Shown: positions 1 through 64,000 of the stretch, one piece after another
Numbering within the stretch: the first letter of the stretch is position 1
How the letters are laid out: the number at the start of each line of letters is the position of its first letter
Source: Caproicibacterium amylolyticum
GTDB taxonomy: Bacteria; Bacillota; Clostridia; Oscillospirales; Acutalibacteraceae
Direction: 5' to 3'
NCBI RefSeq assembly: GCF_014467055.1
Contig: NZ_CP060696.1
Span: 1,550,001-1,614,000 of the forward strand
DNA: 64,000 nt
Program-made: the position numbers and the translations under genes
The notes under the pieces: model-generated
Databases searched by the model: none
Told to the model about the DNA's origin: nothing
The model's input: only the letters and a program-made list of their open reading frames with translations

Positions 1-2638
1 TCTGCATCTGATCACTTGAAATGGTTTGAACAGACAGCTTCACATTCCATGCAGCACCCTCCAGCTGAATACCGGTGGAAGCATCTTTATGGTTCGCTTC
101 ACTCAACCGTTTCAGTTCAGCCCGCAGTACAGCATAGTTGGAAACCTTTCTTTGCTGTTCTGCAGAAAGCGAACTGTACTGCCGATAGGCTGCCAAAACT
201 GCGTGCTCATTGGAACTTGCAGTCAAGCTGCTGATTGCAGAAATGACCGGATTTACACTTTGTGCTGCCACAACAGATTTTGACATATTCTTTGCAGTAA
301 CCGAACCGCTGTGTGTTCTCCTTTGTGCCTGCTGTACGGTACTAGTGGCATTATACTGTGCTGAAATCTGCGGTAAGCCACCGTTAGCAACAACAATCGT
401 CTGCTTTTGCAGTCGTACAAATTCTTTTTCCGCCGCAAGCAAAATTCCATAATTCATTACGAATGTTTTTTCCTCTGCAGAAAGTGCATTGTAGCCTACC
501 CGTGCGGCTTGAATGATTCCCGCGCTATTCTTAGAAACATGTCCAATCGCGGAAATCAGCTTTGCAACTTTGTCAGCATGCTGATATTGGCTGTAAGTGT
601 TTTCCGCTTTGGTCAGAATTACGTAATTGTTTACCAATGCTTTTTCAAGCTGATCCAGTTTTTCATAAGCGGTACGGGCTGCCGTTATTTGTGCCAAACT
701 GGTTCTAGTGACTGTTCCTATCTTATCAATGAGTTTGACAACACTGTCTACATGTTTTAATTGCGTGAACTTTAATTCTGCCTTTTCCAGCAATTCATAA
801 TTTGCTACAGTCTGCCGTTCTTCCTTTGAAAGTGCATTATAGGCATTCACAGCCCGCTGAATCTGTTGCTCCTTTTCCAAAGTAACGGTTCCAATCTCAG
901 CAATCAGTTTTTGCACAGCTTCTACATTTTTCATCAATTCTGCCAGCTTTTTTTCAGCGTCAAGCAGCTTTTGATAATTGCTGACTTGTTCCTTTGCAGA
1001 GGCAGAAAGTTTATCATACGCTGTTCTTGCCGCCTTTACAGTTGCTGCCTTATCGACGGTTACGTCACCAATACTATCAATTAGGATAACCACTGCTTTG
1101 TAAGGCTGCTGTTCATCTGAAGGGATATCTCCCATGTCGTACAGTGGTTTTTGATTATTTTTATAGTACTGATATGCAACCAGTGCGTAGTACGCCTGCT
1201 CTGTTGCCATTTCGTTCACACGATCGCCTGTGGTATGCCGAAAACCACCGCCCTCCACAGCAAATGAGCAAAGATTGTCAATCAAGCTGTTCTCATTTTT
1301 CACAAACCGTTTATCTTCTGCAGGATTGATTTGCAAAGCCGTCAGTGCCACAATAACCTGTGCAACTGACTCCGCGTTATCTGTTCCCCAACTTGCAAAA
1401 CCACCCTTTGTATTTTGCATTTCAGAAAGCAATGCAACCGCTTTATTGACAGCATTTTTTATGCGAACAGTAAGAGAATCTGTTGAAACCAGCCGATTCT
1501 CCATACGCAGGCTTATCTTGTTATTGTAGTACGGTGCAAGCGCCTGCAGAGCCATACCGGTCATATCCGGGTCTGCCTGACTACCGAAGAATGCCCATCC
1601 ACCATCGGGAAGCTGTGCATCCAAAACCGCTTCTACCAAATTTTCACGCGTAGCCTGCATTTTGCCGGCAGTAGCCTTTGGAATCGCATAGCTATGAGAA
1701 TCGAGCGCAATCAGTGCCCAGACAGGGCCATTTATTCCCTGGTGAATATCTTTATTATAATCCGAAAAGTGTTCCAAAAGATTATAACCTGCAACATTTT
1801 TGACATTATAGCCAATAGCAGTCAGTGCCAACGTAACGCGCGCATAGTCTGTACACTGGTCACTGCCGATTGTCCCATTTCCACTCTGCAGAGCATTAAT
1901 TACATTGGAAACATATTTATTATAGTAAGCGGAATTTACTGCAAAGCCGGAACGTGCCAGGCCAATTACTGCCCACTCTCCGCCGACAGAACCAACTGTT
2001 GGATTTGAAACGGTATTGTACAGATAGTTTCCGGTTGCAGCATAAGCTTGTGAAACTTTATCACTGGAGGTTGTTTGCAGAGTTACCTGATAAATATCGG
2101 TGCTGTCCGCTGTTCCGTCGTTTGCCTGAAAACGAAGAATGGTGCGTCCCTGCTCTGTCGGTTTGAAACTGTATGCCTTTTCCGCCGGAACATAAGCGGC
2201 ACCGTTAACACTGACTTTGTAAGTCAGCGCATCCCCATCCACATCTGTAAACACGCGGCTAAGGTCAAGTGAAAAGCCGTTGCCAAGTACAATACTCTGT
2301 GCTGACTGCGCACTTACCTGCAGCACAGGAGGATGATTCGTCGGCTGCGGAACAGCCTTGTCATTTATATTTAAAGTTACTGTAAAGCCATCCGCAGAAT
2401 TTGTCTTTCCATCATTTGCTGTGAAATACAGTGTATAAGTTCCAGTCGATTTTGGCGTAAGTTGATAAATGCCGTCTTTATTAGTTTCCACTGCGGCAGG
2501 TTCTTCGCCGTTTACGCTGACATTATAAGTCAATGCATCTTCTTCCGCATCACGAAAGTGAAACACATCCGCAGATTTTAATGAAAACGATTCACCCAAT
2601 TTGATGGAAGTACTTTGTGTTGCAGGATACTTTTGGTC
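1..2638 (-). pseudogene. Downstream half of DUF4430/toroid surface protein, cut off by in-frame TGA; runs off the window
   Basis: This is the same reading frame as the DUF4430 protein that stops at 2639. Reading on past that TGA, I checked every codon down to base 1 and found no further stop (about 879 codons). The encoded domains, in order, are: two Ig/cadherin-like domains (one with DVDGDALTY), an alpha-alpha toroid of the prenyltransferase/terpene-cyclase fold at about 2000-1150 (repeat motifs QLPDGGWAFFG and NTKGGFASWG), then four to five helical repeats of about 57 residues (core pattern IGTVT...AYxxLSxxExxxVxNY) from about 1110 to 100. There is no start codon with a signal peptide after the TGA, so this is not a separate gene. 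The 3' end lies outside the window. Either the gene is inactivated or the TGA is read through. Confidence 0.8.
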
Positions 2639-3454
2639 TCAGTACGGTGCAGTGTTTTTCTTCTCTATTTTAACTGCAATCGTATATTCTTCTGCAGGGA
2701 TGTCATTTGCGGAATTCATAGATGACCAACTGGGATCTCCACATTTAACTTTGATTTCTGTACCATCCTGGACCGGTATCTGGGCAGAACGTTTATATTC
2801 TGTACCATCAACGCTTACACGTACCTGAAAGTTCTTGTTTGCTGCTGTCGGTACAACTTTGACCACGCTAGTACCAGCAGGAAGCGTTAACGTATATGCT
2901 TTTGTCTTCGGTGAAAAAGCTGGAGAAAGCGTACCCACTGAAACATTCAATGCTTTGAGTGATTTATCAGTATTTCCCCAAGAACCACCGACATCTTCCC
3001 CAAACTTTTTTGTATACATCAAACATATTTCATCACCTGCCTGCAATGTTCCGGCAGCGACTGTAAAATTTCCAAAACCCGCATTTGTAAACCAATCGTT
3101 TAAAGTTCCCATCCAGCCGCTCATTCTACCGCCGTCAAATGCAGCTAATCCGTTAATTGAAGAAATATAATTACTTTCAGCTCCCTTCTGCGTAAAGCCG
3201 CTGCTTTCGATTGCTTCTTTTGCCGCACTCATCATAGTGGAATCCGCATGAATATCTACTTCTTTATCCACCAACGTACCATCCCACGAGGCTCCATCTG
3301 CTTTTGAGTACACTGTATTTTCAACAATCACGCGAACCTTACCAAGTGGAGTTTGTTGCTCTGCAGCAAACGCAGAAACCGGCAACATGCTGAAAATCAT
3401 CAGCACCGCCATGCAGGATGCAATGAACCTGTTAAATCCAAATCTCTTTTTCAT
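2639..3454 (-). CDS. Secreted DUF4430 protein (N-terminal part of a larger interrupted gene)
   Basis: 271 codons up to a TGA. Residues 1-30 form a signal peptide (MKKR start, hydrophobic stretch, AFAAEQ cleavage region). A DUF4430 domain follows at about residues 40-155, with the typical SGWMGTLNDWF and LQAGDEICLMYT motifs, and then a cadherin-like beta-sandwich domain (about 165-262). DUF4430 is known to share its fold with the C-terminal domain of transcobalamin and intrinsic factor. The start has a strong GGAGGAGG ribosome site. It lies 21 bp behind the FecR/DUF4430 gene and so belongs to the cobalamin-riboswitch operon. Because the frame stays open beyond the TGA, the original protein was much longer (more than 1150 codons). 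A B12- or corrinoid-binding surface role is inferred. Confidence 0.75.
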   Translation of the reverse strand: MKKRFGFNRFIASCMAVLMIFSMLPVSAFAAEQQTPLGKVRVIVENTVYSKADGASWDGTLVDKEVDIHADSTMMSAAKEAIESSGFTQKGAESNYISSINGLAAFDGGRMSGWMGTLNDWFTNAGFGNFTVAAGTLQAGDEICLMYTKKFGEDVGGSWGNTDKSLKALNVSVGTLSPAFSPKTKAYTLTLPAGTSVVKVVPTAANKNFQVRVSVDGTEYKRSAQIPVQDGTEIKVKCGDPSWSSMNSANDIPAEEYTIAVKIEKKNTAPY

Positions 3455-3475
3455 TCTGTTCTCCTCCTCCGATAT

Positions 3476-4795
3476 TTACTGTACACTGCCGCCTACATCT
3501 GCCCCCAAACCTTTGCAGGTGTAGCACCAAATGATCTTATCCCCAGCCTTCAGTTTGTAGCTGGAGCAGCCATAATTCGGGAACCATCCGTTAACTTTGT
3601 ACATCCAGCCAGATTGATTGCCACAGTCAAATTCGTACAGGTTGTTAATGCCTTCTATGTAATAGCTGTTATACATGGGAGTCCACGCATATTCAAGCTG
3701 AATATCTGTTAAAGTCGTTACACGTTTCAATACGTCAAAAACTGTTTCACCGTCTTTAAAATTCACACGTACAGTGGAAAGGATTGTACCGTCCGCCGGC
3801 ACATACGCATTTTTTCCGGCTTTCAAGTCTTTTTTGTTGTTCAAAATCGTATCACAGCGAATTTCTATCGTACATGTCTGTGCAGTGGAAGAGGCCGCGC
3901 TTCGGTTGCTGGCAGCTGAAGCCGAACCCTTTTCCTCAACAGCCGGCTGCTGCGATTTGATACTCGGTGTTTTAGTTTCGGGAATAGTGCCGCCTTGCTT
4001 CGTTGACTTAGATTCTGCCTCAGATGTTTTTTCCGCGGTTTTCTCGTCCGGAATACCAGTGGACGTTTCCTGCTGCAGCTTACTTTCCAGAGAAGCCGTC
4101 TTTTCTTCACTGCGGCTTGCAGTTAAAGCAGTAAGCTGTGCATTCGTAAAACAAGATGGACGCTTTTCGCTGTTTACCTGCCGCAGACAAGTGATGCAAA
4201 AATCATTCAGCGCATTGACAGAAAGCTTTGATTTAGCTATTCGTTTCTGTATAATGCTGACCGCCGTTTGGCTTCCGTATGTATCATTTCCTACCTTTAC
4301 ACTGCCACCAAAGATGTAAAGATTCGTACTGCCGCATGGCGCACTGACAAAGAAGGTACTGTTTTGCGAGGAAACCACCGTTCCCGCCGCATTCGCCCGC
4401 AGTGGCCGTAATACATCAAAGAAAGCCTCTCCGTTTTGAATTTGCACCGTTAAACCAGAATGTTCGTCAATTTGAATTGACGCCCGGCTGTTTTGGCTGC
4501 AGATAACTTTGTTATTACCATCAGTAATTGTCAGCTGCCCACCCGTCAGCGTTTCCAGCACATCTCCGCTGCGCAGTTTGGTTCCCACTTCCAGTGCGTA
4601 GGAAACACCATCCCGCTTAATATTAGCCCCGCCGCTTTTTTGCGCTACCGTATAGGCAGCTGACTGTACGCTGCCTGGAGTACCACCAAAATCAAACCAA
4701 CCCTTGATATTTCCGACAATCATGACACCGGAAAGCACGACCGCCGCAATTGCAGCAGCCATAACTGCATTCAGGACTTTTTTATTTTTATTCAT
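3476..4795 (-). CDS. Membrane-anchored FecR-like/DUF4430 protein, first gene of the cobalamin-riboswitch operon
   Basis: 439 aa. One N-terminal membrane segment (about residues 8-28) is followed by a FecR-like domain (about 45-150; LRSGDVLETLTGGQLTI), a Ser/Thr/Glu/Lys-rich linker (about 200-305) and a C-terminal DUF4430 domain (about 310-439) with SGWMYKVNGWFPNYGCS and KAGDKIIWCYT. I start at the ATG at 4795, which has a GAGAGG ribosome site. A longer frame upstream runs through the riboswitch terminator and is not plausible. The protein probably sits outside the membrane and presents its DUF4430 domain. With the riboswitch upstream and a second DUF4430 protein downstream, a role in cobalamin or corrinoid capture is the best guess. 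FecR-like domains usually accompany sigma regulators, but none is encoded here. Confidence 0.7.
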   Translation of the reverse strand: MNKNKKVLNAVMAAAIAAVVLSGVMIVGNIKGWFDFGGTPGSVQSAAYTVAQKSGGANIKRDGVSYALEVGTKLRSGDVLETLTGGQLTITDGNNKVICSQNSRASIQIDEHSGLTVQIQNGEAFFDVLRPLRANAAGTVVSSQNSTFFVSAPCGSTNLYIFGGSVKVGNDTYGSQTAVSIIQKRIAKSKLSVNALNDFCITCLRQVNSEKRPSCFTNAQLTALTASRSEEKTASLESKLQQETSTGIPDEKTAEKTSEAESKSTKQGGTIPETKTPSIKSQQPAVEEKGSASAASNRSAASSTAQTCTIEIRCDTILNNKKDLKAGKNAYVPADGTILSTVRVNFKDGETVFDVLKRVTTLTDIQLEYAWTPMYNSYYIEGINNLYEFDCGNQSGWMYKVNGWFPNYGCSSYKLKAGDKIIWCYTCKGLGADVGGSVQ

Positions 4796-4827
4796 GCTGT
4801 GTCCTCTCACCCGCCGAATTAAAAATA

Positions 4828-4854
4828 CCCCAAACATACCAGCGATGTTTGGGG
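4828..4854 (-). terminator. Second hairpin in the riboswitch leader
   Basis: A perfect 10-bp inverted repeat (CCCCAAACAT / ATGTTTGGGG) with a 7-nt loop, followed on the minus strand by TATTTTT. It lies between the first terminator and the ribosome site of the gene starting at 4795, so it may back up the upstream terminator or act as a second decision point. Confidence 0.6.
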
Positions 4855-4859
4855 TACAC

Positions 4860-4885
4860 AAAAAAAGCACTGCCAGTGGCAGTGC
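4860..4885 (-). terminator. Intrinsic terminator, expression platform of the cobalamin riboswitch
   Basis: The inverted repeat at 4867-4885 (GCACTGCCA / TGGCAGTGC) is followed on the minus strand by seven T. It lies about 90 nt after the aptamer and 65 nt before the first start codon, as expected for a riboswitch that stops transcription when cobalamin is bound. Confidence 0.8.
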
Positions 4886-4970
4886 AAAATTACAATGCAA
4901 ACAAAACCTGCCCCGAAAGGCAGATTCGCGCAAAAGTAATCCTCCCACACCGTTGGATTAACCGACCATG

Positions 4971-5130
4971 CAGGCAGATATCCTGGCTCAAAGCTTCAAG
5001 TCTACTTTGCAGCCTTCCCAAACGGAAGTTCCATTCAGTGGCAATGCATTTTGTAGCTTTTACAGTAGAGTATGCTGCTGAGGATTTTAACCTCATTCCC
5101 TATTAATCCGCAAAAAGCGGAACCTGCAAG
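4971..5130 (-). promoter_or_regulatory. Cobalamin (B12) riboswitch aptamer
   Basis: The minus strand shows the conserved blocks of the class in the right order: AGGTTCC at the 5' end, AATAGGGAA (about 5100), a GAGG/CCTC hairpin, CTACTGTAA, GCCACTG (5036-5042), GGGAAGG (5013-5019) and AGCCAGGATATCTGCC (4973-4988). It is followed by terminator hairpins and then the DUF4430 genes. The riboswitch is expected to switch the operon off when adenosylcobalamin or a related corrinoid is plentiful. Confidence 0.93.
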
Positions 5131-5155
5131 GTAAATTTATTCTGTTTGAATTCGT

Positions 5156-5184
5156 ATTATACCATGAGTGCAAACTTTACGCAA
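5156..5184 (-). promoter_or_regulatory. Promoter of the riboswitch operon
   Basis: The -10 box is TATAAT (5156-5161), extended by TGG just upstream. A weak -35 TTGCGT (5179-5184) lies 17 nt away. The start of transcription would fall about 20 bases before the aptamer. Confidence 0.65.
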
Positions 5185-5228
5185 ATATCCTTCCTTGTTT
5201 TTCCTATTCAAAAATCGCTTAAAATCGC

Positions 5229-6335
5229 TTACAGATATTTTTTGATTTCAGCGGCCAGCTGTTCAGCGGCCAGCGCATGGCATGCAATTCCCGGATGTTC
5301 GCGGGAACCCATTGTTCCCGAATCAGCAATCGGCAGGCCGAAAAGTGAAAGATTTTTGTCACCGGAATTTTTCACGTAATTCTGTACCGCTGCCTCCAGG
5401 ATTTCATCAATCGAAGTTTTCAGCAGTCCGTAAATCCAGAAAATATGGGCATCTGGATTGCAGTGTCTGATCTTTTCCGCAAAATGAACGATCGCGTCGA
5501 TTAAACGCTGGCGGCTCTTTTCTTCCAGAGTACCGTCCGCAGTTAATTTTTGTTCAAACAATTCGCCGGTTTTTTCGTCAAGGTACATTCCGGGCTTGCC
5601 AAATACGAATGCATCATTTGCACCCAGGCAAACGGAAACCACATCCGGCCGCCAGCTTGAAAAATCATACGGCTCAAACGCACCTAGTACTCTATTATGT
5701 TCCCCCTGCAAAACGCCACAGACCTGCTCATAATACTTGGGAATATTGCAGTTAGGATCACCATCCCAGCTGGAAAGGAATCCCCATCCGCTCTGCGAAA
5801 CGATGCGGAAATCAGCATTCAGCAGCTTTGCTGTTAAAAATGCATAGTCATATTCCGCACTGAAAACCATTGAATTCCAGTTCATTTCCTTTTGAGCGCC
5901 AATCGTTCCTTCTCCGGAAGTCAAGCTGTCACCGATAAATTCAATTTTTCCATGTTTCACTTTCACCGGCAAAAATTCGCCGTTTATGCGCACCGCATGA
6001 ATCTGTAAAAAACTCGCAGGATCCGCTCGCATAGGCTGAACTTCCCGCAATATTTTCACATCACGCTCTGTGCCACTGTCCATATTACGCAAAATTGGCA
6101 GCCAGTACCGGCCTTTTTGCAGCATCTGCCGACTAACCGGGGCACCATCTACCAACACACTAATCCATGGCTCAAACTGATTATAATCCGTTTCCACTTC
6201 AAGCCAGAGCTCTGTAGCTTTGACATCAATTTCTATACCGCTGCCCGACCAAAAAAGCGTTAATGGACAGCGCATTTCATTTGTTCGGCCAAATCGATGT
6301 AAATTTTCTATTTCATCAATTCGATATTCCTGCAT
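5229..6335 (-). CDS. SGNH/GDSL-type esterase, carbohydrate esterase family 2-like
   Basis: 368 aa. The N-terminal part (about 1-125) looks like the beta-sandwich domain of CE2 esterases. The rest is an SGNH hydrolase with the nucleophile block EFIGDSLTSGEGT, the GAND block (CLGANDAF) and the catalytic C-terminal SREHPG histidine. Family members remove acetyl groups from plant or host glycans. The start at 6335 is chosen because GGAGG lies 8 nt upstream; the longer frame has no ribosome site. No signal peptide is visible, so the enzyme is probably cytoplasmic and acts on imported oligosaccharides. The substrate is not shown by the sequence. Confidence 0.8.
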   Translation of the reverse strand: MQEYRIDEIENLHRFGRTNEMRCPLTLFWSGSGIEIDVKATELWLEVETDYNQFEPWISVLVDGAPVSRQMLQKGRYWLPILRNMDSGTERDVKILREVQPMRADPASFLQIHAVRINGEFLPVKVKHGKIEFIGDSLTSGEGTIGAQKEMNWNSMVFSAEYDYAFLTAKLLNADFRIVSQSGWGFLSSWDGDPNCNIPKYYEQVCGVLQGEHNRVLGAFEPYDFSSWRPDVVSVCLGANDAFVFGKPGMYLDEKTGELFEQKLTADGTLEEKSRQRLIDAIVHFAEKIRHCNPDAHIFWIYGLLKTSIDEILEAAVQNYVKNSGDKNLSLFGLPIADSGTMGSREHPGIACHALAAEQLAAEIKKYL

Positions 6336-6419
6336 GGTTTCTGCCTCCGTATTGATTGTATCAAGGTAAAGTGTAACGGTTTCCGGACTGCAAATCAAGA
6401 TGCACACGGCACAGCAGAT

Positions 6420-6452
6420 AAAATAAAGACTGCCGCTAGATTAGCAGCAGTC
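6420..6452 (-). terminator. Terminator after the FMN-binding gene
   Basis: Hairpin with GACTGC / GCAGTC and an inner GCTA / TAGC stem at 6428-6452, followed on the minus strand by TTTATTTT. It ends the tetR-flavoprotein transcript. Confidence 0.75.
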
Positions 6453-6459
6453 CCCGTTG

Positions 6460-7128
6460 TTATTGGTGCAGCAGTGCATTCTGCACAGCTGCTTTAATCA
6501 CTTTACTTGAATTTGTTGCACCGCTTACTGCGTCAACCTGCAGTGACTGCTTTTCTGTAATTGACGAAATGATTTTTTCAGCTGGCTTTCCATGCTCATT
6601 GCGGTGCTCCAGCAGGTCAATTTGGTCTATTTTTTCGCTTTTCACAGTAACCTGAACCTTTGCATAGATATAGCCCGCATCATACTCTCCTATGTATGCT
6701 CCATCAGCCAATCCCACAGGGTTCAATTCCTGAAAAGTTGAAAGGGACTGAATCGATTTTTGATAAGCAGTAAAGCTGGTAATACCAAATGCAACATGGC
6801 CAATCAGGCACAGAAGCACAACTGCCGAGGCAATGCGGTGAATTTTCAGCCAGTTTTTCCCTAGTCTTTTGGTGAAAATATGGCTTAGTAAAATTGCTGC
6901 TGCACCACCAAGCATGACAAATCCAAGTACAAGCATCCAGAGTGGACGCTGAAACCGCAGCCGCCACGCAAAAACCGCATGAATCACAGCAAGCAGCAAA
7001 AAAGCAGTACCGGAAAACTTGTGTACCTGCAGTGCAAAACAATCCAACTTTTTCCACTTAAGCCGTTTGGTAATCCACTTTGCACCGCTCAGAAAAAAAG
7101 CAACTGCTGTAAGGATTCCTAAAATCAT
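6460..7128 (-). CDS. Membrane protein with heme-type four-helix domain and FMN-binding domain
   Basis: 222 aa. Four membrane helices with histidines spaced as in ferric-reductase-like or b-type cytochrome domains (VHKFSG, VIHAVFAW, KIHRIAS, IGHVAFG) are followed by a C-terminal FMN-binding domain (about 135-222). That domain has DAVSGATNSSKVI, the motif in which ApbE attaches FMN covalently to a threonine. The flavin domain should face outside, which suggests transfer of electrons across the membrane. The start codon overlaps the stop of the TetR gene by ATGA, so the two are co-transcribed and the protein is a likely target of that repressor. The electron acceptor is unknown. Confidence 0.78.
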   Translation of the reverse strand: MILGILTAVAFFLSGAKWITKRLKWKKLDCFALQVHKFSGTAFLLLAVIHAVFAWRLRFQRPLWMLVLGFVMLGGAAAILLSHIFTKRLGKNWLKIHRIASAVVLLCLIGHVAFGITSFTAYQKSIQSLSTFQELNPVGLADGAYIGEYDAGYIYAKVQVTVKSEKIDQIDLLEHRNEHGKPAEKIISSITEKQSLQVDAVSGATNSSKVIKAAVQNALLHQ

Positions 7129-7760
7129 TTACTGCCTCCTGTTAGCCCCTCATACAGCAGCGTAAAACTGTACTGCAAAAAGTCCTCCCGCAAAATCTGC
7201 TTTTTCAGATATTTCTCTTTCTGTGCTGCCATACGAATAATGCCACCGATACTCGCCCAAAGCATAAAGATCGTTGGAATCGGCTGAAGCTCTGAGCGAA
7301 CCGAGCCATTTGCCATGCAGGCTGTTAATTTTTCTGAAATCATCTGATTGATTTCTTCACCGGTACAATAAATCTCCCGCAAAACTGGGCACCGCTCAAA
7401 ATCTTCAGGCTTAACAGAGATTTCGCCGAGAATGCTGTCAAAATACAGCGAATATTCGCGCTGGAACACTGTCATTTCATGGCAAATTGCAAAGAAAAAG
7501 CTTTTAAAGTCTGTGTTTTTCTGCAAAATATTCTGCAACCGGTTTTTCAGCATCTTCATGCTTTCAAACACGATGGTATCGTAAATTTCTTCTTTGCTTT
7601 TAAAGTAAACGTAGACCGTTGACTTGCTGTAATCCGCTTTTGCTGCAATTTCATCCATAGTAGTTTGGGACACACCTTTGCTGCTAAAGAGCTGCTGTGC
7701 AGCTTCCAAAATGTTTTGCCGGTTAAACTGCGTCAGCTTTTCACGCTTTTCTCCACGCAT
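7125..7760 (-). CDS. TetR/AcrR-family transcriptional regulator
   Basis: 211 aa. Residues 8-60 are a typical TetR helix-turn-helix (ILEAAQQLFSSKGVSQTTMDEIAAKADYSKSTVY is the region; key block TTMDEIA..ADYSKSTVYVYF). The C-terminal ligand domain is not of a type I can name. It forms a two-gene operon with the flavin-binding membrane protein. A perfect 9-bp inverted repeat overlaps its promoter, indicating self-repression and control of the flavoprotein in response to an unknown small molecule. Confidence 0.88.
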   Translation of the reverse strand: MRGEKREKLTQFNRQNILEAAQQLFSSKGVSQTTMDEIAAKADYSKSTVYVYFKSKEEIYDTIVFESMKMLKNRLQNILQKNTDFKSFFFAICHEMTVFQREYSLYFDSILGEISVKPEDFERCPVLREIYCTGEEINQMISEKLTACMANGSVRSELQPIPTIFMLWASIGGIIRMAAQKEKYLKKQILREDFLQYSFTLLYEGLTGGSK

Positions 7761-7776
7761 CTTAATCTCTCGCTTT

Positions 7777-7824
7777 CTAAACTCACGATATAATTATCAT
7801 ACTATGAGTTTAGTCATGTGTCAA
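7777..7824 (-). promoter_or_regulatory. Promoter with TetR operator
   Basis: Promoter TTGACA (7819-7824), 17-nt spacer, TATGAT (7796-7801) on the minus strand. A perfect 9-bp inverted repeat, CTAAACTCA (7777-7785) and TGAGTTTAG (7805-7813), has one arm inside the spacer and the other at the transcription start. Binding would block RNA polymerase. Confidence 0.75.
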
Positions 7825-7862
7825 GGCAATCCCGTCCAAAAAGTGAAATAGCTGATTTTTTG

Positions 7863-8615
7863 TTAATATGGGTAAACATAGTCATTCACAGGCTGCGCTT
7901 TCGTAACTTTAGTCACTTGCAGCTGCGGGTCCGGCGATCCCTGAAAGCTGCCTTTTATGAGAGTTCCCTCCACGGTAACCCATGATTTTTCAGGCAGTGA
8001 GGCCGCCTTTGCATACTTGCACAGCAAACCGATTGGTGACAAATCTGCTGTGCAGCAAGTCATAAGAAGTCGTGCCGGTACAAATTCGCCGGAGGAAACA
8101 AACTGCGGATCTTTGTAAACATATCCGGTCATAACAACAGTATAACCTGTATATTTGTCCAAGTTCCCTGTGAGTTCTGAAATCCAGCTGTAAAACTCCT
8201 CATTCTTTACCGTAATCCGCTTATGTGCAGAGTCCAAACCGGAAAGCTTTGTTTTTTCCTCCAGTGGTGCTGCAGAAGAAGGTGCACTTTTAGCAACTGC
8301 CGTCGCAAGGCCGGCAGATGGTGCGGTGGCTGTTTGTGCCGCTGTACTGTGCGGTAAAACAAGCAGCAAAATTGGTATGACTAAAAGCAGACAGTGTGCC
8401 ATGTGGATGTGATGCTGAAAATGCTTGATTTGTGGAATACTGAAAATACCCATGCAAAATAAAATTGCTGCACCAACAATCAGAAACGGACATATCCGCG
8501 GCGAAACATAAGCAAGATACTTCCCACTAATTGCTAAGAACAGCAGCACAACACCCCCGCCAAATTCGCAAATACACTCTGTCAGTACCTGCCCACTGTA
8601 ATCTCTGCCTCGCAT
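7863..8615 (-). CDS. TIGR03943-type membrane protein (YcgQ-like), partner of the permease
   Basis: 250 aa. Two N-terminal hydrophobic segments are followed by a third at about 73-90 and then a soluble domain after an Ala/Ser-rich linker. The soluble part has VMTGYVYKDPQF and LLMTCCTADLSPIG, the conserved core of the TIGR03943 (YcgQ) family. Members of this family regularly occur next to a DUF318-type permease and G3E GTPases, exactly as here. Its start lies one base beyond the permease stop, with an AGGAGG ribosome site. Because the operon begins with znuCB, a role in zinc or another divalent metal is inferred; the molecular function is unknown. Confidence 0.75.
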   Translation of the reverse strand: MRGRDYSGQVLTECICEFGGGVVLLFLAISGKYLAYVSPRICPFLIVGAAILFCMGIFSIPQIKHFQHHIHMAHCLLLVIPILLLVLPHSTAAQTATAPSAGLATAVAKSAPSSAAPLEEKTKLSGLDSAHKRITVKNEEFYSWISELTGNLDKYTGYTVVMTGYVYKDPQFVSSGEFVPARLLMTCCTADLSPIGLLCKYAKAASLPEKSWVTVEGTLIKGSFQGSPDPQLQVTKVTKAQPVNDYVYPY

Positions 8616-8616
8616 A

Positions 8617-10194
8617 TTATACTCCTCCTTTCAGGCAGCCAAGCAGCAGAGTCATACCAAAACACAGCACTGCCGCCGAAACTGCCAGCCGAATGATAAA
8701 TCGTTTTGAGCAGGAGGAAGAAAGCATCAACAGATTTTTAACATCTATCATTGGCCCGAAAACTAGAAAAGCCAACACGGCACTGTTTGGAAACAGCGTG
8801 GAAAAGCTGCGTGCAATCACTGCATCTGAGGTGGAACAAAGCGAAAGTCCAAATGCCACCAACATTAGCAATAAAATAGAAACAGCCAATCCGTTTCCGC
8901 TGCGTCCTGCCGTAAAAGTGCCGCCGAAAGCAGCCTGAAAAACAGATGAAAACAGCGCTCCCACTAATAAATACTTCCCAACGCTGAAAAATTCGCTGCG
9001 CGCGTGCTGGAAAAACAAATCAATTTTTTGCAGTGCTTCGTTGCCCTGTCTTGCAGTGGAAAATGGACTCCTGCAAAACTGCATTTGCACTGCACCGCTG
9101 CACAATGCAGTATTTTTCAAAGGATGCAGTGCAAAAGACAAACCAACCAAAAGCGCAATAATAATGCCGCAGCAAAGTCTGGAAAGCACCATCTGCCAAC
9201 TGCCGCCAAACGCATAATAGGTGGATATCAAAACTACCGGGTTTACAATCGGTGCTGCCAGAAGAAACGTAACTGCCGCCGGCAGCGGTACGCCTTTCAG
9301 CAGCAGTCCTTTGAAAAAAGGGACCGATGCGCAGTCACAAACTGGGAAGCAAAAACCCGCTGCCAATGCTAAGAGCATTCCCGTACCTGTTGACTTTGAA
9401 AACCAACGTTCCACCACGTTCTGCGGTAAAAATACCTGAACGGCAGAAGAAAACAAAACACCGACTAATAAGAACGGGATTGCCTGCAAAACGATTCCGA
9501 GGAACGAATTGATGACTGTATCAAACGGAATCTGATATTTTATGCAAACCGGTCGTGCCGCAAAATAGAGGATAATTGCGGCCAAAACAAACGCAAGTGT
9601 TAAATTTATCGGCTTACTTTCTTTTTCAAACCATTCTTCATAAAATGCGTCATAGGACTTTATCCGGCTGACTGGAATCCATGGATTAACGTTGCACAGC
9701 TGTCGTCGCACTCGCCGATACTGCGCTGAATTTTTCTCCCGATTCATTACGGCAAGGTCAGACTCAGCCAACTGTTTCAACAGCGCCTGCCCAGTGCGTC
9801 CCAGTGTTGTTTCAATGCTGTCGGCATCTGCAAGAAATATGATTTTCTGCAAAGAAAGTTTTTTTTGAATTTGTGGCTGAAAAAGCAAAGCTTTCAGTTG
9901 AGATAGTTCCGCTGTGCCGTTCCATTCCACCCAAATTTCATCCACCGGGTGTGTCTCTATAGCTTGCGCAACCTGCCGGATAACTTCTTCCAGCTGTTGC
10001 TCCAGCATCCGTTTTGGAAAGCACTTTACCCTGCAGTTTGCGTGGACACAGGAAAACTCCTCTTCCCCGGATTCAAACTGTAAAAACAGCAAATTCACTT
10101 TTTTCCAGTCTGGGAGATTTAAAAGATGATTGCAAAAAGTTGTTTTTCCGGAACCCAAAAAGCCTGTAACCACATAAACCGAAATCTCATTCAT
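8617..10194 (-). CDS. Fusion of a G3E GTPase-like domain with a DUF318-type permease
   Basis: 525 aa. Residues 1-190 resemble the N-terminal half of a CobW/G3E GTPase: Walker A GFLGSGKTT and an EWNGT block. The CxCC metal motif normal for COG0523 proteins is missing; only single cysteines remain near residues 49-57. Residues 195-525 form a permease with about eight helices and the family signature FPVCDCASVP. Such permeases are usually separate proteins. The fusion suggests that a nucleotide-dependent metal carrier is tied directly to the transporter. The gene lies 6 bp behind the stand-alone G3E gene and just before the TIGR03943 gene. Direction of transport and the metal are not shown; zinc is the likeliest from context. 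Confidence 0.78.
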   Translation of the reverse strand: MNEISVYVVTGFLGSGKTTFCNHLLNLPDWKKVNLLFLQFESGEEEFSCVHANCRVKCFPKRMLEQQLEEVIRQVAQAIETHPVDEIWVEWNGTAELSQLKALLFQPQIQKKLSLQKIIFLADADSIETTLGRTGQALLKQLAESDLAVMNREKNSAQYRRVRRQLCNVNPWIPVSRIKSYDAFYEEWFEKESKPINLTLAFVLAAIILYFAARPVCIKYQIPFDTVINSFLGIVLQAIPFLLVGVLFSSAVQVFLPQNVVERWFSKSTGTGMLLALAAGFCFPVCDCASVPFFKGLLLKGVPLPAAVTFLLAAPIVNPVVLISTYYAFGGSWQMVLSRLCCGIIIALLVGLSFALHPLKNTALCSGAVQMQFCRSPFSTARQGNEALQKIDLFFQHARSEFFSVGKYLLVGALFSSVFQAAFGGTFTAGRSGNGLAVSILLLMLVAFGLSLCSTSDAVIARSFSTLFPNSAVLAFLVFGPMIDVKNLLMLSSSCSKRFIIRLAVSAAVLCFGMTLLLGCLKGGV

Positions 10195-10200
10195 TGGCTC

Positions 10201-11124
10201 TCACTCCCCACAGAAAATCTCTCGGAATTTTTCCGCAGGCAGGTTTCTGCCAATAATGCATATTGCACTGCCTTCTGCTTTACAATTTTTAATTTCCAAA
10301 CTCTTTGGCACATACTGCAACTCAAAAAATTTTCGCTTTCCCCGCACGATTCCTTTGGCTCGCAGCACCTGACTTGACTGAACTTCCAATTCTGCAAAAC
10401 AGGCCTCCAGTTCTTTTTTTGTGAATTCATGCTTTGTATGCACGGTCACTGTCTGAAAGGCATCCTCTGCCCTACTGCCGCAAGTACAATGTTCGGGTGT
10501 ACAACCATGATGGTGAGTACAGCAGTCAGTTTCGTTGCTGGCAGAAGTCCCAAGAATTTTTTCTGCGGTCAATTCTGTGAGTGGAGTTGACAGAATCCGA
10601 ACATGAGGGTTCAGTGTTCGAACCAGATGCTCAGCTGAACAAATTGTTTCCGGTGACTGCGTAAGGTGGGACAAAATAACTGTATCGGCACAATGAATCT
10701 GATCCTCAAAAAATTCACCGAAATTTTCCAGATACATATGGCAGCGCTGCACATCTACAACGGTTATTTTCTGTCTGATTACCGCAAGCGAAGCAATTTT
10801 CGGACTTCGACAGCTTTTTTCAATATCAGAAAGTTCTCCTACACCGGAAGGTTCAATCAAAACGTTTTCCGGCTTCAGTTCGCAAAGCAACTCCTCCAGT
10901 GCTTTTGTAAAGTCCCCGGAAAGGCTGCAGCAAATGCAGCCGGAATTGATTTCCCGCACCTTTACACTGCCGGAGCGCAGTATTGCCGCATCAATGCTGA
11001 TTTCTCCAAAATCATTTTCAATTAGTGCTGTTTTGCTGCCCGAAAAATGTTCTTTCAGCAGCTTTTGAATCAGCGTAGTTTTACCTGCACCTAAAAATCC
11101 AGAAATTAAATATAAATTTGTCAT
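10201..11124 (-). CDS. COG0523 (CobW/G3E) GTPase, probable zinc metallochaperone
   Basis: 307 aa. Walker A GFLGAGKTT, the metal motif GCICC (about residue 62-66), EPSGVGE, and a later stretch rich in His and Cys (CCTHHHGCTPEHCTCG, about 190-205) that would bind metal ions. The C-terminal CobW domain is present (KGIVRGKRKFFELQYVP). These proteins deliver zinc or other metals to client enzymes using GTP. It stands between znuB and the G3E-permease fusion in one operon, which supports a zinc role. Zur-controlled COG0523 proteins of this design are well known (for example YciC/ZagA). Confidence 0.88.
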   Translation of the reverse strand: MTNLYLISGFLGAGKTTLIQKLLKEHFSGSKTALIENDFGEISIDAAILRSGSVKVREINSGCICCSLSGDFTKALEELLCELKPENVLIEPSGVGELSDIEKSCRSPKIASLAVIRQKITVVDVQRCHMYLENFGEFFEDQIHCADTVILSHLTQSPETICSAEHLVRTLNPHVRILSTPLTELTAEKILGTSASNETDCCTHHHGCTPEHCTCGSRAEDAFQTVTVHTKHEFTKKELEACFAELEVQSSQVLRAKGIVRGKRKFFELQYVPKSLEIKNCKAEGSAICIIGRNLPAEKFREIFCGE

Positions 11125-11183
11125 TGTTTACTCTCCATCCTTTGCATTCTTTTTTAATGCGTATGCCCGTTTTCGTTCTCTTA

Positions 11184-12011
11184 TTATTGCAATTCTTTTT
11201 CACTGCGTGCTGTACGTATCCACATTTCAATTTTTCGCGTGGCAATTACCAAAAGCAGAACCGCAGCGGAAACAAGTGCAGTAAAGCCGCCCGGTGCAAC
11301 ATTTAAATAATACGAGAGAAACAACCCCATCATAATGTCAATCACGCTGAACAAAATGGAAAACAGCAGTGTCTGCCGGAAACCCCGCCCCAACTGCATC
11401 GCCGCAGCAACCGGCAGAGCAATCATAGAACTGAGCACCAGCACACCAACGATGCGGATGGACACAGAAACCGCCGCCGCAGTCAAAATGGAAAAAACAT
11501 AATTAATCAATTTCACGCGAACACCGGCAATCTTTGCCGCTTCTTCATCGTACGCAATATACAGCAGCGGATGGTACAGAAAAATAAGCATCAGCACTGC
11601 TAATATACTCAGTATACAAATCATAATCATATCGGAATCGGTTACCGTCAGAATACTGCCAAACATAAAGGAATCTGCGTTGGCATGCAGCTTGCCGGAA
11701 CTAATTATCGTTATTGCAGTACCAACGCTGATGGCCAGCACGATTGTCAGTATCAAATCCGTATACTTTTTAAACCAGCCGCGCAGAAACTCAATCAGCG
11801 CACCGCAGGCGGAGGTAAATAAAAACGCGCCCAAAACCGGATTTTGCCCGCAGAGCAAGCCTGCTGTAATACCTGCCAGGGAAGCGTGAGACAGGGTGTC
11901 CCCAATCATGGAGCAGCGGCGTACGACCAGAAAGATGCCAATGCACGGACACAAAATCGCAATGAACACAGAAGCAATGAACGCGTTCTGCATAAAACTG
12001 TACTGCAACAT
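11184..12011 (-). CDS. znuB: Zinc ABC transporter, membrane subunit
   Basis: 275 aa ABC-3 family permease with about eight membrane helices. It contains VVRRCSMIGDTLSHASLAG near the N terminus, the family hallmark that contacts the ATPase. Its ATG follows directly on the znuC stop codon (TAA ATG), so the two are translated together. It works with ZnuC and with the lipoprotein encoded across the divergent promoter. Manganese transporters have the same architecture; the G3E metallochaperone in the operon favours zinc. Confidence 0.87.
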   Translation of the reverse strand: MLQYSFMQNAFIASVFIAILCPCIGIFLVVRRCSMIGDTLSHASLAGITAGLLCGQNPVLGAFLFTSACGALIEFLRGWFKKYTDLILTIVLAISVGTAITIISSGKLHANADSFMFGSILTVTDSDMIMICILSILAVLMLIFLYHPLLYIAYDEEAAKIAGVRVKLINYVFSILTAAAVSVSIRIVGVLVLSSMIALPVAAAMQLGRGFRQTLLFSILFSVIDIMMGLFLSYYLNVAPGGFTALVSAAVLLLVIATRKIEMWIRTARSEKELQ

Positions 12012-12680
12012 TTAAATACCCCTTTCGGCTGTTACCAGCATTTCTTCTGCATAATTTTCGGGAGTGCACATATGGCCGCGGCCCTCTGTCATGTGGAAAA
12101 TTCCGGTTGAGTTTTCAACTGCAGCATTCAGATTGTGCTCTACCGATACAATGGTAATGTGATTTTCAGTATTCAATTTCTTCAGCAAACCATAAATTTC
12201 TCGCTGACTCTGAACGTCAACACCTGTAGATGGTTCATCCAGAATCAGCAGCTGCGGATTCCCCATTAGAGCACGGGCAATCCGTACCTTTTGGCTCTGC
12301 CCTCCAGAAAGGGTTGACATGCCCGCTTTCTTTTTTGCAAGCATACCGACTTTCTCCAGACAATCCACAGTTTCTTGCCTGTTGGAGATTTTCAGCAGCT
12401 TTCGGTAGGAGTCCATCATTTCAAAAACGGTGATTGGAAAATCATCATTTCCAAAATTCACTTTCTGTGGTACATAACCAATCCGATTTGCATCACAGCA
12501 TACAGTTCCTGCAGTCGGCTTTAAAAAGCACAGAATCAAGCGCATCAATGTACTTTTGCCGCATCCGTTCTCTCCAACAATAGAAATATAGCTGCCAGCC
12601 GGTACTTCCAGTTCCAGGTGATTGAGTATAAATGGTGGCGAACCGGTATATGAAAAAGTTAAATTTTTTGCTTGAATCAT
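12012..12680 (-). CDS. znuC: Zinc ABC transporter, ATP-binding subunit
   Basis: 222 aa. Walker A GENGCGKST, Q-loop YVPQK, signature LSGGQSQ, Walker B LLILDEPSTGVD and the switch histidine (SVEHNL) are all present. A strong ribosome site (AAGGAGAG) precedes the ATG. It heads the minus-strand metal operon znuC-znuB-G3E-fusion permease-TIGR03943, transcribed from the shared control region with znuA. Confidence 0.88.
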   Translation of the reverse strand: MIQAKNLTFSYTGSPPFILNHLELEVPAGSYISIVGENGCGKSTLMRLILCFLKPTAGTVCCDANRIGYVPQKVNFGNDDFPITVFEMMDSYRKLLKISNRQETVDCLEKVGMLAKKKAGMSTLSGGQSQKVRIARALMGNPQLLILDEPSTGVDVQSQREIYGLLKKLNTENHITIVSVEHNLNAAVENSTGIFHMTEGRGHMCTPENYAEEMLVTAERGI

Positions 12681-12703
12681 GATAAGTCTCTCCTTTTACA
12701 AAT

Positions 12704-12781
12704 GCAAATAGTTCCCATTTGCTATTGACAAATCTTATTGCTTGAATTATTATTATAAGTGCAAACAATATGCATTTGCAA
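12704..12781. promoter_or_regulatory. Divergent znuC/znuA promoters with two matching palindromes (likely Zur-type operators)
   Basis: Two inverted repeats of the same design, GCAAAY-N7-ATTTGC, lie at 12704-12722 and 12761-12779 (the second extended to TGCAAAC...ATTTGCA at 12760-12780). The plus promoter for znuA is TTGACA (12725-12730), 17 nt, TATTAT (12748-12753). The minus promoter for znuC is TTGCAA (12776-12781), 18 nt, TATAAT (12752-12757). Palindrome 2 covers the znuA start and the znuC -35; palindrome 1 lies just downstream of the znuC start. This suits repression of both genes by one metal-responsive regulator. Confidence 0.7.
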
Positions 12782-12805
12782 GTATTATTTTAGGAGCTGA
12801 CCCAT

Positions 12806-13753
12806 ATGTATAAAAAATTTTTCGCCGCATTGCTCAGTTTTTCTCTTGCAGCCGCCGCTTTGAGTGGCTGCAGCAATACGCAGACTTCCGCAGTGGTATC
12901 TTCTTCTCAGGCAGCAAGCCAAAGCTCTGCCGCCGAAAACAAGGTGCTGAATGTTTCTGTTACATTTGACGCAATGGCTGAATTTACAAAAGCTGTTGGC
13001 AAGGATAAAATCAATGTCTCCGTCATTATTCCAGACGGCACTGAGCCACATGATTTTGAACCAAAAGCACAGGATCTTGTTGGCTTGAGTAAAGCGGATG
13101 TTTTCGTGTACAACGGCTTTGGGATGGAAGCATGGGCAGATAAAGCAATCAAATCTGCAAACAATTCCAAGCTAATTACTGTCGAAGCCTCAAAAGGTGC
13201 AAAACCGATTCAAAACACAGATGCAGATGAAGTCAAGGAACACGGCCAGTATGACCCGCACCTATGGCTGAGCGTCAAAGGTGCCGAAACCGAAGTACGC
13301 AATATTTGTGACGCACTATCAAAAGCAGATGCACCAGACAAATCTACTTTTGAGCAGAACCGGGACAGCTACCTTGCACAACTGGAAAAACTTCGGAGTG
13401 AATATGCTGATAAATTCAAATCTGTTGCAAAAAAAAGCTTTGTCACCGGGCATGCAGCATTTGCCTACTTCTGCCGAGACTTTAACTTGCAGCAAAACAG
13501 CGTTGAAGATGTTTTTGCCGAGGGCGAACCCAGTACGCAGCAGCTTGCTGAATTAGTCTCTTACTGCAAGAAGAACAAGGTGACAACCATTTTCGCAGAA
13601 GATATGGCAAGTCCGGCTGTTTCCAAAACGCTTGCGAATGAAGTTGGTGCAAAGGTAGAAACCATCTATACCATCGAAAGCGCTGAAGATAACAAAGATT
13701 ACCTGACCCGCGTAAAAGAAAACATGGATAAAATCTATGCCAGTCTGAAGTAA
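12806..13753 (+). CDS. znuA: Zinc-binding lipoprotein of the ABC transporter
   Basis: 315 aa cluster-9 (ZnuA/TroA/PsaA) solute-binding protein. Lipoprotein signal with LSGC at residue 22, Ser/Ala/Gln-rich linker, then the metal-site residues in family order: EPHDFEP, PHLWLS, TGHAAFAYF and an acidic residue in the C-terminal lobe (IFAEDMASP). The His-rich loop found in many zinc-specific members is absent, so manganese cannot be excluded from the protein alone. Ribosome site TAGGAG. Divergent from znuCB and probably controlled by the same palindromes. Confidence 0.88.
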   Translation: MYKKFFAALLSFSLAAAALSGCSNTQTSAVVSSSQAASQSSAAENKVLNVSVTFDAMAEFTKAVGKDKINVSVIIPDGTEPHDFEPKAQDLVGLSKADVFVYNGFGMEAWADKAIKSANNSKLITVEASKGAKPIQNTDADEVKEHGQYDPHLWLSVKGAETEVRNICDALSKADAPDKSTFEQNRDSYLAQLEKLRSEYADKFKSVAKKSFVTGHAAFAYFCRDFNLQQNSVEDVFAEGEPSTQQLAELVSYCKKNKVTTIFAEDMASPAVSKTLANEVGAKVETIYTIESAEDNKDYLTRVKENMDKIYASLK

Positions 13754-13807
13754 TCTCCCTCCAATATATCTATTTTGTATACAACAACTTCCTGCAAAAA
13801 TAAAGCA

Positions 13808-13859
13808 GCAAAAAGCGGATACGTGCGCAGTCTTTTCTGCACGCGTATCCGCTTTTTGC
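13808..13859. terminator. Bidirectional terminator between znuA and the GH13 gene
   Basis: A long hairpin (GCAAAAAGCGGATACG paired with CGTATCCGCTTTTTGC) has A/T runs at both ends. It serves the convergent znuA and glycosidase genes. Confidence 0.85.
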
Positions 13860-13871
13860 AATGTTATACTC

Positions 13872-15179
13872 TTAAAAAATCTGCCAGAGTGCCGCGAAAT
13901 ACGGAGGCAGTTCGGTTCCACCGCCAAAGTCATGCACTTCGCCGGTAAGCAGGTCGCGGGCGCGGCCCGCTCCTGCGTCAAAGTCAACGTGTACCGCAGT
14001 ATCCCCCGCATTCACAGCCACCAACACACGGTCACCCTCACTTTTTCGCTCAAAAATACAGTATTGATTTTGTAGCACCAAGCTGCGAAAACTACCATTG
14101 CACAGTGCATCGCTTGCTCGATGAGCCTTGGCACAGGCTGCCACCCAATTTGTCAGGCTGTTCTCCTGTGGCATATCAAAGCACACACGCAATGCGGCAT
14201 CCCCATCCTCTTTCCTGCCGGTAGCTCCCCACTCACTGCCATAATAAACACATGGAATGCCGGGCATTCCAGCCATCAGCACATAGATTAACGGCAGGTG
14301 TTTTTTGTTACTAAGAATGGATGCCACACGGGTTACGTCATGATTATCGACAAAAGACAGCGGGTGCATCCCGCGGTACAGCGTCCAATTTTCCGGCCCA
14401 AACTGGCGCAGCAATGAATGTACAATTTCAAACAAATTCAGGTTGTTAAAGCTGGAATACAATCCTTTGTAACATTCATAGTTGGTAACACTATGGCACA
14501 TTTCTTCGTTCATTGTCTGGCGGTAATCACCGCCAAGGACCTCACCTAACAGGAAAAAGTCCGGCTTGCAACTGTCCGTAAACGTGCGCAGCTGACGTAA
14601 AAAGTTGCGGTCCAGCATATAAGCGACATCCAACCGCAGACCGTCAATCTCAAATTCATCAATCCACTTGCGGATGCAGCCAAACAGATACTCCACCACT
14701 GCTGGATTCTGCAAATTCAGCTTGACCAGCTCATAGTGCCCTTCCCAGCCCTCGTACCACAAGCCGTCCTGATAGCCGTCATTACCGTCAAAATTTATAT
14801 AAAGCCAGTCTTTATAAGGAGAATCGCCGCGATTTTTCAGTACATCCTGAAAAGCCCAGAAGCCGCGGCCCACATGGTTAAACACACCATCCAGCACAAC
14901 CCGGATACCCGCTTCGTGCAGTGCTTTGCAGACATCCGCGAAGTCTTCGTTTGTACCAAGCCGGAAGTCAATTTTGCTGTAATCGCGTGTATCATAGCCG
15001 TGTGCGTCACTGTCAAAAACCGGGCCAAAGTAAACTGCATTGCAGCCTAAGTTCTGAATATGGCTAATCCAGTCTTTTACTTTCTTAATGCGATGCTGCA
15101 AATTGCCATCATTTGTCCGCGGCGCACCGCAGAACCCCAGCGGATAAATCTGATAAAATACGGAATCGTATGCCCACAT
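13872..15179 (-). CDS. Glycoside hydrolase family 13 (alpha-amylase type), maltodextrin-active
   Basis: 435 aa. All four GH13 regions are seen: VVLDGVFNHVG, GLRLDVAY (nucleophile Asp), LLGEVLGG (acid/base Glu) and SFVDNHDVTR. The tail is a short C-terminal beta domain. No signal peptide and no CBM34 domain are present, so this is an intracellular enzyme acting on maltodextrins or related alpha-glucans. The overall layout is closest to neopullulanase/cyclomaltodextrinase-like members without their N-terminal domain. It is a single gene between two terminators, next to the feo locus by position only. Confidence 0.85.
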   Translation of the reverse strand: MWAYDSVFYQIYPLGFCGAPRTNDGNLQHRIKKVKDWISHIQNLGCNAVYFGPVFDSDAHGYDTRDYSKIDFRLGTNEDFADVCKALHEAGIRVVLDGVFNHVGRGFWAFQDVLKNRGDSPYKDWLYINFDGNDGYQDGLWYEGWEGHYELVKLNLQNPAVVEYLFGCIRKWIDEFEIDGLRLDVAYMLDRNFLRQLRTFTDSCKPDFFLLGEVLGGDYRQTMNEEMCHSVTNYECYKGLYSSFNNLNLFEIVHSLLRQFGPENWTLYRGMHPLSFVDNHDVTRVASILSNKKHLPLIYVLMAGMPGIPCVYYGSEWGATGRKEDGDAALRVCFDMPQENSLTNWVAACAKAHRASDALCNGSFRSLVLQNQYCIFERKSEGDRVLVAVNAGDTAVHVDFDAGAGRARDLLTGEVHDFGGGTELPPYFAALWQIF

Positions 15180-15261
15180 GGAACTTCCCTCCTATCAATA
15201 AGCAAAAATTTCTTTTATTACATTATACCATTGCACGACGACGCAGACAATAAACAGAGAT

Positions 15262-15306
15262 AAATAAAAAAACTGTCCGGCTGTATACACACAACAGCCG
15301 GACAGT
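15262..15306 (-). terminator. Terminator of the feoAB operon
   Basis: A 14-bp stem (AACTGTCCGGCTGT / ACAGCCGGACAGTT, 15271-15306) is followed on the minus strand by a run of T. It lies just after the feoB 3' part. Confidence 0.88.
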
Positions 15307-15317
15307 TAAGATTTTGT

Positions 15318-16171
15318 TTACGCAAGGCCAAGAAGCCTTGCACCATTTGCGACGAATGCACACAGCAGTAAGCCGCATCCGGTTGGCAGCGCCGCAGCCA
15401 GCGCCGTCCATTTCCAAGAACCGCTTTCTTTTCGGATTGTAAGCATCGTAGTAGCACAGGGCCAGTGCATCAGACAAAACAGTACTACACAAACGGCTGT
15501 TACCCAAGTCCATCCGTTGCTCACCAACAATGTCTGCAAAGAAGCGTAACTGCCAATGTCGGTCAGCTGCCCCATGCCCAAGTATCCCATTAAAATAATT
15601 GGCACAACGATTTCGTTAGCCGGGAAGCCAAGGATAAACGCCAGCAGGATGACGCCATCCATGCCAAAAAAATGACCGATCGGATTCAGCGCCCCCGCAC
15701 AGATAGCAAGCACCGTACTATTGCCGATTTTCAAATTTGCCAGCAGCCAAAGGATTAACCCCGCAGGAGCAGCAACAGAAACTGCCCTGCCCAGAACAAA
15801 AATTGTTCTGTCCAACAGTGACCGCACCAGCACCCGGCCAATCTGCGGCTTTCGGTAAGGCGGCAGTTCCAGTGTAAAGGAAGATGGTACGCCTTTTAAG
15901 ACCGTTGCAGACAAAAGCCTTGAGATAAGAAAGGTTGCAAGAATTCCAAGTACAACAGTTGCAAAAAGGATCAACGCCGCCATTGAAGTCTGCATAATTC
16001 CCGCCATACCACTGACAAAAAAGATGGAAATAATCGCTATCAGCGTCGGGAAACGTCCATTGCACGGAACAAAATTGTTTGTCAGCATCGCAATTAGCCG
16101 TTCCCGCGGCGAATCGATAATGCGGCAGCCCGTCACCCCTGCTGCGTTGCATCCAAAGCCCATGCACATGG
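15318..16171 (-). pseudogene. feoB: 3' part of feoB (membrane and gate region), separated by the inserted element
   Basis: About 283 codons, beginning in the middle of a conserved FeoB motif: MCMGFGCNAAGVTGCR, followed by the second gate domain and the C-terminal helices. It lacks the G domain and first helices, which are encoded 8.4 kb away at 24564-25806. The frame joins exactly to the 5' part at the shared 12-bp repeat (CCATGCACATGG, plus strand), giving KQALTMCMGFGCNAAG with no lost codon. An ATG happens to exist at 16169, but there is no ribosome site, so separate translation is unlikely. The original FeoB would have about 694 residues, normal for the family of ferrous-iron transporters. 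Confidence 0.92.
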
Positions 16172-16187
16172 ACTTTATAAATTTGCA
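16160..16187. repeat. Left attachment site
   Basis: The 12-bp core (16160-16171) shared with the right end is followed after 2 nt by the inner arm TTTATAAATTTGCA (16174-16187). Bases to the left of the core are feoB coding sequence. Confidence 0.88.
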
Positions 16188-16231
16188 ATCAATGATTATG
16201 AGCAGACCAGCTTTTTTATCTGAGAAATATT

Positions 16232-17008
16232 TTATTCTTTGCTAAACGGCTCGCATTTATATTGCTGACATTGTTTATTGTCATATAGGATTGCATTCGT
16301 AGGGCAGGCGTTAATGCATCGCATGCAGAACAGACAGTGTTTTTGGAAAATTGGGCCGTCATCCGTCATGCGAATATTGTTCATTGGGCATTGCTTAACA
16401 CAAAGCCCACAGTGTGTACAATCCTGCGAAGCAGAAAAGCGCATAGCAAAAACAGGCATTCCCTTGGTGCAGCCCGACGCAATAAGATGGAATAACGGCC
16501 TTTGCCATGCTGGGACTTGTTCCAAAGAAACTTCTCCGCCTAGCCATTTTCCCAGGAGTGGTTCGATCTGTTCTTGTATGTTTCGCTTGTTTTCTGCTAC
16601 CTTCTGCGGATCTGTAAATTTGAATGATGAAAAAATCATCATGTTATTGGCATACGAAAAACTTTTTGAAACAGTCAGTTTATGATTTTTTTGATCAAGC
16701 AGCCGGCTTAATCCATTAAAATTGGTCGGCAGCGGCCCTGCCTGTGTGCAGAAAGCCAAAGTGGGGATTTCCCTTTTTTGTTCAGGCAGTTCTTTCCTAA
16801 TATAATTCAAAATATGTAATACAGGGTATTCATAATATTTTGGGAAACCGATGATTAAGGAATCATATTGGGTGTTTGCAAGGTCTGCGCCATCTTCAAT
16901 TGAGTGAATTTCGACTGAAATGTTTCGCTTGAGCAGCGCTTTTTCAAACCTGCAGGCGATGTCTTTGGTATTCCCAGTTCCGCTAAAATAAAGAATCAAT
17001 GTGCGCAT
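16232..17008 (-). CDS. EFR1-family protein: flavodoxin-like domain plus two [4Fe-4S] ferredoxin motifs
   Basis: 258 aa from the ATG at 17008, which has GGGAG 9 nt upstream. Residues 1-150 are flavodoxin-like, with the FMN phosphate loop YFSGTGNTKD. The C-terminal part has two four-cysteine cluster motifs, CTHCGLCVKQCP and CLFCMRCINACP. Proteins of this layout are annotated as EFR1-family ferrodoxins and probably shuttle electrons between flavin and iron-sulfur centres. The gene lies downstream of a PNPOx-like flavoprotein, and the two may form a redox pair. It is the cargo gene nearest the left end of the element. Confidence 0.85.
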   Translation of the reverse strand: MRTLILYFSGTGNTKDIACRFEKALLKRNISVEIHSIEDGADLANTQYDSLIIGFPKYYEYPVLHILNYIRKELPEQKREIPTLAFCTQAGPLPTNFNGLSRLLDQKNHKLTVSKSFSYANNMMIFSSFKFTDPQKVAENKRNIQEQIEPLLGKWLGGEVSLEQVPAWQRPLFHLIASGCTKGMPVFAMRFSASQDCTHCGLCVKQCPMNNIRMTDDGPIFQKHCLFCMRCINACPTNAILYDNKQCQQYKCEPFSKE

Positions 17009-17045
17009 ATTCATTTTCTCCCTAGTCAGGCGGTCGTACAAGTAC

Positions 17046-17579
17046 TTAGCAACTGACGACACGCAATTCCACATTATTTCCTAATGATAAATGCTGCCGT
17101 GTACTATAGCCTAATTTCTTAAATCCGGACCATAGAAAGTCAAATTTAGTAGGTGTAATGCAAATGAGATACAGTGGATTCGGCAACTTCCTAAGCGATT
17201 CAGCCGGGAGTTTTCTGTAATCCAGCAAACTCATGTACGCATCTGACCACGGTTCTATCATTGCTGCAGTGCCGGTGACCTGCAGTCCTCCCAACTTGTC
17301 AAAACCAGTGTAAGGGCCATAAATAGCAAGACATACATTGGAATTTTCCTGCAGTGCAGAGAATTTGAGACCGCCTTCTGAAAGGATCCAGAACTTACCT
17401 CTAGCATAATTGTATTCGATTGGTGTGCATCGAATAAATTCACGGCAGCCAGTTGCCAAAGCGCAGGTGTTGTGTGCCAAGACAAATTGCTCTATCTCTT
17501 TGAGAAGAGAATCGCTGTCCATGTGGCGTGCGCAAGCGTCTTTTTTCTCCCAATAAGAAGCGGCTTCCTGATAATCCAT
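17046..17579 (-). CDS. Pyridoxamine 5'-phosphate oxidase-like flavoprotein
   Basis: 177 aa from the ATG at 17579 (GAGG about 10 nt upstream). It has the split-barrel pattern of the family, with NTCALATG, RCTPIEYNY, KFWILSEGG and NVCLAIYGPY. These proteins bind FMN or F420 and reduce varied substrates; only a subset make pyridoxal phosphate, and the local context gives no sign of that pathway. It ends 37 bp before the EFR1-type gene, which suggests co-transcription. Confidence 0.8.
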   Translation of the reverse strand: MDYQEAASYWEKKDACARHMDSDSLLKEIEQFVLAHNTCALATGCREFIRCTPIEYNYARGKFWILSEGGLKFSALQENSNVCLAIYGPYTGFDKLGGLQVTGTAAMIEPWSDAYMSLLDYRKLPAESLRKLPNPLYLICITPTKFDFLWSGFKKLGYSTRQHLSLGNNVELRVVSC

Positions 17580-17774
17580 TTTATTGTGCCTCACTTTCAA
17601 CCTTATTAATTTAAGTATAGCAGAAAGCAATCAAGAAAATAAGCATAATATGTATTTGTATTTGCTACCGAATGTCCAGTTGACCATTTTACCAACCATC
17701 TGGATTTTTCAAAATTGTACCCTATATGAACAGCAAGCATTCAATCCGCTGTCTAAGAAGCCGAATTTGTATTT

Positions 17775-18536
17775 TCATTTTTTGAGTATTCGCTTTAAGT
17801 AGTTGACATCTAACAGCAAATTCACTGTCTCAAAATTCCCTTTATAAAACACGCCCCAGTTATTGAAAACACAAGGCAATTCCTTGGCTTTTTGCAGCGT
17901 ATCCATTTGAATTAGAGAGACAGGAACGTCATGCGTTTCACAATACTGTTTTATCATCTCGATGTTTTGACAGACATAAGGGCATTGCATATCATAATAA
18001 ATTGTTAGCTCTTTGCTTTCGATTTTCGAGACTTTGGCATTTTGTGTGAATTTGGGTGTTGTTCCGTCAAAAGAGAGTGCAAGCAATTCATATCCATTAT
18101 CCGTAGTATCAACGACCTCAAAACCGAACTTCTTTGCAAATGATTGGTCAGTTAGTCATGCTTTCTGCTTCTTTGCTCCAAGCATGCAAACACCAGATTT
18201 ACCCTTTTCTTTGGCATCGGCCAAACAATACTCCATCAGCGCTTTCCCATACCCTTTTCCTTTGTAACTACCAGAAACCCATAAGCAATACAGGTAATAA
18301 TAGTTGTCACCAATAATGGGGACCCAAGCAGTTTCAAGGGGAGCATATTCAATAAAGACCGTGGCTTTTGCATTTAACTTTCGAAAGACATGGCCTTCCT
18401 CTAGTCGTTCAGAAAGCCATTGCCGCTTTGCCTCAACACCTGGATGTGGCTTTCTGCTGCGGATAATGCAGCAAAGATGCTCATTGGCAAGATTTTCTGC
18501 CATTAGGTTTACAAAATCAGTATTCACATTTTCCAT
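17775..18536 (-). pseudogene. yoaP: GNAT acetyltransferase with YoaP-like C-terminal domain, interrupted by in-frame TGA
   Basis: 253 codons in one frame, the length of Bacillus YoaP. Residues 1-125 are a GNAT domain (GSYKGKGYGKALMEYCL acetyl-CoA loop). The rest contains a thioredoxin-like YoaP domain with YYDMQCPYVCQN. A TGA at 18156-18158 (GCA TGA CTA) interrupts the frame between KKQKA and LTDQSFAKKFGFEV; a Trp codon TGG would fit the position by a single G-to-A change. No other stop or frameshift is seen. Either a recent nonsense mutation or a read-through codon. Two products of 126 and about 103+ residues would otherwise result, the second without a ribosome site. Confidence 0.8.
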
Positions 18537-18800
18537 TCTGCCACCTCATTATCGCTTTAAATGCAAATTGGTTTATCTGCTAGTTGAATTATACAAATAA
18601 TTGAATTATGCTGTCAAGGAATTCCACAAACATTTAATATGCAGCCCACATTTGCCGCCGAGTTGTTGCAATGGATTTTCTATTGTATGAAACGAATGCA
18701 CGATAAGATGAAAGGCGCATCCAACCAGAAAAAGCCAGAACCGAAGCCCCATCTCTATTCCAGTAATTCTAATATTAACATCATGCAATTAAAATATCAG

Positions 18801-19667
18801 TCAATTAACAGTCTGCTTTTTCTCTTCTCCCAAGGTCACTAGAATAAGGGATCCTAAAATAAGTACTGATCCCAGAATTGCTGTAACAGTTATTGAATAA
18901 TGAAAAACAATCGTACTGACAACGAAGCTTGTAATCGGTTCGAGCATATTTATAAATGATGACTTCCCTGCTCCCAAAATTCCGATTCCGGCATTCATCA
19001 AGATAAGTGCTGTGCAAAGCATTATACCAACCAAAACACTTAGCTCTATGTTCTCTGCTCCTGACGGCAGAACTGCAGATTTTGTAAAAATATTTGTTAT
19101 CAATGCAGCTATTGCTACAAATAGATTTAAGTAAAAGGATCTTGCCATAAGAGGTACCTTTGCAACAGATGATTTATCATTGGATATCATATAAAAGCCA
19201 TATGCAAACGCTGTTGCAATAGCGACGAATACACCTCTTTTGTCTCCCGAAAAGTCGCCTCCAGACAATAATATAAGTCCGACAATCGAAAGAACAATTG
19301 CTCCTACTTTTCCCTTAGTTAATTTTTCCTTGTATACAAATACCATGGTCATACACACCAGTGACGGATAAAGAAAATGTATCATAGTTGTGAATCCAAC
19401 CGGAATCATTGTATAGGATGTGTTAAGCAGATAATCCGTCAAAAACAATCCCAATATTCCTGTTAGTGCCAATGACCCAAACATCTTCTTGTCAAGTTTA
19501 AAGCTTTCTCTTCTTATCAACCCTATGATTAAAGACGACAGTCCAGCCACTGAATTGCAAACTATCACCATTCCTAATGGTGTTGCTCCTGTTGTCATTA
19601 CATGTTCCTGAATAGATGGATAACTGCCAAATAATATTGAAGCTAAAATTACGAATAAGTATCCCAT
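18801..19667 (-). CDS. EamA/DMT-family transporter
   Basis: 288 aa, ten membrane helices in two EamA repeats (about 5-135 and 150-280). Family motifs such as GLFLTDYLLNTSYTMIPVGF and the C-terminal GSVLILGSLILV are visible. Members export or import amino acids, nucleosides or other metabolites; the substrate is not evident. The start has AAGGAGG 7 nt upstream. A leader of about 110 nt with several hairpins and an intrinsic terminator precedes it, so expression is probably controlled by transcription attenuation. It is the only cargo gene with such a leader. Confidence 0.85.
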   Translation of the reverse strand: MGYLFVILASILFGSYPSIQEHVMTTGATPLGMVIVCNSVAGLSSLIIGLIRRESFKLDKKMFGSLALTGILGLFLTDYLLNTSYTMIPVGFTTMIHFLYPSLVCMTMVFVYKEKLTKGKVGAIVLSIVGLILLSGGDFSGDKRGVFVAIATAFAYGFYMISNDKSSVAKVPLMARSFYLNLFVAIAALITNIFTKSAVLPSGAENIELSVLVGIMLCTALILMNAGIGILGAGKSSFINMLEPITSFVVSTIVFHYSITVTAILGSVLILGSLILVTLGEEKKQTVN

Positions 19668-19687
19668 TTTGTTTCCTCCTTGACTGC

Positions 19688-19852
19688 AAAAAAAGGCCAG
19701 GCAAGATTAATATCTTGTCTGGCCATAAACTCTATGTCCATCCGGGAAATCTGCAATGCAGACCACCTTGCAAGGTAATTTTCATACCGTCCGATACTTT
19801 AATAAAATACATCATTTTTTTTAATTCGTCAACCCAATGTTAAAAAATTGCA
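19688..19852 (-). promoter_or_regulatory. Structured leader with terminator upstream of the EamA gene (candidate riboswitch)
   Basis: Minus-strand promoter TTGACG (about 19828) and TATTTT (17 nt later) lead into a leader with hairpins GGTA-N7-TACC, CCTTGCAAGG and TCTGCATTGCAGA. A flanking ATCGG...CCGGAT pairing could close them into a multibranch junction. A 13-bp terminator hairpin (19695-19724) and a T run follow, then the ribosome site. I do not recognise the class; it lacks T-box, cobalamin, TPP or SAM signatures. Confidence 0.55.
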
Positions 19853-20056
19853 GCATTTTTCATTTATATCTCTCCACCGCTCCAATTTGATGGCGAACAT
19901 GGACGAATGCAAAATAGCACTACTGCAAGGGAAATGAAACAGTGAGGAGTTTAAGCAAGGTACTGCAAAATTGGTGTGGTAAAGTAAAGTTGTAACACCC
20001 CTGACCTGCCTTCAAAAGTCATCCAGATAGAAAGTTGGTGCTCACCTTCTGGCCGA
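19853..20056. other. Spacer between the EamA leader and the YyaL-like gene
   Basis: About 200 bp without a credible gene. I see no RNA gene or repeat in it. Confidence 0.5.
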
Positions 20057-22093
20057 TTAGACTAAAAGATGTTTCAAGTCGTGCAAATTGTGTACCGGGG
20101 CAGCGCAGGTACCACCTTTGCAAAGGTAATAAGCAGTTCCGTCTTTCGGAAACGGATATTCTCTGGTAAACGGTGCCGATTTGGCGAGCACAAGCTGGTT
20201 TTCTCTCGTTTTTATCAGTGTGGACAACAACGGCAGCTCATTTTCCTGCAAAAATTTCTTGAGTTCAGCGGAATTCTGCCCGTCAGTCGTGACACATACA
20301 AGTTCCTGAGAAGAATAAAGCTCCTGCATAAAAGCGAATAGGGCGGCACTGTGTCCAGCTGGATATTGCCGTATTTGTCCCGCAAGGTAAGCAAGTTGTT
20401 TCTCTTTGTATTCAGTCCACTTTTTTTCGCCGGTAAGTCGAGAAAGCCGGGCAAGTACCAAGGCAGCAACCGAGTTGCCAGACGGGATAGCACCATCGTA
20501 GGTTTCTTTGGGCCGGGTGATAAGCTGCTGGCTGTCATTGGCATATAAAAAGAAACCGCCTTTGCTTTCGTCAAAAAAATATTCGATCATCTGATCAGAT
20601 ATTTCCGTCGCCCGTTCCAAATAGTCTGCGTTAAACGTTGCATCATAGAGCTTCAGCAGTGCAAACGCAGTAAATGCATAATCATCCAGCTGCCCGGCAT
20701 ATGCGGCTTCCCCATCACGCCAACGGTGGAGTAAACGTCGATTTCCATCAGTCAGGTGTTCTTGGATGAAATTCCAAGCCGTTTCTGCGGCGGTTCGGTA
20801 AGCAGGTAACTGCAGCAGCCTCCATGCGTCGGCCAGCGCTGCAATCATCAGTGCGTTCCACGCCGTCAACACCTTGTCATCCTTATGCAGGCTTGTTCGT
20901 TTAAGGCGGTACTGATATAGTTTTTTACAAAGCTCTTTAATGTGCGGCGGGGTTTCCTCATACTCCGAGTTCTCAATCAGATTGGGGATACTTTTACCTT
21001 CAAAGTTTCCCGTCGTTGTAATTCCGTACCACCCACAAAAGGTGTCCCCATCTTCCGGCCCCAGTACAAGCTGAATTTCTTCAGGAGTAAACACATAATA
21101 TTTGCCTTCAACACCATCGCTGTCCGCATCCTGTCCGCAATAAAAGCCACCATTCTCACCGTTCAACTCGCGCAGCACGTACCCGATTGTGCGTTCTGTG
21201 ACTCGGCGATACAGTGGACGCCCGGTTCGATGGTAGGCTTCAAGATAAACACTGGACAGCAAGGCATTATCATAAAGCATTTTTTCAAAATGAGGCACCA
21301 GCCATTTTTCGTCAGTGGAGTAGCGCGAAAATCCGCCTCCGATATGGTCAAAAATCCCGCCGCGAGCCATCTGCGTCAGCGAATATTCCACCATTGTTTG
21401 GGCTTTTTTATCTTTTTCCAAACCGGCATACTCCCAAAGGAAAAGCAAATTATGCGGCGTCGGGAATTTCGGGGGATCACCGAATCCACCCCAACGTTCG
21501 TCATAAGTTTGTTCAAACCACAAACACGTCTTACGCAGTGTGTTCCTGTCAATTTCGGCAGAAAGATGTGAATTTTCTTCTGTCTTCTGCAGCATGGCAA
21601 CAATTTTATCCCCGGTAACTGTCAGCCTTTCACGATTTATCTTCCATTGATACGCCACAGTATCTAACAGATTGAGCAGTCCCGTCATACCATAACGAGA
21701 GTATTTTGGTAGATAGGTCCCCGCCCAGAACGGCCTTTGTTCTGGTGTCATCAAGATTGTCAGCGGCCAACCGCCCGAACCTGTCAGTGCCTGACAGACT
21801 GACATATAAACAGCATCTACATCGGGACGCTCCTCTCGGTCCACTTTTATACTGATAAAATTTCTGTTCAAAGAGGCCGCCACTTCTGCGTCTGCAAATG
21901 ACTCATGTGCCATTACATGGCACCAGTGGCAGGTGCTATAGCCAATGCTCAAGAATATGGGTTTGTCTTCTGTTTTTGCTTTTGTAAAGACTTCATCGCC
22001 CCACGGATACCAATCGACAGGGTTGTGGGCATGCTGAAGAAGATAAGGAGACTTCTCGTAAATCAGATGGTTTGAATATTCCTTAAAAGACAT
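20057..22093 (-). CDS. YyaL/SSP411-like protein: thioredoxin-fold domain plus glycosidase-like toroid
   Basis: 678 aa from the ATG at 22093 (GGGAG upstream). Residues 1-165 are the DUF255 thioredoxin-like domain with [17 protein letters not shown] and the CHWCHVM motif. The remainder is an (alpha/alpha)6 barrel like that of N-acylglucosamine epimerases and glycosidases ([30 protein letters not shown]). The family is widespread (human SPATA20) and its activity is not established. A single gene with its own spacing, it is the largest cargo gene of the element and adds to the redox theme of the neighbouring EFR1 and PNPOx genes. Confidence 0.88.
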
Positions 22094-22562
22094 TACAATT
22101 ACTCCCAACGTTATTTAGGTCTATCCGTAATTAAGCCCAAAATTCTCGGCACTATACTTTTAAGGTAGAATTAATCAATTTCTCAAGCTTTCTAACTTAT
22201 AAAGAATTGGCACATACTGTTTCATAACTTTCCTAATTTCGGTACAATCAGGGCTGCCCACACTCGTACAACGATTATTGAATGCCCAATGAGGCAAGAA
22301 ATGAATTGAATCAATTTAGACAGTGATGTTACAAAAATGCTTGACCATTACTCGTGGAATGACACCGTCGATTTTTATAAGGAAGAAAAGGCTTCTTGAA
22401 AAATCATCTTGCATAGTTTAGCACTGTACCCAACAAGCCAATTTATGATAGCCGCGCTTTTGAACTCCTGTACAGCAGGTTTCTAAAATACTGCCAACGG
22501 ATACGGGAGAATGGCTTACAATTTCATCAAGCATCTTTTGTAGCCACATTAGAACATTTGTT
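22094..22562. other. 469-bp gap in the element, no gene assigned
   Basis: AT-rich with scattered stops in all frames. A short plus-strand stretch near 22334-22400 reads MLDHYSWNDTVDFYKEEKAS and could be a decayed coding remnant, but nothing supports expression. No RNA gene or repeat recognised. Confidence 0.4.
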
Positions 22563-22763
22563 TTATATCTTTTTTACGGTCTCATCAGGCTGTTCTTTCG
22601 CGGAATCTTCGCAATAGCGTCTTGCCATTGTTACAAGCAGCTGGTAAGCAACCTTTGTAGTTTCATTGACGGGTACATAGTACCCATCAACTGAGTCCCG
22701 CACGCTTCCATCTGCCATGGTATGTATCACTTTTGGATGAAATGGTTCCTTCTGCTTTTTCAA
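22563..22763 (-). CDS. Small protein of unknown function near the recombinase
   Basis: 66 aa, charged, without membrane segments (MADGSVRDSVDGYYVPVNET is the core). The sequence pattern MADG-(T/S)-VR-(D/E)-S followed by VPVNET recalls short proteins often found in Clostridia beside integrases, but I cannot name a family. It lies in the right part of the element, pointing away from the recombinase. Start from ATG at 22763 with AGGTGATG upstream. Function unknown. Confidence 0.55.
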   Translation of the reverse strand: MKKQKEPFHPKVIHTMADGSVRDSVDGYYVPVNETTKVAYQLLVTMARRYCEDSAKEQPDETVKKI

Positions 22764-23140
22764 AGTGCATCACCTCTCACAATGGTTATGCATGAAAAAT
22801 TGGTTTATTGCTTGTCCCTCCTGTCAATTTTGTTTCACTGGACTTTTCAGGTCGTTCCTGCCTCCGCCTGTTTTTGGTAAATTTAAAATCTATAAGGAAA
22901 GCACTTAATATGACGCAAACTGATTTTGGTAACAGCATAGAAATGGAATAGGCAACGATAGAGCAAATAGAAGATTGACACTGAAGCTGCAGCCTAACGA
23001 AAATGACTTGAAGTAACAGGTTTTCCAAACGTCATTGCGTGACACGCCCCGCCATAAGCAGAGGTACAACTTGAGAACCTTCTATTTTATAATTATCCAA
23101 TCATTAAACCGGAACCAGTTCCACTTTTGGGGTGATTACC
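22764..23140. other. 377-bp gap upstream of the recombinase
   Basis: The divergent control region between the 66-aa gene and the recombinase gene. A minus-strand frame at 22786-23028 has no ribosome site or recognisable motif and I do not call it. No clear promoter consensus stands out. Confidence 0.4.
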
Positions 23141-24547
23141 ATGGAAAAATCCTTTACGCACGTTGGGTGTTATGTCCGAGTATCTACTGAAAATCAGCTT
23201 GAAAATTACAGCATTGGTGAGCAAACTGAGCGTTTAGGCGCATACTGCAAAGCAAAAGGATGGCATATTTATAAATTCTACCCCGACCCCGGCTTTTCAG
23301 GCGGCAATATGAACCGCCCAGCATTGCAACAAATGCTTCAGGATGTTCATGCCGGCCTTCTTGATATGATAATTGTTTACAAATTGGACCGTCTGAGCCG
23401 GTCGCAAAAGGATACGCTAACGCTTATTGAAGATGAATTCCTGGTAAATAACGTAGAATTCACATCCATGAGTGAGAACTTTGACACTTCCGCTCCACTT
23501 GGTCGGGCTATGATTGGCATTCTGTCTGTTTTCGCACAGCTGGAAAAGGACCAGATAACCGAGCGTTTCACCATGGGACGAATTGGTCGCTGCAAAGCAG
23601 GGTACTTTCATGGCGGCGGCAATGCACCGACCGGTTACAACTATGTAAATGGTAAGTTAGTCGTTGATGATTACAAAGCCGAACAAGTACGCTTGGCATA
23701 TCAAATGTTTCTTGCCGGCTCCAATGTGAATGCAATTTGCAATACACTGCACGAAAAATTTGGTAGTTGGAACAATTCCACTTCTGTCTATAACGTATTG
23801 CACAATTCCCTCTACATCGGTAAAGTAAAATTCAAAGGAAAAGAATTTGATGGTGTACATACACCAATTATCAGCAAAGAAGACTTTGAACAAGTCCAGC
23901 AACTCTTTCATTCTTCAAAACGTGCAAAAAAAAAGAATGGCTATACAAAAACGCCATTCAGAGCAAATTATCTGCTTTCAAGTTTGATTTACTGTAAACA
24001 TTGCGGTGCACGGTATTCAGCGAATCATGGATATTATAAATGCTACTCACGCTCCAAAAGTGAGAAGAAGTACATTGTAGACCCAAACTGCAAAAACAAA
24101 AATTATGAAATTTCTGAGTTAGATAAACTGGTTATTGATGAGATACACCGAATAAAATACGACAAAGAATATTTTGATAAAGTTTTAGGACAAAGACCGA
24201 CCAATCAAAAAGCGAATGAACATAAAGCTATACAGAGTTCCCTTAATGACATTAAAATACAGATTGCACGACTTCTGGATTTATACCAGGTTGGCTCTTT
24301 GCCAATTGAAGAAATATCAGACCGCATGGATAAATTACAAACAAGGAAAAACTATTTTGAAAAGGAGCTTGCATCTAGCCAAAGTGAAATTGATGCGCCT
24401 TTGAAAATGTTTATGGGAGCGCTTGCGAGTATGGATACCGTATTATTAAAGAAGGGAACACTTGAAGAAAAGCGGCTTCTGATATCCACCCTCATTAAAT
24501 CCATATGGATTGATGAGGACACAATAAATATTAAATGGCGCATCTGA
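23141..24547 (+). CDS. Large serine recombinase (site-specific integrase)
   Basis: 468 aa from the ATG at 23141 (GGGGTG 7 nt upstream). Resolvase catalytic domain at about 1-150: YVRVSTENQ with the nucleophile serine, YKLDRLSRSQKDT, SENFDTSAPLGRAM and QLEKDQITERF. Then a recombinase domain (about 160-265), a zinc ribbon (SLIYCKHCGARY...CYSRSK, about 285-330) and a C-terminal coiled-coil region. This is the enzyme that would insert and excise the element. Its stop codon touches the inner repeat of the right attachment site, the usual layout for such integrases. No excisionase (directionality factor) gene is obvious; the 66-aa protein is a candidate by position only. Confidence 0.95.
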   Translation: MEKSFTHVGCYVRVSTENQLENYSIGEQTERLGAYCKAKGWHIYKFYPDPGFSGGNMNRPALQQMLQDVHAGLLDMIIVYKLDRLSRSQKDTLTLIEDEFLVNNVEFTSMSENFDTSAPLGRAMIGILSVFAQLEKDQITERFTMGRIGRCKAGYFHGGGNAPTGYNYVNGKLVVDDYKAEQVRLAYQMFLAGSNVNAICNTLHEKFGSWNNSTSVYNVLHNSLYIGKVKFKGKEFDGVHTPIISKEDFEQVQQLFHSSKRAKKKNGYTKTPFRANYLLSSLIYCKHCGARYSANHGYYKCYSRSKSEKKYIVDPNCKNKNYEISELDKLVIDEIHRIKYDKEYFDKVLGQRPTNQKANEHKAIQSSLNDIKIQIARLLDLYQVGSLPIEEISDRMDKLQTRKNYFEKELASSQSEIDAPLKMFMGALASMDTVLLKKGTLEEKRLLISTLIKSIWIDEDTINIKWRI

Positions 24548-24575
24548 TGCAAACTTATAAATACCATGCACATGG
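24548..24575. repeat. Right attachment site
   Basis: Inner arm TGCAAACTTATAAA (24548-24561), 2 nt, then the 12-bp core (24564-24575) shared with the left end. Bases to the right are feoB coding sequence. The inner arms of both ends are inverted copies with one mismatch at the same 2-nt distance from the core. Confidence 0.88.
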
Positions 24576-25806
24576 TAAGTGCTTGCTTTCCGCACGCATG
24601 TGCCTTTTTGAAATTGTGATCCAAGTTAAATGCCACACGCGGCAAGTACCCAAAGTCCTCCAAAAGCGTAAAGCATGGAAAGAAAATGGCCATTGGCGGC
24701 AGCATCACACTGACAACCCACGCAAGCGTACGGTAAACGCCCATTACTAACGGCCCGGTCAACCATTGTGGTGCGCCGATACTCTGCAAACCGCTTAGCA
24801 TCGCATCCTGAAGTGCAAACAATCCAGTAGAAAGCAAATCAGAAGGATAATTTGCACCAGTAATCGTCAACCAGAGAACCGCTGCTAACAGCGCCAGCAT
24901 AATAGGAATCCCTGTTGCACGGCTGGTCAGCAGATGGTCTAGTTTGCGATCCCGCATTGCGGCAGGGCAGTTTTCCCGTACCACGCAGCTGCGATAAATC
25001 TGCTCCGCACGCCGCACCAGCACCGCCGTGATTTCATCACGCAACGCATCCTCTGACAATCCATTCTTGCGCAGAGTGGCTTTTTCATCCTTGATTTTTC
25101 CTTGCAGTTCTCGATCTTGCAAAAGTGCCGGGCAGTACGTTCGCAAGCTCTCTAAAAAGCTCTTATCGCCGTCAAGCAGGCGAAGTGCAAGCCATCTGGC
25201 ACCGGAATCTGGTCTATATTTTTCCACTTGCAGCAGAACAGAAGCAACTGCCTGCTCAACCTCCGGCGGGTAAGTTATCTGCACAGCCGGGCGTTCCGGC
25301 AAATCTGCCAATGCGGTTTCCAAAACATCCAGTCCGCCGCTGCGGGCACTTACCCCCACTACCGGCACACCGCCCAATTCCTGTGAAAGCCGCTGCAAAT
25401 CAATTCGAATATGCTTTTTCTTTGCCTCGTCCATCAGATTTACGCAGACCACAACGTTCCCCGTGATTTCCAGCGTTTGCAGTACAAGATTTAAATTTCG
25501 TTCCAAACAGGTTGCATCACACACAACTACCGCCGCCTGTGCCTCACCAAAGCACAGATAATCCCGCGCAACTGTTTCTTCCGCCGAATGTGCAAACAAG
25601 GAATACGTGCCCGGTAAATCAACTAAGCTGTACGTTTTATTTTGAAAGACAAATTGCCCCTGCGCAGTTTCTACAGTTTTTCCCGGCCAGTTTCCAGTGT
25701 GCTGATGCAGACCGGTCAATTCATTAAATACAGTGCTTTTCCCCACATTTGGATTGCCTGCCAACGCAATGGTGCGTGCATTGGCAGGTATTGCTTCCGC
25801 ACACAT
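24564..25806 (-). pseudogene. feoB: 5' part of feoB (G domain and first membrane region)
   Basis: 414 codons of true FeoB: G1 GNPNVGKSTVFN, G3 DLPGTYS, G4 NLMD, a helical GDI-like region, then the first gate domain (LPPMAIFFPCFTLLEDFGYLPRVAFNLDH). After TMCM the frame enters the inserted element and continues for 70 unrelated codons, antisense to the recombinase gene, to a stop at 24352. The 3' part is at 15318-16171. FeoA is encoded immediately upstream. As it stands the permease cannot be complete, so Feo-type iron uptake should be off unless the element leaves. Confidence 0.92.
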
Positions 25807-25808
25807 GT

Positions 25809-26045
25809 TTAAACCTCAGACAGCAGCACACAACCCGCATCTTCTTTTCTTAGTGCAATCACCGCTCCCCGAATTGCATATGCAGTTGGGTCACCCGACG
25901 GTGCCTGCAGCAGACAATCCACCTTTGTACCTTCAATTAACCCGATATCCTGCAAACGGCGGCGCATGGGACCGGTCGCAGTCAGTGCGGCCACTCGCCC
26001 CCCACCCCCCGGAATCAGCGCATCCAGCGGCGTTTTCTCATTCAT
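25809..26045 (-). CDS. feoA: Ferrous-iron transport accessory protein FeoA
   Basis: 78 aa SH3-like FeoA domain (PMRRRLQDIGLIEGTKV and AIRGAVIALRKEDA). The start at 26045 is taken for its GGAGGG ribosome site; the longer frame has none. Two bases separate it from feoB, showing translational coupling. Its product helps FeoB. With feoB split, FeoA may be made without a partner. Confidence 0.9.
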   Translation of the reverse strand: MNEKTPLDALIPGGGGRVAALTATGPMRRRLQDIGLIEGTKVDCLLQAPSGDPTAYAIRGAVIALRKEDAGCVLLSEV

Positions 26046-26159
26046 GGCAAAGCCCTCCTTTATTGTTCTTCTTATAGTATAGCGGATTTTGTTCTTCTGG
26101 TGCATAACTTCATAATCAGCGTCTGAAGAATTTAAGATTGCGCCGGTCTCACAGTCCGT

Positions 26160-26200
26160 CTAAACACAAAAGCCGCCGGAAAGTCCTGCTTCCGGCGGCA
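26160..26200 (-). terminator. Terminator after rdgB
   Basis: GCCGCCGGAA / TTCCGGCGGC hairpin (about 26170-26198) followed on the minus strand by TTTTGTGTTT. It ends the smc-ftsY-rdgB region before feoA. Confidence 0.85.
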
Positions 26201-26214
26201 AAGTAAATATTTGT

Positions 26215-26802
26215 TCAGTGTTCATGTTTGTTACAGTAAAGCTGCAGGTCTTTTTGAAACGTTCGCAGTGCATTCCCGCGGTGACTGACCGCATCTTTTT
26301 CCTGACTGTTCATCTGTGCAAAAGTTTTATCTCCAACCAGAAAAATCGGGTCATAGCCAAAGCCGTCTGCCCCACTGGGTGCAAACGCAATAGAACCCGG
26401 GCACTCCCCGCGAGAAGTCAAAATGTCGCCATTCGGAAAGACACAGCAGATAACACATACAAATTTTGCGAGCCGGTCTTTTCCCGGCACCTCTTTCAGT
26501 GCATCTAACAGCTTTGCAATACGGTCAGCATCTGTAGCATTTTCCCCCGCGTAGCGGGCAGAATGAATTCCGGGCTGGCCATTTAAAACATGTACGCACA
26601 GTCCGGAATCATCCGCAATAGCAGGCTTTCCAGTCACTTTACAGGCGGCACTGGCTTTCAAGTAAGCGTTTTCTTCAAAAGTTGTACCGGTTTCCTCAAC
26701 TTCCGGTAAATCTGCTGTTGTCACTTCAATCTTCAGCGGTTCCAACATGCGGGAAAATTCCCGCACCTTATTTTGATTATGCGTTGCAAGAATATACTGC
26801 AT
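26215..26802 (-). CDS. rdgB: XTP/dITP diphosphatase (HAM1 family)
   Basis: 195 aa. ATHNQNKVREF substrate loop, ADDSGLCV with catalytic acids, PGIHSARYAG, GADGFGYDPIF and SHRGNALR. It removes inosine and xanthosine triphosphates from the nucleotide pool. The start at 26802 has GGGGAGGAG upstream and abuts the ftsY stop, so the two are co-transcribed. A longer frame would overlap ftsY extensively and is rejected. Confidence 0.93.
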   Translation of the reverse strand: MQYILATHNQNKVREFSRMLEPLKIEVTTADLPEVEETGTTFEENAYLKASAACKVTGKPAIADDSGLCVHVLNGQPGIHSARYAGENATDADRIAKLLDALKEVPGKDRLAKFVCVICCVFPNGDILTSRGECPGSIAFAPSGADGFGYDPIFLVGDKTFAQMNSQEKDAVSHRGNALRTFQKDLQLYCNKHEH

Positions 26803-26803
26803 T

Positions 26804-27754
26804 TTACTGCTCCTCCCCGTTTTCCAGTTCTTTATATTCCGCCGGGTCGCGGTCAAACAGAGCCTTAGCAAAATCATCTGCATTGAAGGGCTGCAAATCA
26901 TCCAGCTGTTCACCGACGCCAATAAATTTCACCGGAATATCCAGTGCTTCCCGCACTGCCAGCACAACGCCGCCCTTTGCCGTACCATCCAATTTGGTCA
27001 GTACGATTCCGGTAATTCCGGCTGAGTTTTTAAATTCGCGCGCCTGATTCACACCATTCTGGCCAGTGGTTGCATCCAAAACCAGCAGTACTTCTTTGTC
27101 AGCGTCCGGCAGTTCACGGTCAATCACGCGGTTGATTTTTGCCAGCTCATCCATCAGATTTTTTTTGGTGTGCAGACGGCCTGCGGTATCGCAAATAACC
27201 ACATCGTCCCCGCGCGCCTTGGCAGCGGAAATCGTATCAAATACGACCGCGGCCGGGTCACTGCCCTCGCTCTGTTTGATTAAATCACACTTGGCTCGGT
27301 CAGCCCAAACCTGCAACTGCTCGATTGCAGCAGCACGAAAAGTATCCGCCGCACCCAAAATTACTTTTTTCCCCTGATTCTGCAAATAGGCGGCCATTTT
27401 CCCGATTGTCGTGGTTTTACCGACGCCATTCACACCAATGACCAGAATAATGGAGGGTTTAGTGCTGACTTTCAGTTCTTCTCCACCGCTAAGCATTTCG
27501 GAAACCGTTTCCTGCAACAAGTCAAAAATAGCATTAGGGTCCTTAATGCCGCGTTCTTTTACTTTTCTGCGCAGTTCATCACAAATGTGTTCGGATGTAG
27601 AAATACCGACATCACCCATTACCAGCAGTTCTTCCAATTCTTCAAAAAGTTCTTCATCAATTTTCGTAAAGGAGTGGAGCATGCGGTGTACGGAATTGCT
27701 CATTTCTTCGCGTGTCTTTTTTAAGCCGGCCTTAATTTTTGCAAACAGTCCCAT
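26804..27754 (-). CDS. ftsY: Signal recognition particle receptor
   Basis: 316 aa. Short N-terminal helical region, then the NG domain with GVNGVGKTTTIGK, DTFRAAAIEQL, DTAGRLHTKKNLM, TKLDGTAKGG and GVGEQLDDLQPF. It docks SRP-bound ribosomes at the membrane. The long acidic A domain of the E. coli protein is lacking, as normal for Firmicutes. Located after smc in the usual clostridial order; GGAGG precedes the ATG. Confidence 0.95.
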   Translation of the reverse strand: MGLFAKIKAGLKKTREEMSNSVHRMLHSFTKIDEELFEELEELLVMGDVGISTSEHICDELRRKVKERGIKDPNAIFDLLQETVSEMLSGGEELKVSTKPSIILVIGVNGVGKTTTIGKMAAYLQNQGKKVILGAADTFRAAAIEQLQVWADRAKCDLIKQSEGSDPAAVVFDTISAAKARGDDVVICDTAGRLHTKKNLMDELAKINRVIDRELPDADKEVLLVLDATTGQNGVNQAREFKNSAGITGIVLTKLDGTAKGGVVLAVREALDIPVKFIGVGEQLDDLQPFNADDFAKALFDRDPAEYKELENGEEQ

Positions 27755-27843
27755 GAATCGGGCCTCCTTATTTCAGCAGGATCTTATAAATCAAGTCCTT
27801 ACAAATTCTGCTTTCATGATACCACAAATATACATCCAGATGC

Positions 27844-27873
27844 AAATCGACCGGGCAAACACCCGGTCGATTT
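27844..27873. terminator. Hairpin between smc and ftsY
   Basis: AATCGACCGGG / CCCGGTCGATT stem directly after the smc stop. The T run is strong on the plus strand but weak on the minus strand, so it may only dampen read-through from smc into ftsY. Confidence 0.55.
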
Positions 27874-30800
27874 TTAATTATATTTTGCGATTTCATCCGG
27901 ATGCAGTACCAGAATTTTGCTGACACCTTCATCCTGCATAGTAACACCGTAAAGCATATCCGCTTCTTCCATGCTGCCGCGCCGATGCGTAATCACAATA
28001 AACTGCGTGTTGCGTGTCATGCGCCGCAGGTAATTGGCAAAGCGGGTCACATTTACATCATCCAGTGCAGCCTCGATTTCATCCAGCATACAAAACGGCG
28101 GCGGTGAAACTTTCATAATTGCAAAGTAGAGCGCGATGGCAACCAGTGCCTTTTCGCCACCCGAAAGGCTTTCCAAATGCGACACAATTTTGCCGGGCGG
28201 CTGTACGGTAATTTCTATGCCGGAGGATAGAATGTCATCCGGCGCCGTCAGTTCCAATCCGGCAGTACCGCCGCCAAAAAGTTCCCGGAATGTTTCGGTA
28301 AAATTCCGGCGAATGTGCGCAAAGCTCTGCTCAAACTGCTCGCGCATCTGGTGCGTCAGGTCGCCGATAAGGTGCCGCAGTTCATCTCGGCTCTTTTCCA
28401 CGTCATGAATTTGTGCGGAAAGGAATTCATAGCGTTCACTTACCTCTTTGTACTCCTCGATTGCGGCAACATTGACCGAACCAAGCGCGCGGATCAAGCC
28501 TTTCAATTCATTTAGACGCCGCTGCGCCCGCTGCAAATCATCAATTTTCGCTGCTAACGGTTCCGCTTCCCGCCGGGTAAGTTCGTATTCTTCCCAAAGC
28601 TTTGTCGCAACGCTGTCATACTGCTGTTGCAAGCTGTCGCGCCGTTCCTCAAGACGTGCAAGTTCATGACCGATATTTTCTTTTTCATTGCTTTTGTCAC
28701 GCTGCTGCTGGCGTAAAGCAGTATTCTGCTGTTCCAACTGCATCCGCCGCTCATTAATCTGCCCGATTTTTGCACCACTCTCTGCCGATTGGCGGCGCAG
28801 TGCCTCTGCTTCGGCACGAATGGCAGAAATTTGATTTTTCAGCTGTGCAATTCGTTCTTTTTCCTGCTGCAGCTGCGCAGTAAGGGAATCCGCATGGTCT
28901 GCGCTGCTTTGCAGACGCTCCCGTATGTCCTGCAGTGAACTGCGCAGATTTTCCAAATCCTTTTCAGCTGCCAACATTTGTAAACGCTTTTCCTGAATCT
29001 GTGTGATATAGGCGTCACTTTGCTGGTTCAAATCACTGCGGCTGTCGCTGAGCGCTTCAGACTCCGCACGCAGAGCCGCAATTTCTTCCGCAGTAGCTTC
29101 CGACTGTCGGTGCGCTGCATCCTGCGCCTGTTTCTGCTGTGCCAGGCGCTGCGCAGAGCTGTCACGCTCCGCACAAAGTGCCTGTACATCCTGCTCCACA
29201 CCCGCAAGGTCCTTTAAAAGCTGCTCCCGGTCGGCAGCCATGTGAATGCGGTCTTCCTGTGCACCTGCCAGTTCTCCACGGGCGGCAGCCAGTTCCGCTT
29301 CATCACGGGACGCGTCCTGCTGGCAGCTTTTCAGTGCTGCTGCCGCTGCATCCGCCTGCTTTTGCTGTTCCTGCGCTTTCTTCTGAATACGCTCAATCTC
29401 ACTGCGCCGGCTGAGCAAACCGGAATTACGTGCCAAGGAACCACCAGTCAAAGATCCGCCTGCATTTACCACCTGACCGTCAAGCGTTACAATTCGGAAC
29501 CGATAGTTATATTTTCGCGCAATTTCAACCGCTGCATCCAAATCCTCGGCAACCGCAATGCGGCCCAGCAGGTTTTCCCGAATACTGCGGTAGCGTTCCT
29601 CCGAAGTACAGAGCTCACTGGCAATACCGACAAAACCGGCACAGTCTGCAAGCCCGCGTTCTTCCAGTACACGGCCGTGAATCGTATTCAGCGGCAGAAA
29701 AGTAGCACGCCCGCCGTCACGCCGCTTCAGCATCTGAATGGCACGTTTTGCATCCTGCTCGGACTCTACGACAATGTGCTGCATGGACGCACCCAGCGCG
29801 GTTTCCAACGCCACTGCATATGTATCCGGCACTGTAATCAGGCGGGAAACCGGCCCGCAGATACCTGGCAGGGTTGAGCGGCGGGCTTCCTGCATCACTG
29901 TCTTTACACTTTTGTTAAAGCCCTCCATGTTGCGCTCCAGCGCTTCCAGAAGGTCAACACGCCGAAAACTTTCTTTTGCATCCAACAACAGCCTGTCTGC
30001 TTCCTGCTTCAGCTGATCTGCTTTTTTGCGGTGATTCTGCAGCCTTAATTCAAAACCATGCTCTGTGTTGCACAGGTCACTTACATGCTTTTCCAGTTCA
30101 GCAAGCATCTGCGCACTCGCTTCTTTAGATTTTTGCAGCTGTGCAAGCAGTTCTTCCTTGGCGTGGATATTTTCGCCGACCTGTGAAACGCGCAGGCCAA
30201 TTTCACCGATTGCCGAAGCAGCGGTCATTTCGGCAACTTTGTTTTCTGTGGCCTTTGTGGAAAGTTCAGAAAGTCTGCGGGACAGCACATCTGCCTTTTC
30301 GGAACTTTGATTCATGTGCGTACGCAGTTCTTCCAACTTTTGATTCAAAGCATCAATCTGCGCACGGTATTCTTCGGTCTGTGTCGCACAGGCTTCAATC
30401 TGAGCGGCTTTTCCGGCCGCTTCCGTATCCATGCGGGTACTGTCCTGTGAAGATACAGAAAGTTCGGTTTTTAAGCGTACAATCGTTTCTTCGCTATGGC
30501 GCACATCATTACAGAGCACATCCGCTTCGCCGTCTCTTTTTGCGGCGGTTTCCTCACAACTGCTGCTTTCCTGCCGCACACGGTCAATCTGCGCCGCACA
30601 ATCCGTAATATTCTGAAAATTCTTTTCAGCAGCCTTGTCCAATTCATCCAGCTGCTTCTCTGCCGCTTCCTGCTGTGCGTGTGCAAGCATAATTTTATCA
30701 TCATACTGATGCAGTGTTTTGGAAGACTGTTCCATTAATTGAAGCCAAACAGCAATTTCCAGCCCCTTTTTTTCTTCCGACAGTGTCAAAAAAGATTGGG

Positions 30801-31434
30801 CTTTCTCACTTTGCTCCTTCAGCGGGCCAACCCGCCCTTCCAATTCCGAAAGAATGTCCCGCAGGCGCACCAGATTCTCCTCTGCTGCATCCAGCTGATG
30901 CTCACTTTCAGCCTTCCGATAACGATAGCGCGAAATACCGGCGGCTTCCTCAAAAATTTCCCGGCGGTCTTCACTGCGGGCGCTGACAATCGCGTCAATT
31001 CGTCCCTGTCCAATAATAGAATAACCGTCCCGCCCAAGGCCGGTGTCCATAAACAGTTCGTTGACATCCCGCAAACGCACAGCTGCTTTATTAAGCAGAT
31101 ATTCACTTTCACCGCTGCGGTAATACCGCCGCGTAACCGCGACTTCATCTTTATCAAACGGAAGCCGCCTGTCGCTGTTGTCAATGTTCAGCGTAACTTC
31201 GGCAAAGCCCTGTGCCTTGCGCTGCGGTGTGCCGTTAAAAATAACGTCTTCCATTTTGGTGCAGCGAAGCGTTTTTACGCTTTGTTCGCCCAAAACCCAG
31301 CGTACCGCATCACTGATGTTGCTTTTGCCGCTGCCGTTTGGACCGACTACGGCAGTAATTCCGTTATTGAACTGCAGCACTGTTTTATCCGGAAATGTTT
31401 TAAAGCCCTGAATTTCAAGTGAGCGGATCAGCAT
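27874..31434 (-). CDS. smc: Chromosome partition protein SMC
   Basis: 1186 aa. N-terminal ATPase half with GPNGSGKSNISDAVRWVLGE, two long coiled coils around a hinge (about 500-650, with GYR-like FVGIASEL and GGSLTGGS), and the C-terminal LSGGEKALVAIAL signature and Walker B FCMLDEIEAALDD. It organises and separates chromosomes with ScpA/ScpB. The start at 31434 has AAGGAG upstream and gives the standard MLIRSLEIQGFKTF opening; the frame further upstream is a shadow of the radical SAM gene. It overlaps the end of that gene by 20 bp. Confidence 0.96.
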   Translation of the reverse strand: MLIRSLEIQGFKTFPDKTVLQFNNGITAVVGPNGSGKSNISDAVRWVLGEQSVKTLRCTKMEDVIFNGTPQRKAQGFAEVTLNIDNSDRRLPFDKDEVAVTRRYYRSGESEYLLNKAAVRLRDVNELFMDTGLGRDGYSIIGQGRIDAIVSARSEDRREIFEEAAGISRYRYRKAESEHQLDAAEENLVRLRDILSELEGRVGPLKEQSEKAQSFLTLSEEKKGLEIAVWLQLMEQSSKTLHQYDDKIMLAHAQQEAAEKQLDELDKAAEKNFQNITDCAAQIDRVRQESSSCEETAAKRDGEADVLCNDVRHSEETIVRLKTELSVSSQDSTRMDTEAAGKAAQIEACATQTEEYRAQIDALNQKLEELRTHMNQSSEKADVLSRRLSELSTKATENKVAEMTAASAIGEIGLRVSQVGENIHAKEELLAQLQKSKEASAQMLAELEKHVSDLCNTEHGFELRLQNHRKKADQLKQEADRLLLDAKESFRRVDLLEALERNMEGFNKSVKTVMQEARRSTLPGICGPVSRLITVPDTYAVALETALGASMQHIVVESEQDAKRAIQMLKRRDGGRATFLPLNTIHGRVLEERGLADCAGFVGIASELCTSEERYRSIRENLLGRIAVAEDLDAAVEIARKYNYRFRIVTLDGQVVNAGGSLTGGSLARNSGLLSRRSEIERIQKKAQEQQKQADAAAAALKSCQQDASRDEAELAAARGELAGAQEDRIHMAADREQLLKDLAGVEQDVQALCAERDSSAQRLAQQKQAQDAAHRQSEATAEEIAALRAESEALSDSRSDLNQQSDAYITQIQEKRLQMLAAEKDLENLRSSLQDIRERLQSSADHADSLTAQLQQEKERIAQLKNQISAIRAEAEALRRQSAESGAKIGQINERRMQLEQQNTALRQQQRDKSNEKENIGHELARLEERRDSLQQQYDSVATKLWEEYELTRREAEPLAAKIDDLQRAQRRLNELKGLIRALGSVNVAAIEEYKEVSERYEFLSAQIHDVEKSRDELRHLIGDLTHQMREQFEQSFAHIRRNFTETFRELFGGGTAGLELTAPDDILSSGIEITVQPPGKIVSHLESLSGGEKALVAIALYFAIMKVSPPPFCMLDEIEAALDDVNVTRFANYLRRMTRNTQFIVITHRRGSMEEADMLYGVTMQDEGVSKILVLHPDEIAKYN

Positions 31435-32449
31435 ATGTGCAAGTCTCCTTTTTCGAAGCAGGTTCGGCCGCACGCAGCAGGCGGAACGCGTCCCCTGCCG
31501 TAACAGCAACGTGCCAGCCCATCGTTTCCAGTACGGAAAGATTTGCTTTTTTCTGTCCTTTTGCCTGTGACAAATATTTTTCCGGAACCGTAAAAGTATA
31601 GTTACCCAGCGGCTTTCCGGAAAGCATCTGCTGCATGCGAGCAAGCCAGCGGCGGCTTTCGCAAAGTTCCCGAAACGCCGGATGCCAAGGGCCGGCAAGC
31701 CGCTCCTGCTCCAGTTCCGGCGAAGCGTGCAGCCCCAAGCGAATTACGCGAATATCGCGTTCTTCAAAGAATTGAAGCAGCTGTGCACAAAGGCCAACCG
31801 CTTCCTCCAGCGTTTCCGGCTGGTATTCTCCGGACTGATACCACGCCGCAAGCTGTGTATCCGGCAAAACAATCGTCGGATAAATACGCACTTCCTGCGG
31901 ATGCAGTTCTGCAAAACACTGCGCCGTGCAGCGTGCGCCCGCCGGCGTGTCACCGGGCAAACCGGTCATCATCTGCAAACCGAGGTGCAGACCGCGTGCG
32001 GCAATCATTTTCGAAGCGGTGCAAACCTGCTCTGCAGTATGGCCTCGCCCGTTTTTTTTCAGTACAGCATTGTCCATACTCTGTGCGCCCAGTTCCACTG
32101 TTGTGGTACCATATGCACACAGTTCATCCAGAATTGCTTCGCTGATTGCGTCCGGACGCGTAGAAAGACGAATCCCCGCGAAACAGCCATCCTGTACATA
32201 TGGATAAGCCGCCTGCAGCAGACTCCTTCGATATTCTTTGTCAATCGCAGTAAAGCTGCCGCCAAAGAACGCAATCTCTGCTTTGGCAGCAGCTTTGCCT
32301 AATGAATGAAGCGCTGTCTCCGCCGCATCACGCACCTCCTGCGGAGTTGGTGCGTGCGTTTCTCCGGTAATCAGCCGCTGGTCACAAAAACTGCACCGGT
32401 GCGGACAGCCGATATGCGGTACAAAAACCGCTATGTTTGCGTGTTTCAA
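31415..32449 (-). CDS. Radical SAM protein (Elp3-like, without acetyltransferase domain)
   Basis: 344 aa. The [4Fe-4S]/SAM motif is CPHRCSFCDQR near residue 14, followed by AFFGGSFTAID and GLQMMTGLPGD, which are shared with Elp3/HemN-type enzymes. The start codon is TTG at 32449, overlapping the rnc stop codon. Genes of this type commonly sit between rnc and smc in Clostridia. The substrate is unknown; a tRNA-modifying role is possible by resemblance to Elp3, but the GNAT domain is missing. Confidence 0.82.
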   Translation of the reverse strand: MKHANIAVFVPHIGCPHRCSFCDQRLITGETHAPTPQEVRDAAETALHSLGKAAAKAEIAFFGGSFTAIDKEYRRSLLQAAYPYVQDGCFAGIRLSTRPDAISEAILDELCAYGTTTVELGAQSMDNAVLKKNGRGHTAEQVCTASKMIAARGLHLGLQMMTGLPGDTPAGARCTAQCFAELHPQEVRIYPTIVLPDTQLAAWYQSGEYQPETLEEAVGLCAQLLQFFEERDIRVIRLGLHASPELEQERLAGPWHPAFRELCESRRWLARMQQMLSGKPLGNYTFTVPEKYLSQAKGQKKANLSVLETMGWHVAVTAGDAFRLLRAAEPASKKETCTYADPLT

Positions 32450-33132
32450 TAGCCCATCAGTTCCAATGCTTCGCGGGCGGCCTGCTGCTCCGCGTCTTTT
32501 TTTGTGTGGCCACCGCCTTTGCCGATGACATTGCTGTTCAAATGCACTTCTACGGTAAAATGCTTGTCGTGATCCGGGCCGGATTCTCCCGTCAGCACAT
32601 AAGAAAGCTTTTCACCCGGATTGCGCTGGATAATTTCCTGCAGCTTCGTTTTGTAATCGTGAAACGGTGCCTTGCTGCGCAGGGTTTTCAGCGCAGGCAG
32701 TGTAAAACGCAGAATAAAATCGCGCGCCTGCTGAAAACCGCCGTCCAGATAAATAGCCGCAGTAATAGATTCAAACGCATCCGCAAGAATGGAAGTGCGG
32801 CTGCGCCCGCCGCCGTTCTGTTCTCCGTGGCTCAGCCGCAGAGAGTCACCGACGTTCATCTGGCGGGAAAAATCGCAGCATGCCTGCTCGCACACAAGTG
32901 CCGCCCGCGTTTTGGTTAAATGGCCCTCTGGCCAGTCCGGAAAGTTACGGTACAGATAATCCGCCACCACAAAGCCAAGCACACTGTCCCCCAAAAATTC
33001 CAAACGCTCATTGCTGCCGCCGGGTGCATGTGTTTCATTTGCAAAAGAGGAATGTGTCAAGGCATTCAGCAAAAGCTGTTTGTTTTGAAATGTATAGCCA
33101 AGCTTTTCTTCCAATGGTGCCATATCTTTCAT
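32446..33132 (-). CDS. rnc: Ribonuclease III
   Basis: 228 aa. Catalytic signature ERLEFLGDSVLGFVVADYLY, second acidic site (DAFESITAAIYLDGG), and a C-terminal double-stranded RNA-binding domain (GGGHTKKDAEQQAAREAL). It processes rRNA precursors and other structured RNAs. It starts within the plsX stop (ATGA), with GGAGG upstream. The acpP gene that often lies between plsX and rnc is absent here. Confidence 0.95.
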   Translation of the reverse strand: MKDMAPLEEKLGYTFQNKQLLLNALTHSSFANETHAPGGSNERLEFLGDSVLGFVVADYLYRNFPDWPEGHLTKTRAALVCEQACCDFSRQMNVGDSLRLSHGEQNGGGRSRTSILADAFESITAAIYLDGGFQQARDFILRFTLPALKTLRSKAPFHDYKTKLQEIIQRNPGEKLSYVLTGESGPDHDKHFTVEVHLNSNVIGKGGGHTKKDAEQQAAREALELMGY

Positions 33133-34151
33133 TCTGCGGCCTCCGCTTGAGAAGCTTTTTCTTTGTAGGCGGCAACGCTCTGCGCAATTTCGCCTGCAAC
33201 GTTTCCTTCCACATAGCCCTTAGTCAGACGCAGGGCGTTAAAAAATGTTTTTGCGTCCGCATTACCATGCGACTTAAACACCGGTTTGGCACAGCCCAGC
33301 AGCGGCGCCCCGCCGTATTCTTTGTAATCCATCGTTTTTTTCAGCGCACCAATGTCTTTAAGCATTACAGAAGCCGCAAGTTTGTTTTTCAAACTGCCGG
33401 TCAGAACAGATTTAAATTTGTGCAGAATCATCATGGCGGTGCCCTCAAAGGTTTTCAGCAGCACATTGCCGGAAAAGCCATCTGCAACCAACACATCGAC
33501 CACACCGTCCGGCACATCGCGTGCTTCCACGTTGCCGGTAAAGTTTAAGCCGCTCTCTTTCAGCAGCGCATAAGCACCGTGCTGCAGTTCGCCGCCCTTA
33601 TGCTCCTCTGTGCCGACGTTCAGCAGACCTACCCGCGGGTTCTGCACATTCATTACTTTTTTCATATAAATGGAACCCATCAAGCCAAACTGATTCAGCA
33701 TTTCCGGTTTGCAGTCCACATTCGCGCCGCCGTCAATCAGCATAAAGCAGCTTTCCGCACTTGGCATAACCGGCGCAAATGCAACGCGCTTAATGCCTTT
33801 AATTCGCTTTACCAAAAAAGTTGCACCAACGGTTAAAGCGCCACTGTTGCCAGCGGAAATGAATGCATCGCCTGCGCCCTCCGCCAGTTTTTGCAGGCCC
33901 ACTGCCATGGAGGAATTTTTGCCGGCACGCATAATATCCGTGCCGGCGCTGTTCATATCAATTACGTCCGGGCAGTCGCAGATTTCCATATGCTCCATGG
34001 AAATCGCATTTTCTTTGGCAGTCTGCAGAATGGCATCTTTCCGGCCGGTCAGCAAAACTTCAATGCCCAGCTCCTGCACCGCCTGCGCGCAGCCTTTCAT
34101 AATTTCAAGTGGTGCGTTGTCCCCGCCAAATGCATCGACAATAATTTTCAA
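33129..34151 (-). CDS. plsX: Phosphate acyltransferase PlsX
   Basis: 340 aa. KIIVDAFGGDNAPLEI opening, then GALTVGATF, LMLIDGGANVDCKP-type region (MLIDGGANVDCKP) and VADGFSGNVLLKT. It makes acyl-phosphate from acyl-ACP for phospholipid synthesis. The start is a TTG at 34151: AGGAGG lies 8 nt upstream and no ATG fits the conserved N terminus. Coupled to rnc downstream by a 4-bp overlap. Confidence 0.94.
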   Translation of the reverse strand: MKIIVDAFGGDNAPLEIMKGCAQAVQELGIEVLLTGRKDAILQTAKENAISMEHMEICDCPDVIDMNSAGTDIMRAGKNSSMAVGLQKLAEGAGDAFISAGNSGALTVGATFLVKRIKGIKRVAFAPVMPSAESCFMLIDGGANVDCKPEMLNQFGLMGSIYMKKVMNVQNPRVGLLNVGTEEHKGGELQHGAYALLKESGLNFTGNVEARDVPDGVVDVLVADGFSGNVLLKTFEGTAMMILHKFKSVLTGSLKNKLAASVMLKDIGALKKTMDYKEYGGAPLLGCAKPVFKSHGNADAKTFFNALRLTKGYVEGNVAGEIAQSVAAYKEKASQAEAAE

Positions 34152-34197
34152 AATAATTACCTCCTGTAAGTATGAATATATCCCCGTAAAGTGCCGC

Positions 34198-35511
34198 CTA
34201 TTTCCAGCTGCCTGCCGCCACAAAATCTGCCAAGTCGCGCAAAGCGCGTTCGGAAAATGCAGCGTAGCGCTCACGCTTGTCCCGAATATGTGGCTCAATC
34301 GGCGGCATCATGCCAAAATTTGCGCCTAGTGGTTGATAGTCCCCTGCTCCGCCGAACTGCACCCAGTGCGCCAACGCGCCGGTCATGGTTGTTTCAGGCA
34401 GTGTCAGCAGCGGCAAACCCTGCGCAAAGCGCAGAGCGTTTCTGCCGGCAAGCAAGCCGGAAGAAGCTGACTCCATATACCCCTCCACACCGGTCATCTG
34501 CCCGGCAAAGAAAAGACGCGGGTCCCGGCGAAGCTGAAATGTACTGTCCAACACTGCGGGGGCATTTAAAAATGTATTGCGGTGCATCACACCGTAACGC
34601 GTAAACTCCGCATGCTCCAGCCCCGGAATCAGGCCGAACACACGCTTCTGCTCGCCAAACTTTAGGTTTGTCTGAAAACCGACCAGATTGTACAGCGTAC
34701 CGGCCGCGTCCTCCCGGCGCAGCTGCACCACTGCCCAAGGACGATGTCCCGTGCGCGGATCGCGCAGGCCAACCGGCTTCAGCGGACCGAAGCGCATGGT
34801 GTCCGCACCGCGCTGTGCCATCACTTCCACCGGCATGCAACCCTCGTACACCTTTGGGTCACGCACATCACAGCCATGCAGCGGCGCGCGTTCCGCATTG
34901 ACAAGCTCTGTATAAAAGCGCTCATATTCTTCCTGATTCATTGGGCAGTTCAGGTAATCCTCTCCGTCCCCTTTTCCGTAGCGGGAGGCGGCAAAAATTT
35001 TACTGCGGTCAAGGCTTTCCGCGGTTACAATCGGCGCTGCGGCATCATAAAAGCGCAGACCGCCGCCACATAATTTGGCAATCTCCGCTGCCAGCGCATC
35101 GCTGGTCAGGGGGCCAGTTGCAATTACAACAATTTCCTCCGCCGGAATCTTGTCACACTCCCGCACAGTGCAGTGAATATTCGGATGGCTGTGTATTTTT
35201 TCCGTAACCATGGCGGAAAATTTCGTACGGTCTACCGCTAGTGCACCGCCCGCCGGAACGCGAGTCTGCAAAGCACACGGCACCAGCAGAGAACCCATGC
35301 GGTGCATTTCTTCTTTCAGCAGTCCGGCGGCACTGTCCGTTCGTTCCGCTTTAAGCGAATTGGAACAGATCAGCTCCGCAAAATCAGGGTTTTTGTGCGC
35401 CGGCGTATACTTTTCCGGCTTCATTTCGATTAAATCGACTTCACCGCCGTTTTCTGCAATTTGCCAGGCCGCTTCACAGCCCGCCAGCCCTGCACCAATG
35501 ACCGTAATGCG
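34198..35511 (-). CDS. trmFO: Methylenetetrahydrofolate-tRNA-(uracil-5-)-methyltransferase TrmFO
   Basis: 437 aa. FAD-binding opening VIGAGLAGCEAAWQ, then LICSNSLKAE (with the active-site cysteine region), ALAVDRTKFS, MEVMAQRG-type block (MPVEVMAQRGADTMRFGP) and the C-terminal GVEGYMESASSGL. It makes the T at position 54 of tRNAs using methylene-THF. The start at 35511 has GGAGGAACT upstream. It follows topA, as in many Firmicutes. Confidence 0.95.
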   Translation of the reverse strand, partial: RITVIGAGLAGCEAAWQIAENGGEVDLIEMKPEKYTPAHKNPDFAELICSNSLKAERTDSAAGLLKEEMHRMGSLLVPCALQTRVPAGGALAVDRTKFSAMVTEKIHSHPNIHCTVRECDKIPAEEIVVIATGPLTSDALAAEIAKLCGGGLRFYDAAAPIVTAESLDRSKIFAASRYGKGDGEDYLNCPMNQEEYERFYTELVNAERAPLHGCDVRDPKVYEGCMPVEVMAQRGADTMRFGPLKPVGLRDPRTGHRPWAVVQLRREDAAGTLYNLVGFQTNLKFGEQKRVFGLIPGLEHAEFTRYGVMHRNTFLNAPAVLDSTFQLRRDPRLFFAGQMTGVEGYMESASSGLLAGRNALRFAQGLPLLTLPETTMTGALAHWVQFGGAGDYQPLGANFGMMPPIEPHIRDKRERYAAFSERALRDLADFVAAGSWK

Positions 35512-35534
35512 CATAGTTCCTCCTGCCCGCAAAC

Positions 35535-37643
35535 TCAATTTTCTTCGTCCGCTTTGTCTTCTCCAACGCGCTCATAGCCGCACTCCGGTGTTACACAGTA
35601 AAACTTCGGGTTTTTACCCTTTTTGCGCAGCAGCGTTTTGCCACACTTCGGGCAAAGCTCCTGTGTCGGTTCATCCCATGAGACAAAGTCGCAGTTCGGG
35701 TAGTTTTCACAGCCATAAAAAACGCGTCCCTTTTTGGTATGCTTAATCACAACGTCGCCGCCGCATTTGGGGCACTTGGCGCCGTTTTTCTCAACGTATT
35801 TCTTAATATTTTTGCACTCCGGATAACCGGGGCAGGCAATAAATTTGCCGTAGCGCCCCATTTTAACGACCATGCGGCGGCCGCACTTTTCGCAGATAAT
35901 ATCGGTTTCGTCCTCTTTCAGCTGGATTTTTACATCCTTCATCTGCTCTTTGGCAACTTTCAGCGTTTCCGCAAAGTCATCGTAAAAATCATGTACCGCC
36001 TGAACCCATTCGACCTTACCATTCTGTACTTCATCCAGCTCATTTTCCACCTGTGCTGTAAACTTCACATTTACAACCTTTGGAAAGCGTTCTTTCATCA
36101 GCTTGGTCATAACTTCGCCAAGTTCCGTCGGTTTCAGTGCCTTCGCCTCGCGCACCACATATTCACGATTTAAAATTGTACCGATTGTCGCAGCGTAAGT
36201 GCTTGGGCGGCCAATTCCATTTTCTTCCAATGCTTTAATCAGGCTAGCTTCTGTAAAGCGCGCCGGCGGCTGGGTAAAGTGCTGATTGCCCGCAATCTCT
36301 TTGCACTTTAAAGGCATGTCTTTCTCAAGTGGAGGCAGTGTACCGCCTGTACTTTCATCTGCCTCATCCTTTTTTTCCTCGTACAGCACTGTAAAGCCAT
36401 CAAATGTAATGGTATAGCCGCTGGCTTTAAACAAATATTTATCCGCGGAAATTTCCGCCTGCGTGGTTGCCTGCAGGCAGTTGCTCATTTGGCAGGCAAT
36501 GAAGCGTTCCCAAATCAGCTTGTACAACTTATACTGGTCGCCAGTCAGGCTTTCCTTAATCTGTTCCGGGTCAATACTGGGTGTGGAGGGACGAATAGCC
36601 TCATGACCATCCTGTGCGTTCGCCTTCGTTTTAAAATGGCGGGGGGTATCAGGCAGATATTTCTTTCCCCAGCGTCCTTCAATGTACTCCGCTGCAGCAG
36701 CAATGGCATCTTCACTCAGGCGCAAAGAATCAGTACGCATATAGGTAATCAAACCAACAGCACCCATTCCCTCAATTTCAATGCCTTCATACAGTTCCTG
36801 TGCGGCTTTCATCGTACGGCGTGCGGTAAAACCAAGCCGACGGCTTGCTTCCTGCTGAAGTGTAGAAGTAATGAACGGCGGTGCCGGGCTCTTGCGGCGG
36901 GTGCCTTTCTTCACTTTTGTTACAACATAATCTGCTTCTTTGAGATCCGCAAGAATTTTGTCAGCTTCTTCCTGATTGCTGATTTTCAGTTTGCCTTCCT
37001 CGGTACCGTAAAGGCTTGCAGTAAACTGCTTACGGAACGTACCCTTTGCAGGTACGAACTTGGCATCTACAGACCAATATTCTTCCGGCTTGAAGGCTTT
37101 GATTTCTTCCTCGCGGTCAACGATTATCCGCACAGCCACGCTCTGCACACGGCCGCCGGAAAGCCCGCGGCGAATCTTTTGGGAAAGGAACGGACTGAGC
37201 TTGTAGCCAACCAGACGGTCAAGGATACGGCGTGCCTGCTGTGCGTTCACCAAATCCATGTCAATCGTGCGTGGATTCTGCATGCCGGTTTCAATACCGG
37301 TTTTTGTAATCTCATTAAATGTAACACGGTTTGTATCGTTTACATCCAAACCCAAAATGTACGCAAGATGCCAGGAAATCGCCTCTCCCTCACGATCAGG
37401 GTCAGTTGCCAGCAGAATGCTGTCACTTTTTTCTGCCTTTTCCTTTAATTTATCCACCAGTTCTTCTTTGCCCTTGATAATGGCATACTGCGGCTTAAAA
37501 TTATCGCTGACCTTCACACTCAGCCGGTTTTCCGGCAAATCACGCACATGACCCATTGAAGCGACCACATCATAGCCGCTGCCCAAATATTTTTTAATGG
37601 TTTTCGCCTTAGCAGGCGACTCCACAATTACTAGCTTTGACAA
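35535..37643 (-). CDS. topA: DNA topoisomerase I
   Basis: 702 aa. TOPRIM domain from residue 1 (KLVIVESPAKAKTIKKYLG, ATDPDREGEAISWH), active-site tyrosine in GLITYMRTDS, and three C-terminal four-cysteine zinc ribbons (CEKCGRRM, CPKCGGDV, CPKCGKTL). It relaxes negative supercoils. The preferred start is TTG at 37643, with GAGGTG about 6 nt upstream; an in-frame GTG six codons earlier overlaps that site. Located between dprA and trmFO in the standard order. Confidence 0.95.
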   Translation of the reverse strand: MSKLVIVESPAKAKTIKKYLGSGYDVVASMGHVRDLPENRLSVKVSDNFKPQYAIIKGKEELVDKLKEKAEKSDSILLATDPDREGEAISWHLAYILGLDVNDTNRVTFNEITKTGIETGMQNPRTIDMDLVNAQQARRILDRLVGYKLSPFLSQKIRRGLSGGRVQSVAVRIIVDREEEIKAFKPEEYWSVDAKFVPAKGTFRKQFTASLYGTEEGKLKISNQEEADKILADLKEADYVVTKVKKGTRRKSPAPPFITSTLQQEASRRLGFTARRTMKAAQELYEGIEIEGMGAVGLITYMRTDSLRLSEDAIAAAAEYIEGRWGKKYLPDTPRHFKTKANAQDGHEAIRPSTPSIDPEQIKESLTGDQYKLYKLIWERFIACQMSNCLQATTQAEISADKYLFKASGYTITFDGFTVLYEEKKDEADESTGGTLPPLEKDMPLKCKEIAGNQHFTQPPARFTEASLIKALEENGIGRPSTYAATIGTILNREYVVREAKALKPTELGEVMTKLMKERFPKVVNVKFTAQVENELDEVQNGKVEWVQAVHDFYDDFAETLKVAKEQMKDVKIQLKEDETDIICEKCGRRMVVKMGRYGKFIACPGYPECKNIKKYVEKNGAKCPKCGGDVVIKHTKKGRVFYGCENYPNCDFVSWDEPTQELCPKCGKTLLRKKGKNPKFYCVTPECGYERVGEDKADEEN

Positions 37644-37858
37644 AAGAACACCTCGTTTCACGGTAATACAGATCCACAGAAAAGGGCATCTGCTCGGTCT
37701 AACAATTTATTGTACCCAAACTGGCATGAAAAAGCAATCTTTATATTTACAAAATGGCTTCTTAAATGTAAATAATTTCAGATTCTTTTTAGAGCAGTGC
37801 CCGTTTTCATCTGTTTTATACGAAATACACCAAAGTGCATTGTTTTCTTTTTTGAATA
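37644..37858. other. Spacer between dprA and topA
   Basis: 215 bp, AT-rich, probably holding the topA promoter. I see no gene or strong terminator in it. Confidence 0.5.
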
Positions 37859-39001
37859 TTAAATCAGTGCATATCGCTGCCCAGCGCAGGCTTGTACCAC
37901 GCCACGCAGTTCTAACTCTGTGGCAGCCGCCAAAAGCTTTGCAGGCTGCAGACCTGCTGCCGCACACAATTCATCGATTGGCTTCGGTTCAGCAGTTAAG
38001 GCTGCATACAGTTTTGCCGCTGATGGTGACAATCCCTTCGGCATAGAAAGCGGCTGAACCTGTTTGCACTCTGCCCCGGGTACTGCCGTTTCCACATTGA
38101 TACCGGGCTCCTCCGGCAGATTCAATTCATATTTGCTTTCATAATAATGCAGCACATCCAACGCACAGGTTGCGGGCGGGCAGCCATCCCGCAAAAGTTG
38201 ATTGGTTCCCTTGGATACCGTGCTCTGCACGTTGCCCGGCACCGCAAACACATCTCTGCCCTGATCGGCGGCGCAGTTTGCCGTTATCAGAGAACCGCTT
38301 TTCCCGGCGGCTTCTACAACAACAGTCGCATCGCAAAGGCCGGAAATAATTCGGTTGCGAATTGGAAAGTTGGAGGCCATCGCCTGCGTACCCGGCGGGT
38401 ACTCGGAAATCAGCGCGCCATCCAATGTAACCGCCTGCCGCAGCTGCGCATTTGCAAGCAGATAATCCGCGTCAATGCCGCAGCCAAGTACACAGACACT
38501 TTTCCCTCCGGCCTCTACAGCACCGCGGTGCGCCTGCGTGTCGATTCCCAGAGCACCGCCGCTGACGACCACAGCGCCTGCTTTGGCCAGTTCATAGCCC
38601 ATGGTGTGTGCAACTGAACAACCGCTCCGAGTTGCCTTGCGGGTCCCCACGATGGAAACGGAAAGCAGTGTATCTACCGACGGCAGTGTTCCTTTAATAT
38701 ACAGAACGCACGGATAATTATGAATTTCGCGCAAACACTGTGGGTATTCTTTCATATCCGGTGTTATTATGCGCTGACCCAACTTTTCAGCGTATTCAAG
38801 CTGTGCCTGCGCCTGTTCCAGTGAAAAGTTCTGCATTCGCAGAATTTCCCGCTCCGTAAAATAGCCCTCCAGTCGCCAGCCCTCTGTTCCCGCACGGTAA
38901 AAATCTTCAATCGACGGGTAGGACTCAAAAATCCGCTGATGTTTGGAAGCACCAATGCCCAAACTGTGCTGCAGCCAAATCCACCACGCGCGCTCATCCA
39001 T
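37859..39001 (-). CDS. dprA: DNA-processing protein DprA
   Basis: 380 aa. N-terminal SAM-like helices, a Rossmann domain with VSIVGTRKAT, SGGALGIDTQAHRGA, LGCGIDADY and SGSLITANCAADQGRDVFAVPG, and a C-terminal winged-helix domain (about 315-380). It loads RecA on incoming single-stranded DNA during transformation. The ATG at 39001 overlaps the end of the upstream methyltransferase gene by 8 bp; an in-frame GTG six codons earlier is the alternative. Confidence 0.93.
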   Translation of the reverse strand: MDERAWWIWLQHSLGIGASKHQRIFESYPSIEDFYRAGTEGWRLEGYFTEREILRMQNFSLEQAQAQLEYAEKLGQRIITPDMKEYPQCLREIHNYPCVLYIKGTLPSVDTLLSVSIVGTRKATRSGCSVAHTMGYELAKAGAVVVSGGALGIDTQAHRGAVEAGGKSVCVLGCGIDADYLLANAQLRQAVTLDGALISEYPPGTQAMASNFPIRNRIISGLCDATVVVEAAGKSGSLITANCAADQGRDVFAVPGNVQSTVSKGTNQLLRDGCPPATCALDVLHYYESKYELNLPEEPGINVETAVPGAECKQVQPLSMPKGLSPSAAKLYAALTAEPKPIDELCAAAGLQPAKLLAAATELELRGVVQACAGQRYALI

Positions 39002-39815
39002 TTTTGTCACCGTTCCCACGCACCATTTCCCACATCAAAATTGCAGCACTGGCAGAAGCGTTCAATGACTCGGCCCTGCCCTGCATTGGGATTGTCACTC
39101 TGCCGCTGCAGGCGTCAATCGTTTCCTGCTGCAGCCCGTTGCCTTCGTTGCCGACCGCGAGAATGGTTGGCACATCAAACGTCGTTTCCGTAATTTTTGC
39201 TGCACTTGCATCCGGAACAGCCGCCAGCGTACGCCAGTCTGCACGCTGCAACTGCGGCAGTGCTTCTGCCAGTGACGGCAGGCGCACCAGTGACAGACGG
39301 AACGCCGCACCCATTTCCCCACGAAGTGCTTTCGGTGAAAATGGGTCACAACATTCGCCGCACAGCAGAATCGTTTCAATTCCAAGCGCTTCTGCTGTGC
39401 GCAGCACCGTACCGAGATTTGACGGGTCCTGCAGCTGCTCCAACGCCAAACAGCAGCCTTTAGCAGACTGCTGTAAAAATTGCTGTGCAGTTATGCGGGC
39501 AGTCTGTGGAATTTCACAGACGCAGAAAATTTCCTGGCTATTTTTTGTATCCGCAAGGATTTCAGCAACAGACGGCTCCAACAGATACTCTTCTTCCAAA
39601 ACGTGCAGACGGATTTTCTGCAGGTAGGCCGTATACTTTTGCGCTGAATTCTGCGTGTAAAACAGGGAGAGAATCCGAATTCCGCTGGAAGCAGCATCCG
39701 CGCACAGGCGAGCGCCCTCGCACAAAAAGGCATTCTGCTGTTTTCTGGCAGGCGCACGGCGCAATTCCGTCGCAGCGCGCACCGTTTCATTCCTCCTGCT
39801 GGTAATATGTTCCAT
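38994..39815 (-). CDS. TrmH/SpoU-family RNA 2'-O-methyltransferase
   Basis: 273 aa. An N-terminal substrate-binding domain (about 5-100) is followed by a SPOUT domain with LEQLQDPSNLGTVLRTAEA, VGNEGNGLQ and IPMQGRAESLNASASAAI, the three family motifs. The likely substrate is a ribose in 23S rRNA (RlmB- or TsnR-like). Start at 39815 with AAGGAG upstream. Overlaps dprA, forming a unit with it. Confidence 0.9.
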   Translation of the reverse strand: MEHITSRRNETVRAATELRRAPARKQQNAFLCEGARLCADAASSGIRILSLFYTQNSAQKYTAYLQKIRLHVLEEEYLLEPSVAEILADTKNSQEIFCVCEIPQTARITAQQFLQQSAKGCCLALEQLQDPSNLGTVLRTAEALGIETILLCGECCDPFSPKALRGEMGAAFRLSLVRLPSLAEALPQLQRADWRTLAAVPDASAAKITETTFDVPTILAVGNEGNGLQQETIDACSGRVTIPMQGRAESLNASASAAILMWEMVRGNGDKNG

Positions 39816-39842
39816 GATTAGTCTCCTTTGCTGCTTTAACAG

Positions 39843-39877
39843 ATAAAAAATATGCGCCCGGAACAAAACCGGGCGCA
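39843..39877 (-). terminator. Terminator of infC-rpmI-rplT
   Basis: GCGCCCGG / CCGGGCGC hairpin (about 39853-39877) followed on the minus strand by TATTTTTTATC, just after the rplT stop. Confidence 0.9.
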
Positions 39878-39888
39878 AAAACAGCTTA

Positions 39889-40242
39889 TTAGAGTGCCGC
39901 TTTGGCCTGTTCAACAAGGCCCTTAAATGCTGTTTCATCGCTGATTGCGATTTCAGAAAGCATTTTGCGGTTCAGCGTGATGCCAGCCTTCTTCAGGCCG
40001 TTCATAAATACGGAATAGGAAACGCCATTTGCACGGCAGCCAGCGGAAATACGGGTAATCCACAGGCGGCGGAAATCGCGCTTACGAGCTTTACGGCCAG
40101 CAAAAGCATAGTTTCCGGACTTCATAACAGCCTGTTTGGCCATCTTAAAGTGACGGCTCTTGCTGCCCCAATAGCCCTTTGCGAGCTTCAGAATCTTCTT
40201 TCTTCTTTTACGCGTAGCGAGTGCGCCTTTAACTCTTGCCAT
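39889..40242 (-). CDS. rplT: 50S ribosomal protein L20
   Basis: 117 aa, the usual length. Basic N terminus [20 protein letters not shown] region and the C-terminal fold ([14 protein letters not shown]). An early assembly protein of the large subunit. In Firmicutes it also represses its own operon by binding the leader RNA, which is present upstream of infC here. Confidence 0.98.
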
Positions 40243-40296
40243 TTTATTTTACCTCCAAATAATGGGAATATTTAAACAAATGCACGAACGGTATTC

Positions 40297-40500
40297 TTAT
40301 TTGTAAGGAATCATGCGCTTTACATGTGCCACATTGGTCTTATCTGCAACGCAGGTGCCGCGCATGTTACGTTTAAACTTGGCGCTTTTGCCGTGACCGT
40401 TGAGCAGATGGCTCATGTTTGCATGTGCGCGGATAACTTTGCCGTTCTTAGAGAGTTTGAAGCGCTTCTTCGCGCCGGAATGCGTTTTGATCTTAGGCAT
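40297..40500 (-). CDS. rpmI: 50S ribosomal protein L35
   Basis: 67 aa. MPKIKTHSGAKKRFKLSKNG opening and HVKRMIPYK end are diagnostic. Lies between infC and rplT as in nearly all bacteria. Confidence 0.98.
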   Translation of the reverse strand: MPKIKTHSGAKKRFKLSKNGKVIRAHANMSHLLNGHGKSAKFKRNMRGTCVADKTNVAHVKRMIPYK

Positions 40501-40572
40501 AATAAGGATCCTCCTTGGTTTTCTTGGGGTTTTCCCCGCTTACTCAGCAGACTTCTGTGTCGGCTCGGCAGA

Positions 40573-41115
40573 CTAGCCGGCGGTTTTTGCTGCCGCCTTA
40601 GGAGCTGGCTTGCATGCAAGGAACATCAGCATATTGCGTCCTTCCAGCTTGGCGGACTTTTCCACACTGGCGTACTCCGTCAGCGATTCAGCAAATTTCT
40701 GCATGATCGTATATCCCTGCTCCGGATGACCCATTTCTCGGCCGCGGAAGCGGATGGAAGCTTTAACTTTATTGCCCTCTTTTAGAAAACGAATCGCGTG
40801 GTTGCGCTTTGTTTCAAAGTCATGCGTATCGATATTAAGTGAAAGCCGCACTTCCTTGATCTCTACAACGTGCTGGTTCTTTCTTGCTTCCTTTTCGCGT
40901 TTTGCCTGTTCAAAGCGGAACTTGCCGTAATCAATCACCTTGCATACAGGCGGTTTTGCCTGCGGGGCGATTTTAACAAGATCCAAATCCTTTGAAAAGG
41001 CCAGTTCACGAGCTTCAGCAGATGACATGATGCCGAGCTGGCTGCCGTCCGGTCCAATGACGCGAACCTCGCGGTCACGGATATCTTCATTGATCTGCAG
41101 TTCCTTGTTGCTAAT
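40573..41115 (-). CDS. infC: Translation initiation factor IF-3, starting at ATT
   Basis: 180 aa. N domain (NKELQINEDIRDREVRVIG, GIMSSAEARELA), linker, and C domain (YGKFRFEQAKREKEARK, IRFRGREMGHPEQG). No ATG, GTG or TTG lies at the conserved N terminus. ATT at 41113-41115 follows GGAGGTG by about 7 nt, and starting there gives the normal opening. AUU start codons are a known feature of infC in E. coli, where IF-3 rejects its own non-standard start and so limits its synthesis. A short Ala/Lys-rich tail extends the C terminus. A start at 41028 would drop about 30 conserved residues. Confidence 0.93.
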   Translation of the reverse strand: MSNKELQINEDIRDREVRVIGPDGSQLGIMSSAEARELAFSKDLDLVKIAPQAKPPVCKVIDYGKFRFEQAKREKEARKNQHVVEIKEVRLSLNIDTHDFETKRNHAIRFLKEGNKVKASIRFRGREMGHPEQGYTIMQKFAESLTEYASVEKSAKLEGRNMLMFLACKPAPKAAAKTAG

Positions 41116-41139
41116 GGTTAAGCACCTCCGTAAATGGTC

Positions 41140-41285
41140 TGTCGGTTTTCATAAAGCACAAAGCGCGGGCAGAATACTCCGCCCGCGCACAACACAACAA
41201 TCCCCAAAAGGTACAGGACCCGTATTGACCCGCGGCGGACGGCTCCGCTCAGGTGTGGGCACATCTGCCCCGCTTTGTTTTGACT
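41140..41285 (-). promoter_or_regulatory. Leader of infC-rpmI-rplT with attenuator (L20-leader type)
   Basis: A structured, GC-rich leader of about 150 nt ends in a terminator-like hairpin (GCGCGGGCGGAG...CTCCGCCCGCGC-like, 41163-41188) followed by TTTGTGCTTTAT on the minus strand, just before the infC ribosome site. Known L20 leaders in Firmicutes stop transcription when free L20 binds. Confidence 0.7.
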
Positions 41286-42299
41286 AAGCTATTATAACAC
41301 AATTAAGGCTGTTGTCAAGCCTGTTTTTTAGAAATATTTTCCGTTGGTTCTGTGTTTGTAAATGATGTGACCCAAGGAAGAAGGCAAGGCGATCGAGAGG
41401 GCTTTTCCATGCCAGAGTACGCATAGCCTTGTTGTTGCTCCATGATAAATGAGTTTCTAGCTTTTGATTAAGTTCATACACACTGGAAAATTTCTCCCAG
41501 TCGTAGAAATAGCGCTGGTCGTTACGATGGCTACGTTCCACTTTACCGTTATGCCACGGAGTGCGAGGTGGGATCAGCCTGTGTGCAATCCCTTTGTCTG
41601 CCAGAGCCTTTTCAAACGGACTTTTTCCGTCCGGCTAATGAATTTGTAAGTGAACTCAGTGCCATTGTCTGTCTGGATAGTTTGAATCGGGAAGGGGAAC
41701 ACCTTTAATAACCGACCGAGAAAGTCTGCGGAATTCTCGGGGGTATGCTCTTCATAGCCGAACACATACCGCAGCCGTGTGCATTCATCAATCGCTGTCC
41801 ACTGGTACAGCCGTTTTCCGTCCCGTTTAGCGGCGCCTTTCAGGCAGCAATATGGAACCTCTTTCACATCTATTTGTACTTTTTCACCGGGCGTTGTCAA
41901 TTCCGGATACCGCCGTGCCGCCGTCGAGGGACGTTTCCATTTCTTCCCCCAGCCTAAGCCCATACGGGTGGCGGCATGATACATACCACCAAAGCTCCGT
42001 GTGTAGCCATGCCCTTTCAGCAGTTCAGCATAGACTCCATCCCAGCCATACCGTGCGTATGCTTTGACGAACGCTTGCCGTATGGCTGCCTCTTCTGCCT
42101 CTGAATGTTGTCTGGGATGACTGTTCGGTCTGTGTGAACGCTCCTGCAATGACTGCCATGTCCCGTCGTACCGCTTGCTCCACCGCTTAACACTTGACAG
42201 GCTGACTCCGTATTTCCTGGCAGCCTCACTCTTGCCGTGCTTCTCCGCGTAGTCAACTACGCCTTGACGTACTCGTGCTTCCTGTGCTAATCTCTTCAT
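41284..42299 (-). CDS. IS481-like DDE transposase needing a -1 frameshift
   Basis: Frame 0 runs from 42299 (GGAGAGGAC upstream) to a stop at 41574 and carries the helix-turn-helix (SEAARKYGVSLSSVKRW) and the first two catalytic acids (VQIDVKEVP and QTDNGTEF). The third, Glu in WHNGKVERSH, lies in the -1 frame, which continues from the A run at 41621-41625 (GAA AAA G) to 41284. A -1 slip there joins KFISRTEK to SPFEKALADKG with perfect family continuity. It may be programmed frameshifting or a one-base loss. No stop codon exists within the IS in the -1 frame: reading leaves the IS at 41350 and ends in host DNA. Confidence 0.78.
41291..41318 (-). promoter_or_regulatory. infC operon promoter
   Basis: TTGACA (41313-41318), 16-nt spacer, TATAAT (41291-41296) on the minus strand: full matches to the sigma-A consensus. 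The IS flanking repeat begins only 4 bp upstream of the -35 box. Confidence 0.85.
41323..41349. repeat. Left 27-bp direct repeat flanking the IS
   Basis: Begins GTTTTTTAGAAATATTTTCC and is identical to 42406-42432. It lies directly outside the IS end and is interpreted as the duplicated target site. Confidence 0.85.
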
Positions 42300-42405
42300 G
42301 GGAAGTTTCTGTCCTCTCCTGTTGAATGGTTTGTGGTGAACTCATTCTAACATATGGAGGGCTTTGACTTCCTCTTTTTTGGGTCACATCATTTTAACCT
42401 ATACA
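41350..42405 (-). mobile_element. IS481-like insertion sequence, 1056 bp
   Basis: Ends share an imperfect inverted repeat beginning TGT and containing AAATGATGTGACCCAA on both sides (left 41351-41375, right 42379-42405). One transposase gene nearly fills it. The flanking direct repeats are 27 bp, longer than the 4-15 bp I would expect for IS481; long duplications are known for IS1202-type elements. It sits between addA and the infC promoter and breaks no gene. Confidence 0.85.
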
Positions 42406-42432
42406 GTTTTTTAGAAATATTTTCCGTTGGTT
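42406..42432. repeat. Right 27-bp direct repeat flanking the IS
   Basis: Exact copy of 41323-41349, directly adjacent to the right IS end and 20 bp from the addA stop codon. Confidence 0.85.
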
Positions 42433-42452
42433 AAGCAATTCAAAAATTCGAA

Positions 42453-45400
42453 TTAAAGTGCGGCACAGATTGTTCGTCCGGCAGCAAAAGCATACAGGCA
42501 GCATTCCTTTACCGGCAGACCAGTACACTGGGTCAGTGCTTCCCGGTACAGCTGCAGCTGCGCGCCATACCGTTCCAACAGCTTTGATTCGTCGGCATCC
42601 CGGTCGGTTTTATAGTCCAGCAGCACCAGCGCACCGTTCTCCTCAAAGGCACAGTCCACCGCGCCCTGCACAACAATCGGTTCTCGAGCCATTTCCGGTG
42701 GCAGAGCCGCATCCAAGTGTGCTGCCGGCACTTCAATGGTAAAACGGTACTCCCGCAGGACATGCGGACTCTTCAGAATGCGCGTTGCAAGCGGTGACGC
42801 AAAAAATTTTTGTACTGCATCTAAATTCACCGCAGCAGCCTGCTCTTTTGTTAAAAAAGCCTCCTGCTGCAGACGGGAAAGTTCCGCTGCGGGGTCAGAT
42901 GCAGCTTTTGCATAATCGGCGTACTGCATATAGCTGTGCAAAGCTGTACCGCGTTCGGCCGAGGTCAATCCGCCTTTGCCCAGAAAAGCCGGACGGCTCT
43001 GCGCCGCATATTTTTTCTCAAACGGTGCCGCCGCGACATCACTGGCAGCGGTTTTTGCGCGGACCCGACCAAGCTGTGCATACGGATAAATAAATCCTGT
43101 TTCCCGCTTCAGTTGTGCAAGCAAAGCTTCATCCGGCAGTACCGCGGCCGCTTGCGGCTGTTCTGTTTCTTCCGGCGCGGTTTCCGCAGAAGCTTTGCTG
43201 CGAATAATTTGGAAAGTACATTTCTCGCTGCAGGGCAGCACCCGCAGATGTTCCGCACAAGCGACCTGCCGCAGCCTGCCCGCATCCGGATGGCGCAGTG
43301 CACACAGCATTAACCAGTCCGCTGTGCTGGAAGCCCGGCGCACCAAAAACGCAGGCAGACGTTCCTCAGGCTCCAGTTTTGCCGCCAAAGAGGCTAGCTT
43401 TGCCTCTGCATTGGACACAGAGCAAAGCATCAGCAATTTTTCCTTTGCACGTGTCAAAGCAACGTACAAAACGCGAAGTTCCTCACTCATCTCGTCGCGC
43501 TCCTGCTCCAGTGCAGCCGCCTCCCGCGGAAGCGTTGTGTAGCGGCAGCCAGTAGTCTCGTCACGCAGCTTCACGCCCAGCCCCAGCTTTGGGTGGAGCC
43601 GTACATCCCCAACGTCCCGGTGAAAGCGCCGCCCGCAGCCTGCTAGAATCACAACCGGAAATTCCAGTCCTTTGCTGCGGTGGATACTCATAATGCGCAC
43701 CACATCCGCTGTTTCCCTGCCCGAAGCCGCCGCGCCAAGGTCGCCACCTTCTTCCTGTAGCCGGTCAACAAAGCGAATGAAACCGGAAAGTCCACCCCAG
43801 CCCGCCGCTTCATACTTTCTAGCGTATTCCAGTAGCAAATGCAGGTTTGCAAGTCGGGTTTCGCCGTTGTCCATGGCAAGTACCAAGTCCTGATACCCAC
43901 TGTTCTGCAGCAGAAAATCAATAAAGCGGTTAGCCGGCATTGCTGCAGCCTGTGTACGATAATCACGCAGGTCGTTCAAGAACTCTTTGCAGCGGTCATT
44001 CCCGCTTTGAGCCGCTTTCTGTACTGCAATGTAAAGTGGATGCTTCCGGTCCGCAATCCGCAGGTTGGCAAGTTCATCCGGTGTAAAACCGTAAACCGGA
44101 CTGACCAATACGGCGAGCAGTGGAATATCCTGTAATGGATTGTCAATCGTGCGCAGAAACGAAAGAATCGTGCGGACTTCTAAAGTACCGAAAAATCCGC
44201 CGCCGGGGTCAGCCCACGCTGGGATTCCCAGTGCACCCAGCAAACGCGCATAAAGCGGCGCATACTGGTTTGCACTGCGCAGCAGAATGCAGACATCACT
44301 GAACCTGCCGCCGCGCTCCCGCCCTTTGTCAAAAACACTGCCGTTCTGCAAAAAGTCCAGCACAGATTCGGCAATGCGGCGACACTCCAGCTCTGCCATT
44401 TCCGTGTCGCCTTCCTCTGTCTGGCGCTCCAAAATATCCAGCTCCGCGTCCGGCGTATTGCTGTCCGGATACTGTGCGCCGCAGTAAAGCGCGTCACGGT
44501 CGGTATAATCCAGCCCGCCTGCACCCTCACTCATCAGCTGACGAAACAGAAAATTGATTGTTTCAGTCACGCCCGCACGGCTGCGAAAATTCTTGCCCAA
44601 TGTGATACAGGCCGGGTACTGTGGATTTTTACGGTCATACTCCACAGAAGCATTTCTGCGTGCAAGGAACAAGCCGGCTTCCGCCTGCCGAAAGCCATAT
44701 ATACTCTGCTTAACGTCGCCAACCATAAATAGATTTTTTTCTTCACGGGAAACCGCGCGGAAAAGTAAGTCCTGCAGTTCGTTGGTATCCTGATATTCAT
44801 CTATTAAAATTTCATCGTACCGCTGTGCAGTTTCCACTGCTGTCTGCGTCCGCCGCCATCCCTCCGGTGTTTCTGCAACCAGCAAGTGCAGCGCCCAGTG
44901 TTCAAGATCACCAAAATCCGCAAGCTTTTTCTCTGCTTTTGCGGCATCCAGTTCCCTGCCGAATTTTTCGACGATAGCAAACAGCTTTTCGACCATCGGC
45001 GCAAGCCGCGCAAAATCTTCCGCACATTCCTGCGCGCTGTATCCAAATAATTTCTGCAGCTGCTGCACCGCTGCCTTTACTTCCTTGCGGTTCGCATCGG
45101 CGGCGATTTTCAGCGAGTCTTCTTTGTAGCCGCGCACGGAAGCCATGCGGCCAAACGAAATTGTGGAAAGCAGTTCGCAGGCTGTGTTCCAGTCTGCCTG
45201 CGGCAAAGCCTGCTGTACCTCCACTAATGCAGCCAAATCCTGTACGAATACCGAGCCACACTTTTCTGAAAGTGTGGCGTCCTCCTGCAGCAAATTCAGT
45301 GTCTGCTTCGTTGTCTGCGCGCAGTAATGCAGCGCTTCCTCTGCGTAAATGCGCACGGCCCTACCCCACGGCGTTTCATCCGGTGCATCTGCCAGATACA

Positions 45401-45992
45401 TAGCGGCTTTTTCCCGCAGCCACCGCTGTGGAAACGGATGGCTTCGCACAAAATCATAAAGCACCTGCACCATATGCACCAGCGGGCGGTCATCCCGTCC
45501 GGCGGAAAAGCAGTCCAGCAGTTCCAGAAAATCAGCGTCATTCGCCTCGTAAAAGCTGTCCAGCACATGGGAAAACGTCTGCGCACGCAGCACTTCCATT
45601 TCCCCCGGGTCAGCAATGCGGAAATCCGCAGGCACACCGAGCTGACTGAAGTGTTCACGTACTAATTCGCTGCAAAAGCTGTCTACTGTGCCGATGTGTG
45701 CACGGGAAAGCAGAATTTTCTGGCGCTGTAGAAATGTACTTTCCGGTGTGCTTCGCAATTCCTGCGAAAGCCGCCGGTCAATGCGGTCACGCATTTCGGA
45801 AGCCGCCGCCTTTGTAAAGGTCACCACCAATAGGCGGTCCGCATCAATCGGTGCATCTTCATTCAAAATCAGCCCGGCCATGCGTTCAACCAGCACAGCG
45901 GTTTTGCCGGAACCGGCTGCCGCAGAAACCAGCAGCGGACCGCCGCGGGCGGAAATTGCGTCCTGCTGTTCGGGCGTCCATTGTGTACTCAT
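42453..45992 (-). CDS. addA: AddA, helicase-nuclease subunit of AddAB
   Basis: 1179 aa UvrD-like helicase plus C-terminal RecB-type nuclease. SAAAGSGKTAVLVERM (motif I), LIDEYQDTNELQ (motif II), GDVKQSIYGFRQAE, SIHRSKGLEFPVVILAG and ALTRAKEKL mark the helicase. The nuclease domain near 1070-1150 has VQGAVDCAFEENGALVLLDYKTD. It processes DNA ends for recombination repair. It starts within the addB stop (4-bp overlap) and the two subunits form one complex. Confidence 0.95.
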   Translation of the reverse strand: MSTQWTPEQQDAISARGGPLLVSAAAGSGKTAVLVERMAGLILNEDAPIDADRLLVVTFTKAAASEMRDRIDRRLSQELRSTPESTFLQRQKILLSRAHIGTVDSFCSELVREHFSQLGVPADFRIADPGEMEVLRAQTFSHVLDSFYEANDADFLELLDCFSAGRDDRPLVHMVQVLYDFVRSHPFPQRWLREKAAMYLADAPDETPWGRAVRIYAEEALHYCAQTTKQTLNLLQEDATLSEKCGSVFVQDLAALVEVQQALPQADWNTACELLSTISFGRMASVRGYKEDSLKIAADANRKEVKAAVQQLQKLFGYSAQECAEDFARLAPMVEKLFAIVEKFGRELDAAKAEKKLADFGDLEHWALHLLVAETPEGWRRTQTAVETAQRYDEILIDEYQDTNELQDLLFRAVSREEKNLFMVGDVKQSIYGFRQAEAGLFLARRNASVEYDRKNPQYPACITLGKNFRSRAGVTETINFLFRQLMSEGAGGLDYTDRDALYCGAQYPDSNTPDAELDILERQTEEGDTEMAELECRRIAESVLDFLQNGSVFDKGRERGGRFSDVCILLRSANQYAPLYARLLGALGIPAWADPGGGFFGTLEVRTILSFLRTIDNPLQDIPLLAVLVSPVYGFTPDELANLRIADRKHPLYIAVQKAAQSGNDRCKEFLNDLRDYRTQAAAMPANRFIDFLLQNSGYQDLVLAMDNGETRLANLHLLLEYARKYEAAGWGGLSGFIRFVDRLQEEGGDLGAAASGRETADVVRIMSIHRSKGLEFPVVILAGCGRRFHRDVGDVRLHPKLGLGVKLRDETTGCRYTTLPREAAALEQERDEMSEELRVLYVALTRAKEKLLMLCSVSNAEAKLASLAAKLEPEERLPAFLVRRASSTADWLMLCALRHPDAGRLRQVACAEHLRVLPCSEKCTFQIIRSKASAETAPEETEQPQAAAVLPDEALLAQLKRETGFIYPYAQLGRVRAKTAASDVAAAPFEKKYAAQSRPAFLGKGGLTSAERGTALHSYMQYADYAKAASDPAAELSRLQQEAFLTKEQAAAVNLDAVQKFFASPLATRILKSPHVLREYRFTIEVPAAHLDAALPPEMAREPIVVQGAVDCAFEENGALVLLDYKTDRDADESKLLERYGAQLQLYREALTQCTGLPVKECCLYAFAAGRTICAAL

Positions 45993-48900
45993 TCCGCTTT
46001 TCCCTCCTTACTGATGATCTGCAGCGCTTCCTCCGGCTTCGGCGGGTTCATTTCCCGCACCGGGTCATCCTGTTCCCGGCCGCATACGGGCGCGTAGGGG
46101 CACCACGCACAGGCATCATAGCCTTTGCCGACCAGCGGTTTCGCCTGTACCTGACCGCTATGCAGCTGTTCTGCCATTTCCTGTACTTTTTCCTGCACAT
46201 ATGCGAGAATTGACTCCAGTTCCGACCCGGAAACAGCACAGCCTTTGCCCTCCGGCATACCGTTTTTCAGCTTGACCGGCAGATACTGCCCCGCCGCGTT
46301 TTTTTCCATTGCCTCAACGATGGCAGGGTCGTCCCGCAGCAGTCCGCTCATGCACAGCTCCGCGGCCTGCTTCTGCATTTGCTTTTCCTGCGGCGTGCCA
46401 CGCTCCACCGGTGCCGCCGGAACTGCCGCCGGCATATACAGCACCCCCGCTGGTGCGGGAATTCCGTACCGCTCCCCGCCGTTTTCGTACAGTGCCGCAA
46501 GATACAGCAGCATCTGCATATTCATGCCGTACAAAATATCGGATACTTTAAATTTCTTCTTGCCGGTTTTGTAGTCCACCACGCGCAGCCAAGTGTGGCC
46601 ATCCGCCTGCCAAATGTCCACGCGGTCCACCTTGCCGACCAATTCTACACTGCCACCGTCTGCAAGCGGCAGATGCAGCCCCGGTACACCGTCAGGCCCA
46701 ATTGGCAGTTCAAAGTCAACCGGCTGAAAACTGCTCTGGCACAGTTCCGCAGCAATGTGCGCCGTTACCACCGCGGCAGCAGATGCTACCCGCCCCAGCA
46801 GAAATTGAAAGCGCGGCTCTTTTTTTTCGGCAACGCCCAGATTTTCTTCTACATAAGTGTTTAACAGTTTTAAAATTAAATCATGCAGTTCTTCCGGCTG
46901 CATCGCGTTCAGCTTTTCTGCCCCAGTTTCCCGAAACAGATGCTCCAGCAAATAATGCATCAGGCTGCCATACTCCATAGGGTCCAGTTCTGCTGCACGG
47001 CGCTCCTTTGCCTGCAAACCATATTTACAAAAATACTGGAACGGACACAATGCATAGACTTCTGCCTGCGAAGCAGAAATGTGCATATCCTTATGGAACA
47101 GTTCCTTTGCACAGTCCGCATCCGCAAAGTGCTGCGGTGAACGGTCTGCCGCGCGTTCCAGTGCGGAAAGGCGCGGTACATCAGCTTCTCCGGAAAATAG
47201 CCTCCGCAAGGCAGCTTCCTCTGGTGTTGCGTGTTTCCAGGAACGGGCCAGCTGTGCAAACGCTGCTTTCCGGCTGCAGGCAAACCAACCTTGCGGAAGT
47301 GTTGCGGCGGTTTCTACCCGCACATTGCTTAAAACCTCCTGCACCTGCGTAATCATGGAGGAGGGCAGCTTTGCAGTGCCGTCCGTCCCCGCTGCAGGCC
47401 ATGAAAGATACAAACGTTGTGACGGTGCACTGACCGCCGCATATGCCAGAAAACGTTCCTGTACGTCTACGCCCTCCAGTGTGTCGTTAAGTGGCAGGCC
47501 GCCGCGAATCAGCGAAAGGCGCTCCGCGAAGCTGAGTATGCCGGCGGTACCCGGCGTTTTTGGGAAATCATCCTTTGCGGCATCCAACACAAAAACGACC
47601 TTGGGTGCTTCCATGCGGATGCGGTTCGCCGCACCGACAGTCACTTCGTCCACTCCCTGCGGAATGCCTGCCATCTGGCTGTCCGCAAGCACAATCCGAA
47701 GCAGTTCTTCAAAGCGGTTCCGCGTAACCGGCTGTTCGCCCAAAACCAGCGCGCACTGGTCCAGCACCTGCATCAGCAAGTCCCATAGTCGCAGGGTATC
47801 ATCCGCCAGCGCAGGCTGACCCGCCTTTTCCAGTGAAGCCGCCAGGGCTTTTAAGTGCTGCGGCACTTGTGCATCCTGCAGCAGCTGGTAAACTGCCTTG
47901 GCAAGGGTTAATCCATCCGCATCCATCGCCGCGGCTGCAAATTTTTCAAGCGGTGCGGTCAGCGTTTTGCGTGCTTCCTCCAGCTGTGCAAGCCGGTGCT
48001 TGGCGTCCGGTGAAAACTCGCCTGCAAAACCGTCCGGATTGGCGGTAAATGGAGTGTGCCAGCTTCTTCCGCTGATTTTCCACACAAAACAGTAGTTTTC
48101 CAGTGCGGCAGTCATATCCGGTGAAAGCCCGGTCAGCTCCGTTTTCACATAAGTAAAAACCGTTTCACTGTCAAATCCGGTACGCACCACCGCAAAAGCA
48201 GAAAGCACAAAACGCATCAGCGGTTCATGCGTAATATCCCGTGCTTCATCCATAAAGTACGGAATTTCGTAAGTATCCAGAGCGGTATCCAAAATTCCAC
48301 GGTAGCTGTCAATGTCGCGCGCCATTACCGCAATGTCACGCGCACGGCAGAAGCCATTCGCCAGCAGATGCCGAATGGCCGCAGCCGCGTAAGCCGCTTC
48401 CTCATAAGGGTCAGCGGCTTCATAGAGAAAAATATTCTCTGCTTTCACACCAGTGGATTTTATTTCTGTACGGTAAATATTTTCTTCCAGTGTTTTTAAG
48501 TCTTCCGCGTCAAAGCGCGCACCGTCCGGCAGTTTTTCCGGCGATGCTACCCGCACATCTTCTTCTTTTGCTGCACGCATTAATCCGGCAGCGGTCTGCT
48601 TCACGATTGAAAAGACACCCATGCCCTGCTCCGGGTCGGCAAGTTCATCCGCACACAGAGCCACTGTCACTTCGGCAGCCTGCCGCAGCATGGGACGCAG
48701 AAGGCCATACTGCTGCTTGGTAAAGCTTTGAAACCCATCTATGTACACCAAGGAATCCGCAAAGAAATCGTGCACGGAAAGACAGGCGGCAGCGCGGGTC
48801 AGGTCATCCTGCGGGTCAAGCCAACTTTGCGCTACCAGTGCTTCGTAGCAGTCCAAAATGCGTGCAAGTTCCGTCAATTTTTGTCCCAGCAGTGGCATCT

Positions 48901-49333
48901 CTGCTGCACGAGCAGCTGTTCGCAGTTCTTCCGGCCCGATACCACAGGATTTAAACTCCGTGTTCGCATCCAGCAGCATATGTACCAGTTCTGTACCCTG
49001 TGCACTGCGGCGGTAAAACTGCAGGGTATCCTTGATTTGCTCCAACGCCTGACTCATCAGGATTGCCCGACCACCGTCATCCAACCGGCGTCCTGCGCCG
49101 CCGCCATAGCGCCGGGTCAGCGCATCACACAAACGGGAAAAGCTGTACACCTGCACACACTGTGCGTCCTTTGGCCCCAGCAGACGCAACATGGCGCGTT
49201 CGTTTTCAAAAGAAGCCTGCTCCGGTACCAACAGCACTAAATTTTCCTGTCCGTCCGCCGCAAGCTGCCGCAGACGCTCCCGCAGGGTCCAGGTTTTTCC
49301 GCTTCCGGCTCTGCCAAACAAAAGATGAAGCAT
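45989..49333 (-). CDS. addB: AddB, helicase-like and nuclease subunit of AddAB
   Basis: 1114 aa. N-terminal Walker A (LFGRAGSGKTWTLRERL), an inactivated helicase middle, and a C-terminal nuclease with LRVVDYKTGKKKF. The iron-sulfur cluster ligands flank it: one Cys near residue 775 (YALCPFQYFCKYGLQ) and CAWCPYAPVC near the C terminus. Together with AddA it makes 3' ends and responds to Chi sites. It heads the addBA pair. Confidence 0.94.
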   Translation of the reverse strand: MLHLLFGRAGSGKTWTLRERLRQLAADGQENLVLLVPEQASFENERAMLRLLGPKDAQCVQVYSFSRLCDALTRRYGGGAGRRLDDGGRAILMSQALEQIKDTLQFYRRSAQGTELVHMLLDANTEFKSCGIGPEELRTAARAAEMPLLGQKLTELARILDCYEALVAQSWLDPQDDLTRAAACLSVHDFFADSLVYIDGFQSFTKQQYGLLRPMLRQAAEVTVALCADELADPEQGMGVFSIVKQTAAGLMRAAKEEDVRVASPEKLPDGARFDAEDLKTLEENIYRTEIKSTGVKAENIFLYEAADPYEEAAYAAAAIRHLLANGFCRARDIAVMARDIDSYRGILDTALDTYEIPYFMDEARDITHEPLMRFVLSAFAVVRTGFDSETVFTYVKTELTGLSPDMTAALENYCFVWKISGRSWHTPFTANPDGFAGEFSPDAKHRLAQLEEARKTLTAPLEKFAAAAMDADGLTLAKAVYQLLQDAQVPQHLKALAASLEKAGQPALADDTLRLWDLLMQVLDQCALVLGEQPVTRNRFEELLRIVLADSQMAGIPQGVDEVTVGAANRIRMEAPKVVFVLDAAKDDFPKTPGTAGILSFAERLSLIRGGLPLNDTLEGVDVQERFLAYAAVSAPSQRLYLSWPAAGTDGTAKLPSSMITQVQEVLSNVRVETAATLPQGWFACSRKAAFAQLARSWKHATPEEAALRRLFSGEADVPRLSALERAADRSPQHFADADCAKELFHKDMHISASQAEVYALCPFQYFCKYGLQAKERRAAELDPMEYGSLMHYLLEHLFRETGAEKLNAMQPEELHDLILKLLNTYVEENLGVAEKKEPRFQFLLGRVASAAAVVTAHIAAELCQSSFQPVDFELPIGPDGVPGLHLPLADGGSVELVGKVDRVDIWQADGHTWLRVVDYKTGKKKFKVSDILYGMNMQMLLYLAALYENGGERYGIPAPAGVLYMPAAVPAAPVERGTPQEKQMQKQAAELCMSGLLRDDPAIVEAMEKNAAGQYLPVKLKNGMPEGKGCAVSGSELESILAYVQEKVQEMAEQLHSGQVQAKPLVGKGYDACAWCPYAPVCGREQDDPVREMNPPKPEEALQIISKEGKAE

Positions 49334-49358
49334 TTCTGTTTCCTCCCGTCATAAATCC

Positions 49359-49403
49359 ACAAAAGCAGCGGCCGGTACACCTTTGCACCGCCGCTGCTTT
49401 TGT
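49359..49403 (-). terminator. Terminator between spoIIR and addB
   Basis: ACAAAAGCAGCGGC / GCCGCTGCTTTTGT stem with a loop of about 17 nt. It separates spoIIR (upstream on the minus strand) from addBA. Confidence 0.75.
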
Positions 49404-49447
49404 AGCAGTTGATTTAAAAGATTATTTTCTGTTGCTTTCCGAGCGTT

Positions 49448-50053
49448 CTACGCTGCATTTTTTAGCCAATTTTCCAGCATTTCATAAAGCTCTACTGTTT
49501 TAAATTTAATTTGATATTGGCAGCCGGTCAGCTGCTCCTCCGGCTTTGTCAGCACATCATCCAGCTTTTTTTCCGGTTCTGCCGAAGGCAGGCACAGCGC
49601 CGGAAACAACACACACCACCAGTTGTGCCCCTGCCCTTTGCCGATCACTACTCGCAGAGCACGATAAGTACCGGCAGGAAGTGTCACATTGCTGTACTGC
49701 CGCGTTGGGAACCATGTATTTTCAAGGGAAACGCACACGCTGTCCTGACAGGCATTTCGGCGAAGCTCGTCCACTGCCTGCTGCTGCAAATCCTTTAGGT
49801 GCTTTGCCGCCTGTGCTTCCGCTTCATCCCGCGTGGCCGCACCGGTAAACCACACGCTGCTGTCCTTTAGAATACGGTCACGAACTTTCAGCTTTAAAGC
49901 CTGATCTGCGGTGGAATCGCTGTTTGCCAGCACATGCAGCCTCAGTACCCGGCTGGGGATATCTTCACTTGCGGCAATCACGCCGGTGCAGCTAAACGCC
50001 AGCGACAAAATCAATCCGATTGCCACCGCACGTTCCCATATTTTCCATTTCAT
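49448..50053 (-). CDS. spoIIR: Stage II sporulation protein R
   Basis: 201 aa. One N-terminal membrane or signal segment (about 8-28), then the family blocks RVLRLHVLANSDS, LKLKVRDRIL, RALRVVIGKGQGHNWWCVLFP. SpoIIR is made in the forespore and crosses into the intermembrane space to activate SpoIIGA, which processes sigma E in the mother cell. Its presence marks the host as a spore former. The length is normal. It is usually a single gene under sigma F; I did not find a clear sigma-F box. Confidence 0.93.
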   Translation of the reverse strand: MKWKIWERAVAIGLILSLAFSCTGVIAASEDIPSRVLRLHVLANSDSTADQALKLKVRDRILKDSSVWFTGAATRDEAEAQAAKHLKDLQQQAVDELRRNACQDSVCVSLENTWFPTRQYSNVTLPAGTYRALRVVIGKGQGHNWWCVLFPALCLPSAEPEKKLDDVLTKPEEQLTGCQYQIKFKTVELYEMLENWLKNAA

Positions 50054-50130
50054 CTGTAAGTACCTCCATTTGATTTCTGACTGGAGTATGGGAACAAAAT
50101 GGAAAATATATACAATTTTTAGACTTTTTA

Positions 50131-50355
50131 TCAGCCGCCAAAAACATCTTTTTGCAGCTGCGCATTTTTTTTACGGCGACGGGTTGTTTCTTCCTCATCA
50201 ATAGACAGTGTGCCCTCTGCATCATCAATTTTTAAAATGGTGCCTTCTTTTGCCCCCTGCGGCAGTTCAGAAGTTTCAATACCGAAGAATCTGCCGTCCT
50301 TATCCTCACAAATTGCAAGAGTGCCCTCAAAGCGGTCGATACTCACTGTTTTCAT
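50131..50355 (-). CDS. DUF3006 family small protein
   Basis: 74 aa. The opening VSIDRFEGTLAICED and the middle LPQGAKEGTILKI match the DUF3006 pattern, with a basic C-terminal tail (TRRRKKN). Function unknown; family members are small beta-rich proteins common in Firmicutes. Situated 26 bp after the ftsK stop on the same strand, so probably transcribed with ftsK. Confidence 0.78.
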   Translation of the reverse strand: MKTVSIDRFEGTLAICEDKDGRFFGIETSELPQGAKEGTILKIDDAEGTLSIDEEETTRRRKKNAQLQKDVFGG

Positions 50356-50381
50356 GCGGTTTCTGTCCTTTCCATTTTCAG

Positions 50382-53042
50382 TTATTCATCACCGGCTGCT
50401 TTACCGGTTTCTGCCTGCTCAGCAGGTGCTTTCGCGTTCATACTGCGCTCCAGCCACTGCTGATAAGTAATCAATACCTGCCGCGGCTTGCTGCCTTCAT
50501 GCGGGCCGACAATGCCCAACTGCTCCATCTGGTCCACAATACGGCCGGCACGCGCATAGCCCAAACGCAGGCGGCGCTGCAGCAGTGAAGTAGAAGCCTG
50601 ACCAGCCTCCACAACACATTTGACTGCTTCCTCCAGCATGGGGTCGGTATCCGCCTCCGCGGCAGGAGCACTGTCCTTTTTGTCGGCGACGGCGTTCTTT
50701 TCAATTTCCTCCGCAATAGCCGGGTCGTAGCCGGGCTCCTGCGACTTTTTGATAAACTCAACAATGCTTTCAATTTCGCCGTCACTGACAAACGCACCCT
50801 GCACACGCACCGGCTTTTGTGCACCGACCGGCGAAAACAGCATATCGCCGTTGCCCAAAAGCTTTTCCGCGCCGCCGGTGTCGATGATTGTGCGGCTGTC
50901 CACCTGCGAAGAAACAGACAGCGCAATTCGGCTTGGAATATTTGCTTTAATCAGGCCGGTAACAACATCAACGCTTGGACGCTGGGTGGCAATCACCAGA
51001 TGCATACCGGCGGCACGCGCCATCTGTGCCAAACGGCAGATGCTGTCCTCTACTTCATTCGGTGCGGCCATCATCAAATCCGCCAGTTCTTCAATAAATA
51101 TTACAATCTGCGGCATGCGGTCCATTGGCAGGCCGTCTTCCGTTACAAAGCCGTGCTGCGATGCCATCGCGTTATAGGATTTAATATCACGCACATTAAA
51201 TTCCGCAAAAATTTTATAGCGTTTGAGCATTTCAGTAACCGCCCAACCTAATGCGCCGGCGGCCTTGCGCGGGTCGGTCACAACCGGAACCAAAAGCTGT
51301 GGAATGCCGTTGTAAACGGAAAGTTCAACCACCTTCGGGTCAATCATCAGGAAACGGACGTCCTCCGGCGTAGACTTGTACAGCAGGCTGACAATAAAGG
51401 AATTCAAACATACGGATTTGCCGGAACCGGTAGTACCCGCAATCAGCAAATGGGGCATTTTCCCAAGGTCAGCCACTTTCGGTGCACCGGCAATATCACG
51501 CCCAAGACAGACAGTAAGCCTGCTCTTTGCTGTAATAAAAGCGTTGGATTCCACAAGGTCGCGCATGCGGACAATGCTTTTCTGCTTGTTCGGCACCTCA
51601 ATGCCAACTGCCGCTTTGCCGGGAATCGGCGCTTCGATACGAACACCGGAAGCCGCCAGATTCATCGCGATGTCATCCGCCAAATTGGTAATTTTGCTGA
51701 TTTTTACGCCGGCCGCCGGCTGCAGCTCATAGCGGGTAACAGACGGGCCGCGGCTGATATCCACAATTTTAGTGGAAACGCCGAAGCTGTGCAGCACCTG
51801 CACCAGTTGCTGACCGTTAACCTGCAGCTCTTGCTGCACCGCCGCAGAATCCGGCATGGCCGCCGCCTCCAGCATGGAAACCGGCGGTGTGTGATAGCCG
51901 TCCTGTGCCTGCTGCAGACCTGTAGAAAGTTCCTTGTCCTGCACAGCAACGGTTGCTTTTCCCTGTGCCTTTTCTTCTTTCTGCACGCGCTCCATGTATT
52001 TTGCAGCTGCCTGTGCGGAACTGCCGTCTTCCTGCACCGAAGCAGGTATTGGTGCGGATTCTTCTGCATAAGGTGCTTCACGCCGCACCGATTTCTTTTC
52101 AACAATAGCGGATGGCGGCACCGCTGTACTGTGGGAAGCCTCGTTTTTTCCGCCGCCAAACATTTCTTTCAAGCGGGAACGCTTCTCTGCCCCTTTTTCT
52201 TTCGGCTGTTCTTCCGGAACCTGTACAGGAGTCTGTACCGGGTGCATCGGCATGCCTTCATCATCCAGCGGAATGTCAATTTCTCGGCTGCGGCTGCGCT
52301 GTTTCTGCTGCGCCGCCTCCATTCGGCTTTCCCGTACGGTGCCGACTACCTGTCCAACTGCCTGTGCAGGTTTTTGAATTCCTCGCCACAGGCGCACCAG
52401 CGTAGTACCAGTCAGCAGCATCAGGGAAACGAACAGCATTAGCAGCAGGACAATGCAGGCGCCCGGTTTGCCCAATCCTGCCGTGAGCGGAAGCCCCAGC
52501 AGGCCACCGACCAGCCCAGCTCCGCCGCTGTCCTTGCAGGCATTAAACAGTGCCAGCAACTGTTCCCCAAAGGTTCCGTTTGCTCCGCCGTTGGAAACAC
52601 CAAATGCTGTTACCGCACCGCACAGTAAAACGATGGACGCAGCCGAAAGCGCTACTTTGGTTCCCATGGTGTCACCCTGCCGCTCAAAAGCAGTGGAAAA
52701 GGCAACATACAGCAGCAGCAACGGCCACAGCAGTGCACATACACCAAACAGTCCACGCACCAGATGATGCAGCATTAACCAAACATGTACCCCCGGAATA
52801 ACAGCAACAAAAAACAAAAAGATTGCCAGCGCAAAGAGCAGAATTGCGGCAGTCTGGCGCTGCTGCCGTTCCGCTTCCGGTGTCCTGCGGTTTACCGGGT
52901 GCGGCTCAGCTCTGGTTGGGCGCTGTGCCCGTGTCGAGCGTTCCGCCGTGCGGCGACCTCCCGTCTGTTTTTGCCGCTGCGGCGGTTTTTTGGCAGCCTG
53001 CCGTTTTGCAGGCTGTGAACGTGCTGTCTTCTTCTGTGCCAA
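50382..53042 (-). CDS. ftsK: DNA translocase FtsK/SpoIIIE
   Basis: 886 aa. Basic N terminus, four membrane helices (about 65-220), a variable linker (220-400), then the motor: [19 protein letters not shown] (Walker A), [12 protein letters not shown] (Walker B), [15 protein letters not shown], and the C-terminal gamma winged-helix domain (about 800-860, [16 protein letters not shown]). It pumps chromosome ends through the division or sporulation septum. The Walker B reads EELADL where DELADL is usual, a mild change. Preceded on the same strand by the ClpP-like protease. Confidence 0.94.
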
Positions 53043-53063
53043 TTTCGATACTCCCCGTTTATG

Positions 53064-53092
53064 TAATTTTTCCGCAGCAAATGCGGAAAAGT
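53064..53092 (-). terminator. Hairpin between the ClpP-like gene and ftsK
   Basis: TTTTCCGCA / TGCGGAAAA stem with a 5-nt loop (53068-53090), followed on the minus strand by a few T. A second short hairpin, TTTCTGCAAAA / TTTTGCAGAAA, lies at 53128-53150. Confidence 0.55.
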
Positions 53093-53173
53093 GATTGAAA
53101 ATGAGTCTAAAATAATTATAGCAGAGATTTCTGCAAAAGTTTTGCAGAAAAAAGAAAGCACGGCACGCCTATT

Positions 53174-53938
53174 TTACTTGTGCGCCTTTTTTGCTGTCTT
53201 TGCAGACTTCCCTGCTTTTGTATCCTTTTTCTTTCGGCTGTCGATCATGTCATATAAGCAGTTCACCGCATCCGAAAGGCCGCCCAGTGAATCAATTAGC
53301 CCTTCACGCACGGCGTCTTCACCGTCCAGCACGGTACCCACATCCATCACCAGTTCCTTTGTATTCATGGCAAGCTGCATAAAACGTTCCGGTGAAATCC
53401 GGCTGTTTGATGTCACGAACTGCGTAATGCGTTCCTGCATGCGCTGAAAATAATCCATTGTCTGCGGCACCCCAAGCATCAGGCCGTTCATACGTACTGG
53501 GTGAACGGTCATGGTTGCACTGGGTACAATAAAGCTGTGCTTTGCCGCCACAGCAAGCGGAACTCCTATGCTGTGCCCCCCGCCCAGCACAAGGCTGACC
53601 GTCGGCTTTGTCATGCTTGCCACCAGCTCTGCCAGTGCAAGTCCCGCTTCCACATCCCCGCCGACAGTGTTGAGCAAAATCAAAAGTCCTTCGGTTTTGC
53701 TGTCCTCTTCGATATCGACCAACTGCGGAATTACATGTTCATACTTGGTGGTTTTACTGGAACTTGGCAAAATAGTGTGTCCTTCTATCTGACCAATAAT
53801 CGTCAGGCAGTGGATGGTATGGTGCCCGCTGCCGGTTACGATTGCGCCCGCATCAGCATAATTGTCCCGCGTTTCTTCCTCTTCTTCAGCATCTTCATCC
53901 TGTGCCAGCATGGATGTATAATTTTTATACGTTTTCAC
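53174..53938 (-). CDS. tepA: ClpP-class membrane-associated protease (TepA-like)
   Basis: 254 aa. ClpP/crotonase fold with [19 protein letters not shown], the serine in [12 protein letters not shown], the histidine in [10 protein letters not shown], and an acidic residue downstream. The N terminus has an acidic stretch and the C terminus is Lys-rich. TepA-type proteins of Firmicutes act on signal peptides or membrane-linked substrates; the exact role is not settled. It lies upstream of ftsK, as in many Clostridia. Confidence 0.82.
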
Positions 53939-54343
53939 GTTCTCACCCCCGTGGCATTAGTCTGCCGCAGAGGTAAAAAAATATGTATAATTTCACAGCG
54001 CCGCAGGAAGTGTATATCAGTATACCATAAAAAAAGAAAAATTGCACTGCCAGCCACAGATTTCTGAGCGTCCGTTCGCTTTTTAAAAAGGGTAGATACA
54101 TGCACGCTTCCTGCAGAATTTTTTACAAAGCACGATTTTGTGCAAGAATTCAGCATTTCATACATGAAAAGTGCTTTTCTATTGCGCACCGCTTGCAGAT
54201 TCCATTTGTGAACGGATTGACAAATCAACATTTTTTGTAGATAATAGATGAAAGCATATTGTAAAAAGCACAGATGCCTTTTCTGTGGCTGTTATTAACA
54301 GAACGGCAATGTGTTCTGCATAAACAAAGGGGGACTTCGTAAA
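53939..54343. other. 405-bp divergent control region between tepA and acnA
   Basis: Contains a minus-strand extended -10 (TGGTATACT, about 54019-54026) that may serve tepA, and the acnA promoter at 54217-54245. No gene is seen here. Confidence 0.55.
54217..54245 (+). promoter_or_regulatory. Promoter of the aconitase operon
   Basis: TTGACA (54217-54222), 17-nt spacer, GATAAT (54240-54245). The untranslated leader would be about 90 nt. Confidence 0.75.
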
Positions 54344-56278
54344 ATGGGACTGACCATTGCACAGAAAATCATTCAGGAGCATCTGGTTTCCGGCAAAATG
54401 ACCGTTGGCAGCGACATCGGCCTGAAAATTGACCAAACACTAACACAGGACGCCACCGGCACAATGGCTTATCTGGAATTTGAAGCCATGGGTGTTAAAC
54501 GTGTAAAAACCGAAAAAAGTGTTGCCTATATTGACCACAACACGCTGCAGACCGGTTTTGAAAATGCGGATGACCACCGGTTTATCCAGACTGTTGCCAA
54601 AAAGCACGGCATCTGGTTCTCCCGCCCCGGCAACGGTATCTGCCATCAGGTTCATCTCGAGCGCTTCGGCATTCCTGGCAAAACACTGATTGGCTCCGAC
54701 AGCCACACCCCCACCGGCGGCGGCATCGGTATGCTGGCAATGGGTGCAGGCGGTTTGGACGTTGCTGTTGCCATGGGTGGCGGTGCTTACCATATTAATA
54801 TGCCGAAAATGCTGCGTGTTAATCTGACTGGAAAGCTCCCTGCATGGGTCAGTGCAAAAGACGTGATTCTGAAAGTCCTGCAGGTGCTGACTGTTAAGGG
54901 CGGCGTTAGCAAAATTGTAGAGTACGCAGGCGAAGGTGTTGCTTCCCTGACTGTGCCGGAACGTGCCACCATTACCAATATGGGCGCAGAACTTGGTGCC
55001 ACCACCAGCATCTTCCCCAGTGACGAAGTAACCCGCCAGTTCCTTGCCGCACAGGGCCGTGAAGAAGTCTGGAAGCCCCTTGTCTCTGACCCGGACGCGG
55101 TTTATGACGAAGAAATTACCGTTGACCTTTCCGCACTGGAACCAATGGCAGCCTGCCCGCACAGCCCGGACAATGTGAAAACCATCCGCGAACTGGCTGG
55201 TATGAAAATCGATCAGGTCTGCATTGGTTCCTGCACAAACTCCTCCTATCTCGACATGATGCGTGTTGCTTCTATCCTGAAAGGCAAAACGGTTTCTGAC
55301 ACCGTCAGCCTTGCCATTGCCCCTGGCAGTAAGCAGGTTTATAACATGCTCGCCAAAAACGGCGCGCTGGGCGATATTATCAGCGCCGGTGCGCGTGTGC
55401 TGGAGTGTGCCTGCGGCCCCTGCATCGGCATGGGACAGTCCCCGAACAGCGCCGGTATCTCTCTGCGTACCTTTAACCGCAACTTTGAGGGACGCTCCGG
55501 CACTGCTGACGGCCAGATTTATCTGGTCAGCCCGGAAACCGCTGCTGCCAGTGCACTTGCAGGTGTGCTGACTGACCCCCGCACCCTTGGCGAGGAAAAC
55601 GCAATCGCCATGCCAAATTCATTCCTGATCAATGACAACATGGTCATTGCACCAGCTTCTCCGGAAGAAGCAGAAAACGTGGAAATCCTGCGCGGTCCAA
55701 ACATCAAGCCGTTCCCTGTTACCACTGCGCTGGCAGATTCCGTTGCCGCAAAAGCACTGCTGAAAGTCGGCGACAACATCACAACCGACCACATCATGCC
55801 TGCAGGCGCGAAGATTCTGCCTTATCGCAGCAACATCCCTTACCTCTCCAATTTTTGTTTTACGGTGTGTGACAAGGAATTCCCCGCCCGCGCAAAAGAA
55901 TACGGCAAGGGCATTATTGTCGGTGGCCAGAACTACGGACAAGGTTCCTCCCGTGAGCACGCTGCACTGGTTCCGCTTTACCTCGGCATCAAAGCGGTTT
56001 TGGTGAAAAGTTTTGCGCGTATCCACTGTGCGAATCTGGTAAATGCCGGTATTGTGCCGCTGGTTTTTGAAAATGAGGCGGATTATGACCGTATTGACCA
56101 GATGGACGACCTTTCCATGCCAAACATCCGTGCAGAACTGGAAGCCGGTCAGCCGATTACCGTTAAAGACGAAACAAAAGGCTTTACCATTCACACAAAC
56201 GCACAGCTTACCGACCGTCAGCGTGACATGATTCTGGCAGGCGGTCTCTTGAACTACACCAAACAGCAGAACGGATGA
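54344..56278 (+). CDS. acnA: Aconitate hydratase
   Basis: 644 aa single-chain aconitase. The [4Fe-4S] ligands are in IGSCTNSSYLDMM and CACGPCIGMGQ. The substrate-binding arginine region and the C-terminal swivel domain (DNITTDHIMPAGA, GQGSSREHAALVPLYL) are present. It interconverts citrate and isocitrate. Start at 54344 with GGGGGAC upstream; the upstream frame lacks a ribosome site. First gene of an operon with traX-like and icd, which together would lead citrate to 2-oxoglutarate for glutamate synthesis. Confidence 0.94.
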   Translation: MGLTIAQKIIQEHLVSGKMTVGSDIGLKIDQTLTQDATGTMAYLEFEAMGVKRVKTEKSVAYIDHNTLQTGFENADDHRFIQTVAKKHGIWFSRPGNGICHQVHLERFGIPGKTLIGSDSHTPTGGGIGMLAMGAGGLDVAVAMGGGAYHINMPKMLRVNLTGKLPAWVSAKDVILKVLQVLTVKGGVSKIVEYAGEGVASLTVPERATITNMGAELGATTSIFPSDEVTRQFLAAQGREEVWKPLVSDPDAVYDEEITVDLSALEPMAACPHSPDNVKTIRELAGMKIDQVCIGSCTNSSYLDMMRVASILKGKTVSDTVSLAIAPGSKQVYNMLAKNGALGDIISAGARVLECACGPCIGMGQSPNSAGISLRTFNRNFEGRSGTADGQIYLVSPETAAASALAGVLTDPRTLGEENAIAMPNSFLINDNMVIAPASPEEAENVEILRGPNIKPFPVTTALADSVAAKALLKVGDNITTDHIMPAGAKILPYRSNIPYLSNFCFTVCDKEFPARAKEYGKGIIVGGQNYGQGSSREHAALVPLYLGIKAVLVKSFARIHCANLVNAGIVPLVFENEADYDRIDQMDDLSMPNIRAELEAGQPITVKDETKGFTIHTNAQLTDRQRDMILAGGLLNYTKQQNG

Positions 56279-57012
56279 ATACAGCCGACTGCAGAATAAC
56301 ATCGTCACACCGCAATTACGGTCTGTCTGCAAGCACCATCAAATGGTTTGCCATTGCCTGTATGTTTGCCGATCATGTGGCATGGGCTTTTTTGCCTACT
56401 TTTTCCGCGCTGGGATTTACGCTCCACGCATTCGGCAGAATAACCGCACCCTGTATGTGCTATTTCATTGTAGAAGGTTACAGCCACACACACAGCGTTC
56501 GAAAATATTTGCTGCGGCTCGGCGTTTTTGCTCTGATTTCCTGGCCTTGCTTTTCGTTTTACGAAACGGGTACGCTGACCTTTAGAATGGGAATGATTTG
56601 GTCACTGTTCTTTGCATTGCTGGCTGTCTGTGCCTTTGACAAAATTTCCAATCCGGTTTTGAAATTGCTTGGGGTGTTGATCTGTGCAGTTGCGACGCAA
56701 ATCGGTGACTGGCCAATTTTCTGTGTGGTATTTACACTGATTTTTTGGATTTTCCGCGGTAGCTTCCGTGCACAGGCACTCGTTTTTGCGGGTGCAGCAG
56801 TTATTATGGCAGTTGGTTTCTCTTACCGCAGTTTACACGCCGTTCCGTTTACTCTGATGCAGCTGTGTGTCCTGCTGGCTCTGATTCCCTTAGTACTTTA
56901 TAATGGCAGACGCGGCGGCGAAAGCTGCCCTCAGCTAAATAAATGGGCATTCTATGTGTTTTACCCCGCCCATCTGCTTTTACTTGGACTGATTAAATAT
57001 ATTGTCCTTTAA
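56275..57012 (+). CDS. TraX-family membrane protein
   Basis: 245 aa, about eight membrane helices. The opening STIKWFAIACMFADHVAWAF and the YFIVEGYSHTHSV block are hallmarks of the TraX family, as is the final FYVFYPAHLLLLGLI. The F-plasmid TraX acetylates pilin; chromosomal relatives are probably membrane acyltransferases of unknown target. No conjugation genes are nearby. It overlaps the acnA stop by 4 bp, so it is translated with aconitase, and lies 37 bp before icd. Confidence 0.87.
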   Translation: MNTADCRITSSHRNYGLSASTIKWFAIACMFADHVAWAFLPTFSALGFTLHAFGRITAPCMCYFIVEGYSHTHSVRKYLLRLGVFALISWPCFSFYETGTLTFRMGMIWSLFFALLAVCAFDKISNPVLKLLGVLICAVATQIGDWPIFCVVFTLIFWIFRGSFRAQALVFAGAAVIMAVGFSYRSLHAVPFTLMQLCVLLALIPLVLYNGRRGGESCPQLNKWAFYVFYPAHLLLLGLIKYIVL

Positions 57013-57049
57013 TTTTTCGGCAGTCTTTACACTTCGGAGGTAATCCTTT

Positions 57050-58258
57050 ATGGATAAAATTCAAATGAAAACGCCGCTGGTCGAAATGGACGGCGACGAA
57101 ATGACCCGCATTATCTGGAAAATGATTAAAGACATTTTACTTACGCCCTACATTGATTTAAAGACGGAGTACTATGACCTCGGGCTGAAGCATCGCGACG
57201 AAACCGGCGATCAGGTAACCGTGGATGCCGCAGAGGCAACTAAAAAATATGGTGTGGGCGTAAAATGCGCCACCATCACCCCAAACGCTGCACGTGTTAA
57301 GGAATATGATCTGCACCAGATGTGGAAAAGCCCAAATGGCACGATTCGTGCAATTCTGGACGGTACCGTATTTCGTGCTCCGATTCTGGTAAAAGGTGTG
57401 ACACCGTTCATTCCAACCTGGAAAAAGCCAATTACGATTGCCCGCCACGCTTACGGCGACCTTTACAAAAACGTTGAAATGACCGTACCCGCTGGTGCAA
57501 AAGCAGAATTGGTTGTAACCGACAAGGACGGCAAAGAAACCCGCGAAACCATTCATAAATTTGATGGTGCAGGCATTATTCAGGGACAGCACAATCTAGA
57601 CACTTCCATTTCCTCTTTTGCGCACGCCTGCTTCAGTTATGCACTGACCACCAAGCAGGACATTTGGTTCTCTTCAAAAGACACGATTTCTAAAAAATAT
57701 GACCACCGCTTCAAGGATATTTTCCAGGAAATCTTTGATGCAGAGTATAAAGACAAATTTGAGAAAGCCGGCATCACCTATTTCTATACCCTGATTGATG
57801 ATGCAGTTGCACGTGTTATCCGCAGTGAAGGCGGTTACATCTGGGCCTGCAAAAATTACGACGGCGATGTGATGAGCGATATGGTGGCAACTGCTTTCGG
57901 CAGCCTTGCCATGATGACCAGCGTACTGGTTTCCCCGACCGGTGTTTATGAATATGAGGCAGCACACGGTACTGTGCAGCGTCACTACTATAAATATCTG
58001 AAAGGTGAAACCACCAGTACAAACAGCGTTGCTACCCTTTTTGCCTGGACAGGTGCACTGAAAAAACGTGGCAAGCTGGATAATCTGCCCCGTCTTTCCG
58101 ACTTTGGCTGTAAACTTGAAAAGGCCGCCATTCAGACTATTGAAGAAGGCGTCATGACCGGCGATATGTATCAGCTCTCCACACTGAAAAACAAGCGTAA
58201 GGTTGATACCGAAACATTCCTGAAAGAAGTGGCGGTTCGTCTGAACGCACTACTGTGA
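57050..58258 (+). CDS. icd: NADP-dependent isocitrate dehydrogenase (eukaryote-like homodimeric type)
   Basis: 402 aa. [17 protein letters not shown], the substrate loop [16 protein letters not shown], a catalytic Lys/Tyr region ([16 protein letters not shown] [12 protein letters not shown]), [25 protein letters not shown] region and [13 protein letters not shown]. It oxidises isocitrate to 2-oxoglutarate with NADP. It is the type shared with eukaryotic cytosolic enzymes. AGGAGG-like GGAGGT precedes the ATG. Third gene of the acnA operon. Confidence 0.94.
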
Positions 58259-58350
58259 TTTCAGGTCCATTAAATTTAAATTGAGTACGCGCGCAATATG
58301 CGCCGCCTCCGGAGCAGCAGTCGGCTGCTTCGCAGAAGGAAGGTACGTTT

Positions 58351-59013
58351 ATGCCTAAACGTGAAAATATTTCTATGTCCGTAATCCGCCGACTTCCGCG
58401 ATACTACCGCTTCTTAAATCAGCTGAAACGAGATGGTGTAACCCGCATTTCCTCTACTGAACTTTCCGCAAAGCTGGGCTTAACCGCTTCGCAGATTCGG
58501 CAGGATTTGAACTGTTTTGGTGGTTTCGGTCAGCAGGGCTACGGCTACATTGTGGAGCAGCTTGCTGCAGAAATTGGGCGAATTCTGGGGGTTGCGCACA
58601 ACTACCGCACGGTGCTTTTTGGTGCCGGAAACCTTGGGCGTGCCATTGCAGCCCACATGGACTTTGAGGAGCTGGGCTTTGAGCTGATTGGTATCTTTGA
58701 CAATGCTCCCCAAAAAGTTGGGACTGTAATACGTGGAATGGAAGTACTGAACACTGCCTCATTTGAGGATTTCTGCAAAGACAACAAGCCTGAAATGGCT
58801 GCTTTGTGCATTCCCCGCACTGCGGTGGAAGCTACGGTTGACCGGCTGTACCCCCTCGGCATACACAGCTACTGGAATTTCAGTCACTATGATATCACTA
58901 TGAAATATCCGGATGCTGTTGTTGAAAATGTGCATCTGAATGACAGCCTGCTGACGCTATGTTACCGTATCAGCAACAATCCGGAAGCCTCTCACGAACC
59001 AACAAAAAAATAA
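58351..59013 (+). CDS. rex: Redox-sensing transcriptional repressor Rex
   Basis: 220 aa. N-terminal winged helix (about 1-80; LPRYYRFLNQL, SSTELSAKLGLTASQIRQDLNCFGGFGQQGYGY region) and a Rossmann domain with LFGAGNLGRAIA that senses NADH/NAD. It represses fermentation and respiration genes when NADH is low. GAAGGAAGG precedes the ATG. It follows icd after 92 bp containing a GC-rich inverted repeat, so it may have its own promoter. Confidence 0.95.
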   Translation: MPKRENISMSVIRRLPRYYRFLNQLKRDGVTRISSTELSAKLGLTASQIRQDLNCFGGFGQQGYGYIVEQLAAEIGRILGVAHNYRTVLFGAGNLGRAIAAHMDFEELGFELIGIFDNAPQKVGTVIRGMEVLNTASFEDFCKDNKPEMAALCIPRTAVEATVDRLYPLGIHSYWNFSHYDITMKYPDAVVENVHLNDSLLTLCYRISNNPEASHEPTKK

Positions 59014-59020
59014 AATCTAC

Positions 59021-59064
59021 AAAAAGAAGCTGCTGCAGAAAATTTTCTGCAGCAGCTTCTTTTT
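59021..59064. terminator. Bidirectional terminator between rex and pyrG
   Basis: A perfect 20-bp stem (AAAAAGAAGCTGCTGCAGAA and its complement) with a 4-nt AATT loop. It serves both convergent genes. Confidence 0.93.
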
Positions 59065-59109
59065 ACTTATCAATATCTACAAGTGATTCTTCGCCACTTG
59101 CTATTTTCA

Positions 59110-60720
59110 TTATTCCCTATTCGCTTTATATTCTTTTGCAGCAGCAATCAAGCCCTTAAACAGCGGGTGCGGACGATTCGGACGGGACTTAAACTCTGGA
59201 TGAAACTGACTGCCGATGAAGAATGAATTGGAATCTACTTCCATCATCTCAACAATATGGTCGTCTGGGCTTTTGCCTGCAAAGGTCACACCTGCCTCTT
59301 CCATGCGGGTGCGATAGTCATTGTTGACCTCAAAACGGTGACGATGGCGTTCATAAATCAGCGGCTCATTGTTATAAAGACGTGCTGCCAATGTACCGGG
59401 CGTTAACTTGCAGGGATATTTGCCCAGACGCATAGTACCCCCAAGCTGTTCAACGTCTTTCTGCTCCGGCATCAGGTCAATGACATGATTCTTGCTCTGC
59501 GGGTCAAATTCAGCAGAATTTGCATCCTTTATGCCCATAACGTTGCGTGCATATTCAACGATGCAAAGCTGCATGCCAAGGCAGATACCCAACAGCGGCA
59601 CCTTGTTCACGCGTGCCCAGTGAATGGCAACCACCATGCCCTCAATACCGCGCTCGCCAAAACCGCCCGGTACCAACACACCGTCAGCATCTTTCAAAAT
59701 TTGAGCCACATTTTCATCTGTAATTTTTTCAGAATCGATCCACTGTACGTTGACCTTGACATTGTTGCCAATGCCGCCGTGTGTCAGTGCTTCCGCAACG
59801 CTGAGATATGCATCATGCAGTTCTACATACTTGCCAACCAAAGCGATATTGACGCTGTCTGTCAGCGAAAGCGCTGTGTGCACCATGCTGATCCAGTCAG
59901 ACAAGTCCGGTCCGCGGGTATCCAGCGCCAGTCGACGGCAGACAATCTCGTCCAGTTTTTCATCACGCAGGGCCAAGGGGACTTCATAAAGCAGCGGCAA
60001 ATCCAAATTTTCAATCACGCAGTCCTGACGAACGTTGCAGAACAGTGCAATCTTTTTCTTAATGTCATCGCCAATCGGCTGCTCAGAGCGCAAAACAATC
60101 ACATCCGGCTGAATCCCGATGGAGAGCAGTTCTTTCACGCTGTGCTGCGTCGGCTTGGACTTGTGCTCGTGGGAACAGTTCAAGTACGGAACCAGCGTTA
60201 CATGGATGAACATGCAGTTCTCGCGGCCCTCTTCTGTTGCAAACTGACGAATGGCCTCTAAAAACGGCTGGCTTTCAATATCGCCGACGGTGCCGCCGAC
60301 TTCAATGATTGCAACATCGACATTGTCACGCGCGGCGGAGATCCGTTCTTTGATTTCGTTTGTAATGTGCGGAATCACCTGCACAGTGCCACCGCCGTAG
60401 TCACCATTGCGTTCTTTTTGAATGACATTGTAATAAATGCGTCCGGAGGTAACGTTGCTGTTCTGCGAAAGGCTTTCGTCGATGAAGCGCTCGTAATGAC
60501 CCAAATCCAAATCGGTTTCGGCACCGTCGTCTGTTACAAAGACTTCACCGTGCTGAAAAGGATTCATTGTACCCGGGTCCACATTCAGGTAAGGGTCAAA
60601 TTTCTGCATTGTGACACGCAAACCACGTGCTTTCAGCAAACGGCCAAGGGACGCCGCCGTAATTCCTTTTCCGAGTCCTGAAACGACACCGCCTGTAACA
60701 AAAATATATTTTGCTGCCAT
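59110..60720 (-). CDS. pyrG: CTP synthase
   Basis: 536 aa. N-terminal synthetase domain ([37 protein letters not shown] region) and a C-terminal class I glutaminase with the nucleophile cysteine in LGICLGMQL and the His/Glu pair in QFHPEFKS. It makes CTP from UTP, ATP and glutamine. Start at 60720 with GGAGG 5-6 nt upstream; an earlier ATG overlaps this ribosome site. Confidence 0.97.
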
Positions 60721-60786
60721 AACATCCTCCATACGCTTAAAAATTCTCTCTTTTTTGCCTCATCCCGACAAAAAACAATTACTATG

Positions 60787-60816
60787 ATTATATCGCGAAG
60801 AACCTGTGCTTGTCAA
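60787..60816 (-). promoter_or_regulatory. pyrG promoter
   Basis: TTGACA (60811-60816), 18-nt spacer, TATAAT (60787-60792) on the minus strand. The leader to the start codon is about 60 nt. Confidence 0.8.
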
Positions 60817-60832
60817 GAAAAAGCCGCTGAAC

Positions 60833-60880
60833 AGAAAAATGACCCGCGCCAAAGTCTGCATCCGCCGCGAGTCATTTTCT
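60833..60880 (-). terminator. Terminator after trxA
   Basis: AGAAAATGAC(T/C)CGCG hairpin with an internal mismatch, followed on the minus strand by TTTTTCTG. It lies 10 bp after the trxA stop. Confidence 0.85.
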
Positions 60881-60889
60881 GTATGGTTT

Positions 60890-61210
60890 TTATAAGACTG
60901 CATCCAGCATTTTTCGATAATCAATTATGGGCAGTGCTCCCACCTTGCTGTCAACCGGATTCCCGTCACGGAAAACATAAACCGTTGGAATGCTCATGAC
61001 ATTGAACTGTGCCGCAAGATCTTGATTTTCATCAACATCTACTTTCATTACAGCTGCTTTGCCGCTGTACTCCTCTGCAAGCTGTTCAATGACCGGCCCA
61101 AGCATTTTGCAGGGGCTACACCATGTAGCCCAGAAATCGCAGAGTACGACTCTGTTCTCTTTCAGGACTTCCGAAAATTTCGCCGCGTCCGCATGAATCA
61201 CTTCTGCCAT
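60890..61210 (-). CDS. trxA: Thioredoxin
   Basis: 106 aa, normal length. Active site WATWCSPCKMLGP and the cis-proline region MSIPTVYVFRDG. The usual CGPC is CSPC here, which may shift its redox potential. It reduces disulfides in the cytoplasm. AAGGAAGG precedes the ATG. Confidence 0.94.
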   Translation of the reverse strand: MAEVIHADAAKFSEVLKENRVVLCDFWATWCSPCKMLGPVIEQLAEEYSGKAAVMKVDVDENQDLAAQFNVMSIPTVYVFRDGNPVDSKVGALPIIDYRKMLDAVL

Positions 61211-61264
61211 TTTGTATCCTTCCTTTCCGTTTCAGTATTCGCTCTTTTTCTCTAAAGGATACCA

Positions 61265-62158
61265 CTATCCCTGATATTTTTCAATAGTTGCTTTTGTGAT
61301 TTTTACAGCAGTTTCCGGTTTGTTGCTGTCATTTACTTTTACCGCCGCGATTTTATCGACAACATCCATACCGTCATAAACCTGCCCAAAAACAGAATGA
61401 CCGCGCGGCGGGTCAAATGCGTTGTACGCACCGTCCAGATTCGGGTTTCCGCCCTGCTTCTCATACAAAGCCTTATAAGCATCCGTCAGCTTGTTCGGGT
61501 CAAGAATGTTGTACTGCTGCTGCGCAATCTGCGGCCACTGGCTCTTATCATAGGTTTTTAGCTGCTCATACATAGTATTGACCTGGCTCCAGGTGCTGCT
61601 GCTCACCTTCGGCGCCTGATTGATAAAGAACTGGCTGCCGTTGGTGTTGTAGCCGCTGTTCGCCATAGCCAGGGAACCGCGCAGATTGACAAGGTTTGCG
61701 TTAAACTCATCCTCAAAGCTTTTATCCCAAATGCTTTTACCGCCGGTACCGGTACCAGTTGGATCACCGCCCTGAATCATAAAGTCCTTGATGACTCTGT
61801 GGAAAGTCAGGCCGTTGTAATAGCCCTTCTGAATCAGTCCTTTAAAATTTTCCACGGTTTTCGGTGCAGCCTCTGGGAACAGACGAATCTTAATAGTGCC
61901 CATCGTAGTTTCCAACACTGCTACTTCTTCGCCGGCAGCCGGTTTTCCCAACTGATATCCCAATTTTTTGCCGTCATCTGCCCGCAGCCCTGTGGAGCTT
62001 GCGGAGGAAGCGGCCTGTGATGTGCTCTTTGCCTGACTGGACACAGCTTTTGCCTGTGAAGAAGAACTGGAGGCTGTACCGCCGCATCCTGTTACGGTCA
62101 ATGCTGCTGCCAAAGCTACTGCACCGGCCGCCAAACGTTTCTTTAACTGCATTTTCAT
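61265..62158 (-). CDS. Cyclophilin-type peptidyl-prolyl isomerase, lipoprotein
   Basis: 297 aa. Lipoprotein signal (LTVTGC, Cys at about 25), Ser/Ala/Gln-rich linker (26-60), then a cyclophilin domain with [46 protein letters not shown] and a C-terminal [14 protein letters not shown]. An extra stretch of about 60 residues lies between the last two. It should help proteins fold outside the membrane. It has its own promoter. Confidence 0.92.
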
Positions 62159-62240
62159 TACTCATCCTTTGTAAAATATTCCGCAGAAAAACCTGCAGAT
62201 TTCTTTCTCCGTCTTCTAAGACAGAAAATATACATTTTTT

Positions 62241-62269
62241 ATTGTACAGAATCCTTTCTGTAAATGCAA
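62241..62269 (-). promoter_or_regulatory. Promoter of the cyclophilin gene
   Basis: TTGCAT (62264-62269), 17-nt spacer, TACAAT (62241-62246) on the minus strand. Confidence 0.65.
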
Positions 62270-62342
62270 GCCCTGTCCATCGTCATTCACGGGGCATTCG
62301 CTGCATATAAGTAAAAAGTATCGGCAAAAAGGAGGTAGTCAA

Positions 62343-63275
62343 ATGTTTGGATACGAACCCGAGGGCTGGCGGATAGATAAAACAGAAAACCGTGCGGCAC
62401 TGCGCAGCCCCGCAGCGCTGGCACAAGCCGCACGGGCCGGTCAGATTTTGGAAGGCCGCGCAGTTCTGTGTGACAGCGGCCACAACCTGATTGTAGACCT
62501 TGGCTGCATGCAGGGCGTAATCCCCCGGGAGGAGGGCGCTATGGGAATCCGTGAAGGTACTGTGCGCGATATTGCGCTTCTTTCACGCGTGAACCGGCCA
62601 GTCTGCTTTTACATAACCGGCTTTTCGGAGGAAAGCGGCCGCACTACTGCCCTGCTCTCCCGCCGTGCCGCGCAAGAATCCTGCTGGCGAGACTGCTTGA
62701 GCAAGCTGCTGCCCGGAGATGTGCTGGATGCCCGTGTAACGCATTTGGAACCGTTTGGCGCATTTATGGACATTGGCTGTGGGATTGTTGCACTGATGCC
62801 GATTGATGCCATCAGTGTTTCCCGCATTGACCACCCGCGGGAACGTTTTACAACCGGCATGGACATCCGCACTGTTGTTCGCAGCATAGAGGGCCGCAGA
62901 ATTACACTGAGCCAGCGGGAGCTGTTAGGCACATGGGAGGAAAACGCCGCACATTTCCACAGCGGAGAAACCGTTGGCGGCATTGTGCGCAGCATTGAGC
63001 CATACGGAATTTTTGTGGAACTCACACCTAACCTTGCAGGACTTGCCGAGTGCCGGGAAAGTGTAACCACAGGGCAGCAGGCCAGTGTGTATATTAAGAG
63101 CGTTCTGCCCGCACGCATGAAAGTAAAACTGGTAATTATTGATACGTTTGATCTGAAATGCAAACCGGAACCGCCGCATTACTACTTTACGGGAGAACAC
63201 ATGGATCACTTTCTGTACTCGCCGCCGGAAAGCAGCAAAGTCATTGAGACTGTTTTTACGGAACAGAAACCTTAA
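62343..63275 (+). CDS. S1 RNA-binding domain protein
   Basis: 310 aa with three S1-like repeats (about 30-105, 120-190, 205-275). The second is the best: GDVLDARVTHLEPFGAFMDIGCGIVALMP region and SVSRIDHPRERFTTG. The third has GGIVRSIEPYGIFVELTPNLAGL. It resembles the short S1-like proteins of Firmicutes rather than the six-repeat RpsA of E. coli, and probably binds mRNA or the ribosome. AAGGAGG lies 7 nt before the ATG. Its last bases overlap the end of the convergent mcsB gene. Confidence 0.85.
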   Translation: MFGYEPEGWRIDKTENRAALRSPAALAQAARAGQILEGRAVLCDSGHNLIVDLGCMQGVIPREEGAMGIREGTVRDIALLSRVNRPVCFYITGFSEESGRTTALLSRRAAQESCWRDCLSKLLPGDVLDARVTHLEPFGAFMDIGCGIVALMPIDAISVSRIDHPRERFTTGMDIRTVVRSIEGRRITLSQRELLGTWEENAAHFHSGETVGGIVRSIEPYGIFVELTPNLAGLAECRESVTTGQQASVYIKSVLPARMKVKLVIIDTFDLKCKPEPPHYYFTGEHMDHFLYSPPESSKVIETVFTEQKP

Positions 63276-64000
63276 AGTGCCTGCACAGGCGCTAATGCAC
63301 TGTTCACAAGCTGTGCACGGCGTGCCTGCCGCTGCTGCGGTGTCAAGGGTTTCCCTGCTCGGAGTGTCATAGTCGCCGGCTGCACCGCAAAAAGCAGGCT
63401 GTCCAGTTGTTCCGGCCGCAAACCATGCACTGATTCAAAACATAGTCCCATTCGCACATTGGCATACAGCCGCAGAAACTCGCTAAATTCCAGCATACGG
63501 GCACTGAGCATCACGGCAAGCGCCCGCGACACTGCGTCTTGTGCTTCGATTGTACCAAGCAGTTCTGTACGAGCGCGACGTTCCCGTTCAATCAGCTGAC
63601 TGCCGATGGAGCGTAAGTTTTCAACAGCATTTTTTTCGCTGATGCCAAGCGTAATGCGGTTGGTCAGTTCATAAACAGCGCCCGCCGGTTCCACTGCACC
63701 GTCAAAAACGCCGCGCAGTGAAAAGCCAAGCTGCGCCACATCGCTGGAAAGTCGTTCTACTGCCCCGCCCTGCTGCAAAGCAGGCAGATGCAGCAGAAGA
63801 GAAGGCACCATGCCGGTGCCTAAATCTGTCAGGCTCTGTGTCAGGTAGCCAATATCCCCATGAAACGCAAAGCGAAGTTCTCGGTCCAGCAGGGTGTCAA
63901 GCGTGTCCGCAGAGGACAACACTTTACCCGGCTGGCACCCCGGCAGGACAAGCTGCAAGCGCACGTGGTCAGCACCATTTACCATAACACTAACGCTCTC
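63272..64000 (-). CDS. mcsB: Protein-arginine kinase McsB, 3' part (runs off the window)
   Basis: About 242 codons of the C-terminal two thirds; the start lies beyond base 64000. Motifs of the guanido-kinase fold are seen: VNGADHVRLQ, FAFHGDIGYLTQSLTDLGTG (DxDxGYLT region), GVFDGAVEPAGAVYELTNRITLGISE. McsB phosphorylates arginines on proteins and marks them for ClpCP; it normally works with McsA, CtsR and ClpC, which would lie outside the window. The ATG at 63985 is internal. The expected Cys of creatine-kinase-type enzymes is not needed in McsB. Confidence 0.9.
   Translation of the reverse strand, partial: ESVSVMVNGADHVRLQLVLPGCQPGKVLSSADTLDTLLDRELRFAFHGDIGYLTQSLTDLGTGMVPSLLLHLPALQQGGAVERLSSDVAQLGFSLRGVFDGAVEPAGAVYELTNRITLGISEKNAVENLRSIGSQLIERERRARTELLGTIEAQDAVSRALAVMLSARMLEFSEFLRLYANVRMGLCFESVHGLRPEQLDSLLFAVQPATMTLRAGKPLTPQQRQARRAQLVNSALAPVQAL

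What the first reader, a model, noticed from the sequence alone, without database searches (positions are those of the whole stretch)
15318..25806. feoB split by an 8.4-kb serine-recombinase element; excision would restore it exactly
The two feoB parts lie at the element ends and join in frame at the 12-bp repeat with no codon lost. As it stands, ferrous-iron uptake by Feo is off. Similar cases (comK prophages, spore-gene elements) act as genetic switches. A reversible switch on iron uptake, in an element carrying iron-sulfur and flavin proteins, would be new as far as I know.
Basis: partly seen in the sequence, partly recalled or inferred. Interest (0 to 1): 0.88.

Follow-up and report, generated by a model that had tools for sequence, protein, structure and literature searches.

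The report
Recombinase element splitting iron-transporter gene feoB
A ferrous-iron transporter gene is cut in two by a small DNA element that carries its own recombinase, and related bacteria show the same gene cut at the same spot again and again while both halves stay in working order, which suggests that the element is sometimes removed and the gene is used.

Summary
feoB (15318-25806, minus strand) is split by an 8,404-bp element bounded by a 12-bp repeat; the joined flanks give a 694-aa FeoB, 86% identical to an intact congener. The element carries a large serine recombinase (LSR), an attP-like inverted repeat and a 66-aa candidate directionality factor.

It is not a one-off. In the same order, two distantly related LSR lineages split feoB at this site and a third splits it at a second site; in 19 genomes the LSR lies between both halves on one contig. 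In one genus the element appears older than several species, yet both halves and the LSR stay under purifying selection, and the 16 C-halves examined lack ribosome-binding sites. So excision probably occurs and matters; no call shows it.

Corrections: this genome has two other FeoB genes with open frames, and 32 of 32 genomes tested have at least one, so Feo uptake is not simply off. Nothing links excision to iron. Closest kind: skin/gin gene-intervening elements. Six paper searches found no report of feoB as such a target.

The parts
25809..26105 (-). feoA, directly upstream of feoB
   Evidence: ORF; homologues directly before feoB N halves in relatives
24564..25806 (-). feoB N-terminal part with the core; the ORF runs on into the element to 24352
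   Evidence: Pfam FeoB_N and FeoB_Cyto; join
15318..16171 (-). feoB C-terminal part (from MCMGFGCN to the end)
   Evidence: Pfam Gate and FeoB_C; join
16160..16171 (.). 12-bp core repeat at the C-half junction
24564..24575 (.). 12-bp core repeat at the N-half junction
16172..16195 (.). attP arm at the C-half end
   Evidence: inverted-repeat test
24540..24563 (.). attP arm at the N-half end
   Evidence: inverted-repeat test
23132..24547 (+). large serine recombinase (integrase), 471 aa
   Evidence: Pfam Resolvase, Recombinase, Zn_ribbon_recom; phrog_95 integrase 4e-120; PDB matches TP901-1 and A118 integrases
22563..22763 (-). 66-aa BOW99_gp33-family protein, candidate recombination directionality factor (inferred)
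   Evidence: NCBIfam NF047423; found in 7 of 8 site A lineage I genomes and in 0 of 4 other LSR_I-like loci; also in some viral contigs without a feoB junction
20057..22108 (-). cargo: DUF255/Thioredox_DsbH protein, 683 aa
   Evidence: PF03190
18801..19667 (-). cargo: EamA-family transporter
   Evidence: PF00892
18156..18536 (-). cargo: GNAT acetyltransferase fragment
   Evidence: PF00583
17775..18086 (-). cargo: YoaP-like C-terminal fragment, probably one broken gene with the GNAT ORF
   Evidence: PF14268; the one-gene reading is inference from recalled YoaP architecture
17046..17630 (-). cargo: PNPOx-like protein (weak match)
   Evidence: PF01243, 27.9 bits against cut-off 28.1
16232..17074 (-). 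cargo: EFR1-family flavodoxin/ferredoxin
   Evidence: NF038196, 154 bits, cut-off 75

Best explanation
Shown: an 8.4-kb element without recognisable phage structural genes, carrying an A118/TP901-1-type LSR, sits site-specifically in the feoB codons just before the conserved GFGCN motif, and it belongs to a recurrent class of LSR elements found at this place. Inferred: the LSR, with a directionality factor (the 66-aa protein is the candidate), excises the element in some cells or conditions. That re-forms a 694-aa FeoB and a circle carrying the cargo; the integrated state is the default seen in sequenced DNA. This works like skin/gin gene-intervening elements, with a second ferrous-iron transporter as the reconstituted gene. 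The trigger is unknown; cell-type or growth-stage control fits better than free phase variation. My estimates: site-specific LSR insertion 0.97, biologically used excision about 0.6, control by iron about 0.15, control by sporulation about 0.25.
For: Exact in-frame join and intact congener. LSR domains and phage-integrase family. attP inverted repeat. Of 28 viral-contig loci with a related LSR, 2 hold, by my reading, an unrecombined attP with the core TATGTGCATGG 20-35 bp past the LSR match, and 2 others run into feoB at residues 416 and 409. Recurrent targeting. Long-term constraint: in genus g220, with dS 0.49-0.99, feoB N dN/dS 0.078, 0.192, 0.122 and feoB C 0.124, 0.171, 0.115; LSR 0.103-0.189; chromosomal genes outside feoB in the same comparisons 0.065-0.241. 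In G003/G007 and G214/G102 cargo and LSR are about as diverged at silent sites as the flanks. The split G000 copy has no more unique residues than intact G006 (N 12 against 19, C 4 against 16 with G007 as outgroup; 13/14 and 6/12 with G003). C-half starts lack Shine-Dalgarno pairing: +2.0 to -2.6 kcal/mol in 16 of the 19 site A genomes given (the pattern missed G326, G501, G487), against -5.2 to -12.5 for N-half starts, which were picked as the best of several in-frame starts and so lean strong; random 20-mers have median -2.2 and 10th percentile -5.6.
Against: No excised feoB of this species is listed: its split forms are (P0350, P0121), an intact one is not among the 120 best. All 32 genomes tested with a split or truncated feoB have another FeoB, so the gene may be dispensable. 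G004 and G010 carry ~40-kb insertions at the site, a prophage at least in G004, which looks like ordinary lysogeny. Purifying selection could come from unsequenced strains with an empty site. The directionality factor is inferred from co-occurrence; here it lies on the opposite strand to the LSR, it was not found near G359's LSR, and relatives also occur in viral contigs that show no feoB junction. LSR_I-like hits below 52% include loci without feoB (G595, G410). For the window's own element there is no cross-species vertical evidence: no congener has it. Many dS values are near saturation, and the LSR's dS runs higher than its neighbours'.
Confidence: 0.6

Rival explanations
1. Ordinary mobile-element hotspot: the conserved GKQALTMCMGFGCN codons are a good attB. 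Phages and islands insert there repeatedly, this redundant feoB is simply inactivated, and its good condition reflects recent insertion or empty-site strains in the population.
For: A prophage at the site in G004 and a ~40-kb insertion in G010; feoB junctions in 2 of 28 viral-contig loci; other FeoBs in 32 of 32 genomes tested; congeners G005 and G006 intact.
Against: The apt/permease/LSR element is shared in order by G652, G486, G607 and G457 at dS near that of the flanks, with feoB halves still constrained; LSR and FeoB distances correlate (lineage II r=0.85, 0 of 2000 permutations; lineage I r=0.79, 12 of 2000; lineage III weaker, r=0.42, 100 of 2000); no intact copy listed for own, G003 or G007 species.
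Confidence: 0.28
2. Dead end: the insertion has fixed and feoB is decaying in this species.
For: Only split forms seen for this species; two other FeoBs in the genome; a cargo gene (GNAT/YoaP) looks broken.
Against: No stop or frameshift in either half; no acceleration against intact G006; LSR frame intact.
Confidence: 0.07
3. Split FeoB works as two separately translated polypeptides, so no excision is needed.
For: In the 16 site A genomes read, the C half begins at an in-frame ATG or GTG; halves are constrained.
Against: No ribosome-binding site before the C half in those 16 genomes; at site B in G214 and G102 the C half follows the LSR stop codon in the same frame with no start codon before it (sequence, my reading).
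Confidence: 0.05

Closest known systems
gin element in Bacillus cereus gerE (PMC5595907; abstract and Discussion read)
   Same: Non-phage element splitting a gene, serine recombinase plus a directionality factor, short core repeat, inverted repeat at the element's att site, precise reconstitution.
   Different: Host gene is feoB, not a sporulation regulator; here recurrent in many genera at two or three sites with different LSR lineages; excision not shown.
skin element in sigK and SPbeta in spsM (PMC5025042 and PMC4191935, search listings only)
   Same: Integrated element interrupts a gene that excision restores; serine recombinases in SPbeta and C. difficile skin (as stated in PMC5595907).
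   Different: Those act during sporulation; the trigger here is unknown.
Phage A118 in comK (PMC10794523, passages)
   Same: LSR of the same family (37% identity) splitting a gene in frame; the G004 element is a prophage by my reading.
   Different: The window's element shows no phage structural genes.
TnpX-type clostridial recombinases (name recalled for lineage II; the only TnpX match in a call is a weak PDB one for lineage I)
   Same: LSR of about 510-570 aa, phrog_95 family.
   Different: Lies in feoB in 10 of 16 order genomes with LSR_II matches at E<=1e-110.

Membership tests
Large serine recombinase (integrase) element | Resolvase + Recombinase + Zn-ribbon domains | tested here: met
   all three over Pfam cut-offs
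Large serine recombinase (integrase) element | Short core shared by both ends, attP with inverted-repeat arms | tested here: met
   12-bp core; arms 0/1000 shuffles; attP-like sites in 2 of 28 viral-contig loci of the lineage, read by eye
Large serine recombinase (integrase) element | Recombination activity in vitro | not testable with these tools
   -
Gene-intervening element (skin/gin kind) | Host gene restored exactly on excision | tested here: met
   694-aa frame; intact congener has no gap at the junction
Gene-intervening element (skin/gin kind) | Dedicated directionality factor | tested here: inconclusive
   66-aa protein co-occurs in 7 of 8 lineage I site A genomes; function untested
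Gene-intervening element (skin/gin kind) | Excision observed under a defined programme | not testable with these tools
   no reads at hand; intact copy not among the 120 listed
Gene-intervening element (skin/gin kind) | Host able to sporulate (for the sporulation cases) | tested here: inconclusive
   Spo0A_C present twice; no other spore gene examined
Prophage / active lysogeny | Phage structural genes in the element | tested here: not met
   none among the Pfam hits of the window element's ORFs scanned; present in relative G004 by reading ORFs

The most novel reading that the evidence does not exclude
In the order of this bacterium feoB is a programmed split gene: LSR elements that stay through speciation, loaded with useful metabolic genes, act as a cell-type or condition switch on a second ferrous-iron transporter. 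It would be a counterpart, in metal transport, of skin and of the cyanobacterial nif elements (the latter recalled), evolved at least three times at two or three sites of one gene.
Probability: 0.38. Interest if true: 0.9.

Novelty: new variant of a known kind. Interest (0 to 1): 0.72.

Why it matters
The known developmentally excised elements that I can name sit in sporulation genes (PMC5595907, PMC4191935, PMC5025042) or, from recall, in heterocyst nitrogen-fixation genes. A transporter gene hit repeatedly by different recombinase lineages, with gene and recombinase both conserved while species diverged, would extend programmed excision to nutrient uptake and make it testable in culturable genera. 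Two LSR lineages that join within a few bases of each other (my reading) are also useful raw material for integrase engineering.

Tried and rejected
Rejected or corrected: (1) 'Feo is off': two more FeoBs. (2) An early inference, written in note, that split feoB is the only FeoB in G214/G102 came at E<=1e-60; (PF02421) shows a second FeoB in both, so it is withdrawn. (3) G004/G010 as proof of vertical inheritance: dN/dS is low (0.035 N, 0.019 C), but their insertions share only parts, so they do not count. (4) The repeat finder gave meaningless short repeats for G007, G003, G064, G151 and G305; I read junctions by eye. (5) G204's LSR is cut by the fetched stretch, so its distances are approximate. 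(6) The lines for site B genomes and for G006 matched the uninterrupted site A and were not counted. (7) The 52% identity line for lineage I was drawn after seeing the data; the next hit down, G595 (51%), has no feoB on its 11.4-kb contig. (8) A draft of this report said that G006 aligns without a gap, that seven other splits were and that the free attP lay 12-50 bp past the LSR; the check gave one extra residue, five splits, and 20-35 bp.

Led nowhere: genome-contig scan with the LSR (4 distant loci); viral-contig scan with the single LSR (none). Paper searches for feoB as a recombination target: the hits (PMC10734462; PMC6070778, PMC7732582; PMC2864759, PMC2621215) were seen as listings only; PMC10483418 and PMC10794523 in passages, neither about feoB as a site. 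Unresolved: G524 (C half inverted upstream of the N half), G612 (FeoB 394-681 lies 2.2 kb past an LSR), G041 (FeoB from residue 371 near an LSR), G129, G295, G236, G181 (no LSR in the fetched stretch), G204, G222 (N half and a lineage III LSR, no C half in the stretch).
Full report
WHAT IS THERE. On the minus strand feoA (25809-26105) is followed by the first part of feoB. After the codons for ...GKQALTMCM the frame runs into an 8,404-bp element and ends at 24352. The rest of feoB (MCMGFGCN... to the end) lies at 15318-16171. The ends of the element share CCATGCACATGG (16160-16171, 24564-24575). Joining the flanks in a script gives 694 codons plus stop. Congener G006 carries the same gene uninterrupted, 86% identical over 1-694, one residue longer, no gap at the junction; its upstream neighbours FtsY, RdgB and FeoA are the same. 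The genus is probably Caproicibacterium: a protein cluster that matches G006 at 100% is named so; no call names the window's own species.

THE ELEMENT. It holds a 471-aa serine recombinase whose 3' end lies 16 bp from the N-half core. Its domains are Resolvase, Recombinase and zinc ribbon; it fits phrog_95 integrases, and solved relatives are TP901-1 and A118 integrases. The phage records shown reach 35-44% identity. Arms beside the core form an inverted repeat (score 11, 0 of 1000 shuffles). The other genes are an EFR1 flavodoxin/ferredoxin, a PNPOx-like protein, a broken-looking GNAT/YoaP pair, an EamA transporter, a DUF255 thioredoxin-like protein and a 66-aa BOW99_gp33-family protein. No phage structural or conjugation gene is among the Pfam hits of the ten ORFs scanned.

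RECURRENCE IN THE GENUS. Of 11 genomes of the genus, own included, 9 have this feoB. It is intact in 2 (G005, G006). It is split at the same residue with both halves on one contig in 5 (G000, G003, G004, G007, G010). It lies on separate contigs in 2 drafts (G001, G002). In both drafts the N-half contig ends, and the C-half contig begins, with the same 24 bases starting at the core, so the N half runs into empty-site sequence. I read this as an assembly branch at the site, hence a mixed population; strain mixture or other assembly effects are not excluded.

RECURRENCE BEYOND. In 300 family genomes, 150 have a match at E<=1e-82. Among the listed rows, N-terminal matches stop at residues 414-418 in 10 genomes (site A, own included) and at 452-455 in 8 (site B); the listing was cut off, and not all 18 were shown to hold an LSR. 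Three LSR lineages account for the cases with an LSR. Lineage I (52-65% to own) and lineage II (508-568 aa, 22-27% to own over parts) use site A; lineage III (26-29% to own over parts) lies at site B, at the VPCNGRFP codons. With an LSR between both halves on the same contig there are 19 genomes. Lineage I: G000, G004, G010, G184, G501. Lineage II: G003, G007, G161, G064, G345, G340, G652, G486, G607, G487. Lineage III: G151, G305, G214, G102 (in G652 and G345 one half is cut by a contig end). G340 carries two elements in one feoB: an LSR_I-like one (37%) around residues 347-367 and a lineage II one at site A.

Among 394 order genomes, 5 of 5 LSR_I hits with at least 52% identity, own included, lie against feoB; the next, G595 (51%), has no feoB on its 11.4-kb contig. 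Of 16 genomes with LSR_II hits at E<=1e-110, 10 have it in feoB. Of the other six, G520 had no feoB within the ~9 kb fetched each side, G547 none on its 6-kb contig, and four (G312, G352, G544, G557) were looked at with flanks of about 1.5 kb or less. Of the 120 best C-half relatives (a search whose length limits exclude full-length FeoB), 75 have the GxGCN motif at residue 2, 4 or 6; that shows the form is widespread, not its frequency.

CARGO. Sizes run from 2.6 kb with an LSR as the only ORF over 90 aa (G345) and 3.2 kb nearly so (G184) to ~40 kb in G004 and G010; G004's holds terminase-, portal- and RecT-like ORFs by my reading, G010's was not read gene by gene. Others carry metabolism, by my reading of ORFs: lysA, ddh and dapA (G214, G102), malate/lactate dehydrogenase and malic enzyme (G305), hemerythrin, CheC and CheD (G501), DUF523, MEMO-AMMECR1 and radical SAM genes (G003, G007), apt and an Ncs2-type permease (G607). 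MEMO-AMMECR1 has one match in 9 of 11 genomes of the genus, inside the feoB element in G003 and G007, at other places (in drafts, other contigs) in 7, and none in G000 and G006. One reading is that the ancestor of G000 and G006 lost such an element from feoB; this is inference.

AGE AND SELECTION. In genus g220 the order apt, permease, LSR after the feoB N half is shared by G652, G486, G607 and G457. dS is unsaturated; cargo and flanks are alike, the LSR somewhat higher, so insertion most simply predates these species. dN/dS (NG86): feoB N 0.078 (652/486), 0.192 (486/607, 187 codons), 0.122 (457/652); feoB C 0.124 (486/607), 0.171 (590/607), 0.115 (511/590); LSR 0.103-0.189; chromosomal genes outside feoB 0.065-0.241. 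G003/G007 and G214/G102 agree, but with dS near saturation. LSR and FeoB distances correlate in lineages I and II (r 0.79, 12 of 2000; r 0.85, 0 of 2000) and weakly in III (r 0.42, 100 of 2000). In the window's species the split copy has not sped up against intact G006.

WHY EXCISION IS THE LIKELY REASON. C-half starts at site A have no Shine-Dalgarno pairing in the 16 of 19 genomes that the pattern caught (+2.0 to -2.6 kcal/mol; random median -2.2, 10th percentile -5.6; N-half starts -5.2 to -12.5, picked as the best of several). A constrained gene whose second half is probably not translated while split is best explained if the gene is sometimes whole. Of 28 viral-contig loci, 2 (L242, L235) show what I read as unrecombined attP with the same core, and 2 (L247, L238) show feoB junctions. 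The 66-aa protein is found in 7 of 8 site A lineage I genomes (not in the fetched G359 stretch) and in 0 of 4 LSR_I-like loci elsewhere, as expected of an LSR-specific directionality factor; but it also has matches at E below 1e-5 in 3 of the 28 viral loci, of which one (L238) has a feoB junction.

WHAT SPEAKS AGAINST A SWITCH. No intact form of this species, G003 or G007 is among the 120 best, while their split forms are in the database (P0350, P0121, P0122, P0123). All 32 genomes tested with a split or truncated feoB have another FeoB_N gene, with a frame of at least 626 aa, so loss may be tolerated. Selection could act in unsampled empty-site strains. Nothing ties excision to iron; the genome has Spo0A, so a sporulation programme is possible but untested.

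PLACE AMONG KNOWN SYSTEMS. It works like gene-intervening elements: skin, SPbeta/spsM and gin/gerE (PMC5595907: abstract and Discussion read). Membership is not claimed, because excision and its control were not testable. feoB as such a target was not found in six searches of the held library, which lacks most subscription papers and all bioRxiv preprints.

Noticed in passing
window 17775-18536: YoaP-like C-terminal fragment and GNAT fragment in adjacent ORFs on the same strand look like one broken gene inside the element.
   Followed up: no
L163 7046-11217 and L182 2394-5660 (G340): One feoB in three pieces, cut by two different LSR elements around residues 347-367 and at site A.
   Followed up: partly
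L112 3386-8303 (G214) and L113 (G102): Lysine/diaminopimelate genes lysA, ddh and dapA (my reading) lie inside the feoB element at site B; dapA-like matches number 1 in G214 and 2 in G102.
   Followed up: partly
L080 4765-7475, L081 4020-6735 (G007, G003): MEMO-AMMECR1, with DUF523 and radical SAM genes, sits inside the feoB element in two congeners; MEMO-AMMECR1 lies elsewhere in seven others and has no match in the window's genome and G006.
   Followed up: partly
L159 607-10555 (G524): feoB C half lies inverted upstream of feoA and the N half, with the lineage I LSR beside the N half: a possible inversion.
   Followed up: no
L088 end and L089 start; L090 start and L091 end (G001, G002): Draft contigs break exactly at the feoB core with a 24-bp overlap, as if empty and occupied sites were mixed in the sample.
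   Followed up: partly
P0146, P0154, P0156 and similar: Nine of 120 truncated FeoBs start at residue 303, at the beginning of the membrane part; could be another split point or a gene-caller effect.
   Followed up: no
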